DNA of 64,000 nt from Basidiobolus meristosporus CBS 931.73 (lineage: Eukaryota; Basidiobolomycota; Basidiobolomycetes; Basidiobolales; Basidiobolaceae): assembly GCA_002104905.1 (NCBI GenBank), contig MCFE01000146.1, positions 90,558 to 154,557 of the forward strand, given 5' to 3'. The stretch's first letter is position 1. Every line of letters starts with the position of its first letter. Made by a program: the position numbers and the translations under genes. The notes beneath the pieces are model-generated. The model was not told where the DNA came from. It did not search any database and was given only the letters and a program-made list of their open reading frames with translations. Positions 1-64,000 of this stretch are shown here, piece by piece.

Positions 1-1048
1 ATGAAAGCTGCCTATTCTCTCCTAGAGAAGAAAGGTACTCAGAGATCAAGAGAGACTTCCTGGGAGTTGTGAGGATGCTGAGCAAACTGAAGTTATAACT
101 CTACATGACACACTTCATGCTGAAGACAGATGCCAAACCACTTTTAGGAATGATTAACAAGCCTGACCTACCACATAATGCAACAAGCTGTTGGATGGCA
201 TGGATGAAGATGTTTGACTTTGAAGTCAGATGTAGCGCTGGCACAACAAATGTTTTGGCTGATGCACTCTCTAGGAAGGGACCACAACTATTTGAAGACT
301 TGGACCCTGACTTTGATGATATGATTGATGCAGAGGTCCAACAGTTTGTTTATGACAGAGGAAAGATGACATAAATGCACATTGCATTTACTACAGCTCA
401 TCATCCTCAAACAAATAGAATGGTATAGAGAGGACATGGACCATTGATGAACTCTCTGGTCAAGACCAATGGGAATAATACAACACTGTGGCCACAGCAA
501 TTGTATCTTACACTCTGGGCAGATAGCATTACTATCAAGACAATGGTTGGATTATTGCCATTTAAGCTATTCTTTGGACATGACTGTATACTACCAGTTG
601 AATCAGACAAAGTCACCTGAAACACTTTGGATTGGAAATCTAATATTCAGACTGAAGACCTCCTAGCCACTTGTACACAGCCAATTGTTCACCATTACTT
701 AAATGTCAATAGTTATGCTCAACAACTCAGGGATACACAGCAGAGGGACAGAGTGCCCTTTGACAAGTCACACTCAAATGTTCAAAAACCATTTTCACTA
801 GGAGACCCAGTGTTACTGTATGACTCTACCTTTGACAGACAATGGAGTTGGAAGTTTGACAACATATGGACTGGCCCTACCTCATTTCCAAAGTGATTGG
901 AAATGCAAGCTACCACATATCTGAGCTTGACAACTTCAAACTAAGACTACCAGCTGAAGGCAACTAACTTCAGTTATTTAAGCACAGGAACTTTGCACAT
1001 CTATATCAGTTTGCTTTGACCTAAAATCAAAGCTGAGAGGGGGGTGGA
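1..1048 (+). pseudogene. Ty3/gypsy pol relic: RNase H to integrase C-terminus
   Basis: Decayed 3' half of a Ty3/gypsy polyprotein. From base 1 the reading matches the end of the reverse transcriptase-RNase H region, with the RNase H landmark LKTDAKPLLG near 120-150 and LADALSR near 258-278. Most of the integrase is deleted. A fragment of its catalytic core remains (AYHPQTNRMV near 395-425), followed by the GPY/F-type tail at about 770-960 (FSLGDPVLLYDS). Several frameshifts and stops break the frame, so no protein can be made. A polypurine tract (GAGAGGGGGG, near 1035-1045) and then a long terminal repeat follow directly, which fixes the orientation and identifies this as the 3' end of the element. 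The 5' part lies outside the window. The element family is clear; the exact clade is not. Confidence 0.85.
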
Positions 1049-1505
1049 TGTAGTGGGGTCACAGTGACAAATAGTGATAGATGTGCTCATTCCCATATTT
1101 TCTACTTGCATATTTTTCTACTACCCTTATTTTAGTATTATACCATTTGTCGTACTTGATTAGTACTATCCCATGAGTCAGCAACTATAATATCTGCTTA
1201 CCTTTGTGCATAGGTTATCCCAGACTCTATGTATTATTACTAAAAGTAGGTGCTTCTATATTAGGCAAGTACCTGCACCAATACCCATAACACTTGGCCA
1301 ATCTGTGCCTCTATTCTGACCACTTTCATACTATATATGGTATCTCTATGCTACATAGGTTTCAGATGAGTGATACCTAATTGATTGGATGCGCTGTGCT
1401 ACTTAGAACCTTCCAGTATCTACTTAGAGCGCTCTTAGCTCATTTTGATGTCAATTGAGGTTCTATTGATATCCAGAACCTTCTAGAACACCATGATCAG
1501 TAATC
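1049..1505 (+). repeat. Gypsy 3' LTR, truncated
   Basis: Begins TGTAGTGGGGTC just after the polypurine tract of the gypsy relic. It matches the reverse complement of 17290-17911 over its whole length (shared: the start, the CATATTTTCTACT block, the CCTTCTGGAACACC block). It ends about 165 bp before the end of that longer copy, so its 3' part is lost. Confidence 0.8.
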
Positions 1506-2170
1506 ATTATCACAGTGCCTACAGTGAATTTAGAGTGTTAATAGGCATACCAAGAGGTTGCAGCACTTCTTCAAGGGCAGTAGTTAAAAAATGCACTTAC
1601 ATATTGCAAGGATTTATTGCAAAGAAAGGCAGATGAAGTGCTATACCTTGCAGTGCTGGCTGCAGGTCAGGACCTATGGGAACTAGTGGGTGAAAAATGG
1701 CATAAAGCCATATGGTTCCTACCAAAGTCAAAACAAAAGTGTGCCCTGCCATATATATTTATGGAATAGTGGATTTTAATGGAACTTCTGTATGAGTATA
1801 AGGTTGGGCACAATGCTGGTGTGGGGCACAGGGAGTTGTATAAGGCAGTATAACTAGCAATTGAGTTACAACTGATTATTCAATGGGTTCAATCAATTTG
1901 TATGCTTGAGAAATACAAGCAGCATCTGGATCAGGATGTACAGAGTGTGAAAAAGAGGCAATAACCAATTGACTTAAACAAACAATGGAGGTGATTGAGT
2001 GTCCATGATCAAAATCTGGGACAATTGGTAAATAAGAAATCAAAAGCTACAAATGTAAAGTTGTGAGGAAGACTTTTGACTCAGCTTGCTGCAAAACTGA
2101 TAGAGGTGAAGGCAAAGGACATAAAGTCTATCCAAGCCTTAATCTGATAAGTGTGGCAAAAAGCAGTAGT
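1506..2170 (+). repeat. Repeat family R1, copy 1 (decayed coding-like sequence)
   Basis: Aligns by eye with 20025-20740 and, in its second half, with 11590-12000. Shared blocks include AGGTTGCAGCAC near the start and ATTGAGTTACAACTGA near 1861. Short open stretches hint at a former protein, but the copies are full of stops and no function can be named. CpG is almost absent. Confidence 0.6.
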
Positions 2171-3132
2171 TGTCACCAGTTAGCACTGTCAACCTAGACT
2201 TGCTCTTCACCCATTATTGCACTCATTTCTTGATTTTGCATTTGCTATTGAAACACAAATGAAAGATTAAGAATTTTCTACTTTGAAGGACTAAAGCTTC
2301 AGACCCTGACAAGCAATCCTCTGGAAAGCATTATATCATGTATAACACTCAGTAGCCAACATATGTTTTCAATACAGCTCATTTGAAGCATTACTTAAGG
2401 AGTTATGATCAACAGATTCCAATTACCATAAATACCAGGCCTCTATTGCTTGAATTACAATGGGGAATTTGATTGCATGTATCTTTTAAATCAGCCAATC
2501 AAATCACATCTAATACTTACAGGAGCTGTGCATGTGTCCTCTCTGCACCACTGCAAAATTTAGCTTTGTAGCATGTATACTGCTTGGACAATGCCCCAAA
2601 ACCTTTGATCCTTCAGAACTTTTATATATATGAATTCCCCAGCTGAAAAATAAAGGAGTGCATCTCTTTCCAGAATCTCCACACTATAATCACAAGTTTA
2701 AAGGCTATATGACTTCCCCTGCATTGCTTGCACTGTTGTGTATTCTGACCCTGATTGGTACTACATCAGTAAAGAGATGGCATAGCTCACAAGAATCCAA
2801 TCTAAGTTCCACAAGAAAGCTACCACTTTTCTGTTGGAAAAGTCCCACATATGAAGCCCCTTCTCTATAAAAACCCCTTTAGAGACCCCTTTAAGAAGTC
2901 CCATTACACTAAAGAAGCCACTTTAGAGACCACTGCAAGAAGCCCTTTACTGTTAAGACACCTTGTTAAACATCCCTTTGGGTCTAAAGACCCCCTTAGA
3001 GACTTCTACACCACACTCCTTCAGGTTAGAGGGGAGACCAGAACTTCTACATTAGGATATGCTTCTGAGAAAGGAAAGTCATTTCTAAATAAGGGAAGTT
3101 TCTATAAAAGCAATAAGCCCAATAGTCTAAAG
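2171..3132. other. AT-rich DNA without a supported gene
   Basis: 2225-2380 is a diverged direct repeat of 16925-17080 (shared: GACCCTGACA and TAGCCAACA blocks). An open stretch at 2851-3180 contains near-tandem 15-25 bp units with CCCTTTAAGAAG/CCCTTTAGAGAC themes, consistent with a decayed minisatellite. It runs into the Copia LTR, so I do not call it a gene. Confidence 0.4.
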
Positions 3133-3482
3133 TATTGTAAGAGTCTTGGAGATATTGGAAGTGATTGGGAGGACAAGTAGATTATGTGGTTTTCACTTAA
3201 TGATTTATTGAATGTAAAAGTAGTATTTATACTTTTACCTGATCTTGGCATTACAAACATGTAGAATAGGTTAAGGAAGGTCCCAAGAACATGTGTGCAA
3301 AATTTGGGTCTGTTTGGACAACTTTGAGAATTTTCATGTTCTGTGTACCTGGTATTTTGGTGAAAATATTCCAAGTAAATCCCAACAAGGAATTTGGTCA
3401 GTATTCTCTAGGATTTGAAGGTAATGATCTAAGGGACTAAGTTAGGTGAATATTTAGGTGGAAATACAAACTTTTTACAACA
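3133..3482 (-). repeat. Copia-1 3' LTR
   Basis: 350 bp, direct repeat of 7468-7817 with scattered substitutions. Both contain the block TGGTATTTTGGTGAAAATATT and a reverse-strand TATAAATAC promoter-like element. Short antisense open frames in both LTRs are not genes. Confidence 0.93.
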
Positions 3483-3493
3483 CTCCCACTCAG

Positions 3494-6400
3494 CTAAATG
3501 CTCACACTGACTAGTCCTAATTTTGACCTATGATATTCAAACTTGTCTCTAGCTAATGGTTTGGTAAATATGTCGGCAATCATTTCATCTGTAGGACAGT
3601 AAACTAAGCTAACTAAGTTATTCTTTATAGCTTCACGTATGAAATGATGTCTAATATCTATGTGCTTGGTTCTAGCATGAAAAGTTGGATTTCTACCTAA
3701 TTGTACACATCCTTGATTATCTTGAAATAAAGTAATAGGCGTTTTTTGACATAGGCCTAAATCTGTAAGCAGCTTTCTTAACCACATTGCTTCTTTTGTA
3801 GCTTCACAGGCTGCCATATACTCTGCCTCTGTGGTGGAAAGTGCTACGGTTGGTTGCTTTCTTGAATTCCATGAAATTGCTCCTTTACAGTAAAGAAAGG
3901 TGTATCCTGTGGTGGATCTTCTGTCTTCCAAATTTTGTCCCCAATCTGCATCAGAGTATCCCACAAGATCTTGTTCTGAGTCCTTATAAGTGTATCTTAA
4001 GCAAATATCAGTAGTTCCTTTTAGGTATCTAAAAATCCGCTCAACTGCTGCAATATGATCAGATCCATAGTTCTGATTATGTTGGCAGACAGCTCCCACT
4101 GAATATAAGATATCTGGACGTGTTCTAAGCATGATATACATCAGACTGCCAACCATAGATTGATAAAGAAAGTCAGGGCTTTCCAATGGCACCAAGCTCT
4201 CTTGATTTGGTTGAGTTTTGACCAAGTCAAGGTTTGTCTCCATTGGGGTAGCTGCCGGTTTCCAGTCTTCCATTTTGTACTTCTTTAGTATATCTTGAAT
4301 ATACTTGGATTGGCTTAGGGTAGTAGTCTGGGTACTTCTGTCTATGGAGAACTTAATCCCTAAGTAGTAACTAAGTTCTCCTAAATCAGACATCTTGAAC
4401 TCCTTAGATAGGCTGGATTTAGTTTCTTCCAATGTTTCTAGGTTATTGGCGGCTATAATAAGATCATCCACATATAGAGCTAATAGAACTGGATTTGCTC
4501 TATCTGGCTTATAGTACATACTATGGTCAGCATTACTTCTTTTGAAACTCAAAGATTCCAAATAAGAATCTATCTTGCAATTCCAGGCTCTCAGCAATTG
4601 TTTGAGACCATATAGTGACTTTTTAAGCTTGCAAACCAAATGGGGGTTATCTTGGTCAGCAAACCCATCAGGCTGGTCCATATACACGTCCTCATCAAGT
4701 TCTCCATTCAAAAATGCAGTTTTTACATCCATTTGATGAATAAAAAACTTATATTTGGCTGCAATAGCCAATATTAATCTGATGGAATTAAACTTGGCTA
4801 CAGGTGCAAAGGTCTCAGTATAGTCAAGTCCTTTTGTTTGAGAGTATCCTTTGGCCACAAGTCTTGCTTTGTATCTTTCAATTGTACCATAAGCCTTGTA
4901 TTTTGTCTTGTAGACCCATCTGCATCCAATTGATTTTTGGTTGTTTGGTAATTTGACTAAGTCCCAAGTTTGATTTTCCATCAGTGCCTGTTATTCCTCA
5001 GTCATTGCAGATCTCCAAAACTTTGTCTGAGGGCTATTTAGGGCCTCTTTTACAGTCTGTGGTTCATCAATATGGACTGAATAGGCATAGGCTAAGTTTG
5101 TACCCTCATTGATATTGAAATTTGGGCTATTTCTTGTCCAATTGGATCTCCAGGCATTTGATACTGGAATGATCACTTCTGGGATATTCCTGGGCACTCA
5201 TTATGGCTGAACCATGGTTGTAGAGTCCTCTGGAGTGAAAAAATTTTCATTGTTTTGCTCTGATTCAATCCTGACAATTGGTGGACTTGAGATCAAATTT
5301 TTGTCATCATCTGATGTCATTTTTTGTGAGAATTTTGAATTTTCATCAAACAACACATCCCTAGACTTGATCAGCTTCTTTTCTTTGGTATTGTAGAGTC
5401 TGTATGCCTTACTCTCATTGCAGTAGCCCAAAAATATGTATTTTACACTTTTTGGCTCAAATTTTGACTGATTTCCGGCCAGTTTTTTGGCATATGCTGT
5501 ACACCCAAATATTCCTAGATCTTTTGCACTTGGTCTGTATCCATACCATGCTTCAAATGGAATAGAATCACAAAGTATTCTGCTGTAACTCCTATTTTTA
5601 AGATATACAGCAGTGGCAACTGATTCCACCCATAAATCATAGGATAATTTTTGATCATGGATCATAGATCTTGCCATATCAATTATTGATCTGTTAGCTC
5701 ATTCTGCTACTCCATTCTGCTGTGGGGAGTATGGTACAGTAGTCTCTTGCTTTATCCCATGAATTTTGCAGAAGTGGAAGAAGAGTTTTGAGGTATATTC
5801 TCCACCAATGTCAGAGCGTATTTTCTTGATTTTTCCACCAGTTTCTCTCTCCACCATGGCTTTGAACTCCCTGAGCTTAGACAGAGCTCCTTCCTTTCTC
5901 TCCATGAAGTAGACCCATGTGTATCTTGTATAATCATCAATAAAAGTGATTAAATACTTCATCCCACCTAAGGATAAATTTTGCATAGGTCCACACAGAT
6001 CTGAGTGAATCAGATCTAATTTTTTCTTAGTTTTGATTAACCCAGAGCTCTTCAACAGTTGTCTGGCTTGTTTCCCATATATGCAGGCTTCACAGTGCTC
6101 CAAATTAGCTGGGGGATCAATTTTCACTCCAGAAATTAGCTGATCTTTGATCATTTTGCGCAAATAATCAATATTGATGTGCCCAAATCTCCTGTGCCAA
6201 AGCATTGGTGTTTCTTCATTTGAGTTACTTATATTGGCTTCCAGATATGATGGAATATAAGTCAACTTGTATAGATTCTGATCTCTGATGCCCGAAGCAA
6301 TATGGGCACCATTTTGATCAGTGATCCTGCATCCAGAATGGTCAAAACTGAAACTGAGTCCTTCTGCTGTGGCCTAGCTTACAGAGAGTAGGTTCTTGGC

Positions 6401-6634
6401 TATTTCTGGTACATAGATTACTTCTTTAAAGGTGAGTGTATGGCTTCCTTAACTGCTTCTAAGGTTTACTTGGATAGTTTCTTCTCCCACTGCATCAAGT
6501 GTTCTATCATCACCCATGAAAACCTTCTTAAATGGAATTTCTTGATATTGGGTAAAAAGTTCTTTTTGGTGTGTAAAGTGTTGAGAAGCTCCGGAGTCAA
6601 TATACCACGTCTGAGAATCCTTGTTTGTGGTCAT
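3494..6634 (-). pseudogene. Copia-1 pol: protease, integrase, reverse transcriptase, RNase H
   Basis: One reading frame from 6634 to 3494 holds the whole pol order. Protease: WYIDSGAS near 6605. Integrase: zinc-binding HRRFGH...CEAC near 6200-6080; catalytic D in HSDLCGPM, D in SDIGGEY (usually SDNGGEY), E in NGVAE. Reverse transcriptase: LDYTETFAPVAK and catalytic YVDDL near 4480. RNase H: ALSTTEAEYMAA near 3830 and HIDIRHHF near 3640. Internal stops lie near 6375, 5696-5698, 5198-5200 (a double stop) and 4988-4990. The last 495 codons, carrying the complete reverse transcriptase and RNase H, are still open. The other copies show sense codons at several of these stops, so this is a recently broken gene rather than a programmed one. 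Confidence 0.9.
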
Positions 6635-6744
6635 ATTTAGTGCAGAAATGAATAGTCTATCTTCAGTTGTTGCAGCATTTCCATATTCAGGCTTCTTTGC
6701 TGATTATCTTTGTTTTTTAGACACCGGTCTGATGTGTGTCCTTT

Positions 6745-7463
6745 CTATTTGCAGTAGTTGCAAAATAGGTTGCTGTTGCCTTTGTAGGGTCTTGGGTACC
6801 TCCTTTGTTGGTTATCATTGCTTATTAAAGCATTCTCTTCTTCCTTCTTATTGGCGCTTGATTTTCTTAATTCTTCATCCAGGAGCCTTCCATATACATA
6901 ATTTAAGGTCAAATCTTCAGTTCTGGACTCTAGGGCTGATACAAGGCCCTGAAACTTGTCTGTCAGGCTATTCAGGATGGTAACTATCACATCCTCATCA
7001 GTAGTTGGTACGCCCACAGATTCCATCTCATCTACCAGCAGGGTAATTCTGTTAATTAGATTTTTCATTTCTTCTCCTGGTAGCATCTTTGTAGTAAAGA
7101 ATTTTTGTCTCAGATACATTTTTGTGGCAGCTGAACATGACTGTAGGTGTCTTCCAATGCTTTCCAGGCATTCTTTGCCATTTTTGCTCTTGAGCATTGA
7201 ATTAGCAATTTGTCTTTAACATTAAGGCAAATGCAGTTAAAGGCACTTTGTTCTTTCTTCTAGTACTTTAAGGCTTCCTCTCCCATGTTTTTAGGAGGGC
7301 ATTCTTCTCCCATGACAATATCCCAAAGGCCTCTTTCTTGTAGCAGCATCTTCATCTTCACCTTCCACACTTGGTAGTTAGATCCGTCCAACTTTTCAGC
7401 AGAGGGAAAAAATCCAGTAATAGCAGTAGTAGACATTGCAGAGAGTGACAGCTTGGAGCTCAT
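6745..7463 (-). pseudogene. Copia-1 gag, broken
   Basis: Gag-type polyprotein start. ATG at 7463 begins a conserved N-terminus (MSTTAITGFFPSAEKLDGSN) also present in the copies at 13790 and 53229. The frame is stopped by TAG at about 7260, where another copy has CAG, and then shifts. From about 7197 to 6745 the second gag segment contains the MKNLINRITLLVDEMESVG helix region shared by all copies. The CCHC zinc knuckle follows: CNYCK, then a stop where other copies continue RKGHTSDQCF. The UBN2-type gag domain is typical of Ty1/copia elements. Not translatable as one protein. Confidence 0.88.
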
Positions 7464-7467
7464 AACC

Positions 7468-7817
7468 TGTTGTAAGAGTCTTGGAGATATTGGAAGTGAT
7501 TGGGAGGACAAGTAGATTATGTGGTTTTCACTAAATGCTTTATTGAATGTAAAAGTAGTAGTTATATTTTTACCTGATCTTGGCATTACAAACACGTAGA
7601 ATAGGTTAAGGAAGGTCCCAAGAGCATGTGTGCAAAATTTGGGGCTGTTTGGACATCTTTGAGAATTTTCATGTTCTGGGTACCTGGTATTTTGGTGAAA
7701 ATATTCCAAGTAAATCCCAACAAGGAGTTTGGTCAGTATTCTTTAGGATTTGAAGGTAATGATCTAAGTGACTAAGTTAGGTAAATATTTAGGTGGAAAT
7801 ACAAATTTTTTACAACA
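7468..7817 (-). repeat. Copia-1 5' LTR
   Basis: 350 bp, starts TGTTGTAAGAG and ends TTACAACA on the + strand. Immediately inside it, read on the minus strand, is GGTTATGAGC, the probable primer-binding position, and then the gag start codon at 7463. Confidence 0.93.
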
Positions 7818-8339
7818 TTAAGAAGGTCAGAACATTGCTATAGAAGTGAGAAACACTGCCTATGGTATATTTTAGCCTAAGATTGAGGAAATTAGTGAAA
7901 GTTATATCTTTTACTGGTATATCAAGCTCCCAGTAAACTATTCCAGCATTAGCATACTGGAGGTTGTTGTATATTGTTGATTAGCCTCTACACTGTAGAA
8001 CAAGCCACAAACTAATCATAATACAACACAACAGATCATGTGGAGAAAGGCACCTCCTACACCACAGCCTTAAAATCACTCCATCTAGACAGTGGGGAGA
8101 TCCCCTAGCCACAAAAGTAACAACATCAAGTAGTCAGAGCAGTTTCACAATGCCTATAATGTCAATACACTCAAAATACACTTTATTGGCTGTATTTAAA
8201 GCTAATAATGAGTGTTGTGCCAGATAGCACTGGTGGACCAAGACAGAGCTATGTATTTGTCAGCTATGCTGCCAATACCTAAAGCTGGGTATCATTCACA
8301 ACATGGACTCTCAAAATGGGCTAGAGAATGTTTTGTACC
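7818..8339. other. AT-rich spacer, no gene seen
   Basis: No long open frame and no match that I can see to other parts of the window, apart from a short block near 8140-8180 (TTTCACAATGCCTATAATG) that resembles the start of R1 copies. Confidence 0.4.
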
Positions 8340-9045
8340 CCTGTGAAAAATAACTTGGTCCATGGGCAGATCCAATCTGGATCAGCCATCAGGATCCCAT
8401 ATAGAAGATGTCATAATATCAGCAGCTTAGAATTAGTGATCCTCTTGACAATTGTTCAACAGGATAACAACAGCTTTAGCTAATTTTTCTGCCAACTAAA
8501 GTGAAAAAACTTGACAGGGTATGATTTGTGTTCTAGTGATAAATGTATGGCATCGTTGTGGTCTTAATGCACTCAACAACTATTTTAAATAGATCTAGCT
8601 GGCCAGTATATCCAATTGCCTTATATGGCAAAAAACTTGAAAGTATTTTGACAACCTCATTACAAGTCTATGATGGCATTATCATGGCAGTATGGTGGCC
8701 AACAGCCAGTTCTGTAAAATGCTACCTTACAAATTTACCAAATGGTATATCCTTTTTCTACCTCCCCTTGCACATTTCATATATTGCACTGTAAAATCAC
8801 CTCTTGTTATTTGCTTACGCATTACTACCTTGGGTATTCCACATATGGCTCAAATAAAAAAAAACTATGGCCACCTGCTTATTATCCTCTACAAACACAC
8901 ACAACTGCCACAATATACATACTTCTTTCACCTCAACTTTACAGCTTTTTAGTGTGATACTTGCAAAGCTGCCATATACCTTGTACTGCTGGTAACATAT
9001 AGACCTTGCAAACATATGCTTAGTTGCCACCACTTCTGCCATGAA
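8340..9045 (+). pseudogene. Decayed gene copy, family X (copy 1)
   Basis: Aligns along about 700 bp with the reverse complement of 37190-37870. Examples: AATAACTTGGTCC...GGATCAGCCATC here against AATTTGGTCC...GGATCAGCCATC there. At protein level LYGKKL..IL, YDGIIMAVWWPTAS and SVKC here face YYGKEL..VL, SDGFTISLWWPTAF and TVKC there. The frame is broken and CpG is lost, so this is a relic. The shared Y-G-K-E/K-L and WWPTA motifs are not ones I recognise. A third fragment lies at 13330-13436. Confidence 0.6.
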
Positions 9046-9582
9046 TACCTCCCAAATATCCTCAAAGAACTTTTTGGCATTTGGCCAATATATTCCTTCT
9101 CCCTTCTGGATTCAAGTCCCCCTTGCAGGTGCGCTCTGGCTCTTGTTTATGTGAATTCCATATTGAATGGTAAAGAAGTGGCTTGTGACCAAGAGGAACC
9201 TGGCATACTTTGATTGAGCTTTCCTAATAAAATTAGTTGCTGGTGTACGCATCCCAACTTTGCATTGCTTATCTGCTTCTGGATAAATATTCCTACAATG
9301 TCCACATGTAGCTCCAAATACTTCCAATGTACTCTTGGTAGGAATGGCCTCAGAATGTCACTTCAATACATACATATCCAGTCCATCCGGTCATTTTGTT
9401 TGTATTGTTGCATATGCATATGAATATTTATTAGAGTCTGCAAGAGGTATGTAGGGTAGCAGATACTTTGTAATACTTTGCCAATTCTTTCAAACCTCTC
9501 CAGTATCTCAAATGGCTCATTTATTTTGAGGAACCTCATGTACAAGTTAGTCATCAGTATTAGAATATTGTTGAGAAGCAAA
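9046..9582. repeat. AT-rich DNA with a repeat shared with 16505-16680
   Basis: 9430-9582 resembles 16510-16680: both contain ATACT(T/C)TGTAATA, CCAATTCTTTCAAA and TCTCAA..GCTCAT in the same order. In both places this repeat borders a broken end of a Copia copy. The rest (9046-9430) shows no supported gene. Confidence 0.45.
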
Positions 9583-10235
9583 TGGTATGGTAGTCTCTTG
9601 CTTTATCCCATGAATGTTGCAGAAGTGGATGAAGAATATTGAGGTATATTCTCCACCATTGTCAGAGTGTATTTTCTTAATTTTTGCACTAGTGTCTCTC
9701 TTAACTGTGGCTTTAAGCTCCCTGAACTTACACAGAGCTTCTTTCTATCTCTCCATGAAGTAGACGCACATGTATCTTGTGTAATGATCAGTAAAAGTGA
9801 TTAAATACTTCATCCTGCCTAAGGATAAGTTTTGCATAGGTCCACACAGATCCAAGTGAGTTACTCTAGTTTTTCTTAGTTTGGATTAACCCAGAGCTCT
9901 TGAACAGTTGTCTGGCTTGTTTCCCATTTATGCATGCTTCACAGTGCTCCAAATTAGCTGGGGATTAGTTTTACTCCGGAAATTAGCTGATCTTTGATCA
10001 TTTTGTACATTTAATCCAACTTGATGTGCCCAAATATCCTGTGCCAAAGCATTGGTGTTTCTTCATTTAAGTTACTTACATTGGCTTCCAAATATGATGG
10101 AATATCAGTCAACTTGTCTAGATTGTGATCCCTGGCATTCAAAGTAAAATAGGCACCATTTTGATCAGTGATCTTGCATTCAGAACTGCCAAAGCTGATA
10201 CTGAGTCCTTCTGCCATGGCCTTGCTTACAGATAT
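9583..10235 (-). pseudogene. Internal Copia fragment (integrase and spacer), no LTR
   Basis: Collinear with the integrase part of Copia-1 (about 5720-6375) on the same strand. Read from 10235 downward, the spacer region comes first (GLSISFGSSECKITDQNGA), then the zinc-binding segment (ETPMLWHRIFGHIK), then the integrase core up to about 9583. Stops and frameshifts are many. Neither end has an LTR, so it is a truncated or internally deleted insertion, or a piece of an element broken by later rearrangement. Confidence 0.82.
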
Positions 10236-10684
10236 CTGGCAGCAATACTTTCCATTGTGCCCAGAAAAGCTGTCTATCTTGTTCATGGCTGGAATATCTA
10301 CAATACATATGATAATATGTGCTCTGACATGACAGCCATTTACTGTTATCCCACTAGAAAGCATACAAAATTCATCCAGCAATGGATACAGCTAGCTATC
10401 CAGGTTAGACAGTGATTTAGGCCCATATACCAGTGAAACTACCATAAGATAGGCGGCGGATTCAGGTTGATGAGAATCAGTGGCCAGCAGGATAGGCTGG
10501 TAGAGTACTTGTTTAATACAATTCAATTGATTGCAAAGGCAAAGGCATGGTCATACATACCTTCAAAGTAGCCCTTGCTTCTTAGCTGTATGTAATGTAT
10601 GCCATTAAATAAATTGGATATGTATGCACTTGATTGATACTGAGTGCAGTACTTTATAGCTTTGCAATATTTGTTTGACAGCAT
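10236..10684. other. AT-rich spacer, no gene seen
   Basis: The open frames here are short and match nothing recognisable. The segment lies between the Copia fragment and repeat R2. Confidence 0.35.
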
Positions 10685-11290
10685 GAGCTTCTTTAGATGG
10701 GGTACTACTGGAGTGTATCTGGAGTGTGAACCATGTTTTCCCTCAATTGTGGTGGACTCCTAGCAATTTGTACACATTGTAATGGTGGCATTTCTGGATG
10801 TGAATGCCATGCAACTGTTAACACATGCTGGAAGCTGGACAGTAACTGGGTCATATGTTGCCAGCTGCATGACAGTAGTCCACTTGGTCCATGTAAATGG
10901 TAAGTTGCATCCTGGAATGATTTTGGCAAGAAGTAGTAGTAAATTTTAAAAGCTCCCATTATTGATATTAGTGGAAATGCAGCACTTTTCTAGCCACAAC
11001 ATTGCACCATTCACCAGATGATGAGTTGTTGGACTCACTTAGCATTATAAAGTATCCTGAGCATTTGTTTCAGCAGGTGTTGTCTCATTGAACATTGGGA
11101 CTTGACCAGGCACATGCATGGTACTATTGTAAGAGGAGATAGGCTCACAATCCATTAGTGAGCTGTCTTTGTCATAGCTATCACTCTGCATGCCATATTC
11201 ACAAAGCTGAGGTGGGCCTAAAGGCATCACAAACTAACCTGCCTCAGTTTGCGCAAGGATACTAAGATAGCCAGGTGCCAATATAGTAGT
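10685..11290 (+). repeat. Repeat family R2, copy 1 (decayed coding-like sequence)
   Basis: About 600 bp aligned in direct orientation with 18430-19030. Shared blocks: GGTACTACTGGA/GGTATTACTGGA near the start, CTGTTAACACAT, GGTAAGTTGCATCCTGGAAT/GGTAAGTTACATCCTGGAAT and AGAGGAGA.A. A GTAAGT-like donor is conserved inside both, so the ancestor may have been an intron-bearing gene. Both copies are broken. Confidence 0.55.
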
Positions 11291-11589
11291 ACCAGCTGGC
11301 CAGCAAGATAATATTGTACAATAGTGACTGATGAGTGGTCAAACTTGAGTTGTGTGGCAAAACACTGGCCATGACCCTTGTAATACTTGCTATCCTATCT
11401 GTGTGCTTCATGGCTGAGAGGATTGCTGCAATAGCCAGATGGGCTTTTTTCTCTTCTCTTACAGTGTTGAATCAAAGTAGTCTTGTCCACAGGGCAAACA
11501 GCTTGCTCTTCAGCAATGTATTGCATTTTATCACTTTTTGGTCAATATTCATGTGTGTATAAGACAGTCTTGTACAATTAAAAGTGGCA
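11291..11589. other. AT-rich spacer, no gene seen
   Basis: A 75-codon open frame at 11335-11562 starts with a non-ATG codon and has no features I can support. Confidence 0.3.
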
Positions 11590-12000
11590 TAAAGCTGTTG
11601 AGTTCCAGCCAAAATTGTGGAACCAGAGCGTTACAGCAGAAATACTTATTGAGTGGTGGATTTTAATGGAGCTACTTGTTGAGTGTGGGGTTGGGCTTAA
11701 TGTTAGTGTAAGGTATAGAGACTTGTATAGGTCAATAGAATTGGCAATTGAGGTACAACTGAAGCTTTAGTGTAAATAAATCAGTTTGTATGCATAAAAA
11801 TCAGAAGAAATGATTGAGTCAGGAAGTAAGTAGTGTGAAACAGAGGTAATAGCCAATCAATGTACACATATGTAGGAGGTGATGGAGTGTCTGGGATCAG
11901 AAAATGAGTAAATTGGCGGAGAACCAATCAAAAGCCACTAATATATTGTAGTGATGAGTGTTTTGACCAGGTTTTTTGTGAAATCTGGGATGGAGTTATT
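11590..12000 (+). repeat. R1 copy 2, left part
   Basis: Matches 20270-20640 (shared: TTGAGTGTGGGGT, GGCAATTGAG, GGCAGAGAACCAAT/GGCGGAGAACCAAT) and 1780-2080. It is interrupted at 12000 by the foldback element and resumes at 12735 (GTCTCTGCACGG..., TACCTCTTGG) matching 20640-20700. The uninterrupted copy at 20640 is the empty site. Confidence 0.6.
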
Positions 12001-12734
12001 AGACTTGTTCCGTTGGATAGTGCCACATTGAGCCATGAGTGCCAAATGATGCCATAGTGTGCCAGAGAGGTCAAGTGAGCCTATACTTGGCCACAGAGTG
12101 TGAAACATAGCTCTGCATCTTCATGTAAAGCAGCCCCTGTGTTTCACCCATTGCGCAGGAGAAAATCCATTTTTTGACCTCTTTTTGTGGATCAATGTAG
12201 CTCAGGATGTGTGAGAGCACAGGAGAACTGAAGATATGCATCTGGTACTCAATACCCATGGCACTCTGAATCTAGCTCCTGTAGCTTATATCATGTCACA
12301 AAAATGAATGGCACTATCTTGGTCCACTGGTACAATCTGGCACTATATTTAAATATTAGCCCTAAAGTAAGATCTATACAAAGCACTTATAGTGCCAGAT
12401 AGCACCAGTGGACCAAGATAGCGCCATTCATTTTTGTGACATGATACAAGCTACAGGGGCTAGATTCAGAGTGCCATGGGTATTGAGTACCAGATGCATA
12501 TCTTCAATCTGCTTGTGCTCTAACATATCCTGCACAACATTGATCCAAAAAAAAAGGTCAAAAAATGGATTTTCTCCAACACAATTGGTGAAACACAGGG
12601 GCTGCTTTGCATGAAGATGTGGAGCTATGTTTCACACCCTGTGGCAAGGTAGAGGCTCAATTGGCCTCTCTGGCACACTATGGCATCATTTGGCACTCAT
12701 GGCTCAATGTGGCACTATCCAACGGAACAAGTCT
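12001..12734. mobile_element. Foldback element: 347-bp inverted arms, 40-bp centre
   Basis: 12001-12347 and 12388-12734 are near-perfect inverted copies. They can be followed from AGACTTGTTCCGTTGG at the left edge to CCAACGGAACAAGTCT at the right edge, and from GTACAATCTGGCAC to GTGCCAGATAGCAC at the centre. If the outer bases are assigned as TA, the element is TA-GACTTGTTCC...GGAACAAGTC-TA, a TA target duplication as in Tc1/mariner-type MITEs. No transposase is present. Open frames inside both arms (for example 12408-12614 and 12071-12259) are mirror images of each other and are not genes. Sequence identity of the arms is much higher than among the surrounding repeats, so the insertion or the arm copying is young. 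Confidence 0.85.
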
Positions 12735-13329
12735 ATTTTTCAACAGTCTCTGCACGGTTTCTTGACAGGTGCAGTACCTCTTGGCCACAGGACTTTTGTG
12801 ACTGCCTTTTGAGCCAATCATCACAATAATTTTGCATAGGGTTCCCATGCAGCAGGTCAAAAGTGGAGCCACATTGCACAATGATGTAAGCTATTCTTCA
12901 TAATAAAATTCTAAGTACAGGCTGCTAAGCCCCTCTGGCATGCTGTAATAATACTTTGAGCGCAAGGCTCTGTGTGGTATTACATGGCAGACCATGATTG
13001 CCAAGCAAAGATAAAAAGACTGAATGCTTGTAATAAAAAGCCATATAGTCTGTTCTGTGATTGCTCCAAGAAAAAAGGCTCACCAACAGAGTGCAAGCCT
13101 ATCTGCTCTCACAACAGCACCTAGCCTGCAACTGGCAAGATCCTAAGTTGCAATGGGACACTGGCCATAGAAGCAATTGAGAGGATACCTTATGGAGCCA
13201 AGTGTACCAAGCCACTCACATATGAGTCAATGATTTGGCGTATTTGTTATAAAAGTGGCATGTCTCCACTGCTGATTCTACTGCTAAATAGAACAATGTA
13301 CTTAGCAGTGTTTGAACAGTCCTTGAACA
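12735..13329. other. R1 right part, then AT-rich spacer
   Basis: 12735-12830 continues R1 (TACCTCTTGGCCACAGGA, also near 20690). The remainder shows no supported gene. Confidence 0.4.
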
Positions 13330-13436
13330 GAATTTTAATGCATTTTATGGTCCTATAGCAGCCTTTGTATGTTTAAACATGTCCAACAGGTCAGTTTATC
13401 CAGTTAGAATATATGAACAAAAGCTTGACAGTATTT
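13330..13436 (+). pseudogene. Family X fragment, cut by a Copia LTR
   Basis: The open stretch RSVYPVRIYEQKLDSIL matches RSSWPVYPIALYGKKLESIL of the copy near 8600. It stops exactly where the Copia-2 LTR starts, so Copia-2 inserted into a family X copy. Confidence 0.5.
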
Positions 13437-13785
13437 TGTTGTTAAAATTTGTAATTCCACCTAAATATTCACTTAACTAAGTCTCTAAGATCATTACCTT
13501 CAAATCCTAGAGAATATTCACCAATTTCCTTGATGGCATTTACTTAGAATATTTTCACCAAAATACCAGGTACCCACAACATGAAAATTCTCAAGGCTGT
13601 CCAAGCAGCCCCAAACTTTGCACACATGTACTTGGGACCTTCCATAACCTATGTCACATGTTTGAAATGCCAAGACCATGTAAAAGAATAAATACTACTT
13701 TTACATTGAATAAATCATTAAGTGAAAACCACATAATCTACTTGTACTCTCAATCACTTCCAATACCTCCAAGACTCTTACAACA
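13437..13785 (+). repeat. Copia-2 5' LTR
   Basis: Starts TGTTGTTAAAATTTG and ends CTCTTACAACA. It carries the family TATA-like element (AGAATAAATACTACTTT) near 13685. The probable primer-binding position GGTTATGAGC follows at 13786. Confidence 0.9.
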
Positions 13786-13789
13786 GGTT

Positions 13790-14620
13790 ATGAGCCCCAA
13801 GCTGTCATACTTTGCAATGTCTACAACTGCTATTACTGGAATTTTTCCCTCTGCTGAAAAGTTGGATGAATCTAACTACCAAGTGTGGAAGGTGAAGATG
13901 AAGATGCTTCTACAAGAAAGAGGCCTTTGGGATATTGTCATGGGAGAAGAATGCCCTCCTAGAAATGTGGGAGCATAAGCCTTAAAATACCATAAGAAAG
14001 AACAAAGTGCCTTTAACTGCCTTTGCCTTATTGTTAAGGACAAGTTGCTAATTTGATGCTCAAGAGCAAAAATGGCAAAAAATGCCTGGACGGCATTACA
14101 AGACATCTACCAGTCATTTTCAGCTGCTAGAAAAATGTATCTGAGACAAAAATCCTTACTACAAAGATGCTGCCAGGAGAAGAAATGAAAAATCTTATTA
14201 ACAGAATTACTCTGCTGGTAGATGAAATGGAATCTGTGGGTGTACCAGCTACTGATGAGGATGTTCTAGTTACCATCCTGAATAGCCTGACAGACATGTT
14301 TCAGAGCCTTGTATCAGTCCTAGAGTCCAGAACTGAAGATTTAACCTTAAATTATATACATGGAGGGCTCCTGGAGGAAGAACTAAGAAAATCAAGCGCC
14401 AATCAGAAGGAAGAAGAGAATGCTTTAATAAGCAATGATAACCAACAAAGGAGGTACCCAAGACCCTACAAAGACAACAGCATCTTGTATTGCAACCACT
14501 GCAAAAGGAAAGGACACACATCAGACCAGTGCTTCAAAAGAAAGATAGGCAGCAGAAAAAGCCTGAATATGGAAACGCTTCAACAACTGAAGATAAACTA
14601 TTCATATCTGCACTAAACAT
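13790..14620 (+). pseudogene. Copia-2 gag, broken
   Basis: ATG at 13790 starts the conserved Gag N-terminus. Frame breaks near 13978 and 14055 separate it from the second segment at 14167-14616, which carries MKNLINRITLLVDEMESVG and an intact CCHC knuckle (CNHCKRKGHTSDQCF, near 14488-14535). This knuckle is complete where that of Copia-1 has a stop codon, so the family ancestor had a normal nucleic-acid-binding Gag. Confidence 0.85.
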
Positions 14621-14624
14621 GACC

Positions 14625-16497
14625 ACAAACAAGGACTCTCAGATGCAGTATATTGCCTCTGGAGTATCTTGACACTTTACACACCAAAAAGAACTTTTAC
14701 CCAATATCAAGAAATACCAATCAAGAAGGCTTTCATGGGTGACAATAGAACACTTGATGCAGTGGGAGAAGGAACTATCCAAGTAAACCTAAGAAGCAGT
14801 GAGTGTAGCCATACACTGACCTTTAAAGAAGTATTCTATGTACCATAAGTAGCCAAGAACCTACTATCTGTAAGAAAGGCCACTGCAGAAGGACTCAGTT
14901 TCAGCATTGACAATGCTAGATGCAAGATCACTGATAAAAATGGTGCCCATATTGCTTTGAATGCCAGGGATCACAATCTAGACAAGGTGACTTATACTCC
15001 ATCATATTTGGAAGCCAGTATAAGTAACTTAAAAGAAGAAACACCAATTCTTTGGCACAGGATATTTGGGCACATCAAGTTTGATTATATGCGCAAAATG
15101 ATCAAAAATCAGCTAATTTCCAGAGTAAAATTAATCCCCAGCTAATTTGGAGCACTGTGAAGCATGCATATATGGGAAACAAGCCAGACAACTGCTCAAG
15201 AGCTCTGGGTTAATCAAAAATAAGAAAAACTAGATCTAATTCACTCAGATCTGTGTGGACCTATGCAAAATTCATCCTTAGGTGAGATCAAGTATTTAAT
15301 CACTTTTATTGATTCTTATACAAGATACATATGAGTCTACTTCATGGAGAGAAAGGAAGAAGCCCTGTCTAAGCTCAGGGAGTTTAAAGTCACAGTGGAG
15401 AGAGAAACTGGTGCAAAAATCATGAAAATATGCTCTGACAATAGTGGAGAATATACCTCCAAACACTTCATTCAGTTCTGCAAAGTTCATGAGATAAAGT
15501 AAAAGACTACTGTACCATACTCCCCACAGCTAAATGGAGTTGCCAAACATGCTAACAGATCAATAATTGATATAACCAGATCTATGATTCATGATCAAAA
15601 ATTATCCTATGATATATGGGCAGAATGAGTTGTCACTGTTGTATACCTTAGAAATAGGAGTAATAATAGAATACTTTATGATTCTACTCCATTAGAAGCA
15701 TGTTATGGATACAGACCAAGTGCAGAACATCTAAGAATGTTTGGGTGTACAGCATATGCCAAGAAACTGCCTGGCAATCATTCAAAATTTGAGCCAAAAA
15801 GTGTAAAATGCATATTTTTGGGCTATTGCAATGAGAGTAAAGCATACAGACTCTACAATACTAAAGCAAAGAAGCTGATCAAGTTCAGGGATGTGTGGTT
15901 TGATGAAAATTCAAAATCTTCACAAAAAATGCCATCAAATGGTGACAAAAAGGGATTTCAAGTCCACCAATTGTCAGGATCAAATCAAAGCAGAACAATG
16001 AACATTTTTTCACTCCAGAGGACTCTGAAAATGTGGTTCAGCCAGAATCAGTGCCCAGGAATATACCAGAAGTGATCATTCCAGTATCAAATGCCTGGAG
16101 AAGCAATCAGTCAAAAAATGGCCCAAATTAATATATCAATGAGGGTACAAACTTAGCCTATGCCTATTCAGTCTGTATTGATGAGCCCCAGACTGTAAAA
16201 GAGGCCCTAAATAGCCCACAGACAAAGTTTTGGAGATCTGCAATGATGGAGGAATATCAGACCCTGATGGAAAATCAAACTTGGGACTTAGTCAAATTGC
16301 CAATCAACAAAATCAATTGGATGCAGATGGGTCTTCAAGACAAGCTGCAAGGCTGAAGGTACAATTGAAGGATACAAAGCAAGACTTGTGGCCAAAGGAT
16401 ACTCTCAAACAAAAGGGCTTAACCATACTGAGACCTTTGCACCGGTAGCCAAGTTTAATTCCATTAGATTAATATAGGCTATTGCAGCCAAATATAA
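14625..16497 (+). pseudogene. Copia-2 pol, broken and truncated
   Basis: The protease motif is damaged (IASGVS where Copia-1 has IDSGAS, near 14652), followed by TGA at 14670. Integrase zinc-binding residues (ILWHRIFGHIK near 15046) and core pieces (HSDLCGPM near 15241; CSDNSGEY near 15434) remain. The reverse transcriptase start (TFAPVAKFNSI, about 16432-16470) ends at the truncation. No continuous frame. Confidence 0.85.
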
Positions 16498-17084
16498 CTA
16501 TGAGTATGGACTGGAGCTTATGAGAAATACATTAGGTACTTGATACTCTGTAATATCCTCCCAATTCTTTCAAATCTCCCTGGTATCTCAAGCAGCTCAT
16601 CTAGCTTGAAGTGGCAGACATACAACTTGGTCACTTGTAAATGGATATTCTTGAAGAGCAAACACATGGGTTTTGGTTGAAATCTCTTGCTTCCACAGAC
16701 TTCCTCTATCTTTTGTATATATAGCTCTTGATTAATTCAGTATTCCAGACCATGGCCTATAGCTTGCCAGCTTTGCTGCAATTACATGCTTACCTCTGAA
16801 TGTTCTCTTTGTGTGAAGATAATGCTCTTGGTGTGGGTGACTAAATAGTAATAGTGTGTTTGAGTTATAGAGCAAGCCGTGGTAATGGAAAGTATTTCAT
16901 TACTACATATCTCAAAAGCAATATTCCACATGTTTCCTAATTTTGCTTTTTGCTATTGTAACACATAAGCAAAAGATCAGGAATTTCCAACTTTAAAGGA
17001 CAAATACTCAAGACCCTGACAGACAATCCACCTAAGCTTATTATGTCTTGCAGAACACTCAATAGCCAACACATATTTCAAATT
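16498..17084. repeat. Mixed repeat fragments
   Basis: 16505-16680 repeats 9430-9582; 16925-17080 repeats 2225-2380. Between them lies AT-rich DNA with no gene that I can see. Confidence 0.4.
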
Positions 17085-17245
17085 GTGCAATTTTTCATTT
17101 ATCTTATGCACCTATCAATACCCTAACAGATTTCAATTAGTCCAGTCTCTTAGCACTTACTAATGCAACTCAATCAGAAAAGTATAAATGAAGTTTACTG
17201 AACCTTTTGGTTTAGTGTGTGTCTCAAATATAATAAAAGATATCT
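17085..17245 (-). repeat. Partial LTR of family C
   Basis: Matches 18005-18160 and 36030-36170 (CAATTTTTCATTTAT.TTATGC, ATCAATCCAGTCTCTTAG-like block, TTTTGGTTTAGTGTG). It lacks both LTR ends. Confidence 0.55.
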
Positions 17246-17289
17246 TCTCTGAGTATTTGTCACAAGTAGTGCCTCCAAGGTCAGTTGGC

Positions 17290-17911
17290 TGTCTGCACGG
17301 TTTCCTGGGATTGTCCTGTGATCTGGGGTTGGAAGTTCAGGTAGCAGCAGGTAGCAGTGATCACACTAATCAACAAGTTAGTATATTGATAAAAGGGATG
17401 ATGATTTATTGCTGAGGGATTGCCTCCCTGATATACTTTTCTCACTGGCTAAGTGATTACTACTCATGGTGTTCCAGAAGGTTTCAGAGATCAATAGAAA
17501 TCTTAATGACATCAGAATGGGCTAAGAGTATTCTAAGTAGGTGCCAGAAGGTTCTAAGAGGCACAGCCCATCTAACCAATCAGGAATCAGTATGCTGAAG
17601 CATATGTAACATAGGGATACCATATATGGTATTGAAATGGTAGGGATGGTGACACAGGTTGATCATGTGTCACAGGTACTGGCACAGGTACTTGTCTAAT
17701 ATAAAAGCACTTACAGCTAGTATTCTTACATAAAGTGAGGGATAACTTATGCAATAAGGTAAGCAGTGTGATAGTCAACTGGCTTATGGGATAGTACTCT
17801 TCAGGTAAGACAAATGGGATAACACTGAAATAAGTGTAGTAGAAAAATAGGAAAGTAGAAAATATGGGAATGAGCACATCTGTCAGTGGGTGTCATGGTG
17901 ACCCCACTACA
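17290..17911 (-). repeat. Gypsy LTR, solo
   Basis: 622 bp, + strand start TGTCTGCACGG and end CCCCACTACA, giving TGTAGTGGGG...GTGCAGACA on the minus strand. It is the longer counterpart of 1049-1505. No gypsy coding sequence is attached on either side, so it is a solo LTR. The flanking 5-mers do not clearly match, so the exact ends are uncertain by a few bases. Confidence 0.75.
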
Positions 17912-17934
17912 ATGTCCTCAACTGATCTGCTAAG

Positions 17935-18434
17935 TATTTCCAAGTGATTAGTCTTCTGTGATTTATCTAGCCACCTAGCAGTTGCCAAGACATCACAGGA
18001 TTGATAATGCAGTTTTCATTTATATTATGCTCCTATCAGTACCTAAACTGACTTCAATCAATCCAGTCTCTTAGTGCTTACTAATTTGACATGATCAGAG
18101 AAATATAAACAAAGGTTACTGAACATTTTGGCTTAGTTTGTATCTCAACAAATTGAGATTGTCTCAGCAAAATCAGGAATTCAACAATTCCACTCTAGTT
18201 TCCACCCAAGCCTGTAATATCTGGCACTTCTAAGGACACCAAGCCTAGCCTGCATAACAAACCAACTCTGTTGTCTTATAGCCAAACCTAGCTATATACA
18301 ACACCAACATTAGTCCAAAATCACTTTGCTAATATTTCTGCCACTTTCTGGCAATTCTAAGATTCTGCATTTAAATGTTCCTTTGGTTCAGTTAAACCAT
18401 TCAAGAGTTTTATTTTACTTTTCTCATGGATACA
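17935..18434 (-). repeat. LTR family C, solo copy
   Basis: Homologous to 35911-36442 (same strand) and to 55673-56230 (opposite strand). Shared: CCACCTAGCAGTTGCCAAGACAT near the left, CCAAGCCTAGCCTGCATA, and CCATTCAAGAGTT near the right end. The left end looks truncated near the gypsy LTR. Confidence 0.7.
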
Positions 18435-19030
18435 AAAGGGTATTACTGGAACATGTCTAGAGTATGAAAAATGCTTTCCACCTATGGTGGTAGATTCCTC
18501 ACAGGTTGGTCACCTTGCAACGGTGGCATTTTCTGACTTGAATGTTTTGCAGCTGTTAACACATTCCAGTATTTGGACAGTTGCTGGGTTGTATGTTGCT
18601 AGCTGTATAATGGTTGTCTACCTGTACCAAGTTCATGGTAAGTTACATCCTGGAATGATTTTGGAAAGAAAAAGCATTAAATGCTTGAGACCACTGATAC
18701 TGTTATTGGTGGAAGTATGCCACACCTCAAGCCACAACATTGCATCATTTACCAGTAAATGGATTACTGGGCTCACTTGGCACCATAAAGCATCCTTGGC
18801 ATTTTCTCCTTGTGTGTAGACTCACTATACATTGGGAGTTTGCCAGGCTTATGCAGGTTACTTTTGTCAGAGGAGACATAGTCACAATTCCACTGGGAGC
18901 CTTCTTTGTCAGGGTAATCACTCCACAGGCCATATTCACAGGACTGAGGTAAGGTTCAAGGCATCATAAACTCACCTGAGTCAGTTTGTACAAAGTGAGA
19001 AATACAGCAGGGTGCTGTGATAGAAGTACC
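18435..19030 (+). repeat. Repeat family R2, copy 2
   Basis: Direct repeat of 10685-11290. Open frames at 18484-18819 (VVDSSQVGHLATVAFSDLNV) show what the coding sequence may have looked like. The corresponding frame in copy 1 is broken. No function recognised. Confidence 0.55.
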
Positions 19031-20024
19031 AAAGATATTGAAGATCCATGAAGCAGTTGAATGCAATGAAGGAAAGTGGGGTAATAATCAAGAGGCAATG
19101 AGAAGTCTAGAATGGCATCACCTCAAGGCTGGTACAACACAGGATTGTCAGGAACTTAAGGATAAGCCAAATGAGCTTGATCTGCTCCAGCAGTATTATT
19201 CCAGTTTTAAACATGCCAATGGATTTTGGGGCAGCATTGGTATGCTAAGAAGGTATCTCCAATATAGCAGAAACTGTCAAAGGCAGACAAACAAAGTTGC
19301 TGCAGCTAAAGACTAGTGGCTTCTGCAAAGACTGTCACTAGCTAGGCTCAAAGCTGCAAACAAGTAGCAAAGAAGTGTCAGGTAGTCAGAAGAGTGCCAG
19401 TTAGGGGCAAACAGGCAGAAACAGATGCAACAGTGAAACATTTATCAAGGAAAACCAATAGTTCAATACAAGTAGTATTCAGTCAATGTATCAGTGAAGG
19501 ACCTGGCAGTAGTAAAAACCTGTGACATTCTCAGGAGCCTGTCACAAGCAGGGCTAAAAGCTCAAAACAGGTGGTAAAGAAGCATCAGGTAGTTGGGACA
19601 GTGCCAGTAAGGGTCACATAAGCAGAAACAGATGCACCAGTGCAGCATTTATAGAGGAGAAACCTCAGTACAGTACAAGAGGCATGCAGTCAAAGTAGTA
19701 GTCAAGTACCTGACAGTGATCAAGGTAAAGAAAATAAAGGCTACCCAAGCCAGAGACAGGGAAGTGTGAAAAAAAGCTGCAGCTCATAACAACTAATGCT
19801 GTCAGCCTAAAGCAGGCTGAATCCTATAATAGCCAAAAGGACTTACCTACAATGCAACAATGGTTTTCACAAGAGTTGGAGGTGAAGCCAATTCAGCTAC
19901 ACTCTGGTGAGGTAGATGAGCATGCAGAAAATGGTACTTTGTTTACAACTGCCTCCTTGTCCTCCATTGTAGAGATAGTTGAGACCCTACTGATAGACAA
20001 AGCTACAGCATGAAGATCTCAAAA
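19031..20024. other. AT-rich DNA with an internal repeat, no gene
   Basis: Contains an imperfect direct repeat: 19330-19500 and 19540-19700 share AAAGAAG.GTCAGGTAGT, GCAGAAACAGATGCA.CAGTG and related blocks. No supported gene. Confidence 0.45.
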
Positions 20025-20740
20025 TTCTATCACAATGCCTGTAGTGGAAACTTGGAACACAAATATGTACACCAAAAGGTTGCAGCACTAACTCAAGAGC
20101 AGTGCTCAAGAAAAAGCACTTGGATATTGCAGGTATTTGCAACAAGTACTGGTAGATGAAGTATTAGACCTTGCAATGGCAGCTAAGGACCAGGATGTAT
20201 GGGAACCAGTGAATGAACAGCGCATAAAGCTGTAGGCTTCACACCAAAGTCATTGAAAGCAGGAGTTACAGCAGTAATACTTATATCATGGTGGATTTTT
20301 ATGGTTTACTTATTGAGTGTGGGGTCAAGCTTGATGTTAGTACTTTGTACAGGGACTTGTAAAGGACAGTAAAATTGGCAATTGAGTTGCAACTGAATAT
20401 TGAATGGAATTGAACCAATTTGTATGCTTCAAAAGTAAGCGAATTGGTTGAGTCAGGAAGAAAGGAGTGTGAAAAAGAGGCAATAGCCAATCAACAAACA
20501 TAGAGGTAGGAGGTGATACAGAGTCTGGGATCAGAGAGTGAGTGAATTGGCAGAGAACCAATTAAATGCCACTTTTCCATTGTTATGATGAAGATTTTGA
20601 TCAAGTTTGTTGTAAAGTGTGGGATGAAATTTTTTTCATAGTCTTTGCACAGTCTCCAAACACAACCAATACCTCTTGGCTACAAGATTTTAATGTTGTA
20701 ACAGCCTCTTGACAGGATCATCACAGCTATATCTCATAGT
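20025..20740 (+). repeat. Repeat family R1, copy 3 (uninterrupted)
   Basis: Best continuous copy of R1. It matches 1506-2170 and both sides of the foldback element (11590-12000 and 12735-12830), and near 20640 shows the empty target site. Coding relics are broken. Confidence 0.6.
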
Positions 20741-21690
20741 GCTTGTAAGCATTGTAATATATTGCAATATTTATGCTACTTATCTACTTGAATAGTGATC
20801 TGGAAATCAAAAATATCTGGCCTAAGTTTTGGATTGTAAATTCATTTGGAATACTACATTCATCATCAGACATAAAGGGTGTAATTAATCTGAAGATTCT
20901 CTCAAGTCCTGCACACCATGCACACATGCTCTTGGGTTCTTCCTATGCATGCCTTATGGGCTTATTTATCAATAATAAGCTACAATTTATACAGAACCAT
21001 GGCATTTGAGAAATCATCAAGTGGGAACTACATAATCTACTTGCATACTCCCACCTGCTATGGCATGATTTCTGTAACAAGCCTGTTTATCATATCAGAG
21101 CATATTGTACAGCACTATCAGACACTGTGATTTGTGGCAAAATGGAAAGAATACTCTGGGCACATATCAGGTTTGGAGTCTTTTACTCTGATGAATGGTA
21201 CTGATACAACCATGGGCTTGGAAGAGATAAATGCAGTAAATCCCCTTTGAACATCCATCTAGTGGGACTCCAACTGATATCTTAGATTAGTGCTTGGATA
21301 TGTAGTAGTAAGTGCTGCAAACTTGGCAAAGAGTTTGGTGTTATATAAGAGATATTTAGTGCCAGCAGTTAGGACCCCCTGTGCTATTGGTATCAGTGCA
21401 TAGTGTAGAGGGGCATAATAGTTCTAACTTCAAAGTGAGCTGACAAAGGAAGTGTCAGGATGGATCTAGCATTGGCTTGAGTTGAAGGAGGACATGCAAC
21501 AATCCATGCAGTTAAATGATCCGGCAAAATATTTCTCCTGCATGGAATCCTGGTCCAACCATGAGCACCACAAAACATGACCAGTCTCAGAATGTTTCAA
21601 TGCAATAGCTCATTGAGTGCAGTAGATGATCACAAAATGACCATACTTTTGACAACTCAATTAGGGCCCCGTACACAGCATACCATCTGA
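20741..21690. other. Degenerate Copia LTR and AT-rich DNA
   Basis: 20870-21060 keeps blocks of the Copia LTR (CACACATGCTCTTGGG, AAATCATCAAGTG, CTACATAATCTACTTG), heavily diverged. 21061-21690 shows no gene. At about 21690 the sequence changes abruptly to CpG-containing DNA. Confidence 0.5.
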
Positions 21691-21909
21691 TGAATATATG
21701 TGCTCTTATCGGGATGCCGCCCACGCGTGTATCATTGCTAGAGTGAAAACCACTTCAGGGAAGGTGAATATCATGTGCTGTGCTCTGGCACCAGCCTGAT
21801 GGCAACCAAGATATGTCTATGGATCCTAGTCAAGTCCCACCCAACCCACGCATCACTGATTCCTGATCTAGTCCTGAGGTAAGACAATGAATTTTCTTCC
21901 TGTCTCCTA

Positions 21910-22577
21910 GAGAAGTTCCACGTTCCCAGTGCCACTCCGCTCAGAATAAATCTTGTCGAGGAATTCGAAGGCTGCAGTGTGCAATAAATGTAGCCTGGCA
22001 AAACAGTGAACATCGAGTCTTTCCCGAGGCTCCAATACATGGGCAGCGTTAACGAGGACTCAATCCATCTTGGGGGAGCCAGCTATCCCAATGAGTCCCC
22101 CCCCCTCAAGCTGCAAGCGGTAACGGTCTCCTCGAATGGGGGAGCCTTCATGGGACATCAAGATCACGCAGATGGTATGATTGCGACTTTCAATCCGGGC
22201 CTGATCCACAAGCCTCCGATACATGCTTAAAGCTTGACCGGATGTCCCAGCCCATATCCCGATATTAACACCTCCTGACCCTACTGCGGTCGCTTTTTCG
22301 ACAACCTCACTGATGGCTCAGGCCATATGAATGTTGCTGGGTTATAACCCGCAGTGGGTAATCTGCACCCTAGTGGAGACACCAGGTAACCACTCGAAAC
22401 TATACGACCGAGACACGGTCCAGTTGAATGAGGCCAGGAAAACCTGAAGGGGAAATTCCCTGCACCAAGCGGGCAGTTTGGCACCAACACAGACCACCAG
22501 CTTCCACTGTATAGGTTCCGCTGGCCTCAAGAGTGGGTCATCAGTAGATTCGCAATACTCGTTTGAAATTCACACTC
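21910..22577 (-). pseudogene. Exon-like segments of an unknown protein, possibly broken
   Basis: Two minus-strand segments read as plausible exons. One runs from about 22577 to 22349 (includes WKLVVCVGAKLPAW and SYSFEWLPGVSTRV). A 39-nt interval (22348-22310) bounded by GT and AG follows, and the second runs from 22309 in phase (VVEKATAVGSGGVNIGIWAG) to a TGA at 22060-22062. The same frame continues beyond that TGA to about 21910 with protein-like sequence (VNAAHVLEPRERLDVHCFAR). Either the gene ends at the TGA or it is a pseudogene with one nonsense change. A run of ten C (+ strand) at 22099-22108 could also hide a length error. I do not recognise the family. No start codon was assigned. Confidence 0.35.
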
Positions 22578-24304
22578 GTGGAACATTGCATTCACCGGCT
22601 CACGCGCCGCTCGGCATTACCTGCTCCCATTAGTCATCCAGTCAAGATTGGCTACCCCCGCTACGAAAAGCGGGACCATTAATTAGCTTGCTTGAGACGA
22701 GCCCATGTAGGTAGACCTAGGGAATCCCCCCCACCGACCATGCTCAAGATAGATACATTTGGAGGTTCCAACGAATGGCACCTTTCCTCAGTTTAGGTGG
22801 AACAGGACAAGACCGGATAAGAAGGCGGGTGACTCTTTCGAGGCCGCTCTACGCGAGCTGTTTTAGTCTACCCACAGATCCCACAGTCTGGCTTGCGCTT
22901 CATCCACCCTGAGAAGCTGAAACAGCACCCAACTTACTCGGCCGTGGGTGGGAGTATCCTCATCCTGCATCGTAGTGGACAGAATAGAAACGCAGCCAAC
23001 GTTGGGACAGATAAGCCAAAGGTCAAGCTGGAATGGGTGGGAAGATCAACGCCATATGAAATGACCACGGCAATGCAAAGTAACACCACCTCCACCGCGT
23101 ACATTCATGTTTGGAAGTGACCAGCGGCTATTTCGTCAGGGTTGGATAGATTTGGAATCATGTGCCTGCCGGGCAGTCCCGATGCAAATGTACTGATGGC
23201 TGGAGGAACGTGTACCACCTAACGTAACGCAAGTCTCAATAAGCGAGCCGCTCATGGGATCCAAGCTTGCGACTGTAGTGGAGGCAGTAATTCGTGGCAT
23301 CAGAAGTTGTACATCACGCGGCTTTCATTCAGCATGACCTCTTCGGCGTGAAAGCAAGTGGATCTAGCGATGCACCAGAGCCACGATCGGTTTCTAGCGG
23401 CTGCCCCATTCGAAAGACTCCAAGGTAGCTCTAGCTCGCCGAATATGGGGGATCTGGAAACTGCCGGACTGCAGCGTGATTGATGGTCCGTTGTGCATCA
23501 TTGGTAGGCTGGTGGACTGGTGGTCAAACCGGTAATGGGATTATCCGGTTACGGGGTCTTGGGAGCTCGGTGCATGAACTTTATCCTTTTCGGGTAGGCC
23601 AGTGGGTTTCCCTGTGTGCCAGCTTATGTCATCGATGGACTGAGTACCGGTTGTACAATGGCCGTTGGTTTCTTCGCATCGAAATTTGTTTCACGATCGA
23701 TGGCCATTCCAATGACATATGCCTTGGATACTGCAGCGTGAGATGGTTCATTGGATATAGCTTAATGAATTTCAGGAGAGTCATTAGGAACATCCGCTAC
23801 AGCGATGGAGCTTTACACCTGTAGAAACATCCCTCATGCCCCAAGAGCCAGGAATGCAAATGTCTCCTGCTAGCCAAGAGATTCCCTGCCAAAGCATGGC
23901 CACACAAAGCTCCGCCGGGCTTCGAGGAATACGTAGCATTCGCATAGGCCTCCATAGAATGGAGCAGCAACTTAACCACTGATACATAGGGAGCTTTGTG
24001 GAATATGAATTTGACTGTGTGGCGTCGATTGTCCAGCCTCTGGTTTCACACTACTCTCAGTGCTCCCTTGTGTGTATGATGAATCCGGTTGTTGATGATG
24101 TAGGAGTGGCCGTGGTGTATCTCATGTCGGTAATAAATAATTTATTTACACAAGTGGGGGGGATAATGATATTGTGAAGAAATAACCAGCCGGTCTAAAG
24201 ATCCAGCTCTAATATACAAACAGTGCCGACTCTTCCTGTGCCACCTATCTTTGGTCGGGTAGCCGATTTTGTAGCCGATCGGCGCCTCGAACCCTCTTGG
24301 TGGG
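22578..24304. other. CpG-containing DNA with unassigned exon-like stretches
   Basis: On the + strand, 22893-23120 and then about 23220-23460 read as protein-like segments in different frames (for example SGGSNSWHQKLYITRLSF). They are interrupted by TGA codons, and 23480-23824 is another open stretch. I could not join these with convincing splice sites, so no gene is called. Confidence 0.3.
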
Positions 24305-24760
24305 CTATTCTGATGCGTGCTTCTTTTGATGTTTGATCAAAGCTATTCGCCTGGTGTAGCTTTTGTTACAATGGGAGATCATGCACACATAGGGCCTCTC
24401 ACCGGTGTGAGTGCGACGATGCCGCGCAAACGATGAGCTATCACTGAATGTCCTCCCGCACCCCGGATGATTACACTGGTGGGGCTTTTCCCCCGTGTGG
24501 GTACGGATGTGGACTCGGAGTGCGGATTGCTGTATGAATCCCTTGCCACAAATCTCACATGTGTAGGGCCGCTCGCCAGTGTGCGTTCGTCTATGCCGTA
24601 TCATGTCAGAATTCCTGGAAAAGGCTTTCTGACAACTCTCCCAGCTACAAACCAGATGAACCTTTCCTCCGATGGAGCCGGTGTCCGAATCGGACGAGCT
24701 CGCCCGTTGGCGTCGGATTGGCTCGTGGTAGTCAAGGTTCAAAATAAGCTGAAGGTCCAT
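24305..24760 (-). CDS. C2H2 zinc-finger protein, four fingers
   Basis: Probable sequence-specific DNA-binding protein of the nucleus. The frame gives 151 residues from ATG at 24760 to TAG; the frame is open upstream without another ATG, so a 5' exon is possible. Four classical fingers fill the C-terminal three quarters: residues about 38-60 (C-x4-C...H-x3-H), 68-88 (C-x2-C), 96-118 (C-x4-C) and 126-148 (C-x4-C). The linkers are TGERPY, TGEKPH and TGERPY, the standard linker for adjacent fingers docking along the DNA major groove. The N-terminus is short, with a serine and aspartate stretch (SSSDSDTGS) and no obvious activation domain. Neighbouring sequence gives no target. Family certain; specific orthologue not identified. 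Confidence 0.88.
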
Positions 24761-27700
24761 GTTGCTAACCAAAAACACGAATGTCACAAGGAGGTGTAGA
24801 ACTGCCTAGTGTAACAGTGGTACCCGCTGCACACAAGTGGTGACGCTACTATACGTTGTGGGGGAAAGAGTGGATGATGAGGGCTTCGGAGAGGTTGCAA
24901 GTTGATGTCGATATGCGGCAGGTCAAGAGTCGTATTGGTTGAATCGAATGAATATCAGGATACTTGACAGTCTGCTGAAGATTCAGTCGGAAGAATACAT
25001 GGTGGATCAAGATGGAGGCAGATCCAGTGGCTTTTATATCTGCTGAGATCGATGAGAAGCTGGTCTATCTAGATGAATTGGCCTACAAAGCCATGTATAG
25101 GAAATGCCGAACATCGTAAGCATCATGGAAGGCCCCCCCGATCACAGAGTTTGTAATCACCAGGATCCGCAATGATCCTACAACTGAGAGTCCCACAGGC
25201 AGCGAATGCGAAGTGGGCCACATAGTGCTTGGTAGTGCCACGCGTCTTCCATCGGCCATCGTACCATAATTTTAACGGCCTCATTGTGTTTCAAAATCCA
25301 GGGGCGATTGTGTTAGGATCGTCTTAGAATAACCTAATGGTAGCGGATACGAGTTTGTTTGCTGGCATACCATCGTCCACCGGGAGCACCACCCTCAATT
25401 CCACCTGATATATCAATTGATCCCTATTTCATGGGAAAACATTGCTCGTAGTGGCATGGTGACTCCATTAGAGACTACGGGAGCATCCTTGTTAAGTCAC
25501 TGAGCCTACATTGATTTGTGTTGCAGCAAATGATTCTGCAGCATTTCCAATAGGTTGCATCATTGTATCTCGGTCCTCATCAATAGCTACACCGCTGATC
25601 CTGAAAGCGCAATTGTGGATACTGGTCCAGCCTAGATTCATTCTCCTGGGCAATTTCAACAACGGCAGGCTGAGGTTGGTTTAATTAGCGGCCTCCAACC
25701 GGACGCAGAAGTTTGGAGATTCCACAAGTTAACTGAATTGTACCTGATAACACATCTTTCACTAGTACTATATCTGGCCATGGCATTTGGAGCTTGCTGG
25801 AATTACTTGGCACCAATTTTGCGACTTGGCCAGCGGGTGGTGGGGGCAAGTTTCATGCTCGTGTCTCCATAATCAACCTTTGGCATGTTTAATGTACTGC
25901 CAGCGCTTATACAGCCACTGCAAAACTCGGTTGGTCTCAACCCAATCTCTCGTGCCATAATTGGCACTACAGAGTGTGATCTATATGACATCATCGACTG
26001 TCGCTAGCCTGTCCTGAATGAAAAGTAAATCCCATCCAAGTCTTCATCTTATGGATACCAATCCCCTGGGTTGTCTGACCTCAGTCTGGATTCAGGTCTC
26101 TTAGTAATCTTGCGAAAATAGTACCGGCCGTCGCTACCTCGTGATATCATTGGTCCAATGCACCTGGGAATCTGGTTTTCATGCAGCAATTGGCAATGAA
26201 AAATCCTGAGCGTATTGAGGATAAACCGGAAATCACCGTATTGTTGAAGCGACTCTTTGGAATGAAGTAAGCAAGAACTGATTTTTACGGACGCTCTGAA
26301 CCACACTACGAAATGCCTGCGTATATCACTCTCGTTAACCACCCTAGCTCATCAATGCCATATCGAAGATCTGATCCTGCTGATCATTATCTCCTTGGGC
26401 TTCTTTAACGAGAGCGCCGGGAAGTGTGCTGCTCTGGTTGACGGCATGGGTGGCCATCTGCTCAAGGTGATAAGGTAGCTTTTCAGGCAGCCCGTACCAT
26501 AAGAGGACAAGAAATCAACTCAACAAGAATTCCGGTGTCTCATGCACGCAAACACCATTTGTCAGCAGCCAGAGCGGAGGAGGCGATTCGATCGATCTGA
26601 TCGCATTCACCTCATCACTTCAAAAGCATCCTCTCGCTCATCTTCCACCCCATCGAAACCCAATCCCTAGAAGATACGGTCTCTAGCTATTGGTTCCGAG
26701 GTCAGGCCACGAATACAGGTTGCTGCATAAATTTGCAATTCCTAACAGCAATCAATTCCATGGCAACTCCGCTAGGAATCCACAAAAAACCCCATGCTCT
26801 GCATATAGCCAGGATCATCGGCCTAATCAATGTCTTGGAATCCATTTTAAAAATAGCTACATCATCGGCGCTATCGTGGAACAAGTCATCTAACTGATTC
26901 ATTCTACCCTCACAGCAGTACCTATCCTTGTCATATGAAGGACGCTTTCAAACCTATTCCCGCAATTTATGCTTCTTTTGGTTAGGAAGTGGTTTTCATC
27001 AAGCGGGCCCATTCTCCGCTGCGTTATTCGATACATGTCTCTCGTCGTCCCATCTCGGGAACTCATAGAACCTCAATTGATGCAGGGCCCAAACTAGCAA
27101 GTAAGCCCCTTTGAGGTGACTAAGCGGTCATGCCCAGAAAAGTGGCCCTACACGTTAATTACATAATCATGCTGGCCGATGATCGAGAAATACACTCATC
27201 GAACTCTGGCTGATCGATGCACGGCAACAGGAATGTCCCCTCCAGTCCATCCTGCTGCCACACCACACCATGGCATCCCAAACCAGCAACTGAGAAAGGA
27301 CAATCACCACCCACGAACGATTCCTGGATTGTTCATTGAGGCAGATCGGGGACTGGCGTACAACCATTCATTTTAGGGATTCAGAGCAGCTTGCCCTTGA
27401 TCCGCTGACTCATCCCATTGCCTGTGGGCAGGAAGTGTTCTCACCTGTCCATCAAGAAATGCAGAGTAAAGCATTCACTTGGACAAGGTCAGGCTACAGC
27501 CAAGGAAAGAAAGGAGCCCAGTACTGCGCGAGAGAATTTGCAGCCGATGCAGATGGATTCTCCGTCAAGTAGAGTTGTGGAGTAAAGCGTCCTTAGCACA
27601 GCAGATGTGGATGGACGAATCGCATCCATATCGGTCAACCCCAACCATATGCGTGTTGGGTAAGAGTGGTTGGATCTCATGGCTGGATGCGATTCATCTC

Positions 27701-28332
27701 GCCATGAGCCCAAAACAAGGATGCGTTTTGGTCAGATCTATTCTGGATCACTTGGTCCCAATTGGGGAAGGGGGTGGTGGCAGAGTGGGAAAGTTTGAAA
27801 ACAATCACTGATTTTCCATGAATGGAATGAAACTAAAAATTCCCCACCACTTGAGGCCACTCCTGTATGCAAGAGAATATAGATTTCATATGGCGGAACA
27901 TCCAGAATAGGATTTGGAGTCACTTGATTCATTGCTCATGTCGAGGGGCCTGGCCTGGTGCTTGCTCTCTCGCTAGACCTCCAAACCATAACAATGATGT
28001 GAAAATTTCTAGATTCTCCTTAAGCGGTCGGATTCACACTTAATGTTAATTAAGTTCATCATATGATGTAAATATTACTTGAATAGTAAGCTGAATAAGT
28101 GCGGGTGATAGGACATCAATATTTTGAGAAATGTGGATTCGCTGCACTTCATTCAAGTTGTTGTGAGCGCACGTAAGATTTTCTCTCTTTCCTCTGTTAG
28201 CCGAGCTTTCTCCCAAGCCCCACTTCCAACTTATTTCGTCAAGTGAACGTTCCAGCCAAGACCCTCCCTGTGACTACCTTTTGGAATTTCTCCCCGTTGG
28301 ATGTCTTTCCATCCAGCTTACTCGAGTCCAGC
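24761..28332. other. Gene-poor stretch with possible minus-strand exons
   Basis: No complete gene could be assembled. The best candidates lie on the minus strand: 26702-26902 (DLFHDSADDVAIFKMDSK), 26049-26342 (FRFILNTLRIFHCQLLHEN) and 25803-25994 (MAREIGLRPTEFCSGC). They may be exons of one unknown gene with short introns, but I found no consistent set of splice sites. 24800-25800 and 26900-28240 show nothing else that I can support, except the inverted 11-mer pair at 27617-27695. Confidence 0.3.
27617..27695. promoter_or_regulatory. Inverted pair of the 11-mer GAATCGCATCC
   Basis: GAATCGCATCC at 27617-27627 and its reverse complement at 27685-27695. The same 11-mer occurs as another inverted pair in front of the acyl-CoA ligase gene (45387 and 45487). 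Function unknown; a transcription-factor site is possible. Confidence 0.35.
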
Positions 28333-29615
28333 ATGCACACGACTAACCTCCTAGGAAAAATCCTATTCATACTCTTTCAAATCACTTCCACATTCTCCCA
28401 AGCCCCTAGCTCGCCTGCAAATGTAACCATTGGCCCTGACGACGGTATTGCACATACAACTAGCTCAACTTCGACCTGTCCCAACGCCTAACCTTGCCCT
28501 CCATTACAGTTAGCAAATTGACCGGACCTTGCGGACCGACTGTTTACTGTCTACCAGAGAAAGGGGAAAATTGGGTAGTGAATAAGGAATATTTTGTGCG
28601 GTGGTGGAACAAATACCCAACCTTCCTGGCCCAAGGGTTAGTGGAGATCAAACTATATGAAGCGAGCTCCCCACCCAACTTAGTGAAGCAATGGGATAAC
28701 ATCACCAACGACATTGGCTTCTTTACCGTGAAATATTACCCCCCACAATTACCTATCTTTCCAATCGACCCCACCCGCGAACCAAACTCCACCATACGAC
28801 GTGAATGCTACTTTGTCATATTTGCCCCAGGTTCAGATGAAAGTATCGCTGGCAAAGGCGATAATTTTTTCATCGATGGTAAGTGGACCGATCGATCTCT
28901 TCAGGTATATTAAGCACCAGGACTTAAAGCGAATCTAGATTATAATCCTCCCGCTAGTGTCTCGGTTCCAAGCCCAGGGCCCTCTAAGCCGGAGACAGCC
29001 GCAGCCAAGCCCACCGGAAACAATGATATCTCCATCCCCCATGCGGAGAGAAGAGGAGATAATCAGGAGTCGGGGATTTCCGCTGGAGCGATCATCGGCA
29101 TAACCCTTGGCGCAGTTGCATTCGTCACCATTGTAGCGCTGGCCCTCTTCTTCATTCACCGCAGGAAAAAGAACAGGGCCAACCGGGTGACCGAGGTCAA
29201 CCATGGGGAAAAACCCCGAGCTTTACCCCCTAGCCAATATATCCCACGTCCGGCAACTTCCGGCACCTTGAGAAGCACCAGCTCGGAGAGTGAGGTGGAT
29301 TCAATCTCCCCGCTCTCTGCCTCAAACTCTGGTACGCGACGAAGCTCGCTTAGGCTCACCGTAAAAGACGCCCAAATCCTAGCCCACACCTACCGTGCTA
29401 TGCTCAGCAACCAGGGTGGGTCTTCAAATGGAGAAGATACTCTCCAAAACAATCCACGTGGCCTGTATAGCGACGAACTGCTCAAACGAGAGCTGGCAGC
29501 AGAAGGCAGAGGGGTGAAGAATGTCTCTACATCGCCTGCCATCGTGGTGGTGAACAGTGATGAGATGGGCAGGAAAAGCATGACTGCCGACCATTCCGAA
29601 CACGAGGAAGCATAA
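28333..29615 (+). CDS. Type I membrane protein with Kre9/Knh1-like secreted domain (three exons)
   Basis: Probable cell-surface or secretory-pathway protein of unknown role, 391 residues. Proposed exons are 28333-28444, 28510-28878 and 28921-29615. Intron 1 (65 nt) has GTATTG, a CTAAC branch site at 28487 and TTACAG. Intron 2 is 42 nt with GTAAGT and CCAG. Both joins keep the frame: ...DD-VSKLTGPCGP and FFIDG-LKANL. Residues 1 to about 23 form a signal peptide (MHTTNLLGKILFILFQITST). Residues about 40-160 form a beta-rich domain with WW and CYFVIFAPGSDES near its end, resembling fungal Ig-like Kre9/Knh1-type domains. A proline-rich linker comes next, then one transmembrane helix at about 215-240, then HRRKK and a serine-rich cytoplasmic tail. 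The family assignment is by resemblance only; the topology is well supported. Confidence 0.8.
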
Positions 29616-30499
29616 CATAAATGGAACGGCCTCTCGTTTTCATATGGTGACCCTTTTTGTCCCTCTAATAGAACAGGATAGAGGCGTTGAGATATTTCGT
29701 ACTGTGGAAATATATTTTGAGTGCAAGTAGTTCATCTTGGCCATTGCTTAATCTGTTTCTTTCTTAATTTTCGTTTCCCCCCCTCACCCAACCTGATATG
29801 AGCTTTCTATACAGCAGTAATGAGTAAACACTCCATCCTTCCCTCCCCACACAACACCCAGCGAGATTTCACTAAAACTACCAGAAAAGATTCTTTGTAA
29901 AGGATCCTCCTTCGTAAGCATCCATCATGATATCTATGTATCGCCCGCACAACCTTGTGAAATCCAACATTACCTCAAGCCATATTGTATGTCCGAAACT
30001 GGGATCCTTCAATATGTGCCACTTTGCCGTGTAATTTACTTATTATTTGGAACTATTAAATGCCATTTAACCCACATCGCAATGGTTACAGGGCTGTTCG
30101 CAGGAACAGGTGGAAAGACGCCAGTTCTGAACCGACCTGGGCTACGCTGGGCAACCCGAAAAAGCCCGTTTTACAAATGAAATTGTTGGGATCTTTTGGC
30201 GGAAAAACTCATCCCATCGTCGGAAAAGCCCTAGCCCTATCGCTTCCCACACCCCACATCGTCATGTCTAATCTGCTGAGGTTGGAGGCACTCGTTGGTT
30301 AGGATGAAGCATGCATCATCTAACCTTGCCGTTCATTGGAGGTCCTGGCGATATGGACTCAGTCCACTGCTCTACCATGTGACACACGAATCCAAGCGCT
30401 CATTGGAAGGAAGGCTCGAATCGGATAAAAATTGATAGTCGCTCTATGACCATTTTAAGCCAGTCAATAACCTTGTAGTAGGCCACCAAAATAACCTCC
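29616..30499. other. Intergenic, no supported gene
   Basis: Downstream region of the membrane protein gene; 30060-30300 has two overlapping open frames with no supporting features. A continuation of the minus-strand split gene (from 30500 down to about 30420) is possible. Confidence 0.35.
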
Positions 30500-31158
30500 A
30501 ATCATATAGGCCGATCCGAACTATTGAGTGATGTCAAGAAATTTCTGCCATACAAATCAGAACATCGGCTCAACCACCTTGGAATGGCGGTTTTGTTATG
30601 ACGAGAGACCGCATGCTTGATATGACAAGTAGCTGTGGAGGTTTCAGAGCGATTGGACGTGAGAGAAGAATGGGCTGATCTGTGTGCACTGAGACAAGCG
30701 TGGGCCAGTTCGGAATGAAGCCTCCAAGGGGATTTACCAGTCGACAGATTGACCAAAGCAAGTGAAGGATGCTCGCCCCAAGATATGTTCACTGAGCGAG
30801 GGTGGATTCGGATGCGGGCTGGGTAGACACAACGGGAATCACAGTGCTTCGACATCTTCGGCCTGGCTGGAATGGTGGATATGCTTGACTCACCGATGCT
30901 GACTAAGTAGTGGCGACCTCACTCACGAAGTGGATGAATCCAATAACTGTGCCCAGAAGTCCCGACACCCGAAGTCTATGAAAACCCATCCCTGACTGAG
31001 CCGAAATAATGGCCTTCAGTGTGCTCATAGACCACGTTGAAACTCCGTTTGAGATGGCGAATAAGAGCATATAGCTGACTGCTCCAGTGAGTCTCACCGG
31101 TATAGATGGCTAAAACATGGGCCGATGAAGGGTGTTCCGTAGACTTGAGTAAACCCAT
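30500..31158 (-). CDS. Split gene candidate, unknown function (partial model)
   Basis: Minus-strand exons that join in frame. From 31158 (ATG) a segment containing AHVLAIYTGETHWSSQLYAL runs into GSVRDG. A 39-nt GT...AG interval comes next, then a 20-nt exon (WIHP), then a 60-nt interval starting GTGAGT. The following exon contains PKMSKHCDSRCVYPARIRIH. A 49-nt interval starting GTAAAT leads to DQPILLSRPIALKPPQLLVI, after which the model becomes ambiguous. The first segment is also open in a second, hydrophobic frame, so its reading is uncertain. Histidine and tyrosine content suggests a soluble domain, but I do not recognise the family. Exon boundaries are inferred from GT/AG and frame only. 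Confidence 0.35.
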
Positions 31159-31552
31159 GGCGTGTAAACATATGGATCAGGCGCAGCTGGGATAAACCAT
31201 GTACCACGTGTCTATCCATCAAAATCCGTAAGATGGGATTGTAAAGCTAGGGGGATTTTGCCCGCTTGGTGGGTCAGTCGGGATGGGGTAGGGCAATCGG
31301 ATTTTATTACGACAGAGACATTGCTTACAATAGCTGATGAATATTATGATTAGCCTGGAATGGGCCGCTACTCTGGCCAAACAAACATGCACTCCTCGAC
31401 GATTCCTCTGGATGTACTGTGAGTTATTGACGGCGAGCCATTGATTCTCCTGAAGCTAGTAATGACCTTCGAACTGAGTCGCATCATCCGCCATCGTAGT
31501 GAAATAAGCAGCACTGTATCTCAGGCGGTTTCTAATAGGTTGCTAATAAACC
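31159..31552. other. Intergenic, nothing recognised
   Basis: CpG-containing unique DNA without a supported open frame; probably the upstream region of the split gene on the minus strand. Confidence 0.3.
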
Positions 31553-32043
31553 TCAGCGGAAAGTCAGGAGGTTGCGGGCCCACCCCAGGGTTAGGACAAT
31601 ACCAGTTCCATTCCATTCCTGCGCATATATGGGCACGCCACCTAGGGGACTGACGGCCATCACGACAGCTAAATTCATACTGGGTAGCATAGATAGGCGC
31701 CAATATGGTTTGATGAGGTGGTAAATCTGGTGATGGCAATTGGCACGCGGTTGGATGTGGTCAATTTCTGGCTGAACATGCCTAATGAGAGCTTGAGACA
31801 ATGGCCCCATTTCCCTAATCAGCAGCACATCTCCGCTGGCTACCTGGCATCGCCATTGGAAACGAGCCATCGACACTTGATGGTGCCCGATTCCTGCAGT
31901 CCCACCAAACCTACGATTCGAGATACATCTCCATTGTTATTCAGGTATTCTCCCAAAGGTAACTGCTGTATGCAACTTTCGCAGATAGGAATATGGCCAG
32001 AGCTGGATAGACAAATGAGGAGTCGGCAGTCTACATTCGGCAT
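31553..32043 (-). CDS. Exon-like segments of an unknown protein
   Basis: Two overlapping minus-strand open stretches: 32043-31840 (PNVDCRLLICLSSSGHIPIC, then LVGLQESGTIKCRWLVSNGD) and 31876-31553 (QVASGDVLLIREMGPLSQAL, then HHQIYHLIKPYW). They would form one protein if joined by a short intron near 31850, where CAG-GTAGCC occurs. Several paired cysteines are present, but no family is recognised. The opposite strand is also open over part of this interval, which lowers confidence. Confidence 0.3.
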
Positions 32044-34344
32044 GTATTACTAATGGGCTCGGTCGGGAGATTACATATCATGGGTGAGCAACAGACAAAC
32101 ACTGCTTACCAAATATACCCGAATGAAGTTTAAAGCATCGGCCAACCATTGACTGAATAGGGGCACGCTATTGTTTGGCGCAATATCAATGAGCGTGGTG
32201 GCATTTGTGTTGGTGATCACAAATCAATCGGGCAACGACAGCAGGCAGATAGGAGGCTCCTCCCGCTCTGATGCATTATAGGCTCTTGATGCTACATGTA
32301 CATATTTTGTAAGATGCAACAGGTTAAACCAATTGTATCCAGGGTTTTGAAACGGCTCTTTTAAGTGCAATTCAAATTCGCCGGTCTTGGTGGAATCTAG
32401 AAATCCATCGGCTGACAATGCATCATATACCTGTTATTGGAGTGACCCGAACTTCGAACGTTACGGAGCAGATATACATCGTTAGCCGCGTATATCACAA
32501 CCCTGCTTGGGTTTAGGAATCGGCAACACTAACCCTAAGAGTATTGAAACCTTAAAGTGTTTCCTGTTCGGGCGAACACATTTGAGCGATACTGGGAATG
32601 TCTAAGAGGCTTGAGGGGGCTTACTTGTAGATCGACTGCTTCGAATTGAGCCTGAAGATTACGGGGGCACGCTTTGTGTAAACCTTGAGGCAAGTATGTA
32701 ACGGAAGCTTATGAGTGCGTCATCCGGATGAGGATCGTATCCCTTCTGTGCGATACCAAGAAACAACTGGTGCCGTTTGCATTGGTGCATGCAGAGAGAA
32801 ATGGTTAGGTTCGATTGGAAATTTTAGCCTTGTACTCGTTCCCCTATTTTTATGGCTTAACGCTATTTGCTGAGGGGATGGTATCATCAAAGTAGTAACA
32901 ACATTGGTAATGCATCTAGAGAGTTGTACTTCTATTGCTGACCATGTCATAATATCACTGGAGTGCATTGCATCATATCAACTAGAAATACAGCCGCTCA
33001 ATAACCACAGCTTTTTCAGCCACTGGTCACTACGTCGCCTACAACACATCATTGCTACAATTAGTCAGCTCATTACTCTGTTACTCATGTACCGGAATTG
33101 TTATATTCTCTATATGGACAACGTGCCTGAGAGCCTATCTTTATTCATGCTCCGATTCAGTCCATGGTCCGATTATTATACCACCTCGAGAGTATTTCCT
33201 GACCACAGCTCGTTTTACGCAGGGCGAAATAATGGAAAATAATGATCCGGCGTACGAACAGCGGTGGTTCTCCCCATTGTTACTTTCTGGCATATTCAAG
33301 CTTCATACCAACCTTTTATTAGACTACTACCGATTTGGAGTTGAATGCCGGCCGGCATATTGGGATCCCTTCACTAAGAGGTATGGATGCCTTCAAACAA
33401 AGTATAAAAGCTGTCAGAATAAAATCTTACCCTGAATATCCAAAGTTACTTGGTTAGAATTTTTCACTTTAACAGTCCCTAAGTAGCAGTTGACTGGCTC
33501 ACTGCCTTTTCTATCATATAATGATCCCAGGCACTTAACCTACTCCTATGCTGTTGCACATTGATTGCTTATGAATGCTGTTTCATACTCCTTACCTGCA
33601 GACTCATGCGTGGTCTTACTTTTGCTACACACTGATTGTTTTACATTCATTGAAATTCTAGTTATACCTCAGTTGTAAGTTGTACTAATCTTTACAAGTC
33701 CCTATACATTGTATCAATATTGTCCCCAACTCCACACTTTGCCTGCAATTCCCATCAAATTCACTCATTGTTAATTATTGCTATTGAACACACTTGTTGC
33801 ATACCCTTGGTAAGAGCCCTGAAGCTTCATATTGTTATTTACTCACAGATTCCTATTCATCCTATCCTTTGTCTGGCAGAGAGACCTATGGCACTTCATC
33901 TGCTAGTCTTTCTAAGTAGATTCTAACAATGTTTAAGTGCATTATCTTTAGTACTGTTGTTGAACAAGTGCAGCAACAACTTGGTGCTCATTCTTCTGTC
34001 ACAAATCTCTAATATGGTCACCTCAATAACTTTTGGACTCCTTAATATTGTTTCTTTACTTGCCACTGGGATGCTTACCCTGTCTACAACATAGAAAGCA
34101 GAGACCATGGTAGAAGAAGTGCCTGCTTTAAATGCTAATTGATCTCACTGTAGTTTGTTTAAATCCAGTGTACCTTAGCATCTTGTGAACTGTTGACTTA
34201 GTGATAGTTCCTCCCAGCAATGATGGGGATTGGGCTTGGCTTAAAATACCAATTTGATTGCTACAAAGTGCAGTTTTGTGTTAAACATTGCTCTCACAAT
34301 CCATGCTGGACTTTTGCTCCTTTCTCTCCTAACTTAGTCACATC
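32044..34344. other. No supported gene; host DNA changing to AT-rich DNA
   Basis: 32044-33435 is CpG-containing with short open frames on both strands (32904-33242, 33052-33435 on +), none with recognisable features. From about 33436 CpG almost disappears. 33436-34344 has no gene and no clear match to the repeats in this window. Confidence 0.35.
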
Positions 34345-34782
34345 AATTATTGTCTACAGATCTTAGAGAACTTTGACCAAGTTCCTTTTCTGGATTTACT
34401 TGCAATATTTGCACCATAACATCAGGTACCCAGTGTTGTAAAAGTTTGTAATTCCACATAAATACTCACCTAATTTAGTCTCTTAGAGCATTACCTACAA
34501 ATCTAAGTGAATATTGACCAAATTCCTTGTTGGGATTTACTTGGAATACTTTTGCCAAAATATTAGGTACCCAACACATGAGAATTAAATAAGTTGTTCA
34601 AACAACTCCAAACTTTGCGCACATGCTCTTGGGATCTTCCTAGACATATTCCATATGTGTCATTTCCTAAGATCATGCAAAAGTACAAGTATTACTTTTA
34701 CTTTCAATAAATCATTAAATACAAACCATGTAATCTACCTGTTCCCCCAATCACCTCCAATATCAGTAAGACTTTGTTAAAT
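34345..34782 (+). repeat. Solo Copia LTR (34434-34782) inserted into an older LTR fragment
   Basis: 34434-34782 starts TGTTGTAAAAGTTTG and runs through the whole Copia LTR to AGACTTTGTT. The 89 bp before it (34345-34433) is itself the middle of the same LTR (CTTAGAGAA.TTTGACCAA...ATCAGGTACCCA). A younger LTR therefore landed inside an older one. No internal Copia sequence is attached. Confidence 0.75.
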
Positions 34783-35284
34783 TTAACTGCTATCTTACAG
34801 TTGCCATTCTAAACTGCAGGGATACTGCATATTTCATCTCAAGTATCTCATACTCTACCAGCACTCCCAACTTTTCTATAACCAAGCTGTTTCCTAGCTT
34901 CTCTGGCTCATTATATTTTCTTATCAGGCACTGACACAGTTGACTAGTACTGTTTGGGCTTGAGCAATCATTGCTGTTCAAACAGTAGTAATGGTGTCAT
35001 AATGATTTTTCATTGGTCATATACCATAAAATGTGCATTTGATATGTTCTTGTCTGCCTTGACATTGTGAGTAGCTTGCTGCTGTGCAGAATATGGCATT
35101 TACTTACTTATTTGTTGGCCTCAGCTGAACACATTAGTATCCACCATGAGCACACTGCCACCATTGCTTTCTTGAGGTATAGCCCTACTGACTGAGCTTA
35201 GTGTCAAGGAAAGCTGCTGCTTGAGTACTATTTGGCTTATCTCTGTTGTAGCATTAATAAGGGATCACAGGACTTTGCTTTTGA
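34783..35284. other. AT-rich spacer, no gene seen
   Basis: No supported open frame or recognised repeat. Confidence 0.3.
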
Positions 35285-35505
35285 TTGCTTATGTTGTATC
35301 CTAGAGAAAAGTGTAATAAACTCTTGAATGGTTTAGCTGAACCAAAGGGACAATTAAGGGCAGAATCTTATAATTAGCAGAGAGTGGTGGAAGTATTAGC
35401 CAAAAGATTCTTGTCTGATACTGGTCTGGGATATGGCTGTCAAGCTGAATTAGCAAGCACCAAGAGACTGGATTTAGGGTTGAAAATTGATCAGGTATGA
35501 TATTT
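35285..35505 (+). repeat. LTR family C, internally deleted copy
   Basis: Starts TGTTGTATCCTAGAGAAAAGTG, as at 55673. It matches 55673-55820, then jumps to the block near 56020 (AAGCTGAATTAGCAAGCACCAA), and ends at GATCAGGTATGATA. About 210 bp of the middle is missing. Confidence 0.65.
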
Positions 35506-35910
35506 ATCAATACCTTCTGTGACAAGATAAAATACATCTTCACTAGAATTAGTTATGTTTAGGACAGGGAAAATCAGTTAAGGTACTAAATTGACTAACC
35601 TAGTAGGATTGGCTGAGTCTTGAATGTTGATGGACGATAGCTTGTATTAGGGTATTAGTTAGATCCAAAAGAGCAGAGCTTAGTATCAGCTGGACTTTCA
35701 TCAAGTAAGTACTCTGCCAGCAAATCCCACTTGTCTATGGTTTGCAGCAACCCAAACATGCTGTCCACCTTGTTGTGCATCAACACTTAAAACTGAGTCA
35801 ACTTTACCAATTGGGGAAATCTAGTACCCTAACTGATTTTCCCTACCCCAGGCATAACTAATCCTAGTTATTGTGTATTTCATCTCATCACAGAATGTAT
35901 TAATAACTAT
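35506..35910. other. AT-rich spacer between two family C LTRs of opposite orientation
   Basis: No gene seen. The two flanking family C copies face each other, so the interval is not the body of one element. Confidence 0.35.
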
Positions 35911-36442
35911 TACACCTGATCAATTTTTGTGTAGTCATTGCATTATCCTCTGATTGGCAAAGCCTTCCCAGGCAATAAGTCATCTGAGAACTATACAACC
36001 ACCTAGCAGTTGCCAAGACATGAGGTGATTGATGGTGCAATTTTCATTTAACTTATACACCTATCATTACCCACACTGATTTCATTTAATCCAGTCTCTT
36101 GACACTCACTGATTCAACTTGATGAGGAAAGTATAAGCAAAGTTATTGAACTTTTTGGTTTGGTGAGTTTCTCTACAAAATTAAGAACTCAACAATTCTC
36201 TCCTAGTTTCCTCACAAGCTTAGCATATTCAGCACTTCCAACAATACCAAACCTAGCCTGCATAGCACATCAATTCCATGGCCTTTATAGCCACACCCAG
36301 CTATATCCAAGGCCAACATTAGACCAGTATCTTTCTGCCAATATTTCTGCCACTCTCTGAGAGTTCTGAGATTGTGCACCTAATTGTGCCTTTTGCTCAG
36401 ATAAACCATTCAAGAGTTGTATTTCACTTATGTTCTGGATAA
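35911..36442 (-). repeat. LTR family C, solo copy
   Basis: Near full length: TACACCTGATCAATTTTT at the left equals the reverse of the right end of 55673-56230, and CCATTCAAGAGTTGTATTT near the right equals the reverse of its start. No coding region is attached. Confidence 0.7.
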
Positions 36443-37189
36443 ATCAAATCTGACAGCAGTCTCATAAATATGGGAGCCTATAAAATCATTCACCCTAGAT
36501 AGCTGTCTGAATTCCCTACTGGATGAGTCTTGGAAGCCATTCAGAGAAATACTGGTAAACAGCCATCAAGTCATTGTTATGTGACTATTTGCACTGAGGT
36601 TTTAGAGGCCATGAGCAATAGTAGGCACAATGGAGAGTATTGCATTGGAGCATGTGCAACCTAGGGGACATATTCTATAATTGACACCTACTGCTATTCT
36701 ATATGCACCAACAATATGTGTGTTGTAATTTACACAGAGAATGTACATAAGTTGGCATGCTATTATAGCATAGACAGCAGGCTTCTAGCCTTTAGCTACA
36801 ATATGGAGCCAAGTGCAAACCACACATATTAAGGATGGACAAGGTATGTAAGAGCAAAAGCTTTCCATTGGGAGCAGTGAAATTGCTTTGTGCAATACCC
36901 TAACTCTAGGTTAAAGCTGCATCAGGGTCATTACAGGCTAAGCAAGTCCATGATATCAGACACCTAGGATATGAGAAATACCAGGTTTGTCTAAGAAGCA
37001 CCAAACTTCTCAAACATAATCAAAGGACCCACTAGTGCATACTCCTCATGTGTATCTTTCAAAGACAATGCAAAGTGTACCTACTTTTACACTTTATAAG
37101 TCTAAGAGTAAAAGATACACAGTCTGCTTGTTCTTCCAGTCACTTCTGGTCTTTACAAAACTCTTACTACCTGTATTTTATGGATGTCC
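36443..37189. other. AT-rich DNA with a degenerate Copia LTR
   Basis: 37000-37170 keeps diverged pieces of the Copia LTR (ACTTCTCAAACATAA, TACTTTTACACTTTATAA, CTTGTTCTTCCAGTCACTTC, AAAACTCTTAC). The rest has no supported feature. Confidence 0.45.
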
Positions 37190-37870
37190 AAGTGAAGGCT
37201 ATGGCAAAGTTAGTGACAACCAAGTGTATGTTTGCAAAATATATATGCAGCCAATAATACAAGGCAAATGGCCACTTTGCAAGTATTGCACCTGAAGTTA
37301 GCAAAGTCCAGGTAGTAGAAGTATGTCAATTGTGGCAGGTATGTGAATGTGTTGTCATCAATATACAGCAAACAGTAGTACTTTGGCTCTAAACTTTATG
37401 TGGAACACCCATGGTAATGGTGGCTAAATAATCAAAAGGTGCAATTTTGCAGTACATCATATCAGCAGGATAGGAAGAGGTAAGAAGTGTAATTGCACAT
37501 GATAAATTGGATGGTGGCATTTTACAGTAAATGCAGTTGGCCACCATAGGGATATTGTAAAGCCATCAGAAGTATGCTGGAAGGCAATCAAAACACCATC
37601 AAGTTCCTTACCATAATAGGCAATCCGGATGTGTTGGCCAGCTGGGTACCTCCGGAATGCTGTAACAAACCCATCAAACACCCATCATGAAAGATAGGAA
37701 TTCCAATGTGCAGTAACTGTGATGGTGTCTTGACAGGATCTCGATGGCTGATCCAGATTGGATCCACCCACCGGACCAAATTATTATTCATGGAGTGATT
37801 GCTCCTTTTAAGTACAACCATGTAATGTGATTTCACTCCCAGCTTAGCCATACGAATTTTACTGCTTGTG
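37190..37870 (-). pseudogene. Decayed gene copy, family X (copy 2)
   Basis: Minus-strand counterpart of 8340-9045. Open stretches: 37851-37588 (NNNLVRWVDPIWISHRDPVK) and 37681-37457 (YYGKELDGVL, SLWWPTAFTVKC). The two overlap in different frames, so at least one frameshift or an intron separates them. It retains more CpG than copy 1 and lies at the border of a gene island, so it may be nearer to the functional ancestor. No function recognised. Confidence 0.5.
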
Positions 37871-39964
37871 ACCCTTAAGAATGCTAGTATCTAGGCTTCA
37901 TACTTTGCCTCCGAATAACATATATTGCCCGTGGTGAATATGCTAAAATGTAGATCCTAATCCACATTTTCGAGACGTTGTAAGCTTAATCCAAGTTGGA
38001 TTCCAGCTGATTTTTAAGTGACGTTCTTGCCAGATTCATGTTTGTGTCATATACATTATTCCACGCTGGCAAAAAAATGTCGCAGACATCGAAGTTGAGC
38101 TTACATAGCAACCATCATCTTGCGCGCTGTGGAGTTCCGCCGGTGGCACTGCCATTGGGTTTTCTATTCCACCGAGTACCACCCCCCAATCCCAGATGAA
38201 GGAACACAGCATCCATTGCTTCACCGGCTGAGGCCGACCTTTGTACAGGTTTCCTAGCCCTTCTGGGACATTGCTAGGTTAGGTAAATTGATAAGTAAGC
38301 CTCAATAGGCTCCCAACGTCGCTACAAAGCAACCTTATCCAGCTCGATTCACTCCAACCAGTCGCTAGGAAGGCGGTGAAAATGGCGGGCTGATGTAAAT
38401 AAGGGGGGGCTCAGGCTGCAGTTGCCACGTTTGACATCTAACGAGGTAGTTGCGATTCCTTCCGTTGTCATACCTGATGAATGATCAATGATTACTGATG
38501 CTTGGCTCGCCGTGGCGGTGGTAGTGGGGGGGGTAAGGTGGATGAAGTGGCGCTCCCTTGGACGATATGGTGGGATTGGTCTACCTTGGTGTCACCACAG
38601 ATTGTTGGTAAATGCCAGAGCTATACAGCTAAGAGACTTTCTTTGGAAAACCTTGGATCCAATGGATGCTTATTCTCTATTCAGGCTACCCCTCGTGTAC
38701 ACTGTGGTACACCTGACTAAGAGTGACAATAAACGTATGCTTCACGTGAATCCATGTGAATTCATTGGTAGGCTGAATCTCACCTACCTAGCGTGTCTCT
38801 ATGGTTTCGTGTCACACGAGTGAGGTCACTCATCGATCTCCTGATGTGATTAGCTATGCTAAATAAGCTACTAATTGAAACCTTGGTTTGGGGTGCGCAT
38901 CGTCTCACGACAGGCACCGCCCAAGGTCAGACAATCACATATTCAAGGTGAGGGAATTCCTGCCAAATGACACCAGGACGAGTCTACGCGGCTCGCAGTG
39001 ACACTGCTTCGCAGAAAACTTGGGAGAGATGCCCGTCTCAACTGTTGTTCAGTGGCCGAAAGATAGCCTTTCGGTTGAGTAGGACATCGGGGAGAGCGTG
39101 ATCATTCCGGATGGATTTTAGCCTCGCACTACAGATCAGCGAGTGGCTCCCATCAGGGAAGAATCAACACCATTGAGCCACTCCGAGGATACGCATCTAC
39201 AAGCAGTGGCAAGGAGGTTGCACCATCGCATCAGCGGACCTGTTCCATTGGTTTGCAGACATCAAGGATTTGATCGCTGAGCCACTGACCCTTCTTCACC
39301 GCTTGTACGATGACTCTGCACAAGAGAATTCGCTCGAACTCTTGTGGCTAACCTAAACGGCAGCCAAATGATGGCTGACCGATAGCTGCAATGTGCTCGT
39401 GTTCGACCTGTTGGTGGGCTTGATCAAGCTAAACCAATACTCTGGTGATCGGAACCGCCGAGGCGCTTCTACAGAGAGGACCGCGAACTCTCCTCCTCAC
39501 TTCTGTAATTTGCCTGCGCCGTCCGTGGTGAATCCTGCTCATTCAAACTGGTTGGGTTTACGCAGCCGTAAGTGCTGGTCATTGCTGATTGCCAGGGTGG
39601 ATTTGCGGAGATCGAAATCCCGATAGCACCCATGACATCAGGCGGTTTCAATCTGTTAACTGATCTACTGTGGAACTCAAGCCACACACACCACATCACA
39701 AACCATGGATTGTGTGGTGAATAGCTCCTACCACTTGCTGGTCACCAAGGCCCAAGTTCGAATCAACATCCACATCATCCAATCGACAGGCGGTGCTCTC
39801 TTGGGATCTCATTTTATTGAGCTACGAATTAGGGGTTGAGGCTTGGGTCTACTTCATACTTCTAATAAACACGCCATTGAGCGAGCATGTTAAATGAGGA
39901 TATGGGTCAAACAGCGAAGTCCATTCCTGACGGCCCACTAGAGCCGCCATGGATCGAGGATATG
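37871..39964. other. CpG-containing DNA, no complete gene
   Basis: Open frames at 38488-38823 (+) and 38036-38224 (-) lack supporting features. A G-run (GTGGGGGGGGTAAG) near 38526 could disturb frames. This is probably intergenic, plus unassigned exons, upstream of the protease gene. Confidence 0.3.
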
Positions 39965-39972
39965 TATAAAAG
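39965..39972 (+). promoter_or_regulatory. TATA box of the trypsin gene
   Basis: TATAAAAG, 54 bp before the ATG at 40019. It lies inside the upstream part of the open frame, which argues that the earlier ATG codons (39887, 39989) are not translation starts. Confidence 0.6.
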
Positions 39973-40018
39973 CGGCGACTCCAGTCGAATGCACAAGATC
40001 TACAAAAAAGCCACCGGC

Positions 40019-41032
40019 ATGATGAAATCTCCTATTCAGTGGTTGATATTACTCGGTATATCGAGTTGCTTGAGCAGTGGAACCATCCTGAATTACTCAT
40101 TCGTCATCGGTGGTAAGGAAGTCAAAAGAATCGAGGAATATCCATTTATGTGTCATCTATTCATTCAAAACAATCCAGCATGTGGGGGAAGTATCATCCA
40201 CGAGTACTGGATACTCACAGCTGGACATTGCCTATTTCGACAAGATCGAGCGGCCTCTGCCACCTATTCCCCAGAGGACATAGTAGTAGTGATAGGAAAT
40301 AGGGCAAACTCGATCCAGCTTCCGTTGAAAGTTCGTTACTTCGTTGTTCACCCGGAGTTTGACAATGTTCGCCTGAAGGTAAGCGCTCAGCAACACCTGC
40401 CCCACGCATTGCAGAGCTAATCATTTCTCCCTGTACTTGCACTTCGTGTGAATGGCTTATCCCATTAGAATGACATTGCGTTGGTCAGAGTGGCGTCGAA
40501 AATGCAGTTCAATCGGCAGACAAATTCGATCAAGATCAGTCAGGACCAGGTAGATGCCGACGAGGAGCTCGCTGCGCTGGGTTGGGGCGAGACGGAGAGG
40601 GATATAGGGAGCAAATACCTCAAGAAGACGAGTATATTGACATCGGGCCGGGCCGAAAAGTGTCGCAGCCATTTGGAAGACTATGTGGACAACAATGGTT
40701 TGCAGATTTGTGCAGAGACGGCGGTTGGTGATACCTGCAATGGTGATTCGGGTGGGCCTCTACTGAGCACAGGATATCCGATAGAGTTGGTTGGTATTAC
40801 TAGTTATGCGGCAAGTTGGAACGGTAGCACCCATCAGTTTTGTGGCGGCCAAGAAATGCTCGGGATCTACACTCACGTCTATCCTTACTTGGAATTTATA
40901 TCGGCACATACAGGAATAGCAGGTGCGGAGTTCTTACGAAGTTCTCCTTCGGCAAGTTCGTCTATCAGATCCGATCCATTTGCTGATTGGAGATGGCTAG
41001 TAATTGGATGTTTACTTTGGATGCAGATCTGA
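40019..41032 (+). CDS. Trypsin-like S1A serine protease, secreted, possible GPI anchor (two exons)
   Basis: Secreted endopeptidase predicted to cut after Lys or Arg. Exons 40019-40378 and 40469-41032 are joined across a 90-nt intron (GTAAGC...CATTAG), giving 307 residues. The splice restores the catalytic-Asp motif NDIALVRV. Signal peptide about 1-20 (MMKSPIQWLILLGISSCLSS); activation site before VIGG (29-32). Triad: His70 (LTAGHC), Asp122 and Ser214 (GDSGGPL). Asp208, six residues before the Ser, is the trypsin specificity residue. There is a short pro-segment and a normal S1A length. The C-terminus is unusual: a serine-rich stretch (SSPSASSSIRSDP), then the hydrophobic end WRWLVIGCLLWMQI, as expected for a GPI-anchor signal. 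The start was chosen from the signal peptide and the TATA box at 39965. The gene converges on the cyclin gene. Expansions of such trypsins are known in some insect-associated and mycoparasitic fungi; a role here is not shown. Confidence 0.92.
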
Positions 41033-41223
41033 TAAGCTGATCATGGCTCAGCCGTGTATAGATAATATCGAATGTTCGCGAGGGTTGATTGGATTCGTTC
41101 TAAATAAATAAGTGATAAAAGGCATCTTGTTAGTTATAAGCAACGACCCGTGGTACGTCAGGAGCCAATGCGCTAGGTTAATGCTTCGGGATTGCTTCAT
41201 CTCTACCTACGCTCAGGCAGTAG

Positions 41224-42006
41224 TCACTCTATGTCTGCACCTCCCATAGGATCATCAATCCTCTTGGTGACTCTCTCAGTCAGAAAACCCGAGCCAACTT
41301 CAATGCCTCGTCTGGCCCAGCTCCTGGTTACTTTTCCATCCATGATTTCTGTGAACTCCAGCCAATCGGCTTTGGTAACGCAGAGCTCGTAGTTTAGTAA
41401 GCCCAGCAACTCACGCTCCATCTGGTTGATTTCGTGTAGGGAGTACAGCCCTTCGACAACCTTGTACCATGTCTTGTTGTGGTAAGCCCCGTCTTGAAGA
41501 TATTTATTGGCCAGAACCAACGACGCCAAAAACAAGCGATGGCCTGATCCATAACTACCCTTGCACGATGGTCTAAGCTCTTTCAACCGTATCAGGAAGA
41601 GTAGCGCAGTAAGCAGATTGACCAGGGTGAGATTCCCTCGTCGATGCAGCCTGCTAATAAAATCATCCAATCTGGGTAGGTTTTTGCCAGGATCCTGTGC
41701 TGCTATGGTGGAGTTGTCTCCACACTCGAATAAGTGGTTGATAGTCCTACTCATGATGTTCACCAGATGTAGTTTTAATTGCAGCTCCAAGTCTCTAGCG
41801 AAAGCATCTGACGTTGGGCCTCCGTTCTGGATCGATCTTTCAGGCACAGCGGATTGGACTTTCTCTTTCTGCTTCCTTGCTGCATTGTCCTCTTGGTTCC
41901 AATCCCTATTCTCTCTCCCTACTGCGGCCTCCTTGAGGCTACCGTTTCGAAAATACTTTCCTAGAGCAGTATGCGCTGTAGAAGCTGCATTATTGGACTC
42001 AATCAT
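41224..42006 (-). CDS. Cyclin of the Pho80/Pcl type
   Basis: Regulatory subunit for a cyclin-dependent kinase of the Pho85 class, by family resemblance. Single-exon frame of 260 residues from ATG at 42006 to TGA. The N-terminal 75 residues are polar and probably disordered. The cyclin box occupies roughly residues 85-235. It shows the Pcl-type order ISRLHRRGNLTLVNLLTALLF, then HRLFLASLVLANKYLQDG with the conserved A-K-Y-L helix, then NQMERELLGLLNYEL, the M/E-R-E-x-L-x-L-L-x-Y motif of Pcl cyclins. Closest in pattern to Pcl1/Pcl2/Pcl9 cyclins that act in G1 and polarity control, but I cannot assign an orthologue. It is tail-to-tail with the protease gene, 191 bp apart. Confidence 0.88.
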   Translation of the reverse strand: MIESNNAASTAHTALGKYFRNGSLKEAAVGRENRDWNQEDNAARKQKEKVQSAVPERSIQNGGPTSDAFARDLELQLKLHLVNIMSRTINHLFECGDNSTIAAQDPGKNLPRLDDFISRLHRRGNLTLVNLLTALLFLIRLKELRPSCKGSYGSGHRLFLASLVLANKYLQDGAYHNKTWYKVVEGLYSLHEINQMERELLGLLNYELCVTKADWLEFTEIMDGKVTRSWARRGIEVGSGFLTERVTKRIDDPMGGADIE

Positions 42007-43607
42007 GACTTGCAATTCTGTTGGCTACAGTGGAGCTTAAAGAGGTAATGGAGTTCCACGTATTATGGGTGTGCAATGTTTGCTTTAGAGTAGTTGAGTA
42101 GCTAACGCGTTTGGCGGAGTGAGCAGTGCTTCAAATAACGGAGACAATTGTAAGCTTGCGTACTTTGATGGAAAGTTATTTCACTGTAAATTCATGAATT
42201 GGCTGAGGGAAGCGATGGGGCGGGGAGCGCAAGGGAGGGCCGACTTGAGGAGACAAATACACCAGAAAAGATGGCTCACCAGCCATGGCCACGATCGTCG
42301 TATCATTTTATAGAGCCAGCAAATCCAATCCCACTAATGCTTGTCCCATTGTTCTACGGCCCACACAGGTACATTGGAAAGTGAATAATGAAAGCAAATA
42401 CGATCTTTAGTTTTTAATTTCGAAACATGTTACATAGAGGTCAAAGCAAAGCGATCTATTATGAAGTGGAGATCGAATTATTCCCACACAACAGTCCCAT
42501 GGCTGAGGAAGCAATACTACAATCCTTTCCGGCACGATTTCCAACTGTCATTCAAGAATCTCATAATGGATTACGCATAATGAGGATTTTCGTTTCTGCA
42601 CGCTAATCCGCCTGGGATTGGATATCGATTGTAACGGAACTAAGCAATGATCTCGGCTTTCCATTGCATATGGAAAATGAACCACCGATTGAGTTGTATT
42701 CTTTTCTACGAGCGTCATGTGGAAGAGTGGCGTCACATTGATTTACTTACAAAATAGAGTTGGGCAAAATGAGGTGGTACTAACTCAAACATCAGAGATG
42801 CATGAAGTTTTGTTGATCTGAATAGGTCTATTCTCCCAGCCCATTCGTCTCGGAGAGCAATCCACCAGCCTCGATTGAAGATTTGAAGCTAGCACGTTCA
42901 ACAGGTGCAAGTGCTGAGTACCCTTCAACAGCTTCCGTGATGCCTGATCCGATCACCTGACATGATCCCGTCATCCCCAGGATCAATCAAGTGCGCCCTT
43001 GACACCACGGCACTTGAAATCCATTGAAACAACGTTTCGGAAGTGCAACCACTACGTCGCTTATCCGAACATGTTTCCAAGGGCACAGTTTCAGGATAAT
43101 TAGCGAATGCTCTAATCGACTGACTGCCCGCAGAGTCCAAATGAGTGATTAAAAATTCTACGAATTGAGTTAATGTCGCACGTACTCGATGCATCAGATA
43201 GTTCCTCACTGTCTCATGCACAATGGCTCTATATGATTACCACCTCTGCTACATCTGATTGTATCATAGGTTCTAGAAACAAGTCGTGCGATGCTGACCA
43301 GAGTTCTATGGAATCTTCAAAGCCAGTGGAAAAATTAGAGATGCCCAGTGGTCAACCATTCAGACGCATTGTTCTTGAAATGGCTGATATGACGCCCTAC
43401 TTAATCATCACAACAACAGGAAGGGCTAAACCAACTTTGAAAACATTGATTTATTCAAGCCAAGAATGAAGAATCCTTGCATGCGTTTGCAGCCCAAGCA
43501 CATCACATAAATACATTAGGTTGTTCCTTAAATATGATCAAGGAGATCAGCATTATGATATTTTCTACTGAGCATTCCGTTTTTGGAAGTCCAGAGTAAT
43601 TGCTTGT
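42007..43607. other. Intergenic with one possible small minus-strand exon
   Basis: 42925-43221 (minus, first ATG at 43194) reads plausibly as protein (LTQFVEFLITHLDSAG, SETLFQWISSAVVSRA) and ends in TGA. No domain is recognised and + strand 43173-43469 is also open. It is left as a candidate only. Confidence 0.3.
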
Positions 43608-44919
43608 TTAAACGACAACAGGAACATCAAGCTTTGGAGTATTCTTGATTTCATTCTTCACTTTAACAGAATCAGGTTTTGCGTTCTCCCCAACTGGTTT
43701 GACGGCAGCATTTACCACAGAGCCTTGCTCCTCCGGAACGATTAGGGGGGTGTTTTGAGTTGTGTCTCCTTTCACTTGGACCGGTATTTGCATTGGAGAG
43801 ACAGCTGAGCCGGCGGCATCAGCATTAAGAGCCAGAAGACGCTGGATTGTTCCCAAGTACTCTTTCTTCAATGCAATTTCCTCAGGCGATATCCCAGTAG
43901 GGACCTCAGCTTTGCCAAGGGGAACTGAATTGGGACAAACACCACTGAATAAGCACACCTGGGGAAGAGTGGGTCCCAACTCAGGAGTAAAGGTGAGCGC
44001 AGGAGCAAGCTTTATACCAAGTACATCCCTAAGGGTCCCAAAAATAGGCAGACCATGGGCCGTCATACCACATTGGAATCCAATCAAGCCCAATAAAATT
44101 CTGGTGGTAACGTTCTTGCAGATCATTCTTGATGAAGCTGTTGCAGAATTTATCAGGCTTGTCAAGCGGCTTGGAGAACGCAAAATCCCAATGCTGCTGT
44201 TTGGGTAGATATTTGGGCCACGTATATATAGACACTCCTCCGACAGTTGACTGCCCCGTTGCAGCAAATCCCCGAGATGCTCTAAACTTCCATCTCTTTC
44301 GCACATGTGAAACCGAGTGTCCGAGTATCATCCATGTTTAGGGTGATGCATCGCTACATCAAACCCACCTCGCGTCGAATCGCTTCCATGTCTCGACCAT
44401 ACTTCCCAGCTGGGGTATGGCTGTTGCGGCCTATTCTCGCAGCTACACATGGAATCCAAACTCACCTCGGTAATCACGAGGAACCCCACTTCGTATCCAA
44501 TTGAATGCTCATCATTATGGCCAATCAGCAGCTGCTCTCTGGAGGGATCACGCAAAATACTATGCAAATACTAAACAGGATTCAGTTGATCGACATTTAC
44601 TATCCTGTCACGAACCTTGAGGGGATGAAATTACCCACGGAGATATCTGCTTAGTGTTCACTATCGATGTGAGCCAATTATTGCCAAAAGGCTTACACAC
44701 TTGGTACACAAAGGTACATTGGACCCTTAGGACGCTACCGGCGAGCTTCGAGCTCCCGTTCCAAGATGCGAAGCTGTGTCGACGAACAGGCTCAAGTGCC
44801 TCTGTAGGACCCGGCCAAACTTCGTGCTTCGCGTACAAGCGCCAGTGCTTCTGCTCGTTAGCCCCAGCCTTTCCAATGATACCTGCATAGAGTGGCCTTT
44901 CTAGTCGGTCATAAGCCAT
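43608..44919 (-). CDS. Unknown protein, six coding segments with short introns
   Basis: Minus-strand model, 354 residues: 44919-44635, 44570-44466, 44409-44369, 44281-44069, 44028-43608. Introns are 64, 56, 87 and 40 nt, all GT-AG. The first has an ACTGAAT branch-like site and the second starts GTGAGT. Every join keeps frame, and the joined protein reads smoothly (KQISPW-YLHSILRD, GFLVITE-LGSMVETW, KRFDAR-ASRGFAA, DWIPMW-DVLGIKL). Tryptophan- and tyrosine-rich centre (QHWDFAFSKP, LDWIPMW); the C-terminal 100 residues are Pro, Val and Lys rich and probably disordered. No family recognised. The 5' end is uncertain: an open stretch at 45235-44993 with its own ATG may be an upstream exon, but no acceptor joins it without a stop. 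Divergent from the acyl-CoA ligase gene. Confidence 0.65.
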
Positions 44920-45386
44920 TACAAAGCAGTAACATGGATATTCATGTGATAATCAAATCGGAGTCACAGGGCTCTATATGATTCAGTAAGGCTCAGTTCA
45001 ATTGGGAATTTACATTCATGCCAGGCGACTCTCTTGGCGAGCATACTGGAGGCCGTGAGGGGTGTCGATCCCATTCTACAGAGTTCCACTCTCGACCGGT
45101 TTGAGGCGTTTGGGACAGCATTTTGTTCACTTGGACATGCATCCTAAGCTGGGGAGGCGGGCTCGTCTCCAAAATCTCTGGCAGCGGCCCAAGTGACCCA
45201 AACCCCTCTTGCTTCCAGGTGAAATCAACATTCATGACAATACTCGCTGTGTGATGTCAAGTGGACTATTATGGAAAACGTGTAACATCTCCCGTACCAC
45301 GTAGTTGTCTCAAGCAAATTGTTCATACAACAGCCTATAGGACTGGAGTTTGTCTTAATCAGATAGTCATTCAAATCAGGCTACTT

Positions 45387-45497
45387 GGATGCGATTCGTC
45401 CTAATAAGATCGAATTTTCCCAGCTACTAAATACTCCTTTTGGTGTACGAATATGCTCCCCTTGGGCAGATGCATCCCTATAAATGGAATCGCATCC
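45387..45497. promoter_or_regulatory. Inverted 11-mer pair in the acyl-CoA ligase promoter
   Basis: GGATGCGATTC at 45387-45397 and its reverse complement at 45487-45497, exactly 100 bp apart and flanking the TATA box. They lie in the divergent interval between the unknown gene and the ligase gene. Confidence 0.4.
45479..45485 (+). promoter_or_regulatory. TATA box of the acyl-CoA ligase gene
   Basis: TATAAAT overlapping the first ATG of the frame (45484). It places transcription start near 45505-45515 and so supports ATG 45574 as the real start codon. Confidence 0.55.
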
Positions 45498-45573
45498 GCT
45501 AGCTGCTCTTCATCCAATATCACAACCCCACTCTCCAATCACTCTTTGCATTACTCTCCCTCAAACCAGCAAC

Positions 45574-47196
45574 ATGATCCACACCTCTCTGTTACCACCT
45601 GTAGATATACCTGCTGTGGATATCTTCACTTACATGTTCGAGCTTCCTGCAGTTCGCTCTCCGGAGTCAACCGTCATTGTCAACGGCCAAACTGGCAAAA
45701 CGTACTCGTTTGCAGATGTCAAGAACAACGCCTTGGCTTTCGCAGCGGGAATCACCCGTAAATACGACTTCAAAACTGGAGACGTGCTAGGTATATTCGC
45801 GCCCAATGCTGCTGAATATTCAACGATCTGCTTCGGAGCCTTGGCTGCAGGCGGTACAGTTACCACGGCGAACCCATCCTACACCCCTGAGGAGTTTTCC
45901 CACCAATTAAAGCAAACCCTGCCAAAAATCATTGTCACCATATCGGAGTTGATCCCTGTGGTAAAGAAAGCCATGGAGTTGAGCAACCTGAAATGTGTCC
46001 TCATTACGCTGGAGCCCTCCGAAGACAAAGCCGTCCCCTCGTTGGTCGATGTTATGTCGGATGCCACCGGGTTCAAACGAGTTGTGGTGGAGCCTAGCAA
46101 ACTAGGCACCACCGTGGCCTACATCTGTTACTCCTCTGGCACATCTGGCAACCCCAAGGGTGTGATGCTTTCTCACCGCAACATCGTTTCGAACGTCCAG
46201 CAGCAAAAGGACATAGCATTTGGAAAAGAGGAGGAAGTAATCATCGGCGTTCTGCCATTCTACCACATTTACGGGCTGAGCTGCATCATGCACACCCCTT
46301 TGAAGCGACAGGACAAAGTCGTTGTCTTGCCCAAATTTGACTTCATCGAATTCTTAACCTTGATTCAGAAGTACAAGATCACCACCGCCATGATCGTGCC
46401 TCCCATCGCTCTCGCATTGGCCAAACATCCCATCGTAAAAAAATTCGATGTTTCCTCTTTGCGCACCTTCACCTCCGGCGCCGCTCCGTTAGACAAGAAC
46501 CTCAGCATGGCCCTTTCTGCTGCCATTAATAATGCTGAGATCAGACAAGGATTCGGCATGACCGAGACTGCGCCCGTAGCAACCCTTAATATTCCACCTA
46601 ACATCAAGCATGGTTCGATCGGAATGTTGGTTCCCAACCAGGAAGCCAAGATCGTAGATCCCAATGGCAAAGAGCTTGGAATCAACGAAGAAGGCGAGTT
46701 GTGGGTACGTGGCCCAAATATCATGATGGGGTATCTTCACAACCCCGAAGCCACCAAAGAAACCATTGATAGCGACGGCTTTTTACACACCGGAGATATT
46801 GCCAAGGTGGACGAGAGTGGAGTGTTCTTCATCACCGATAGAATCAAGGAGCTGATCAAATACAAAGGATTCCAGGTGGCGCCTGCCGAGCTGGAGGCAC
46901 TATTGATTTCACATCCTGCCGTTCTCGATGCTGGAGTCATCCCAAGAAATGACCCACAGCGCGCCACTGAAGTACCCAAAGCGTTTGTTGTGTTGAGTCC
47001 TGGAGTCGAGCGGTCCGAGAAGTTGGAGAAGGAGTTGATTGCCTTTGTTGATTCCAAAGTAGCAAGTCACAAGAAGCTCAGAGGAGGAATAGAATTCATC
47101 GATGAGATTCCTAAAAGCGCCGCCGGTAAAATCCAAAGACGACAAATGAAGGAATGGCAGCGTCAAAAGGATGAGAAAATCAAGGCCAAGCTATAA
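45574..47196 (+). CDS. 4-coumarate-CoA ligase-like acyl-CoA synthetase, peroxisomal
   Basis: Adenylate-forming enzyme that activates a carboxylic acid (fatty or aromatic) with ATP and transfers it to CoA. 540 residues, one exon. ATG 45574 is preferred over 45484 because a TATA box overlaps the latter and the first 30 residues look like untranslated sequence. Box I (ATP-binding) SSGTSGNPKGV is near residue 187. Box II, GELWVRGPNIMMGYL, is followed by the hinge-aspartate region GDIAKVDESGVFFITDR. The catalytic lysine is in SAAGKIQRR near the C-terminus. The last three residues, AKL, form a type 1 peroxisomal targeting signal, so a peroxisomal role such as fatty-acid or side-chain activation is likely. 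Length and motif spacing are typical of fungal 4CL-like enzymes. The substrate cannot be told from sequence alone. Confidence 0.93.
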   Translation: MIHTSLLPPVDIPAVDIFTYMFELPAVRSPESTVIVNGQTGKTYSFADVKNNALAFAAGITRKYDFKTGDVLGIFAPNAAEYSTICFGALAAGGTVTTANPSYTPEEFSHQLKQTLPKIIVTISELIPVVKKAMELSNLKCVLITLEPSEDKAVPSLVDVMSDATGFKRVVVEPSKLGTTVAYICYSSGTSGNPKGVMLSHRNIVSNVQQQKDIAFGKEEEVIIGVLPFYHIYGLSCIMHTPLKRQDKVVVLPKFDFIEFLTLIQKYKITTAMIVPPIALALAKHPIVKKFDVSSLRTFTSGAAPLDKNLSMALSAAINNAEIRQGFGMTETAPVATLNIPPNIKHGSIGMLVPNQEAKIVDPNGKELGINEEGELWVRGPNIMMGYLHNPEATKETIDSDGFLHTGDIAKVDESGVFFITDRIKELIKYKGFQVAPAELEALLISHPAVLDAGVIPRNDPQRATEVPKAFVVLSPGVERSEKLEKELIAFVDSKVASHKKLRGGIEFIDEIPKSAAGKIQRRQMKEWQRQKDEKIKAKL

Positions 47197-49555
47197 GTAA
47201 CCATGTATAGACTGTTACTGCCAAAAAGTTACAATACTCGATGTAGGTGCTAAATAATAATGTACTATTAAGCATCTATTGCCATGATAATAAAGTTGAG
47301 TATGAGAAACTGAACGTTACGCATGGGCTGTTGAGATTGAAGTATCAGAGGGCCATTATAAATTACGTCTAAAGAGAGGTTACTTGCTGGCTTACAACTT
47401 CCGCAGACTGGACGAGTTCCAAATGGGCGAGTTTGGAACAGTGGCTGTGTGCCCCTGATGGTTCCGGGGACCTTGGCCACAAAGCTGCTACTAGTATTCT
47501 GATCTGTTCGTACGTATTTTCTTCAGTGTTCATAAAACCATATGATACCAAGGATCGAACAAGTCTTCAAATCCTAGCGTACGGAAGTTATTCACTATTT
47601 GTGTGCCCGGTTATTTTCTCCTAATTGGACATATTGCATGAGGAGCAGAGCTTAATGTGGTAGCATTGGACTGGTGTCTCAGGCTCCTCTCTATCTAAAT
47701 ATTGATTAGTTGCACAATTAGGACACTAGCATCAGATACTTGGCCTTGTCTGAATAGACCTAAAAAATTCGTGAATTTTTCGTATTTAATACCTCAACTA
47801 GAACTTTTTCTGCTTAATGCATTGCGTTGTTGCCATTTATAATTATTGATGCCTCCAGTGATTCTTTCACAAACTGTGATCAATGTTTAGCAACAATTTT
47901 GCATTCTAGATCATGTTGTCAATGAGTCCAACCTCACAAGTCTGAAGTACCTTTTGACATTAAGTTCGTTGATACAGCCTGGATTAGGAGTTTGGAATTC
48001 GACTAGGCCACTGTGTCAGCTGGATTGATGCCTGGAATTTACAATTGAGTGCAGACAGATCATTCAATCCCTCTAGTGAATCACAGTATGCATTTGCTAT
48101 CCCAAAACCATCGCAAGCCAACGATCGACTTCAGAGAGCTGCGGCAATTGTTGAGCATGTGAGCTTAAAGTTGGAGCATGAATAACCCCTGGTGGAGATT
48201 TCAAGAAGGTCCATGAGTCGTATGTAGTAAAACACCTTCAAGAATCAGCAATCAGATTGGAGAATATTATCACCAAAATGTGAGGCACTCAATATAAAAG
48301 TTTGGTAAATTGTCCAAAAGACCAGAACTTGGCACATGCTCTTGCCACTCTTTAAACGCTGTTTTACCAAGATCATGTAGGTAAACTCTATATGCTTGCC
48401 CAGTCGTGACTATGTACAGCATAAATACCATCCCAACTTACAACAGATCATTAACAATAATATAATGGCAAGACTTTTTCTAAGGAAGCTCTCCCCTTCC
48501 AAAGTTCTCGATGAACACCATCAGAATACCATACGATGATAAGCGCATATTCAAGCATAGTTCTATTATTATATTATTAGCCCAGCACACATACAATTCC
48601 ATGACAAAGCATGAAGCCCAGCAAATAAATTTCAGAAATGTTTTGAGCAAAATAAGATATATGGCTGTATTTGGAGCGGAGTACCATTGTATGACTATAG
48701 TGAGAGTGTGTGAATAAACTAAGCTACACTATAAAGTCTTTGCTCAACAACAGTTTCGTTACAGTATACTGCTATGAGCCAAAACACTCTCCATACATAT
48801 ATAAGATTATATCACGAACATTCCGTAACATTATGGGTATTATATAAATTATTGATACAAGCACAGTAAACCATTATCCTAGTGCCCAGTAGCTCATCAG
48901 CCAATAAGATCTTATCATCGGTCAGTATCCCAAGAAGCAACTTTGTCACGTTTTTTATAAGATCACTAAACTCACCCTTTGGAAATGCAAAACAATGAAA
49001 AGGAAACACTGACAAAACTGTCTATTAGCTCCAAATTTGACTCATATACCTTACATTTACTCAATAAATCAAGTGTGAGCAGTACCCATTACACTCGATA
49101 TTCTACTTTTTCGAAAGTAAGTGGGGTGGTATACCTCCAGGGGCCTATGGTAAAATAATTGGAATACCAGAAAAGAATTATAATTCCATGTGTGAAATAT
49201 CGGCCAAGGATCCATTGAATCCCCTTTCCCAACGCTTGCCTTCTAAGCTGTTGCATTCCAATGGTGCCTTATATCCTTGTTGATTCAACAGTTCGGGATT
49301 GCAACTGCCATTGTGTGTCACAGGCCTGATTGGAACCAAGAATAATGCTCTGACCTCAGTCTCTGGATTCCAGAGAATGCGAATGCGTTGTAGCGTATCC
49401 TTCGTCATTGCATGAGGATTGCATGTTCAATTTATTTATAAGCGGCACGCATAAACCATCAAGTTCCCATAAAATACCCGCCATGGTGGATACAAAACAA
49501 GATAGAACTAATGGCTTTGTAACACTAACGCATACAATAATAAAAACCAAGTGAA
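47197..49555. other. Intergenic with a degenerate LTR; no firm gene
   Basis: 48220-48480 retains diverged Copia LTR blocks (TTATCACCAAAATGTGAGG, CACATGCTCTTG, ACCAAGATCATGTAGG). 49178-49408 (minus) is a 76-codon ATG-started frame (TLQRIRILWNPETEVRALFL) that could be a small gene but has no recognised domain. 47369-47551 (minus) is similarly doubtful. Confidence 0.35.
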
Positions 49556-51523
49556 TCACTGCTCTTTCCAGGAGTCGTCGTTCTTCATCTCTTCTCTGCC
49601 CAAGTGAGTAATTCTTAGTGTTGTTTCCAGGATGAACTGGGTAACTGGGCTTTCTTGCTCCTTGGCCAGTGCTACGGCCAAACGTACCGCATTCTTTATT
49701 TGCCTGCCATTCAGAACGTGCTTTCCTAGTTCCGCATACTTCAAATCAGTGGCTATAGGTATGCTGACGCGTTGCAGCAAATTCTTCCAGACCTGAACGC
49801 GAGACTCAGTGGTCAATTGCTCGTAACGCAAGGCAACAGTTACTCGACTCTCAAAGGCAGGATCGAATGCACGCACTCGGTTGGTGGTGAGAAACAGAAT
49901 ACCAGGGTGGTATTCTAAAAGACGCAGCATCACGCACACCATGGCGTTCCTCATGATATCAGCCGTACTGCGCTGCTCCAAGAAAACGTCTGCTTCATCC
50001 AGGAGCGCCAGCGCATTCCATCCGGCACACAAGTCCAGCACGTCGCTGAGTCTCCGTTCCATTTCATCAGGGTTCAGGCCCAATTCCCCCATGGTCACGT
50101 AGTAGAGCGGGCGATGAAGCACCTCAGCTATAGCCTCAGCAGTCAGGGTTTTGCCAACCCCTGGAGGCCCATGAAGCAAAAATACACTGCCGCCACGTTT
50201 GCCACCAATAATGTCGTCAGTATCATTGTCACCGCCATAGCGCACCAGAGCTCGGATGAGTTGTTTTCGGTCCTCGGCTAGGACAAGCTGATCAAAAGCT
50301 CTATCATGGAACTGGATAGGTTCCAAACCAGAAATCAGTACATGTCCCCACGCCTTAGCCGAAAAGCTGAACCCTACTACAGCAGGCCAGCAGAAGATCT
50401 TCAGTTCATCGGGAACGGTGTCCCAGAGTGTCAGAGTCTCTGTGCTGGAGCCACCAGTCGACTGCGAGGTATTTTTCCAGCGTCTGTAACGTCCTGCGAG
50501 CTGAGTCATGGCCTGTGTAGGCTCGTCCATCCCTTGTGATGCGTGATGTCCCAAGAGTGCTCCGCGGGCTGGATCGATCATAATTCGGCCCCCTTTGGGG
50601 AGTTGACTGCTCCCAGACCTAGACAGGGAGGCTCCACTTGAAGATGCCGGGGGATTGTGTATAAAGAAGGTGTGGGGCGAGTAAGCAACGAAATGTGGCC
50701 CACCCACACCAAATTGAACATATTTTTCGCCTCGTTTCTGAAGAGTATCTCGGTCTGCCGGATCCAATGGTACATACGATAATTCAGAGAGTGGCCGTGC
50801 TCGCACACCAGTCCAGCTGCTCAGTACTTCACTGAACGTGGCCACGGTGAAGTGCTCTCCCATGGTGACTACAAACTCCATGGTCCAATGGAAGCTCCTT
50901 TCCATGCCGAGCAAGGAGCGACGTTCCTCGTAGTAGTACTCAGTGATCATAAATATGCCAGGTGTGCCTCCCAGACCAATGACGCCCTTAACCGGCGTTT
51001 CAGGGTGGAACAACTCGCTCAAACCATCAAAGGTAATGAGCCCACTTTTAATCAGCTGTTGGGCGTTTTGAATCTCCTCGGCAAAAACTTCCTCGATCTT
51101 GTCAATAAGCTCTTGCAAGCCAAGAATCAATATTGGCTCGTTTGCATCGGCGACTTGGTAGCCAAAACCAGACAACTGATCCAGTGTTCTTTGTCTCCAG
51201 TATTGTAGGAACGCGGGAGTGGACTTGGCTACGCCTTCATTATACTTACTTACGGAATGGCAGAGACAACGAAGGCGCCCTAATATCATATACAGCTTCT
51301 CGGCGGGAAAACTATATTGATGAGGTGATGAAAGATACCGGCTGACAACGACTTTCAGTGGAACAGTCCCATCTTTGCAGACACGCAGTTGAAAGATTGT
51401 GTCCTCAGGAGTGGTGCCGGTGGTGCTAAATGGTTGAAGTAGCTCATCACTGGTGAGTAATAAGGCTGGGTCTGCAGTAACTGGGCAAGGTGGGGGAGGG
51501 GGAGGGGGGGTAGGAATTACCAT
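49556..51523 (-). CDS. AAA ATPase with N-terminal DUF7025-like domain
   Basis: Single-exon 655-residue protein. The N-terminus is proline-rich (seven prolines in a row). Residues about 160-300 resemble the DUF7025-type domain that precedes AAA in many fungal ATPases (EFVVTMGEHFTVATFSEVLS). Next comes the pre-AAA signature with CWPAVVGFSFSAKAWG and FDQLVLAEDRKQLIRALV. AAA core: Walker A GPPGVGKT at 452-459, Walker B ALLDEAD near 506, sensor 1 LTTNR near 545 and an arginine-finger segment FESRV near 557. A small C-terminal lid ends at TGA. All ATPase residues are intact, so an active ATP-driven remodeller is expected; the substrate of this family is unknown. No introns, and CpG content is normal for a host gene. 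It is the last intact host gene before the subtelomeric repeats. Confidence 0.9.
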   Translation of the reverse strand: MVIPTPPPPPPPCPVTADPALLLTSDELLQPFSTTGTTPEDTIFQLRVCKDGTVPLKVVVSRYLSSPHQYSFPAEKLYMILGRLRCLCHSVSKYNEGVAKSTPAFLQYWRQRTLDQLSGFGYQVADANEPILILGLQELIDKIEEVFAEEIQNAQQLIKSGLITFDGLSELFHPETPVKGVIGLGGTPGIFMITEYYYEERRSLLGMERSFHWTMEFVVTMGEHFTVATFSEVLSSWTGVRARPLSELSYVPLDPADRDTLQKRGEKYVQFGVGGPHFVAYSPHTFFIHNPPASSSGASLSRSGSSQLPKGGRIMIDPARGALLGHHASQGMDEPTQAMTQLAGRYRRWKNTSQSTGGSSTETLTLWDTVPDELKIFCWPAVVGFSFSAKAWGHVLISGLEPIQFHDRAFDQLVLAEDRKQLIRALVRYGGDNDTDDIIGGKRGGSVFLLHGPPGVGKTLTAEAIAEVLHRPLYYVTMGELGLNPDEMERRLSDVLDLCAGWNALALLDEADVFLEQRSTADIMRNAMVCVMLRLLEYHPGILFLTTNRVRAFDPAFESRVTVALRYEQLTTESRVQVWKNLLQRVSIPIATDLKYAELGKHVLNGRQIKNAVRLAVALAKEQESPVTQFILETTLRITHLGREEMKNDDSWKEQ

Positions 51524-52130
51524 TTTGGCAGTTAATATACGCTATCGAATGATTGCAATTGAGAGATTTCTGGTTTGTTTTTATAGCGTTGAATCACTAT
51601 GATTGGGGGTTGGGCGTATTGAACAATGAGGCATAGCGGTTATATATTTATATTTAAATCCAAATGCCAAGCTGGTGGAATGTCTCTAGATCAAGCGATT
51701 TTCCCAACTGGCTTGCGCCAAGAGTATACAATTCTCAGGCTCCAGTAGTGGTAGCTCATCAAATAGGAAAGTGCCAAGAATACTAGTCGATTTATATCAT
51801 CAGACTGATACACCCGGCCCAATTTATTAACACAAAAATCAGCTCAAGCTGAAATAACAATCGTCAATATTCCAAAGATCATTAGTTATCTTATATATTT
51901 ATCACACATTTGAAACATTCTTGGCCAGCATCTTTTTGTGTGCTAAACTAAATGTATGAAATAGAAGTCATGGACATGCACTACCATTGCAATACATGAT
52001 ATAATTGCTTGAATTGCAATATAGAATATAGGTATTTTAGCAAAGTTCAAACACATCAGAAAATCTTAGGAATTATTTATAAAAATACCATTTTGCAAGT
52101 GGGCTCTCTAAAGACAGAATTGAATATTGG
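51524..52130. other. Upstream region of the AAA gene, then AT-rich DNA
   Basis: No supported gene. The transition from gene island to repeat block lies here. Confidence 0.35.
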
Positions 52131-52876
52131 TTACAGGGGAGACAGTCACCAACAGGTGAAATCTGTATTTCAGTTGAGACATAGAAGCCAGCACTACTGT
52201 TGCAGCTTTGATACAAGAGTGTGTAGCTGGGTTAGGGGGGATGATAATTACCAAAGGGTGAAGTCTTAATTTAAATCATAAATCAAGAAGCCAAGTTTGA
52301 ATATGAATATCTGAGATGCAGTAAGCCTACAATATGAACTTGGACTTTGCTGTATCCCAAATATCCTCAATATCAAAGTCTAGCAGAGAATGTTGCAAGA
52401 CTGCTTGTTCACTGTAGTATTTCTTGAGGAAGTTTGTGACTTGAAGGGAAGGAGAGTTTTTCAACAAGCTGGTAAACCTTTTGAGGAGTTCTTTTTCCAG
52501 AGAGAATGGTACAAAGAGTGAAATGTCTAAATGATGCCTGAGTACATGCACTGTGAGTTCCCAATCCAGCATATTTTGAATTTTTCTGTAAAATCTTCAA
52601 CAATATCTTTATCAAGAATAACTTCCAAGAGATCCCTAGCAATGTACTGAATGCTAACAATCTTAGGCATATGAATGCTTAGGTCCTTGAGGTGTTTCTT
52701 TGCTCTGATATTGGGAGATAGCCAGCATTTAGGGGAGGGAAATTCACCAAGTTGATGAAATCTTTATTTGAGTCAAGAACTAATCTAAGTACAAATAAAG
52801 AAGCCCATTAAGAAGTCTAGAACCTCTCTAATAAGTAATCTAAATTATGTTTTGTTTCATCTCTAATGTTTGTTTC
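52131..52876 (-). mobile_element. Three stacked 3' tails of a non-LTR retrotransposon
   Basis: Tails begin on the + strand at 52131 (TTACAGGGGAGACAGTCACC), 52232 (TTAGGGGGGATGATAATTACC) and 52729 (TTAGGGGAGGGAAATTCACC). Each is followed by GGTGAA(A)TC and, read on the minus strand, an AATAAAG- or TTAAG-type tail signal. The middle unit retains coding sequence at 52572-52327 (minus): RFTSLLKNSPSLQVTNFLKK and IEDIWDTA, homologous to RFTSLIKNSPSPAVTHFLKD at 63060-62960. The third tail is cut by the Copia-3 LTR at 52877. Confidence 0.65.
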
Positions 52877-53224
52877 TGTTGTAAAAATTTGTACTTCCAC
52901 CTAAATATTCACCTAACTTAGTCACTTAGATCATTACCTTCAAATCCTAGAGAATACTGACCAAATTCCTTGTTGGGATTTACTTGGAATATTTTCACCA
53001 AAATACCAGGTACCCAGAACATAAAATTCTCAAAGTTGTCCAAACAGCCCCAAACTTTGCACACATATTCTTGAGACTGTCCTTAACCTATATCACATGC
53101 TTGTAATGCCAGGACCATGTAAAAGTATAAATACCACTTTTACATTCAATAAATCATTGAGTGAAAACCACATAATCTACTTGTTCTCTCAATCACATCC
53201 AATACCCCCAAGACTCTTACAACA
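52877..53224 (+). repeat. Copia-3 5' LTR
   Basis: 348 bp, same family as 7468-7817; inserted into a retrotransposon tail. Confidence 0.9.
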
Positions 53225-53228
53225 AGTT

Positions 53229-54560
53229 ATGAGCCCCAAGCTGTCATGCTTTGCAAAGCTATAACTGCTATTACTGGAATTTTTCCCTTTGCTGAAAAGT
53301 TGGATGGATCTAACTACTCTGTGTGGAAGGTGAAGATGAAGATGCTGCTACAAGAAAGAGGCCTTTGGGGTATTGTCATGGGAGAGGAATGCCCTCCTAA
53401 AAATGTGTGAGCAGAAGCCTCAAAGTACCAGAAGAAAGAACAAAGTGCCTTAAACTGCCTTTGCCTTAATGTTAAGGACAAATTGCTAATTCAATGCTCA
53501 AGAGCAAAAACGGCAAAGAATGCCTGGAAGGCATTAGAAGACATGTACCAGTCATGTTCAGCTGCTAGGAAAATGTATCTGAGACAAAAATCTTTACTAC
53601 AAAGATGCTGCTAGAAGAAGAAATGAAAAATCTAATTAACAGAATTACCCTGCTGGTAGATGAAATGGAATCTGTGGGTGTACCAGCTACTGAGGAGGAT
53701 GTGCTAGTTACCATCCTGAATAGCCTGACAGACATGTTTCAGAGCCTTGTATCAGTCCTACAGTCCAGAACTGAAGATTTGACCTTAAAATATGCACATG
53801 GAAGGCTCCTGGAGGAAGAATTAAGAAAATCAAGCGCCAATAAGAAGGAAGAAGAAGATGCTTTAATAAGCAATGATAACCTACAAAGGAAGTACCCAAG
53901 ACCCTACAAAGACAACAGCATCCTGTTTTGCAACTACTGCAAAAGGAAAGGACACACATCAGACCAGTGCTTCAAAAAGAAAGATAGTCAGCAGAAAAAG
54001 CCTGAATATGGAAATGCTCCAACAACTGATGATAGACTATTCATATCTGCACTAAACATGACCACAAGCAAGGATTCTCAGACGTGGTATATTGACTCTG
54101 GAGCATCTTGAAACTTTACACACCAAAAAGAACTTGTACCCAATATCAAGAAATACCAATCAAGAAGGTTTTCATGGGTGACAATACAACACTTGATGCA
54201 GTGGGAGAAGGAACTATCCAAGTAAGCCTAAGAAGCAGTGAGGGTAGCCATACACTGACCTTTGAAGAAGTATTCTATGTACCAGAAATAGCCAAGAACC
54301 TACTATCTGTAAGCAAGGCCACTGCAAAAGGACTCAGTTTCAGCTTTGACAATTCTGGATGCAAGATCACTGATAAAAATGGTGCTCATATTGCTTTGGG
54401 TATCAGAGATCAGAGCCTATGCAAGCTGACTTATACTCCATCATATTTGGAAGCCAATATAAGTAACTTAAATGAAGAAACACCAATGTATTGGCACAGG
54501 GTATTTGGGCACATCAAGTTTGATTATATGCGCAAAATGATCAAAGATCAGCTAATTTCT
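53229..54560 (+). pseudogene. Copia-3 gag-protease-integrase fragment
   Basis: Gag ATG at 53229, disrupted near 53250-53410. The 53605-54111 frame is open through MKNLINRITLLVDEMESVG, an intact CCHC knuckle (CNYCKRKGHTSDQCF near 53929) and the protease motif WYIDSGAS, then stops at TGA 54109-54111. The next frame (54108-54584) carries the protease remainder and the integrase zinc-binding start (MYWHRVFGHIK). Truncated after that. Confidence 0.87.
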
Positions 54561-54933
54561 TGTTGGTTGTGCTTTACGTGTTGATAGAAGTGAAGGCTCC
54601 AACGTTCAACTAAAAACTCAACATTAGATGCGTTTTTGCAGGGTATGTGTATTACTAGCATCCATTTGTGTTCATACAATGTGTTATACGTTAGTTGCGC
54701 TACATTTAATCCAGTAGAGAAATAAACCGGTAATATTAAGCAACATATATGCTATACATTATCCAAAATGTACCGTTTCAATACTCTTGGTGCGTTGGGG
54801 GGGGTAGCAATTTGGGGCTTCAGAGTTACTAGTAACATGGAGCCAGAAGCGAGCTCTCCAAGATATTTTGAGAAATGAGCACTGATCATTAATGTTGGAA
54901 GCAGAATGGGTACAATCTAGTGCTGATTAGAAC
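54561..54933. other. Spacer with CpG, no gene
   Basis: Unlike its neighbours it contains several CpG dinucleotides. No open frame of note; it contains GTTGGGGGGGGTAGC near 54795. Confidence 0.35.
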
Positions 54934-55672
54934 TTAGGGGGGGGGAGACAATCACCATCAGGTGAAATCTTTATTTTGGTTGAAACAAAGAAGCCAGCGC
55001 TACTGTTGTAGCTTTGATACAACAGTGTGTAGCTGAGGGGAGTTTGTAGGTAAGTTAATAAAAAGTGATGATAGTTCTTCAGTGTTCAAGACACTGTTCA
55101 GTGGGAAGGGGGGTTACATGAGGGGTAAGAATGATTTGTGAACAACATTAATGATGGGAATATGATAAGGATTGATATTCATCATGAAGGGAGTGTGCTG
55201 CTGCAGATATTGCTGCCAAAGGTCTGTCAAGTTCTTCAGGTAGGCCAGCTTGGGTTTTTCTGACTGCAGAATATATTGAGTAAACTTCTTGACTTCAGGA
55301 TCTACAAGTATAGTTCTCCATCAGGAGCCAGGTGTAGTGTGGTGTGTTCTCCTCCAGGCCTTGATTAGTGGGTTGTTGCAGTGGTGAAGTCTGAGATATA
55401 ATCTGGCTCTAAGGTAGAGAAGTCTGATCTTATAGGGCATAAACCCAAAAGCACCAAGAATAGCATGTCTGTAGGGGCATTCAGGTAGATGAGGCATCAG
55501 GAAGGTAATGCACCAGACTGCAAATTTGTCAAGCTTAGTGCAGTCTCTAGAAGTAAGAGAGAGAAGTAGTAAGCCAAATTCCAGGACAGGGAAGACAAAC
55601 TGCTTGAGTAGAAGAAGGCAGCTGGGAGCTGAAGTTGTAGGAGGAGTTGTAGCCGGTAGCTTGTGGAGTGCC
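54934..55672 (-). mobile_element. Non-LTR retrotransposon 3' part with reverse transcriptase C-terminus
   Basis: On the minus strand from about 55672 to 55114 the reading is the region downstream of a LINE reverse transcriptase catalytic core. KQFVFPVLEFGLLLL matches the usual F-V-x-P-V-L-E-Y-G segment, followed by DKFAVWC, a leucine/arginine-rich GAFGFMPYKIRLLYLRARLY and NPLIKAWRR, with one in-frame TGA. It ends at TAA 55114-55116. A 180-nt 3' untranslated tail follows with GATACAACAGTAGCGCTGGCTTC, AAAATAAAG and TTTCACCTGATGGTGATTG, and ends in nine C then TAA (54934-54945). The same tail pattern occurs at 52131, 52232, 52729, 62481, 62620, 62768 and 63220. No poly(A) tail is present. It is 5'-truncated; the catalytic YxDD region is not in the window. 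Confidence 0.75.
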
Positions 55673-56230
55673 TGTTGTATCCAAGAGAAAGTGTGATAAA
55701 ACTCTTGAATGGTTTAACTGAACCAAAGGGACAATTAAGTGCAGAATCTTAGAGTTGTCACAGAGTGGCAGAAATATTAGCAGAAAGATTCTGATCTAAT
55801 ATTGGTCTTGGATATAGCTGGGTTGGCTATAAAGACAATGATATTTGTTTGCTAGGCAGGCTAGGCTTGGTGTTCTTTGGAGTGCTAGATATACTAGGCT
55901 TGGATAGAAACTAGAACTGAATTGTTGGATTTTTATTTTTGCTGAGACAGAATCTTGATTTTGTTGAGACACACACTAAACCAAAAGGTTCAGTAAACTT
56001 TATTTATACTTTTCTGATCAAGTTGAATTAGTAAGCACCAAGGGACTGGATTGATTGAAATCAATTTGGGTGTTCATAGGTGCATAAGATAAATGAATAT
56101 TACATCATCAATCAACTGATGTCTTGGCAACTGCACAGTGGTTGGATAGATCTCAGATGACTAATCACCTGGGAAGGCTTGGCAGATAGGTTGATAATGT
56201 AATGACCATTTGAAAATAGATCAGGTGTCA
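55673..56230 (+). repeat. LTR family C, solo full-length copy
   Basis: 558 bp, TGTTGTATCCAAGAG to GATCAGGTGTCA; defines the ends of this family. It lies immediately 5' (minus sense) of the retrotransposon fragment, which it truncates. No coding sequence attached. Confidence 0.7.
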
Positions 56231-56885
56231 TAGCTAAAAATAGATTCTGAGGTGGGATAAAATAAACTGTAACTGGGTTAGGGTGTAGGTGTTATAGTAA
56301 GGGCTAGGAAAAGGTTAGAAGAGCAGGGGGTCTGGGGGATGCAGTACCCTAGAGAATAAAAAAGCAGGGGGTTTGGGGGATGCAATCCCCCATACTGCTC
56401 CCATACTCTTTAAATTCCTGTTGGATTACTTTTCTCTCATTCTTGGTTCTGGTCCCTTAGGGTTAGAATGCCTCCACCTAACCCTTATCACCCTAACCAT
56501 AAATATTTATACCCTACAATTGGCACATTGTCTGCTCATATAGTGGGCATGTCTGGGCCAATATTTGTCTCCCTATACTGTCCATATGCTCTGTATAAGT
56601 CTTGATGACTATTTAATTAATAAATTGTTACTTTTAATGTATATCTAATAATTAATGGGATTCATCCCAATCTGGCCACAATCCCATATTTTGATAAGCT
56701 TTGGGCACCATAAATTGCGCAGCCCTAATATGATAAAAAAATTCATGGCCAATACAAATTTTCTGTAACCCAATTGCTTTTACCAAATATAAAGTGTATC
56801 CCAATGCTCAATATATATTATGGCTATAATAGAAACTTTATTTGACTCCATCGCAACTACTACTTATGTTCTATGCGCACATGTA
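56231..56885. other. AT-rich DNA with a short direct repeat
   Basis: 56320-56345 and 56365-56390 share GCAGGGGGT.TGGGGGATGCA. No gene seen. Confidence 0.4.
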
Positions 56886-57690
56886 TCCCGCGGGAATTGT
56901 AAAACTTAGCCACATGGTACAAAAGTGCTTAAATTTTACATCATGATAGTTTTACATGAGTTTCTAACGCACTTTGAAAGTACGCAGTAGCTATACCCCA
57001 ACAGGTTTTAAGGATGTCCACTTGCTACATCTACTTGTGTCTAGCGGGAGCCATCAATCATCAGCCGCGCAATACTGAAATGCTTTTATTTTTCATGATG
57101 CTAGTTTTGTATGAGTCCCTAATGCACTTTCATAGTGCACGGTAACCATACCCCAACAGGTTTTAAGGATACCCACTTGCTATGTTTACTTGTGTCTAGC
57201 GGGAGTTATCAATCATCAGCCATGCGGTAATAAAGTGCTTTTATTTTTCATCATGATAGTTTTACATGAGTCCTTAACGCACTTGTATAGTGCGTGGTAA
57301 CCATACCCCAACAGGTTTTAAGGATACCCACTTGCTACGTTTACTTGTGTCTAGCGGGAGTTATCAATCATCAGCCGCGCGGTAATAAAGTGCTTTTATT
57401 TTTCATCATGATAGTTTTACATGAGTCCTTAACGCACTTTCATAGTGCGTGGTAACCATACCCCAACAGGTTTTAAGGATACCCACTTGCTATGTTTACT
57501 TGTGTCTAGCGGGAGTTATCAATCATCAGCCACGCGGTAATAAAGTGCTTTTATTTTTCATCATGATAGTTTTACATGAGTCCCTAACGCACTTTTATAG
57601 TGCGCGGTAACCATACCCCCAGAAAGTAGTGTGGATGCTTACTTTAAACGCTCACTTGTGTATTGTACGGACTATCAACAAACAGCCGCG
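56886..57690. repeat. Tandem array, 155-bp unit, about five copies
   Basis: The landmark CTAGCGGGAG lies at 57041, 57196, 57351 and 57506, an exact 155-bp period. A more diverged unit precedes (CGCGGGAATTG near 56889) and another follows (TTGTACGGACTATCAAC near 57655). The three middle units are nearly identical. Each contains GTTTTACATGAGTC, AACGCACTT.(A/T)TAGTGCG, CCATACCCCAACAGGTTTTAAGGAT and GCCGCG. No open frame spans a unit. CpG is retained, in contrast to the AT-rich repeats on both sides. Confidence 0.92.
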
Positions 57691-58078
57691 TGGGAATGGA
57701 ACATCATTGAAAAGCATTGCTTTGTTGTTAGCAAGTATTGATGCCCAAATAGTGGTAGTATGTGAATTATTGAGTAACTATTTACTCTAGTTGGTTCCAA
57801 GATATTCGTAGACAATATGCTCAAAATCAATATTAGCATCAATAGCTTGCTCTTTGATCACTAAACCACCGCATCCAATATGCAGTGGCCTTGGTTTTGT
57901 CTAGCTGTCAAGAAATGAAACCAGAGTACAGTCACAAGAGAGGCAAAAGTGAAATGTGATGAAGTAAGTGTATATGAAAGTAATATAAATCTACAGGACA
58001 GAAGAGAACAACTAGTAGTTAAACAGCACTCACTGACACTCCACCAAGTAGAGCACCAACACGGACAATAAACAAGTC

Positions 58079-58540
58079 ATGAGGGGAAAGCTTAAGGACC
58101 GCTACTTGGGGATCAAGACCAAAAGAGGAAGCTGCCTCTACCATAGCAGTCCTCGTGCTCCAAAGGAAGACCAAGAGTCTATTATAGACAAAGATTGCGG
58201 CAAGAAGAGCAGTACAATTACCAGTTCTGGTAGTGGTACCTTTGGAAGTCCCAAATACCTGGAGAATACTCGGAAAAAATTGGCAGATGACTCAGTTGTC
58301 CTGAGGAGAAAACAAACTAATGCGATTGAGCAGTTCCGAAACAAACTTCAGCTTAGTTCTTCTTTGCCTCACTATAAAGTACTCCAAGTGGCTTATTTGG
58401 ATTATAAGCGTATGAAGGAGAATCAGGCAGAGACTCATAAATTAAGTGACAGTCAATTGCATCACTTCTTAGATCAGGTAGAGGAACAGTCGCACAGCCA
58501 AGAGACGGAACAAGAATTGACAATTACAGAAACCAAATAA
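58079..58540 (+). CDS. Unknown small charged protein
   Basis: 153 residues from ATG 58079 to TAA. Basic N-terminus (MRGKLKDRYLGIKTKRG), serine/glycine-rich middle, then a probable helical segment at about residues 80-150 rich in Gln, Glu and Lys (RRKQTNAIEQFRNKLQL). No membrane segment or known domain. It is the first of three genes in the same direction towards the telomere; the next begins 233 bp downstream. AATAAAATAG near 58567 may serve as its 3' processing signal. Whether it is transcribed is unknown; the open frame, ATG start and lack of damage support a real gene. Confidence 0.5.
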   Translation: MRGKLKDRYLGIKTKRGSCLYHSSPRAPKEDQESIIDKDCGKKSSTITSSGSGTFGSPKYLENTRKKLADDSVVLRRKQTNAIEQFRNKLQLSSSLPHYKVLQVAYLDYKRMKENQAETHKLSDSQLHHFLDQVEEQSHSQETEQELTITETK

Positions 58541-58772
58541 TTTTGCCAATGCAGTTTTGCATTTTAATAAAATAGAAGGGTGTTAATAAGAACAGAATAA
58601 AGTTAACTTATGTGTACATCAAATGATTCAAATACTGGCTAGATGGATGTTATGTAGGAGCAAGAAGCTCAGTAACCTCAAAGGAAAGATATGATGAATG
58701 GGCCACCGACATCATCCAAATGAGTATAAAAGTGGAGAAAGTAGACATAATCCTTCATAAAAAACAAGAAGC

Positions 58773-59576
58773 ATGGAAGCAGGCAGTAGCCGGGTAGATG
58801 CCAGGAGTGAAGGTAGAGTACAAAGAGAGCAAGGAAGGGGACAAGGACGCGGAAGAGGACGCGGAACCGGGCGCGGAAGAGGAAGAGGGCAAGGAAGAGG
58901 AAGAGGGCAAGGAAGTGGCCAAATCCAAGAGGAGCATGAAGGAGGTGTTGCAGCAAACGTGGATGATGCTGAGCAAGTTGCTGTAGTCACTACCAGGTGG
59001 CCGGTCAACCAAGTTTCCCAAGCATTGTCAGAGGTTTGACAAGAGCTTCCGGAATATAGGACAACATCGCACCATGAGATATTGCAACATATGTGCCAGG
59101 AGATTAAACAGAGGAGGGGTGATATTGTAAAGCTAAATTGGGATATTGCTGGACTTCAAGCCCAGATTGATTTCAGTTTCCACCATTCTACTGAGGCATT
59201 AGTGGCACAAATGGTGGAAAAGTTTGCCCGCATCAGGGCAAGCGATGAGCAGGGTGCATCTTCCGACCCAGGTGTACTTGCAAGCAACAGTATTGGAGGG
59301 GATACTACTTCCTCCCTCAAACCTACCACAAGCCAAGAGACAAGAGCAGAATCCTCCACAACAATGAGAATGGCCCCCATGCAGGTTGATATGGAAGTGT
59401 GCAAAGAAGATGTGGAGAAGCAGAGTGGGGATACTATAGGCCAACCAGAAACTGTAATGGAGGCGGAGAGACCAAGTCATATTGTCATCTTAAAAATACC
59501 ACAGGTTGATTCATTGCTATCACTTCCCCCATCATCACTATCTGTGCCCCCATCACCACCGCCATCCTCTGGCTAA
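58773..59576 (+). pseudogene. GR-rich protein gene with one in-frame TGA
   Basis: ATG 58773 starts a frame with a strongly Gly-Arg-rich block (QGRGRGRGTGRGRGRG), typical of RNA- or G-quadruplex-binding RGG-like regions. The frame meets TGA at 59037-59039. It then continues without any further stop to TAA at 59574 through ELPEYRTTSHHEILQHMCQE, a helical segment (LNWDIAGLQAQIDFSF) and a Ser/Pro-rich tail (SLSVPPSPPPSSG). Without the TGA it would be 267 residues. I see no intron that would remove the TGA cleanly. Either a single nonsense change inactivated the gene, or two smaller proteins are made. It lies between the small charged protein gene and the helicase gene, all on the + strand. Confidence 0.5.
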
Positions 59577-59767
59577 CTTGAGTAAATAAAGAATTTCCAC
59601 CATCCCAAATCAATGAATTGACAAGTAATAAGTTGAACTGATAAGATTGATGATTTACAGACTAATATATGTAAAGTATGTAGTACTTAAGAGCTTTCAA
59701 GTTGTGGTGTATTATCAAGTATTCACCGTCACATAAATCACGCAACAGTTGTTGTATCCCTATCCCA

Positions 59768-62480
59768 ATGGCATTAGAAGCTAGCAGATACAAGGAGCAT
59801 TGGAAAAATTTTGGCGTTTACCTGGCAACGGTGGCAGGTGTAACAAAACGCAGCTATTGCTTGATGACCATTACCCTGTCTATGAGATACTTGCTATTAT
59901 ATGGAGGGTATTCTGTTGAGCACTTTCAAGACAGCAAAATATCCCCGCCTTATGATGAGCATATAGCTGAAGAAACATCCAGCCGTGGAATACTCTATGA
60001 GCCCAGCTCAAAGGTTCAAATGATTCACCTTGCAGATCTACACGGTGATGAAGACATCACAGTGACAGTTCTCCCAACTCCAGACAACATATCAACTACA
60101 GAGGCAGCCAAAGGGGTGATTTTAATTGGCAACAGCTGTGCTAGTGACCACGGGAATCTCTACATATATGGTGGTTTTGAGCTGAGCCGTAGAGAATACT
60201 CAGGGCAACATGAAAGTGCCAAAAAACGGGGGAAAAAAGCGATACAAAGTAAGAGTGGGGAGACAATCAATAGAAGACTGAACAAGCTGGAGGTAATCAC
60301 GTACAAAGATGGCAATGGATGCTCCAGAGTATTGGAGACAAGGCCATTCTTGAATAATCCGGCAAATATGCCTTCAGCAAGAGGTTGGGCAGTTCTTACG
60401 TACGCATTTGATTGCTTATTCTTGCTGGGCGGCTATCCTACACCATCAGAACCACCTTATACCCAACCAAATGGGAGTTTTTTAAACAAGTTCTACTGTT
60501 TAAAATTGCAAACTGGTGATTGGGAAAGATGATATGTACACTCAGCAATACAGGAGCTTAGAGAAAACTTTATTGCTGTGGTAAACAAGCATGGCAACCA
60601 AATCCAATACATCAACAATGCAAATGTTACATTCACCTATGATGTTGATAATCAGATCTGGATTTACCCTCCCAATCCAAGTCAGGAAGAAATGAGTACA
60701 AAGCAGCTACTAGGGCGCATTCTTAATGAATTGGCAGCAATCTCTCAGCGGCACAAGAGGGAAGGCAAAGGAAGTGCTGAGACTGAAAATATCTTGCAAC
60801 ATAGTGCCCATGGTCTTACTGTCCCACTTAAGAACCATCAAGCATTTGGCGTACAATGGCTGATGTATACAGAGGCCATCCATAAAGGAGCATTGCTTGC
60901 CAATTCCATGGGACTTGGAAAGACATTGCAGATATTAAGTCTCATATTGGAGACACCTGAGCAAAGGCCAAATCTTATTGCTGTCACGCTTGGAATACTT
61001 CTCAATTGGGTGATGGAGATAAAGACAAAAACAAGGATATCCAATGAAGAGCTTCATGTATTTCATGGAAAATTCCGAGCTATCAAGAAGTCAGATATGG
61101 AGACTAAGAGGATTGTGCTCACCACCTACCACACACTATGTGTTGAAGCAAGGAACCCCAATTTGCCTATATGGAATGTGAAATTTGGCCAAATAGTGGC
61201 CAATGAGGCAGATACACTTAAGAACTACAAAGGTGGTAGCTTAAACGCAGTAAGTAAAATTGATGGAGAATCCTTGATACTTGTCACTGCCACCCCATTC
61301 CAAAATGAGATTATGGATCTTTATTCATATTTCACATTATTCAATCTATGGGAAGGCATTCCAAAGGATTTCCATTGACTCCTACTTGAGGAGGCCAATG
61401 CAAACAGGCTAGTTGAATGGGTTGTAGAAAGACTTGGCCCATTAATATTGAGACGTGTTCCAGAGTCACAAATATTTGGAGAACGCACAGTATCCATGCC
61501 TAGTATTCAAGAGCAGATTGACTTGTGCCAATTCTTGCCGGAGGAGCTGCAGGAGTACAAACAACTGCAGTCAAGTCTTCCAGAGGAAGTCGGTTGGATG
61601 GGTGCAAATACCTATCTGCGTCTGTACTCATGCCATCCATATATGTATACCTGGAGCAGGAAGAGGAATTGACTGAAAAAAGCGGCTGATGCTAGCATTG
61701 TTCATGATGTCAAGATGAGTGAGGATTATTTTCCACCTGAGATTGATGAGGATCTTGAGGCGGTTGCGGTTGAGGTTGAGGAGCAGCTTCAAGAGATTAA
61801 TAGCAAAGAGGTTGACAGCTCATCCAACGTTCCATCTACTTCTGCACCAACTGCCATATGCACTGAAGACGCCCCTACAATTGCCCAAAGAGGGCTTGCA
61901 TTAGAGGACTCCAACAGGGTATTCATCCAAGATTTCCTCACTGGTGTAACCAACAACACTTTGAATGAGCATAGTGGCAAAACTTGGAAAATCATGGAAA
62001 TCCAGCTTGAAATCCAAGAAAATAAGGAGCACACACGTGTTATTATTTTTTCTGGGTTTAATCTGATGCTTGACATAGTGGCTTACCATTTGAGGGAGCA
62101 GAGCATTGAACATCTGAAGATTACCGGTTCCACCCCAGTTTGGATACAAAAGAGCAGTATAGATACATTTGCATTGCCAGTTCCGGAGGGCAAGATTTGT
62201 GTGTTACTGATCAACATCAAATGTGTTGCATTTGGATTAAATTTGCAGATGCCATTGGCGGGGATCATTGCCGACAATTGGTGGAATACCTATGTAGAAA
62301 TCCAAGCAAAGGCCAGAGTTTGGAGGGTGAATCAACCAAATAATGTTTCTACTTACCAGTTAGTCATGCAAGATTCCATTGAAGCTCAGGGTGTAATTGA
62401 CAGTCAAACTTGTAAGATTGGCTTATTTGGCCAGATTACGCATACGTTGGTAGATGAAGCATCCAAAGTACCAATTTCAT
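59768..62480 (+). pseudogene. Kelch plus SNF2-type helicase gene, TGA-interrupted and 3'-truncated
   Basis: One frame from ATG 59768 to 62480, about 904 codons, broken only by TGA at 60530-60532, 61376-61378 and 61670-61672. Residues about 30-255 contain kelch-like blades (RYLLLYGGYS, GNLYIYGGFE, DCLFLLGGYP). The SNF2 ATPase follows. Motif I is NSMGLGKTLQILSLI (usually DEMGLGKT), motif Ia is NLIAVTLGILLNW, motif II is NEADTLKN in place of DEAH-like, and motif III is LVTATPFQN. The helicase C lobe has VIIFSGFNLMLDIV and motif VI QAKARVWRVNQPNNV (usual form Q-x-x-x-R-x-x-R-x-x-Q). The changed motifs I and II suggest weakened ATPase activity or later decay. The coding sequence ends where a retrotransposon tail begins at 62481; the final 10 codons of the open frame belong to that tail. 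Kelch joined to SNF2 is not a combination I know from a named family. Confidence 0.7.
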
Positions 62481-63450
62481 TTAGGGGGGGGAGGAAAGTC
62501 ACCAAGTGGTGAAATCTTTATTTACTAATGACAAGTATCTAAAGAAGCCAAGTTAATCTGAAGTAATTCCTAGAAAGCTAGGTCTGAGAGATATCTTCCT
62601 GGTAAGCCAGGTCTGAGAGTTGAGGGGAGGGAAAGTCACCAAGGTAGGTGAAATCTTTATTTGATTTCAGACAAGTCTAACTACAAATAAAGAAGCCAAG
62701 TTAATCTGAAGTAATTCCTAGAAAGCTAGGTCTGAGAGATATCTTCCTGGTAAGCCAGGTCTGAGAGTTGAGGGGAGGGAAAGTCACCAAGGTAGGTGAA
62801 ATCTTTATTTGATTTCAGACAAGTCTAACTACAAATAAAGAAGCCAGCTGGGAATAGAAGATTCCCAAAGTAAATAGTAAGTTGAATATGAATAAATCTA
62901 AGCTAAAGTTAAGGCAGTATCCCAGAGTACACTGGAGTTCAGGTTCATGGGGGAGTGAAGTAGATAAGCTTGAGAGATATAATAATCTTTGAGGAAGTGG
63001 GTAACAGCAGGTGAAGGGGAGTTTTTGATAAGTGAGGTGAATCTTGAGAGCAGAGATTCCTCTAATGAGAAGGTCTTGTAAACTGGAGAATCAGGAAACT
63101 CTTTAAAGGCATGGTCAGTAGGTTCCCAGTAAAGCTGGTCAGAAACATTTTGAGAGAACTCTTTAGCAATACTTTTGTCAAGTACTACCTCCAGAGTGTG
63201 ATGGTTGATAAATCTCATGTTAGGGGGAGGAAAGTCACCAAGTGGTGAAATCTTTATTTACTTATGACAAGTATCTAAAGAAGCCAAGTTAATCTGAAGT
63301 TATTCCTAGAAAGCTAGGTCTGAGAGATATCTTCCTGGTAAGCCAGGTCTGAGAGTTGAGAAGCTGAGTGGTACTATATTTCCTAGTTAGCTAGGTCTGA
63401 GAGAGGTTTCCTGGAAAGCCAGGCCTGAGAAGTGAGAATCTGAATATATC
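62481..63450 (-). mobile_element. Stack of four non-LTR retrotransposon tails next to the telomere
   Basis: Tails start on the + strand at 62481 (TTAGGGGGGGGAGGAAAGTC), 62620 (TTGAGGGGAGGGAAAGTCACC), 62768 (same) and 63220 (TTAGGGGGAGGAAAGTCACC). Each continues CCAAG..GGTGAAATCTTTATTT, which is AATAAAG then a hairpin-forming TTTCACC...GGTGA on the minus strand. All are head-to-tail in one orientation. The third unit retains coding sequence at 63218-62898 (minus), including HHTLEVVLDKSIAKEF and RFTSLIKNSPSPAVTHFLKD. The first, second and fourth are tail only. Hairpin units (CCTAG-CTAGG, CCTGG-CCAGG) recur in the tails. Confidence 0.7.
62898..63218 (-). pseudogene. C-terminal fragment of a retrotransposon ORF
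   Basis: 106 codons from the junction with the distal tail (ATG formed at 63218) to the stop at 62898. Its last 55 residues are homologous to the fragment at 52572-52327 (SLEESLLSRFTSL against SLEKELLKRFTSL; VLWDTA against DIWDTA). In both places it is followed by the tail with AAATAAAG. It is the conserved C-terminal end of a protein of this element, truncated at the 5' side. Its function is not known to me. Confidence 0.6.
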
Positions 63451-63746
63451 TGAGCTAAGTTATACTGGTTTGCGGTAGCTGAATTGTGGCCAGAATGGCC
63501 AGTAGACTGGGGGAGCTGAGATGAATTTCTGGGCGATCACTGGCCAAATTTACTAGGCAAATCTGGCCAATTAGCATTTCAAGGATTTCAGCCAATCAGA
63601 GCCTTTACTTTGCCCGATGGTTGATCAAGCCATCTCCCAATGAGCACACATCAATTTTATTAATCAAATTTTTGCTGGATCCAGGATTTGAACCCACAAC
63701 CATGGGTATGGAAGGGTTAGGGATAACCACAAGGCTAAGTGTTCTT
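63451..63746. other. Subterminal DNA with tRNA-like A and B boxes (minus strand)
   Basis: Read on the minus strand, TAGCCTTGTGG (63737-63727) fits the Pol III A box and GGGTTCAAATCC (63695-63684) fits the B box, in the correct order about 40 bp apart. The stems of a tRNA cloverleaf are poor, so this is a tRNA relic or SINE head rather than a tRNA gene. CCCTAACCC lies between the boxes. The rest (63451-63680) has no gene. Confidence 0.45.
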
Positions 63747-64000
63747 GGTTGGGTTAGGGTTAGGGTTAGGGTTAGGGTTAGGGTTAGGGTTAGGGTTAGG
63801 GTTAGGGTTAGGGTTAGGGTTAGGGTTAGGGTTAGGGTTAGGGGTTAGGGTTAGGGTTAGGGTTAGGGTTAGGGTTAGGGTTAGGGTTAGGGTTAGGGTT
63901 AGGGTTAGGGTTAGGGTTAGGGTTAGGGTTAGGGTTAGGGTTAGGGTTAGGGTTAGGGTGGGTTAGGGTTAGGGTTAGGTTAGGTTAGTTAGGGTTAGGG
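63747..64000 (+). repeat. Telomere repeat array (TTAGGG)n
   Basis: About 41 hexamers to the end of the window, G-rich strand running 5' to 3' outward, so the right edge is the chromosome end. Variants: one extra G near 63841; GGGTGGG near 63960; short TTAGG and TTAG units near 63976-63990. Long Leu-Gly or Val-Arg frames here are artefacts of the repeat. Confidence 0.98.

Follow-up and report, generated by a model that had tools for sequence, protein, structure and literature searches.

What kind of element lies stacked against a chromosome end of Basidiobolus meristosporus CBS 931.73, and how did its copies arrive there? The window, i.e. the whole stretch of 64,000 nucleotides that was analysed (G000:C365:90558-154557), occupies the right end of a contig of 154,557 bases (assembly: 89.0 Mb, 1,311 contigs), and it closes at the contig end with a plus-strand TTAGGG array (about 63747-64000, from the sequence and TRF). 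The original prediction, made from the sequence alone, held that eight truncated copies of one non-LTR retrotransposon family share a 3' tail in this window, that four of them are stacked inside the telomere, and that the family is directed to telomeres, ending in C-runs joined to CCCTAA instead of poly(A).

Tail-sharing copies in the window

To locate copies, the window was aligned with one genomic copy from each of five tail-sharing families: two APE-type LINEs (A and E), two ORF1-only families (C and D), and one 521-bp SINE (B). The alignment confirmed eight copies with one shared 3' tail, all in one orientation (minus strand) and four of them stacked against the terminal TTAGGG array; the single family first proposed is thereby widened to five, and the terminal stack is non-autonomous, consisting of SINE and ORF1-only pieces. 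Further inside the window are the 3'-terminal 91 bp of LINE-A (52139..52229, 94.5% to the LINE-A copy in L070), a 5'-truncated family D copy (3' 493 bp, 52240..52730, 91.7% to the L078 copy), a 5'-truncated LINE-E copy (3' 142 bp, 52735..52876, 95.8% to the L079 copy), and a 5'-truncated LINE-A copy (3' 731 bp, 54945..55675, 94.4% to LINE-A) that spans the 3' UTR and the ORF2 C-terminus and is preceded by TTAGGGGGGGG. LTR-retrotransposon gag/protease-like frames (zinc knuckle by eye) lie between two groups of tail copies at 53569-54584 on the plus strand, and a tandem repeat (155 bp, 4.6 copies, 89% matches) occupies 56908-57619.

The terminal stack begins at 62480/62481, within an SNF2-helicase-like frame whose DNA is joined directly to the first copy by the plus-strand linker TTAGGGGGGG (62481..62490). 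It is composed of a 5'-truncated SINE (3' 134 bp, 62491..62624, 98.5%), a B/C chimera in which a C-type tail is fused to a SINE body (62630..62772, tile 87.4% to B), a 5'-truncated family C copy with the ORF1 C-terminus (3' 447 bp, 62775..63221, 99.1%), and a SINE whose 5' end adjoins the telomere (63227..63749, 98.3% over the whole 521-bp unit). This last copy is full length, although the copies had been described as truncated; the stack runs to about 63749, not 63450, and abuts the telomere rather than lying inside it. The chimera is part of a perfect 148-bp tandem duplication (62540-62846; TRF, 2.1 copies, 100% matches), which suggests template switching or recombination at shared sequence. 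The helicase-like frame (59684-62512, plus strand) has three in-frame TGA and no TAA or TAG and is cut by the stack at 62481; it looks like a decayed subtelomeric gene that formerly ran to a broken end.

A core tail pattern, TCACC-N4-GGTGAAATCTTTATTT with up to 3 mismatches, has five matches in the window and none in 100 shuffles, and alignment recovered the three copies outside it, E at 52735 and both C-type tails, whose loops measure 5 or 6 nt. The tail start had been given as TTAGGGG or a close variant, and five of the eight copies start with TTAGGG or TTAGGGG; the other three are variants, ACAGGG at 52139 and TTGAGGGG at the two tandem 148-bp units. A 3' hairpin of the element RNA (63235..63248, minus strand; plus strand TCACC-AAGT-GGTGA) is common to the five families, and the predicted RNA 3' end of the full SINE beside the telomere, read on the minus strand, is ...AAATAAAGATTTCACC-ACTT-GGTGACTTTCCTCCCCCTAA. 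Because the hairpin stem is identical across the five reference tails, it has no support from covariation, and tail-fold z-scores fall below -3 in two families, are near zero in one, and lie at about -1.2 in the remaining two; folding energy alone is therefore no proof of the hairpin. A second hairpin upstream of the conserved one in single-sequence folds was rejected because other parts of these elements did as well. The copies inspected carry C-run tails and no poly(A). AATAAA, invariant in the five reference tails and placed some 30 nt short of their ends, resembles a poly(A) signal and possibly marks 3'-end processing; if it is used, we speculate that priming inside the UAA would be required, since poly(A) is not copied.

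Five element families and their proteins

LINE-A was found via a C-terminal peptide at 55321-55713, with which full copies were then retrieved, and the reconstructed element is about 4.56 kb long: a 5' region in which units of about 100 bp may be repeated in tandem, an open ORF1 frame of 523 codons, TGA, ORF2 (922 codons, encoding an APE-like endonuclease and a LINE reverse transcriptase, RT), a short 3' UTR, and the tail. The 922-aa frame is intact in 29 of 150 scored LINE-A matches (1,021 candidates), and LINE-E, with an ORF1 of 556 codons, has a stop-free 949-aa ORF2 frame in 14 of 150 scored matches (by eye; 1,163 candidates). Across copies the 3' end is constant and the 5' truncation variable, a hallmark of LINEs. 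Tandem units at the telomere-adjacent RNA 5' end, reminiscent of the FoTeR VNTRs, occur in a LINE-A copy on C370 (L072; units of about 100 bp) and in a family C copy on C244 (L075; units of about 87 bp).

The LINE-A ORF2 protein matches Pfam RVT_1 (2.6e-25) and LINE-1 ORF2 (6.2e-13). A LINE-type RT C-terminus had been predicted at 54934-55672, and the copy there does belong to a LINE whose intact frame contains RVT_1, but a Pfam search of the copy's own frames returned no RT match. Upstream of the RT is an APE-like domain (Exo_endo_phos_2, 0.00052; Exo_endo_phos, 0.02; both below the curated cut-offs) in which the APE residues N8, Y93, D126, N128, D171, and S200-D201-H202 align with those of 10 other LINE ORF2 proteins, hand-picked from 74 more distant matches. 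In the alignment, the endonuclease glutamate is replaced by aspartate in L070, P0001, and P0003, the three of three A-type proteins that reach the position, and is glutamate in the 10 others; the aligned residue of LINE-E is also aspartate (by eye). No restriction-like endonuclease domain C-terminal to the RT is among the Pfam matches, the APE-like domain preceding the RT. Five metagenome proteins (P0001-P0005) are close relatives of ORF2 (48-80% identity, 8,000 candidates scored), and in an RT tree of 81 rows without named clade references they form their own 100/100 clade with A and E, on a long stem. E falls beside P0005 and A beside P0002, and the two are well separated.

The reference units of family C (1.6 kb) and family D (1.3 kb) have just an ORF1-like frame of 271 and 297 aa, respectively, with no RT frame seen, and these frames align with the C-terminal part of LINE ORF1 (29% and 24%). 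The family C ORF1 peptide of the window copy at 62775..63221 has 150 scored genome matches of 489 candidates. One ORF1 relative comes from B. ranarum (55% by BLAST over 68%; 60% in a MAFFT alignment). Family B is classed as a SINE with a putative internal pol III promoter: its unit has A-box- and B-box-like motifs at the RNA 5' end and no TTTT run. In the full-length window copy the B-box-like motif GGTTCAAATCC (63684..63694, minus strand) matches the consensus used perfectly and the A-box-like motif TAGCCTTGTGG (63727..63737, minus strand) has one mismatch; an A box at nt 13 (1 mismatch) with a B box at nt 56 was matched by none of 20,000 mononucleotide shuffles. A 27-mer of the SINE 5' end has 204 exact genome matches, and neither ARAGORN nor Rfam called a tRNA that would mark a tRNA-derived head. 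The SINE shares the hairpin and C-run with the LINEs, its tail being closest to those of E and C (by eye).

In both LINEs the boundary between ORF1 and ORF2 reads TCTGCC-TGA-CTA-C within one continuous frame, and the first 141 codons of ORF2 in A, like the first 58 in E, lack an ATG. A pattern with the stop left open matches 140 LINE-A places, with TGA in 100 of the 100 listed, and the same pattern for LINE-E has TGA in 8/8 places; since close copies share UGA-CUA by descent, only the comparison of A with E is independent. Two ORF1-only copies that were checked end in TAG. Reassignment of UGA, prompted by the three in-frame TGA of the helicase-like frame, was discarded: TGA closes two of nine histone H3 genes in the genome, and UGA is thus an ordinary stop. 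CUA after UGA is reported to suffice for efficient readthrough in Ustilago maydis (PMC4207609), and from the boundary sequence we infer that an ORF1-EN-RT fusion may be made by readthrough of UGA-CUA. The main rival is termination-reinitiation, or else an internal non-AUG start, by which ORF2 would be translated separately; we regard this as somewhat unlikely. SART1 reinitiates at UAAUG, which counts for such a route. Expression of TART ORF2 is described as unexplained, and an unusual AUG-independent initiation is under consideration for mammalian LINEs (PMC5009743); both likewise count for it. The continuous frame and the ATG-free start of ORF2 argue against it, along with the TAG ends of the two ORF1-only copies and the retention of UGA-CUA across two families with well-separated RTs.

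Location, stacking and junctions

The exact 16-mer GGTGAAATCTTTATTT has 1,555 forward and 150 reverse matches in the genome (1,705), and a reversed-pattern control has none. Requiring the other hairpin half upstream gives 1,492 and 134 matches (about 1,600 tails), and a slightly shorter pattern with TTAGGG up to 14 nt upstream of the hairpin gives 1,339 and 109, some places matching twice. Of the 100 places listed among these 1,705 16-mers, every one is no more than 24.7 kb from the contig end it faces, and 85 are within 10 kb; on 10 contigs longer than 100 kb, 36 of 36 tails among the matches listed are near the faced end, against 12% expected. LINE-A ORF2 matches are within 12.2 kb of the faced end in 148 of 150 scored (1,021 candidates), and on contigs of at least 50 kb, 113 of 115 are within 25 kb of it, against 23% expected. 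The tail copies listed lie near contig ends rather than scattered, and this placement of tails and ORF2, together with the APE-like endonuclease and LINE RT, supports the telomere-directed non-LTR element with a C-run/CCCTAA end and no poly(A) that had been proposed. The two exceptions, one lying well within a contig of 218 kb, next to a family C match (C558:97234; G000:C558:97234-98629) and one pointing away from its near end, opposite to three neighbours (C726:58544; G000:C726:56447-66426), are possibly internalised relics, misjoined contigs, or true internal insertions. The forward excess of tails mirrors that of TTAGGG triplets across the assembly (8,002 forward vs 103 reverse, overlapping matches, about 80-fold), and for some contigs whose left end bears elements no array is among the matches listed at that end; both look like an assembly habit. 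A plasmid collection searched with LINE-A yielded no match.

One copy of each of the five families was aligned to 244 kb of sequence in 47 non-redundant segments, chosen for holding tails or ORF matches, and within these selected segments the 3' end points inward in 154 of 154 tiles, with none reversed. Fifteen tiles start at a segment edge and 122 of the other 139 start no more than 3 nt from the 3' end of the reference, the remaining 17 being 5' tandem units of LINE-A (13) and partial pieces (four). The tiles form 85 head-to-tail junctions, 81 of them distinct, at which linkers of zero to six TTAG units number 10, 46, 12, 5, 5, 2, and 1, respectively, one unit being commonest. At 36 further junctions to non-family DNA, zero to three units number 11, 22, 2, and 1, under a counting rule that demands a telomere-like suffix and scores some single units as zero, including the junction at 62481 in the window. 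Contig ends read to the last base have arrays of 210-247 nt (about 35-41 units) in 10 of 11 cases, and the eleventh (C23) reads 102 because its array is interrupted; the last copy is within 5 nt of the array at eight of the 11. Linkers of mostly zero or one unit, compared with about 35-41 terminal units, suggest that the acceptor ends were almost without telomere, although interstitial repeats could have been lost after insertion, short linkers then resulting from later breakage or contraction, as described for MoTeR.

At 5'-truncated outer junctions the visible telomere register takes all six phases (12, 11, 10, 8, 8, and 7). Microhomology at outer junctions averages 1.95 nt vs 0.77 nt in a null of random truncation that allows for alignment extension (highest of 3,000 trials 1.34; n=56). 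From the 81 distinct junctions, this count omits the 16 full-length ends and 9 unscorable cases whose first bases are not telomeric. When shared nucleotides are assigned to the telomere, 20 junctions start with TTAGGG and 17 with AGGG (37/56), and a partial register preference is therefore possible. In-frame seeds of 1-7 nt at 17 of 23 truncated MoTeRs have been read as telomere addition (PMC7367193). The microhomology at outer junctions fits seeding by telomerase, and it could also fit microhomology joining in ordinary target-primed insertion.

Family A copies are closer to the intact copy the nearer they lie to the contig end (Spearman -0.57, n=49, p=1.6e-5), with the same but non-significant trend in families B (n=18, p=0.08) and C (n=12, p=0.06) and too few copies of D and E. 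In same-family pairs per segment the outer copy is the closer one in 34 and the inner in 13, these pairs being non-independent and 24 of them from one segment; with one pair per segment the numbers are 12 and 5. In another segment (L077, 55-1002, minus strand) a frame resembles by eye the C-terminal part of a different LINE ORF2, and a SINE sits there with GGGTTAGGGGG; this is apparently another end broken inside a retrotransposon.

Possible routes to the chromosome end

We consider it probable that A and E are a chromosome-end lineage of APE-type LINEs supporting the ORF1-only families C and D and the SINE B, with insertion primed on ends, re-capping by telomerase, and an EN-RT made by readthrough. 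The 3' end of the element RNA would consist of a 5-bp hairpin that a short spacer separates from a C-run closing with UAA, the latter complementary to the G-strand of the telomere, and the RT of the LINEs would recognise this shared tail on LINE, ORF1-only, and SINE RNAs. An RNA ending ...CCCCCUAA would pair with the G-strand end carrying the 3'-OH (...TTAGGG), and reverse transcription, as we infer from the junctions, would start at the TTAGGG 3' end of a chromosome with a very short or broken telomere. First-strand cDNA primed there would place the 3' tail of the element inward and its 5' side outward, matching all of the tiles, and the copy would become the new chromosome end. Truncation at the 5' side would follow from an early stop of synthesis, or could be erosion of the end. 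Starting from chance matches of 2-3 nt, telomerase would then seed a fresh array on the copy. The genome probably supplies a telomerase for such rebuilding, since two stretches at C880 (40.5 and 34.7 bits) code for a telomerase RNA-binding domain, one of them containing a TAG that possibly marks an intron. The EN-RT (ORF2) itself would be produced as an ORF1-ORF2 fusion through UGA-CUA readthrough.

TRAS and SART of the silkworm, which have telomere repeats as their target and are reportedly APE-type with two ORFs, as here, provide the strongest alternative for insertion, which we judge unlikely: the APE endonuclease would nick a long TTAGGG array near its inner boundary, and the distal array would be the remainder beyond the insertion. 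Conservation of the APE-like domain with its aligned N, Y, D/N, D, and SDH motifs argues that the elements may nick within the array instead of using a free end; telomere repeats flank full-length copies on both sides, and the 17 of 56 outer junctions that start with AGGG, shared nucleotides being given to the telomere, have the TT/AGG position of TRAS and SART. Set against this, the visible outer register is spread over six phases, whereas SART and TRAS insert at one position, and the endonuclease glutamate appears as aspartate in the three A-type proteins and LINE-E. Linkers are of zero or one unit at 56 of 81 head-to-tail junctions and 33 of 36 junctions to other DNA, whereas SART is reported to need at least three repeats, to insert at one position, and to have poly(A) tails (PMC7265360), in contrast to the C-run tails, spread of registers, and zero to one repeat at most junctions found here.

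It is less probable still, though conceivable, that a few old insertions were copied among ends by break-induced replication and unequal exchange, with little retrotransposition. MoTeR arrays are described as rearranging in this way (PMC7367193), an identical junction series occurs on C2 and C484, the 54945 copy of the window recurs with its flank on C627, and the window has its 148-bp tandem duplication and B/C chimera. Such spread does not account well for 81 of 85 junctions being distinct, with differing truncation points and linkers, for the many intact frames (922 aa in 29 of the 150 scored LINE-A matches), or for the most intact family A copies being the outer ones. Penelope-like elements of the endonuclease-deficient Athena/Coprina type, which are said to be terminal elements of fungi and rotifers ending against telomere repeats, can be dismissed almost entirely given the RT matches to LINE-1 ORF2 and RVT_1, the upstream APE-like domain, the separate ORF1, and the finding that the other tree proteins alignable over the endonuclease are APE-LINEs.

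A telomere-directed lifestyle is already known from HeT-A/TART, TRAS/SART, MoTeR, and FoTeR. The novelty appears to lie in the lineage itself, in the SINE and ORF1-only elements that accompany it, and in the putative readthrough; the open-access passages searched contained no description of a telomere-directed SINE, of LINE ORFs joined by UGA-CUA, or of telomeric retrotransposons in Basidiobolus. HeT-A, TART, and TAHRE of Drosophila reportedly end in oligo(A), whereas the tails here end in C-runs and a SINE is present. They resemble the present families in their head-to-tail stacks at ends and in having a gag-only partner beside RT-bearing elements, and their insertion at broken ends has been reported (PMC4700185, PMC5009743, PMC3828246). 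Drosophila is described as lacking telomerase and telomeric repeats, whereas TTAGGG arrays and a telomerase domain are present here.

MoTeR, cited as a precedent in the original prediction, holds as one for the lifestyle but has a restriction-like endonuclease. Both kinds occur in fungi, MoTeR 5' ends also face the chromosome terminus, interstitial tracts of TTAGGG are short, MoTeR2 is a second element with both of its ends in common, and FoTeR has VNTRs (PMC7367193, PMC8381367, PMC12857005). FoTeR and MoTeR1 (Fusarium and Pyricularia, respectively) are described with a CRE-type restriction-like endonuclease, marked by CCHC, RHD/N, and PD-like motifs, C-terminal to the RT (PMC12857005), in contrast to the APE-like domain N-terminal to the RT, the two ORFs joined by UGA-CUA, the ORF1-only elements, and the SINE found here. 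Hebe, a jockey-clade element of bdelloid rotifers, is likewise an APE-LINE with a gag ORF, concentrated near telomeres (PMC2861651). The same source, in the text available, describes Hebe as without 5' truncations and makes no mention of a telomere-matching tail (PMC2861651). Copies here, unlike those of Hebe, are mostly 5'-truncated.

Another likeness is to stringent-type LINE/SINE pairs, in which a 3' stem-loop tail is shared and, for stringent LINEs, is thought to be recognised by the RT (PMC4176376, PMC5135761). In the families described here, the tail is shared by LINEs, ORF1-only elements, and a SINE. Eel UnaL2/UnaSINE1 is an example of such a pair, and these pairs are not known to be telomere-directed.

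Somewhat short of an even chance, in our estimate, is the broader proposal that these elements are an end-healing guild of a fungus, in which telomere-complementary RNA 3' ends would act as mobile telomerase templates capping near-repeatless ends in a host with a telomerase gene, and which would include a telomere-directed SINE and a LINE using UGA-CUA readthrough. Telomere-bound LINEs arose several times, yet there are few systems in which the meeting of RNA tail, RT, and chromosome end is understood. This one genome offers about 1,600 natural junctions, five templates with a short common 3' tail, and a telomerase gene, making it testable whether eroded ends are capped in this way, whether one RT serves LINE, ORF1-only, and SINE RNAs via the hairpin and C-run, and whether UGA-CUA readthrough sets the ratio of ORF1 to EN-RT. 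The parallel with Drosophila, where RT-bearing and gag-only elements also occur together at ends, is here found in a telomerase-bearing host and bears on how retrotransposon telomeres might take the place of telomerase.
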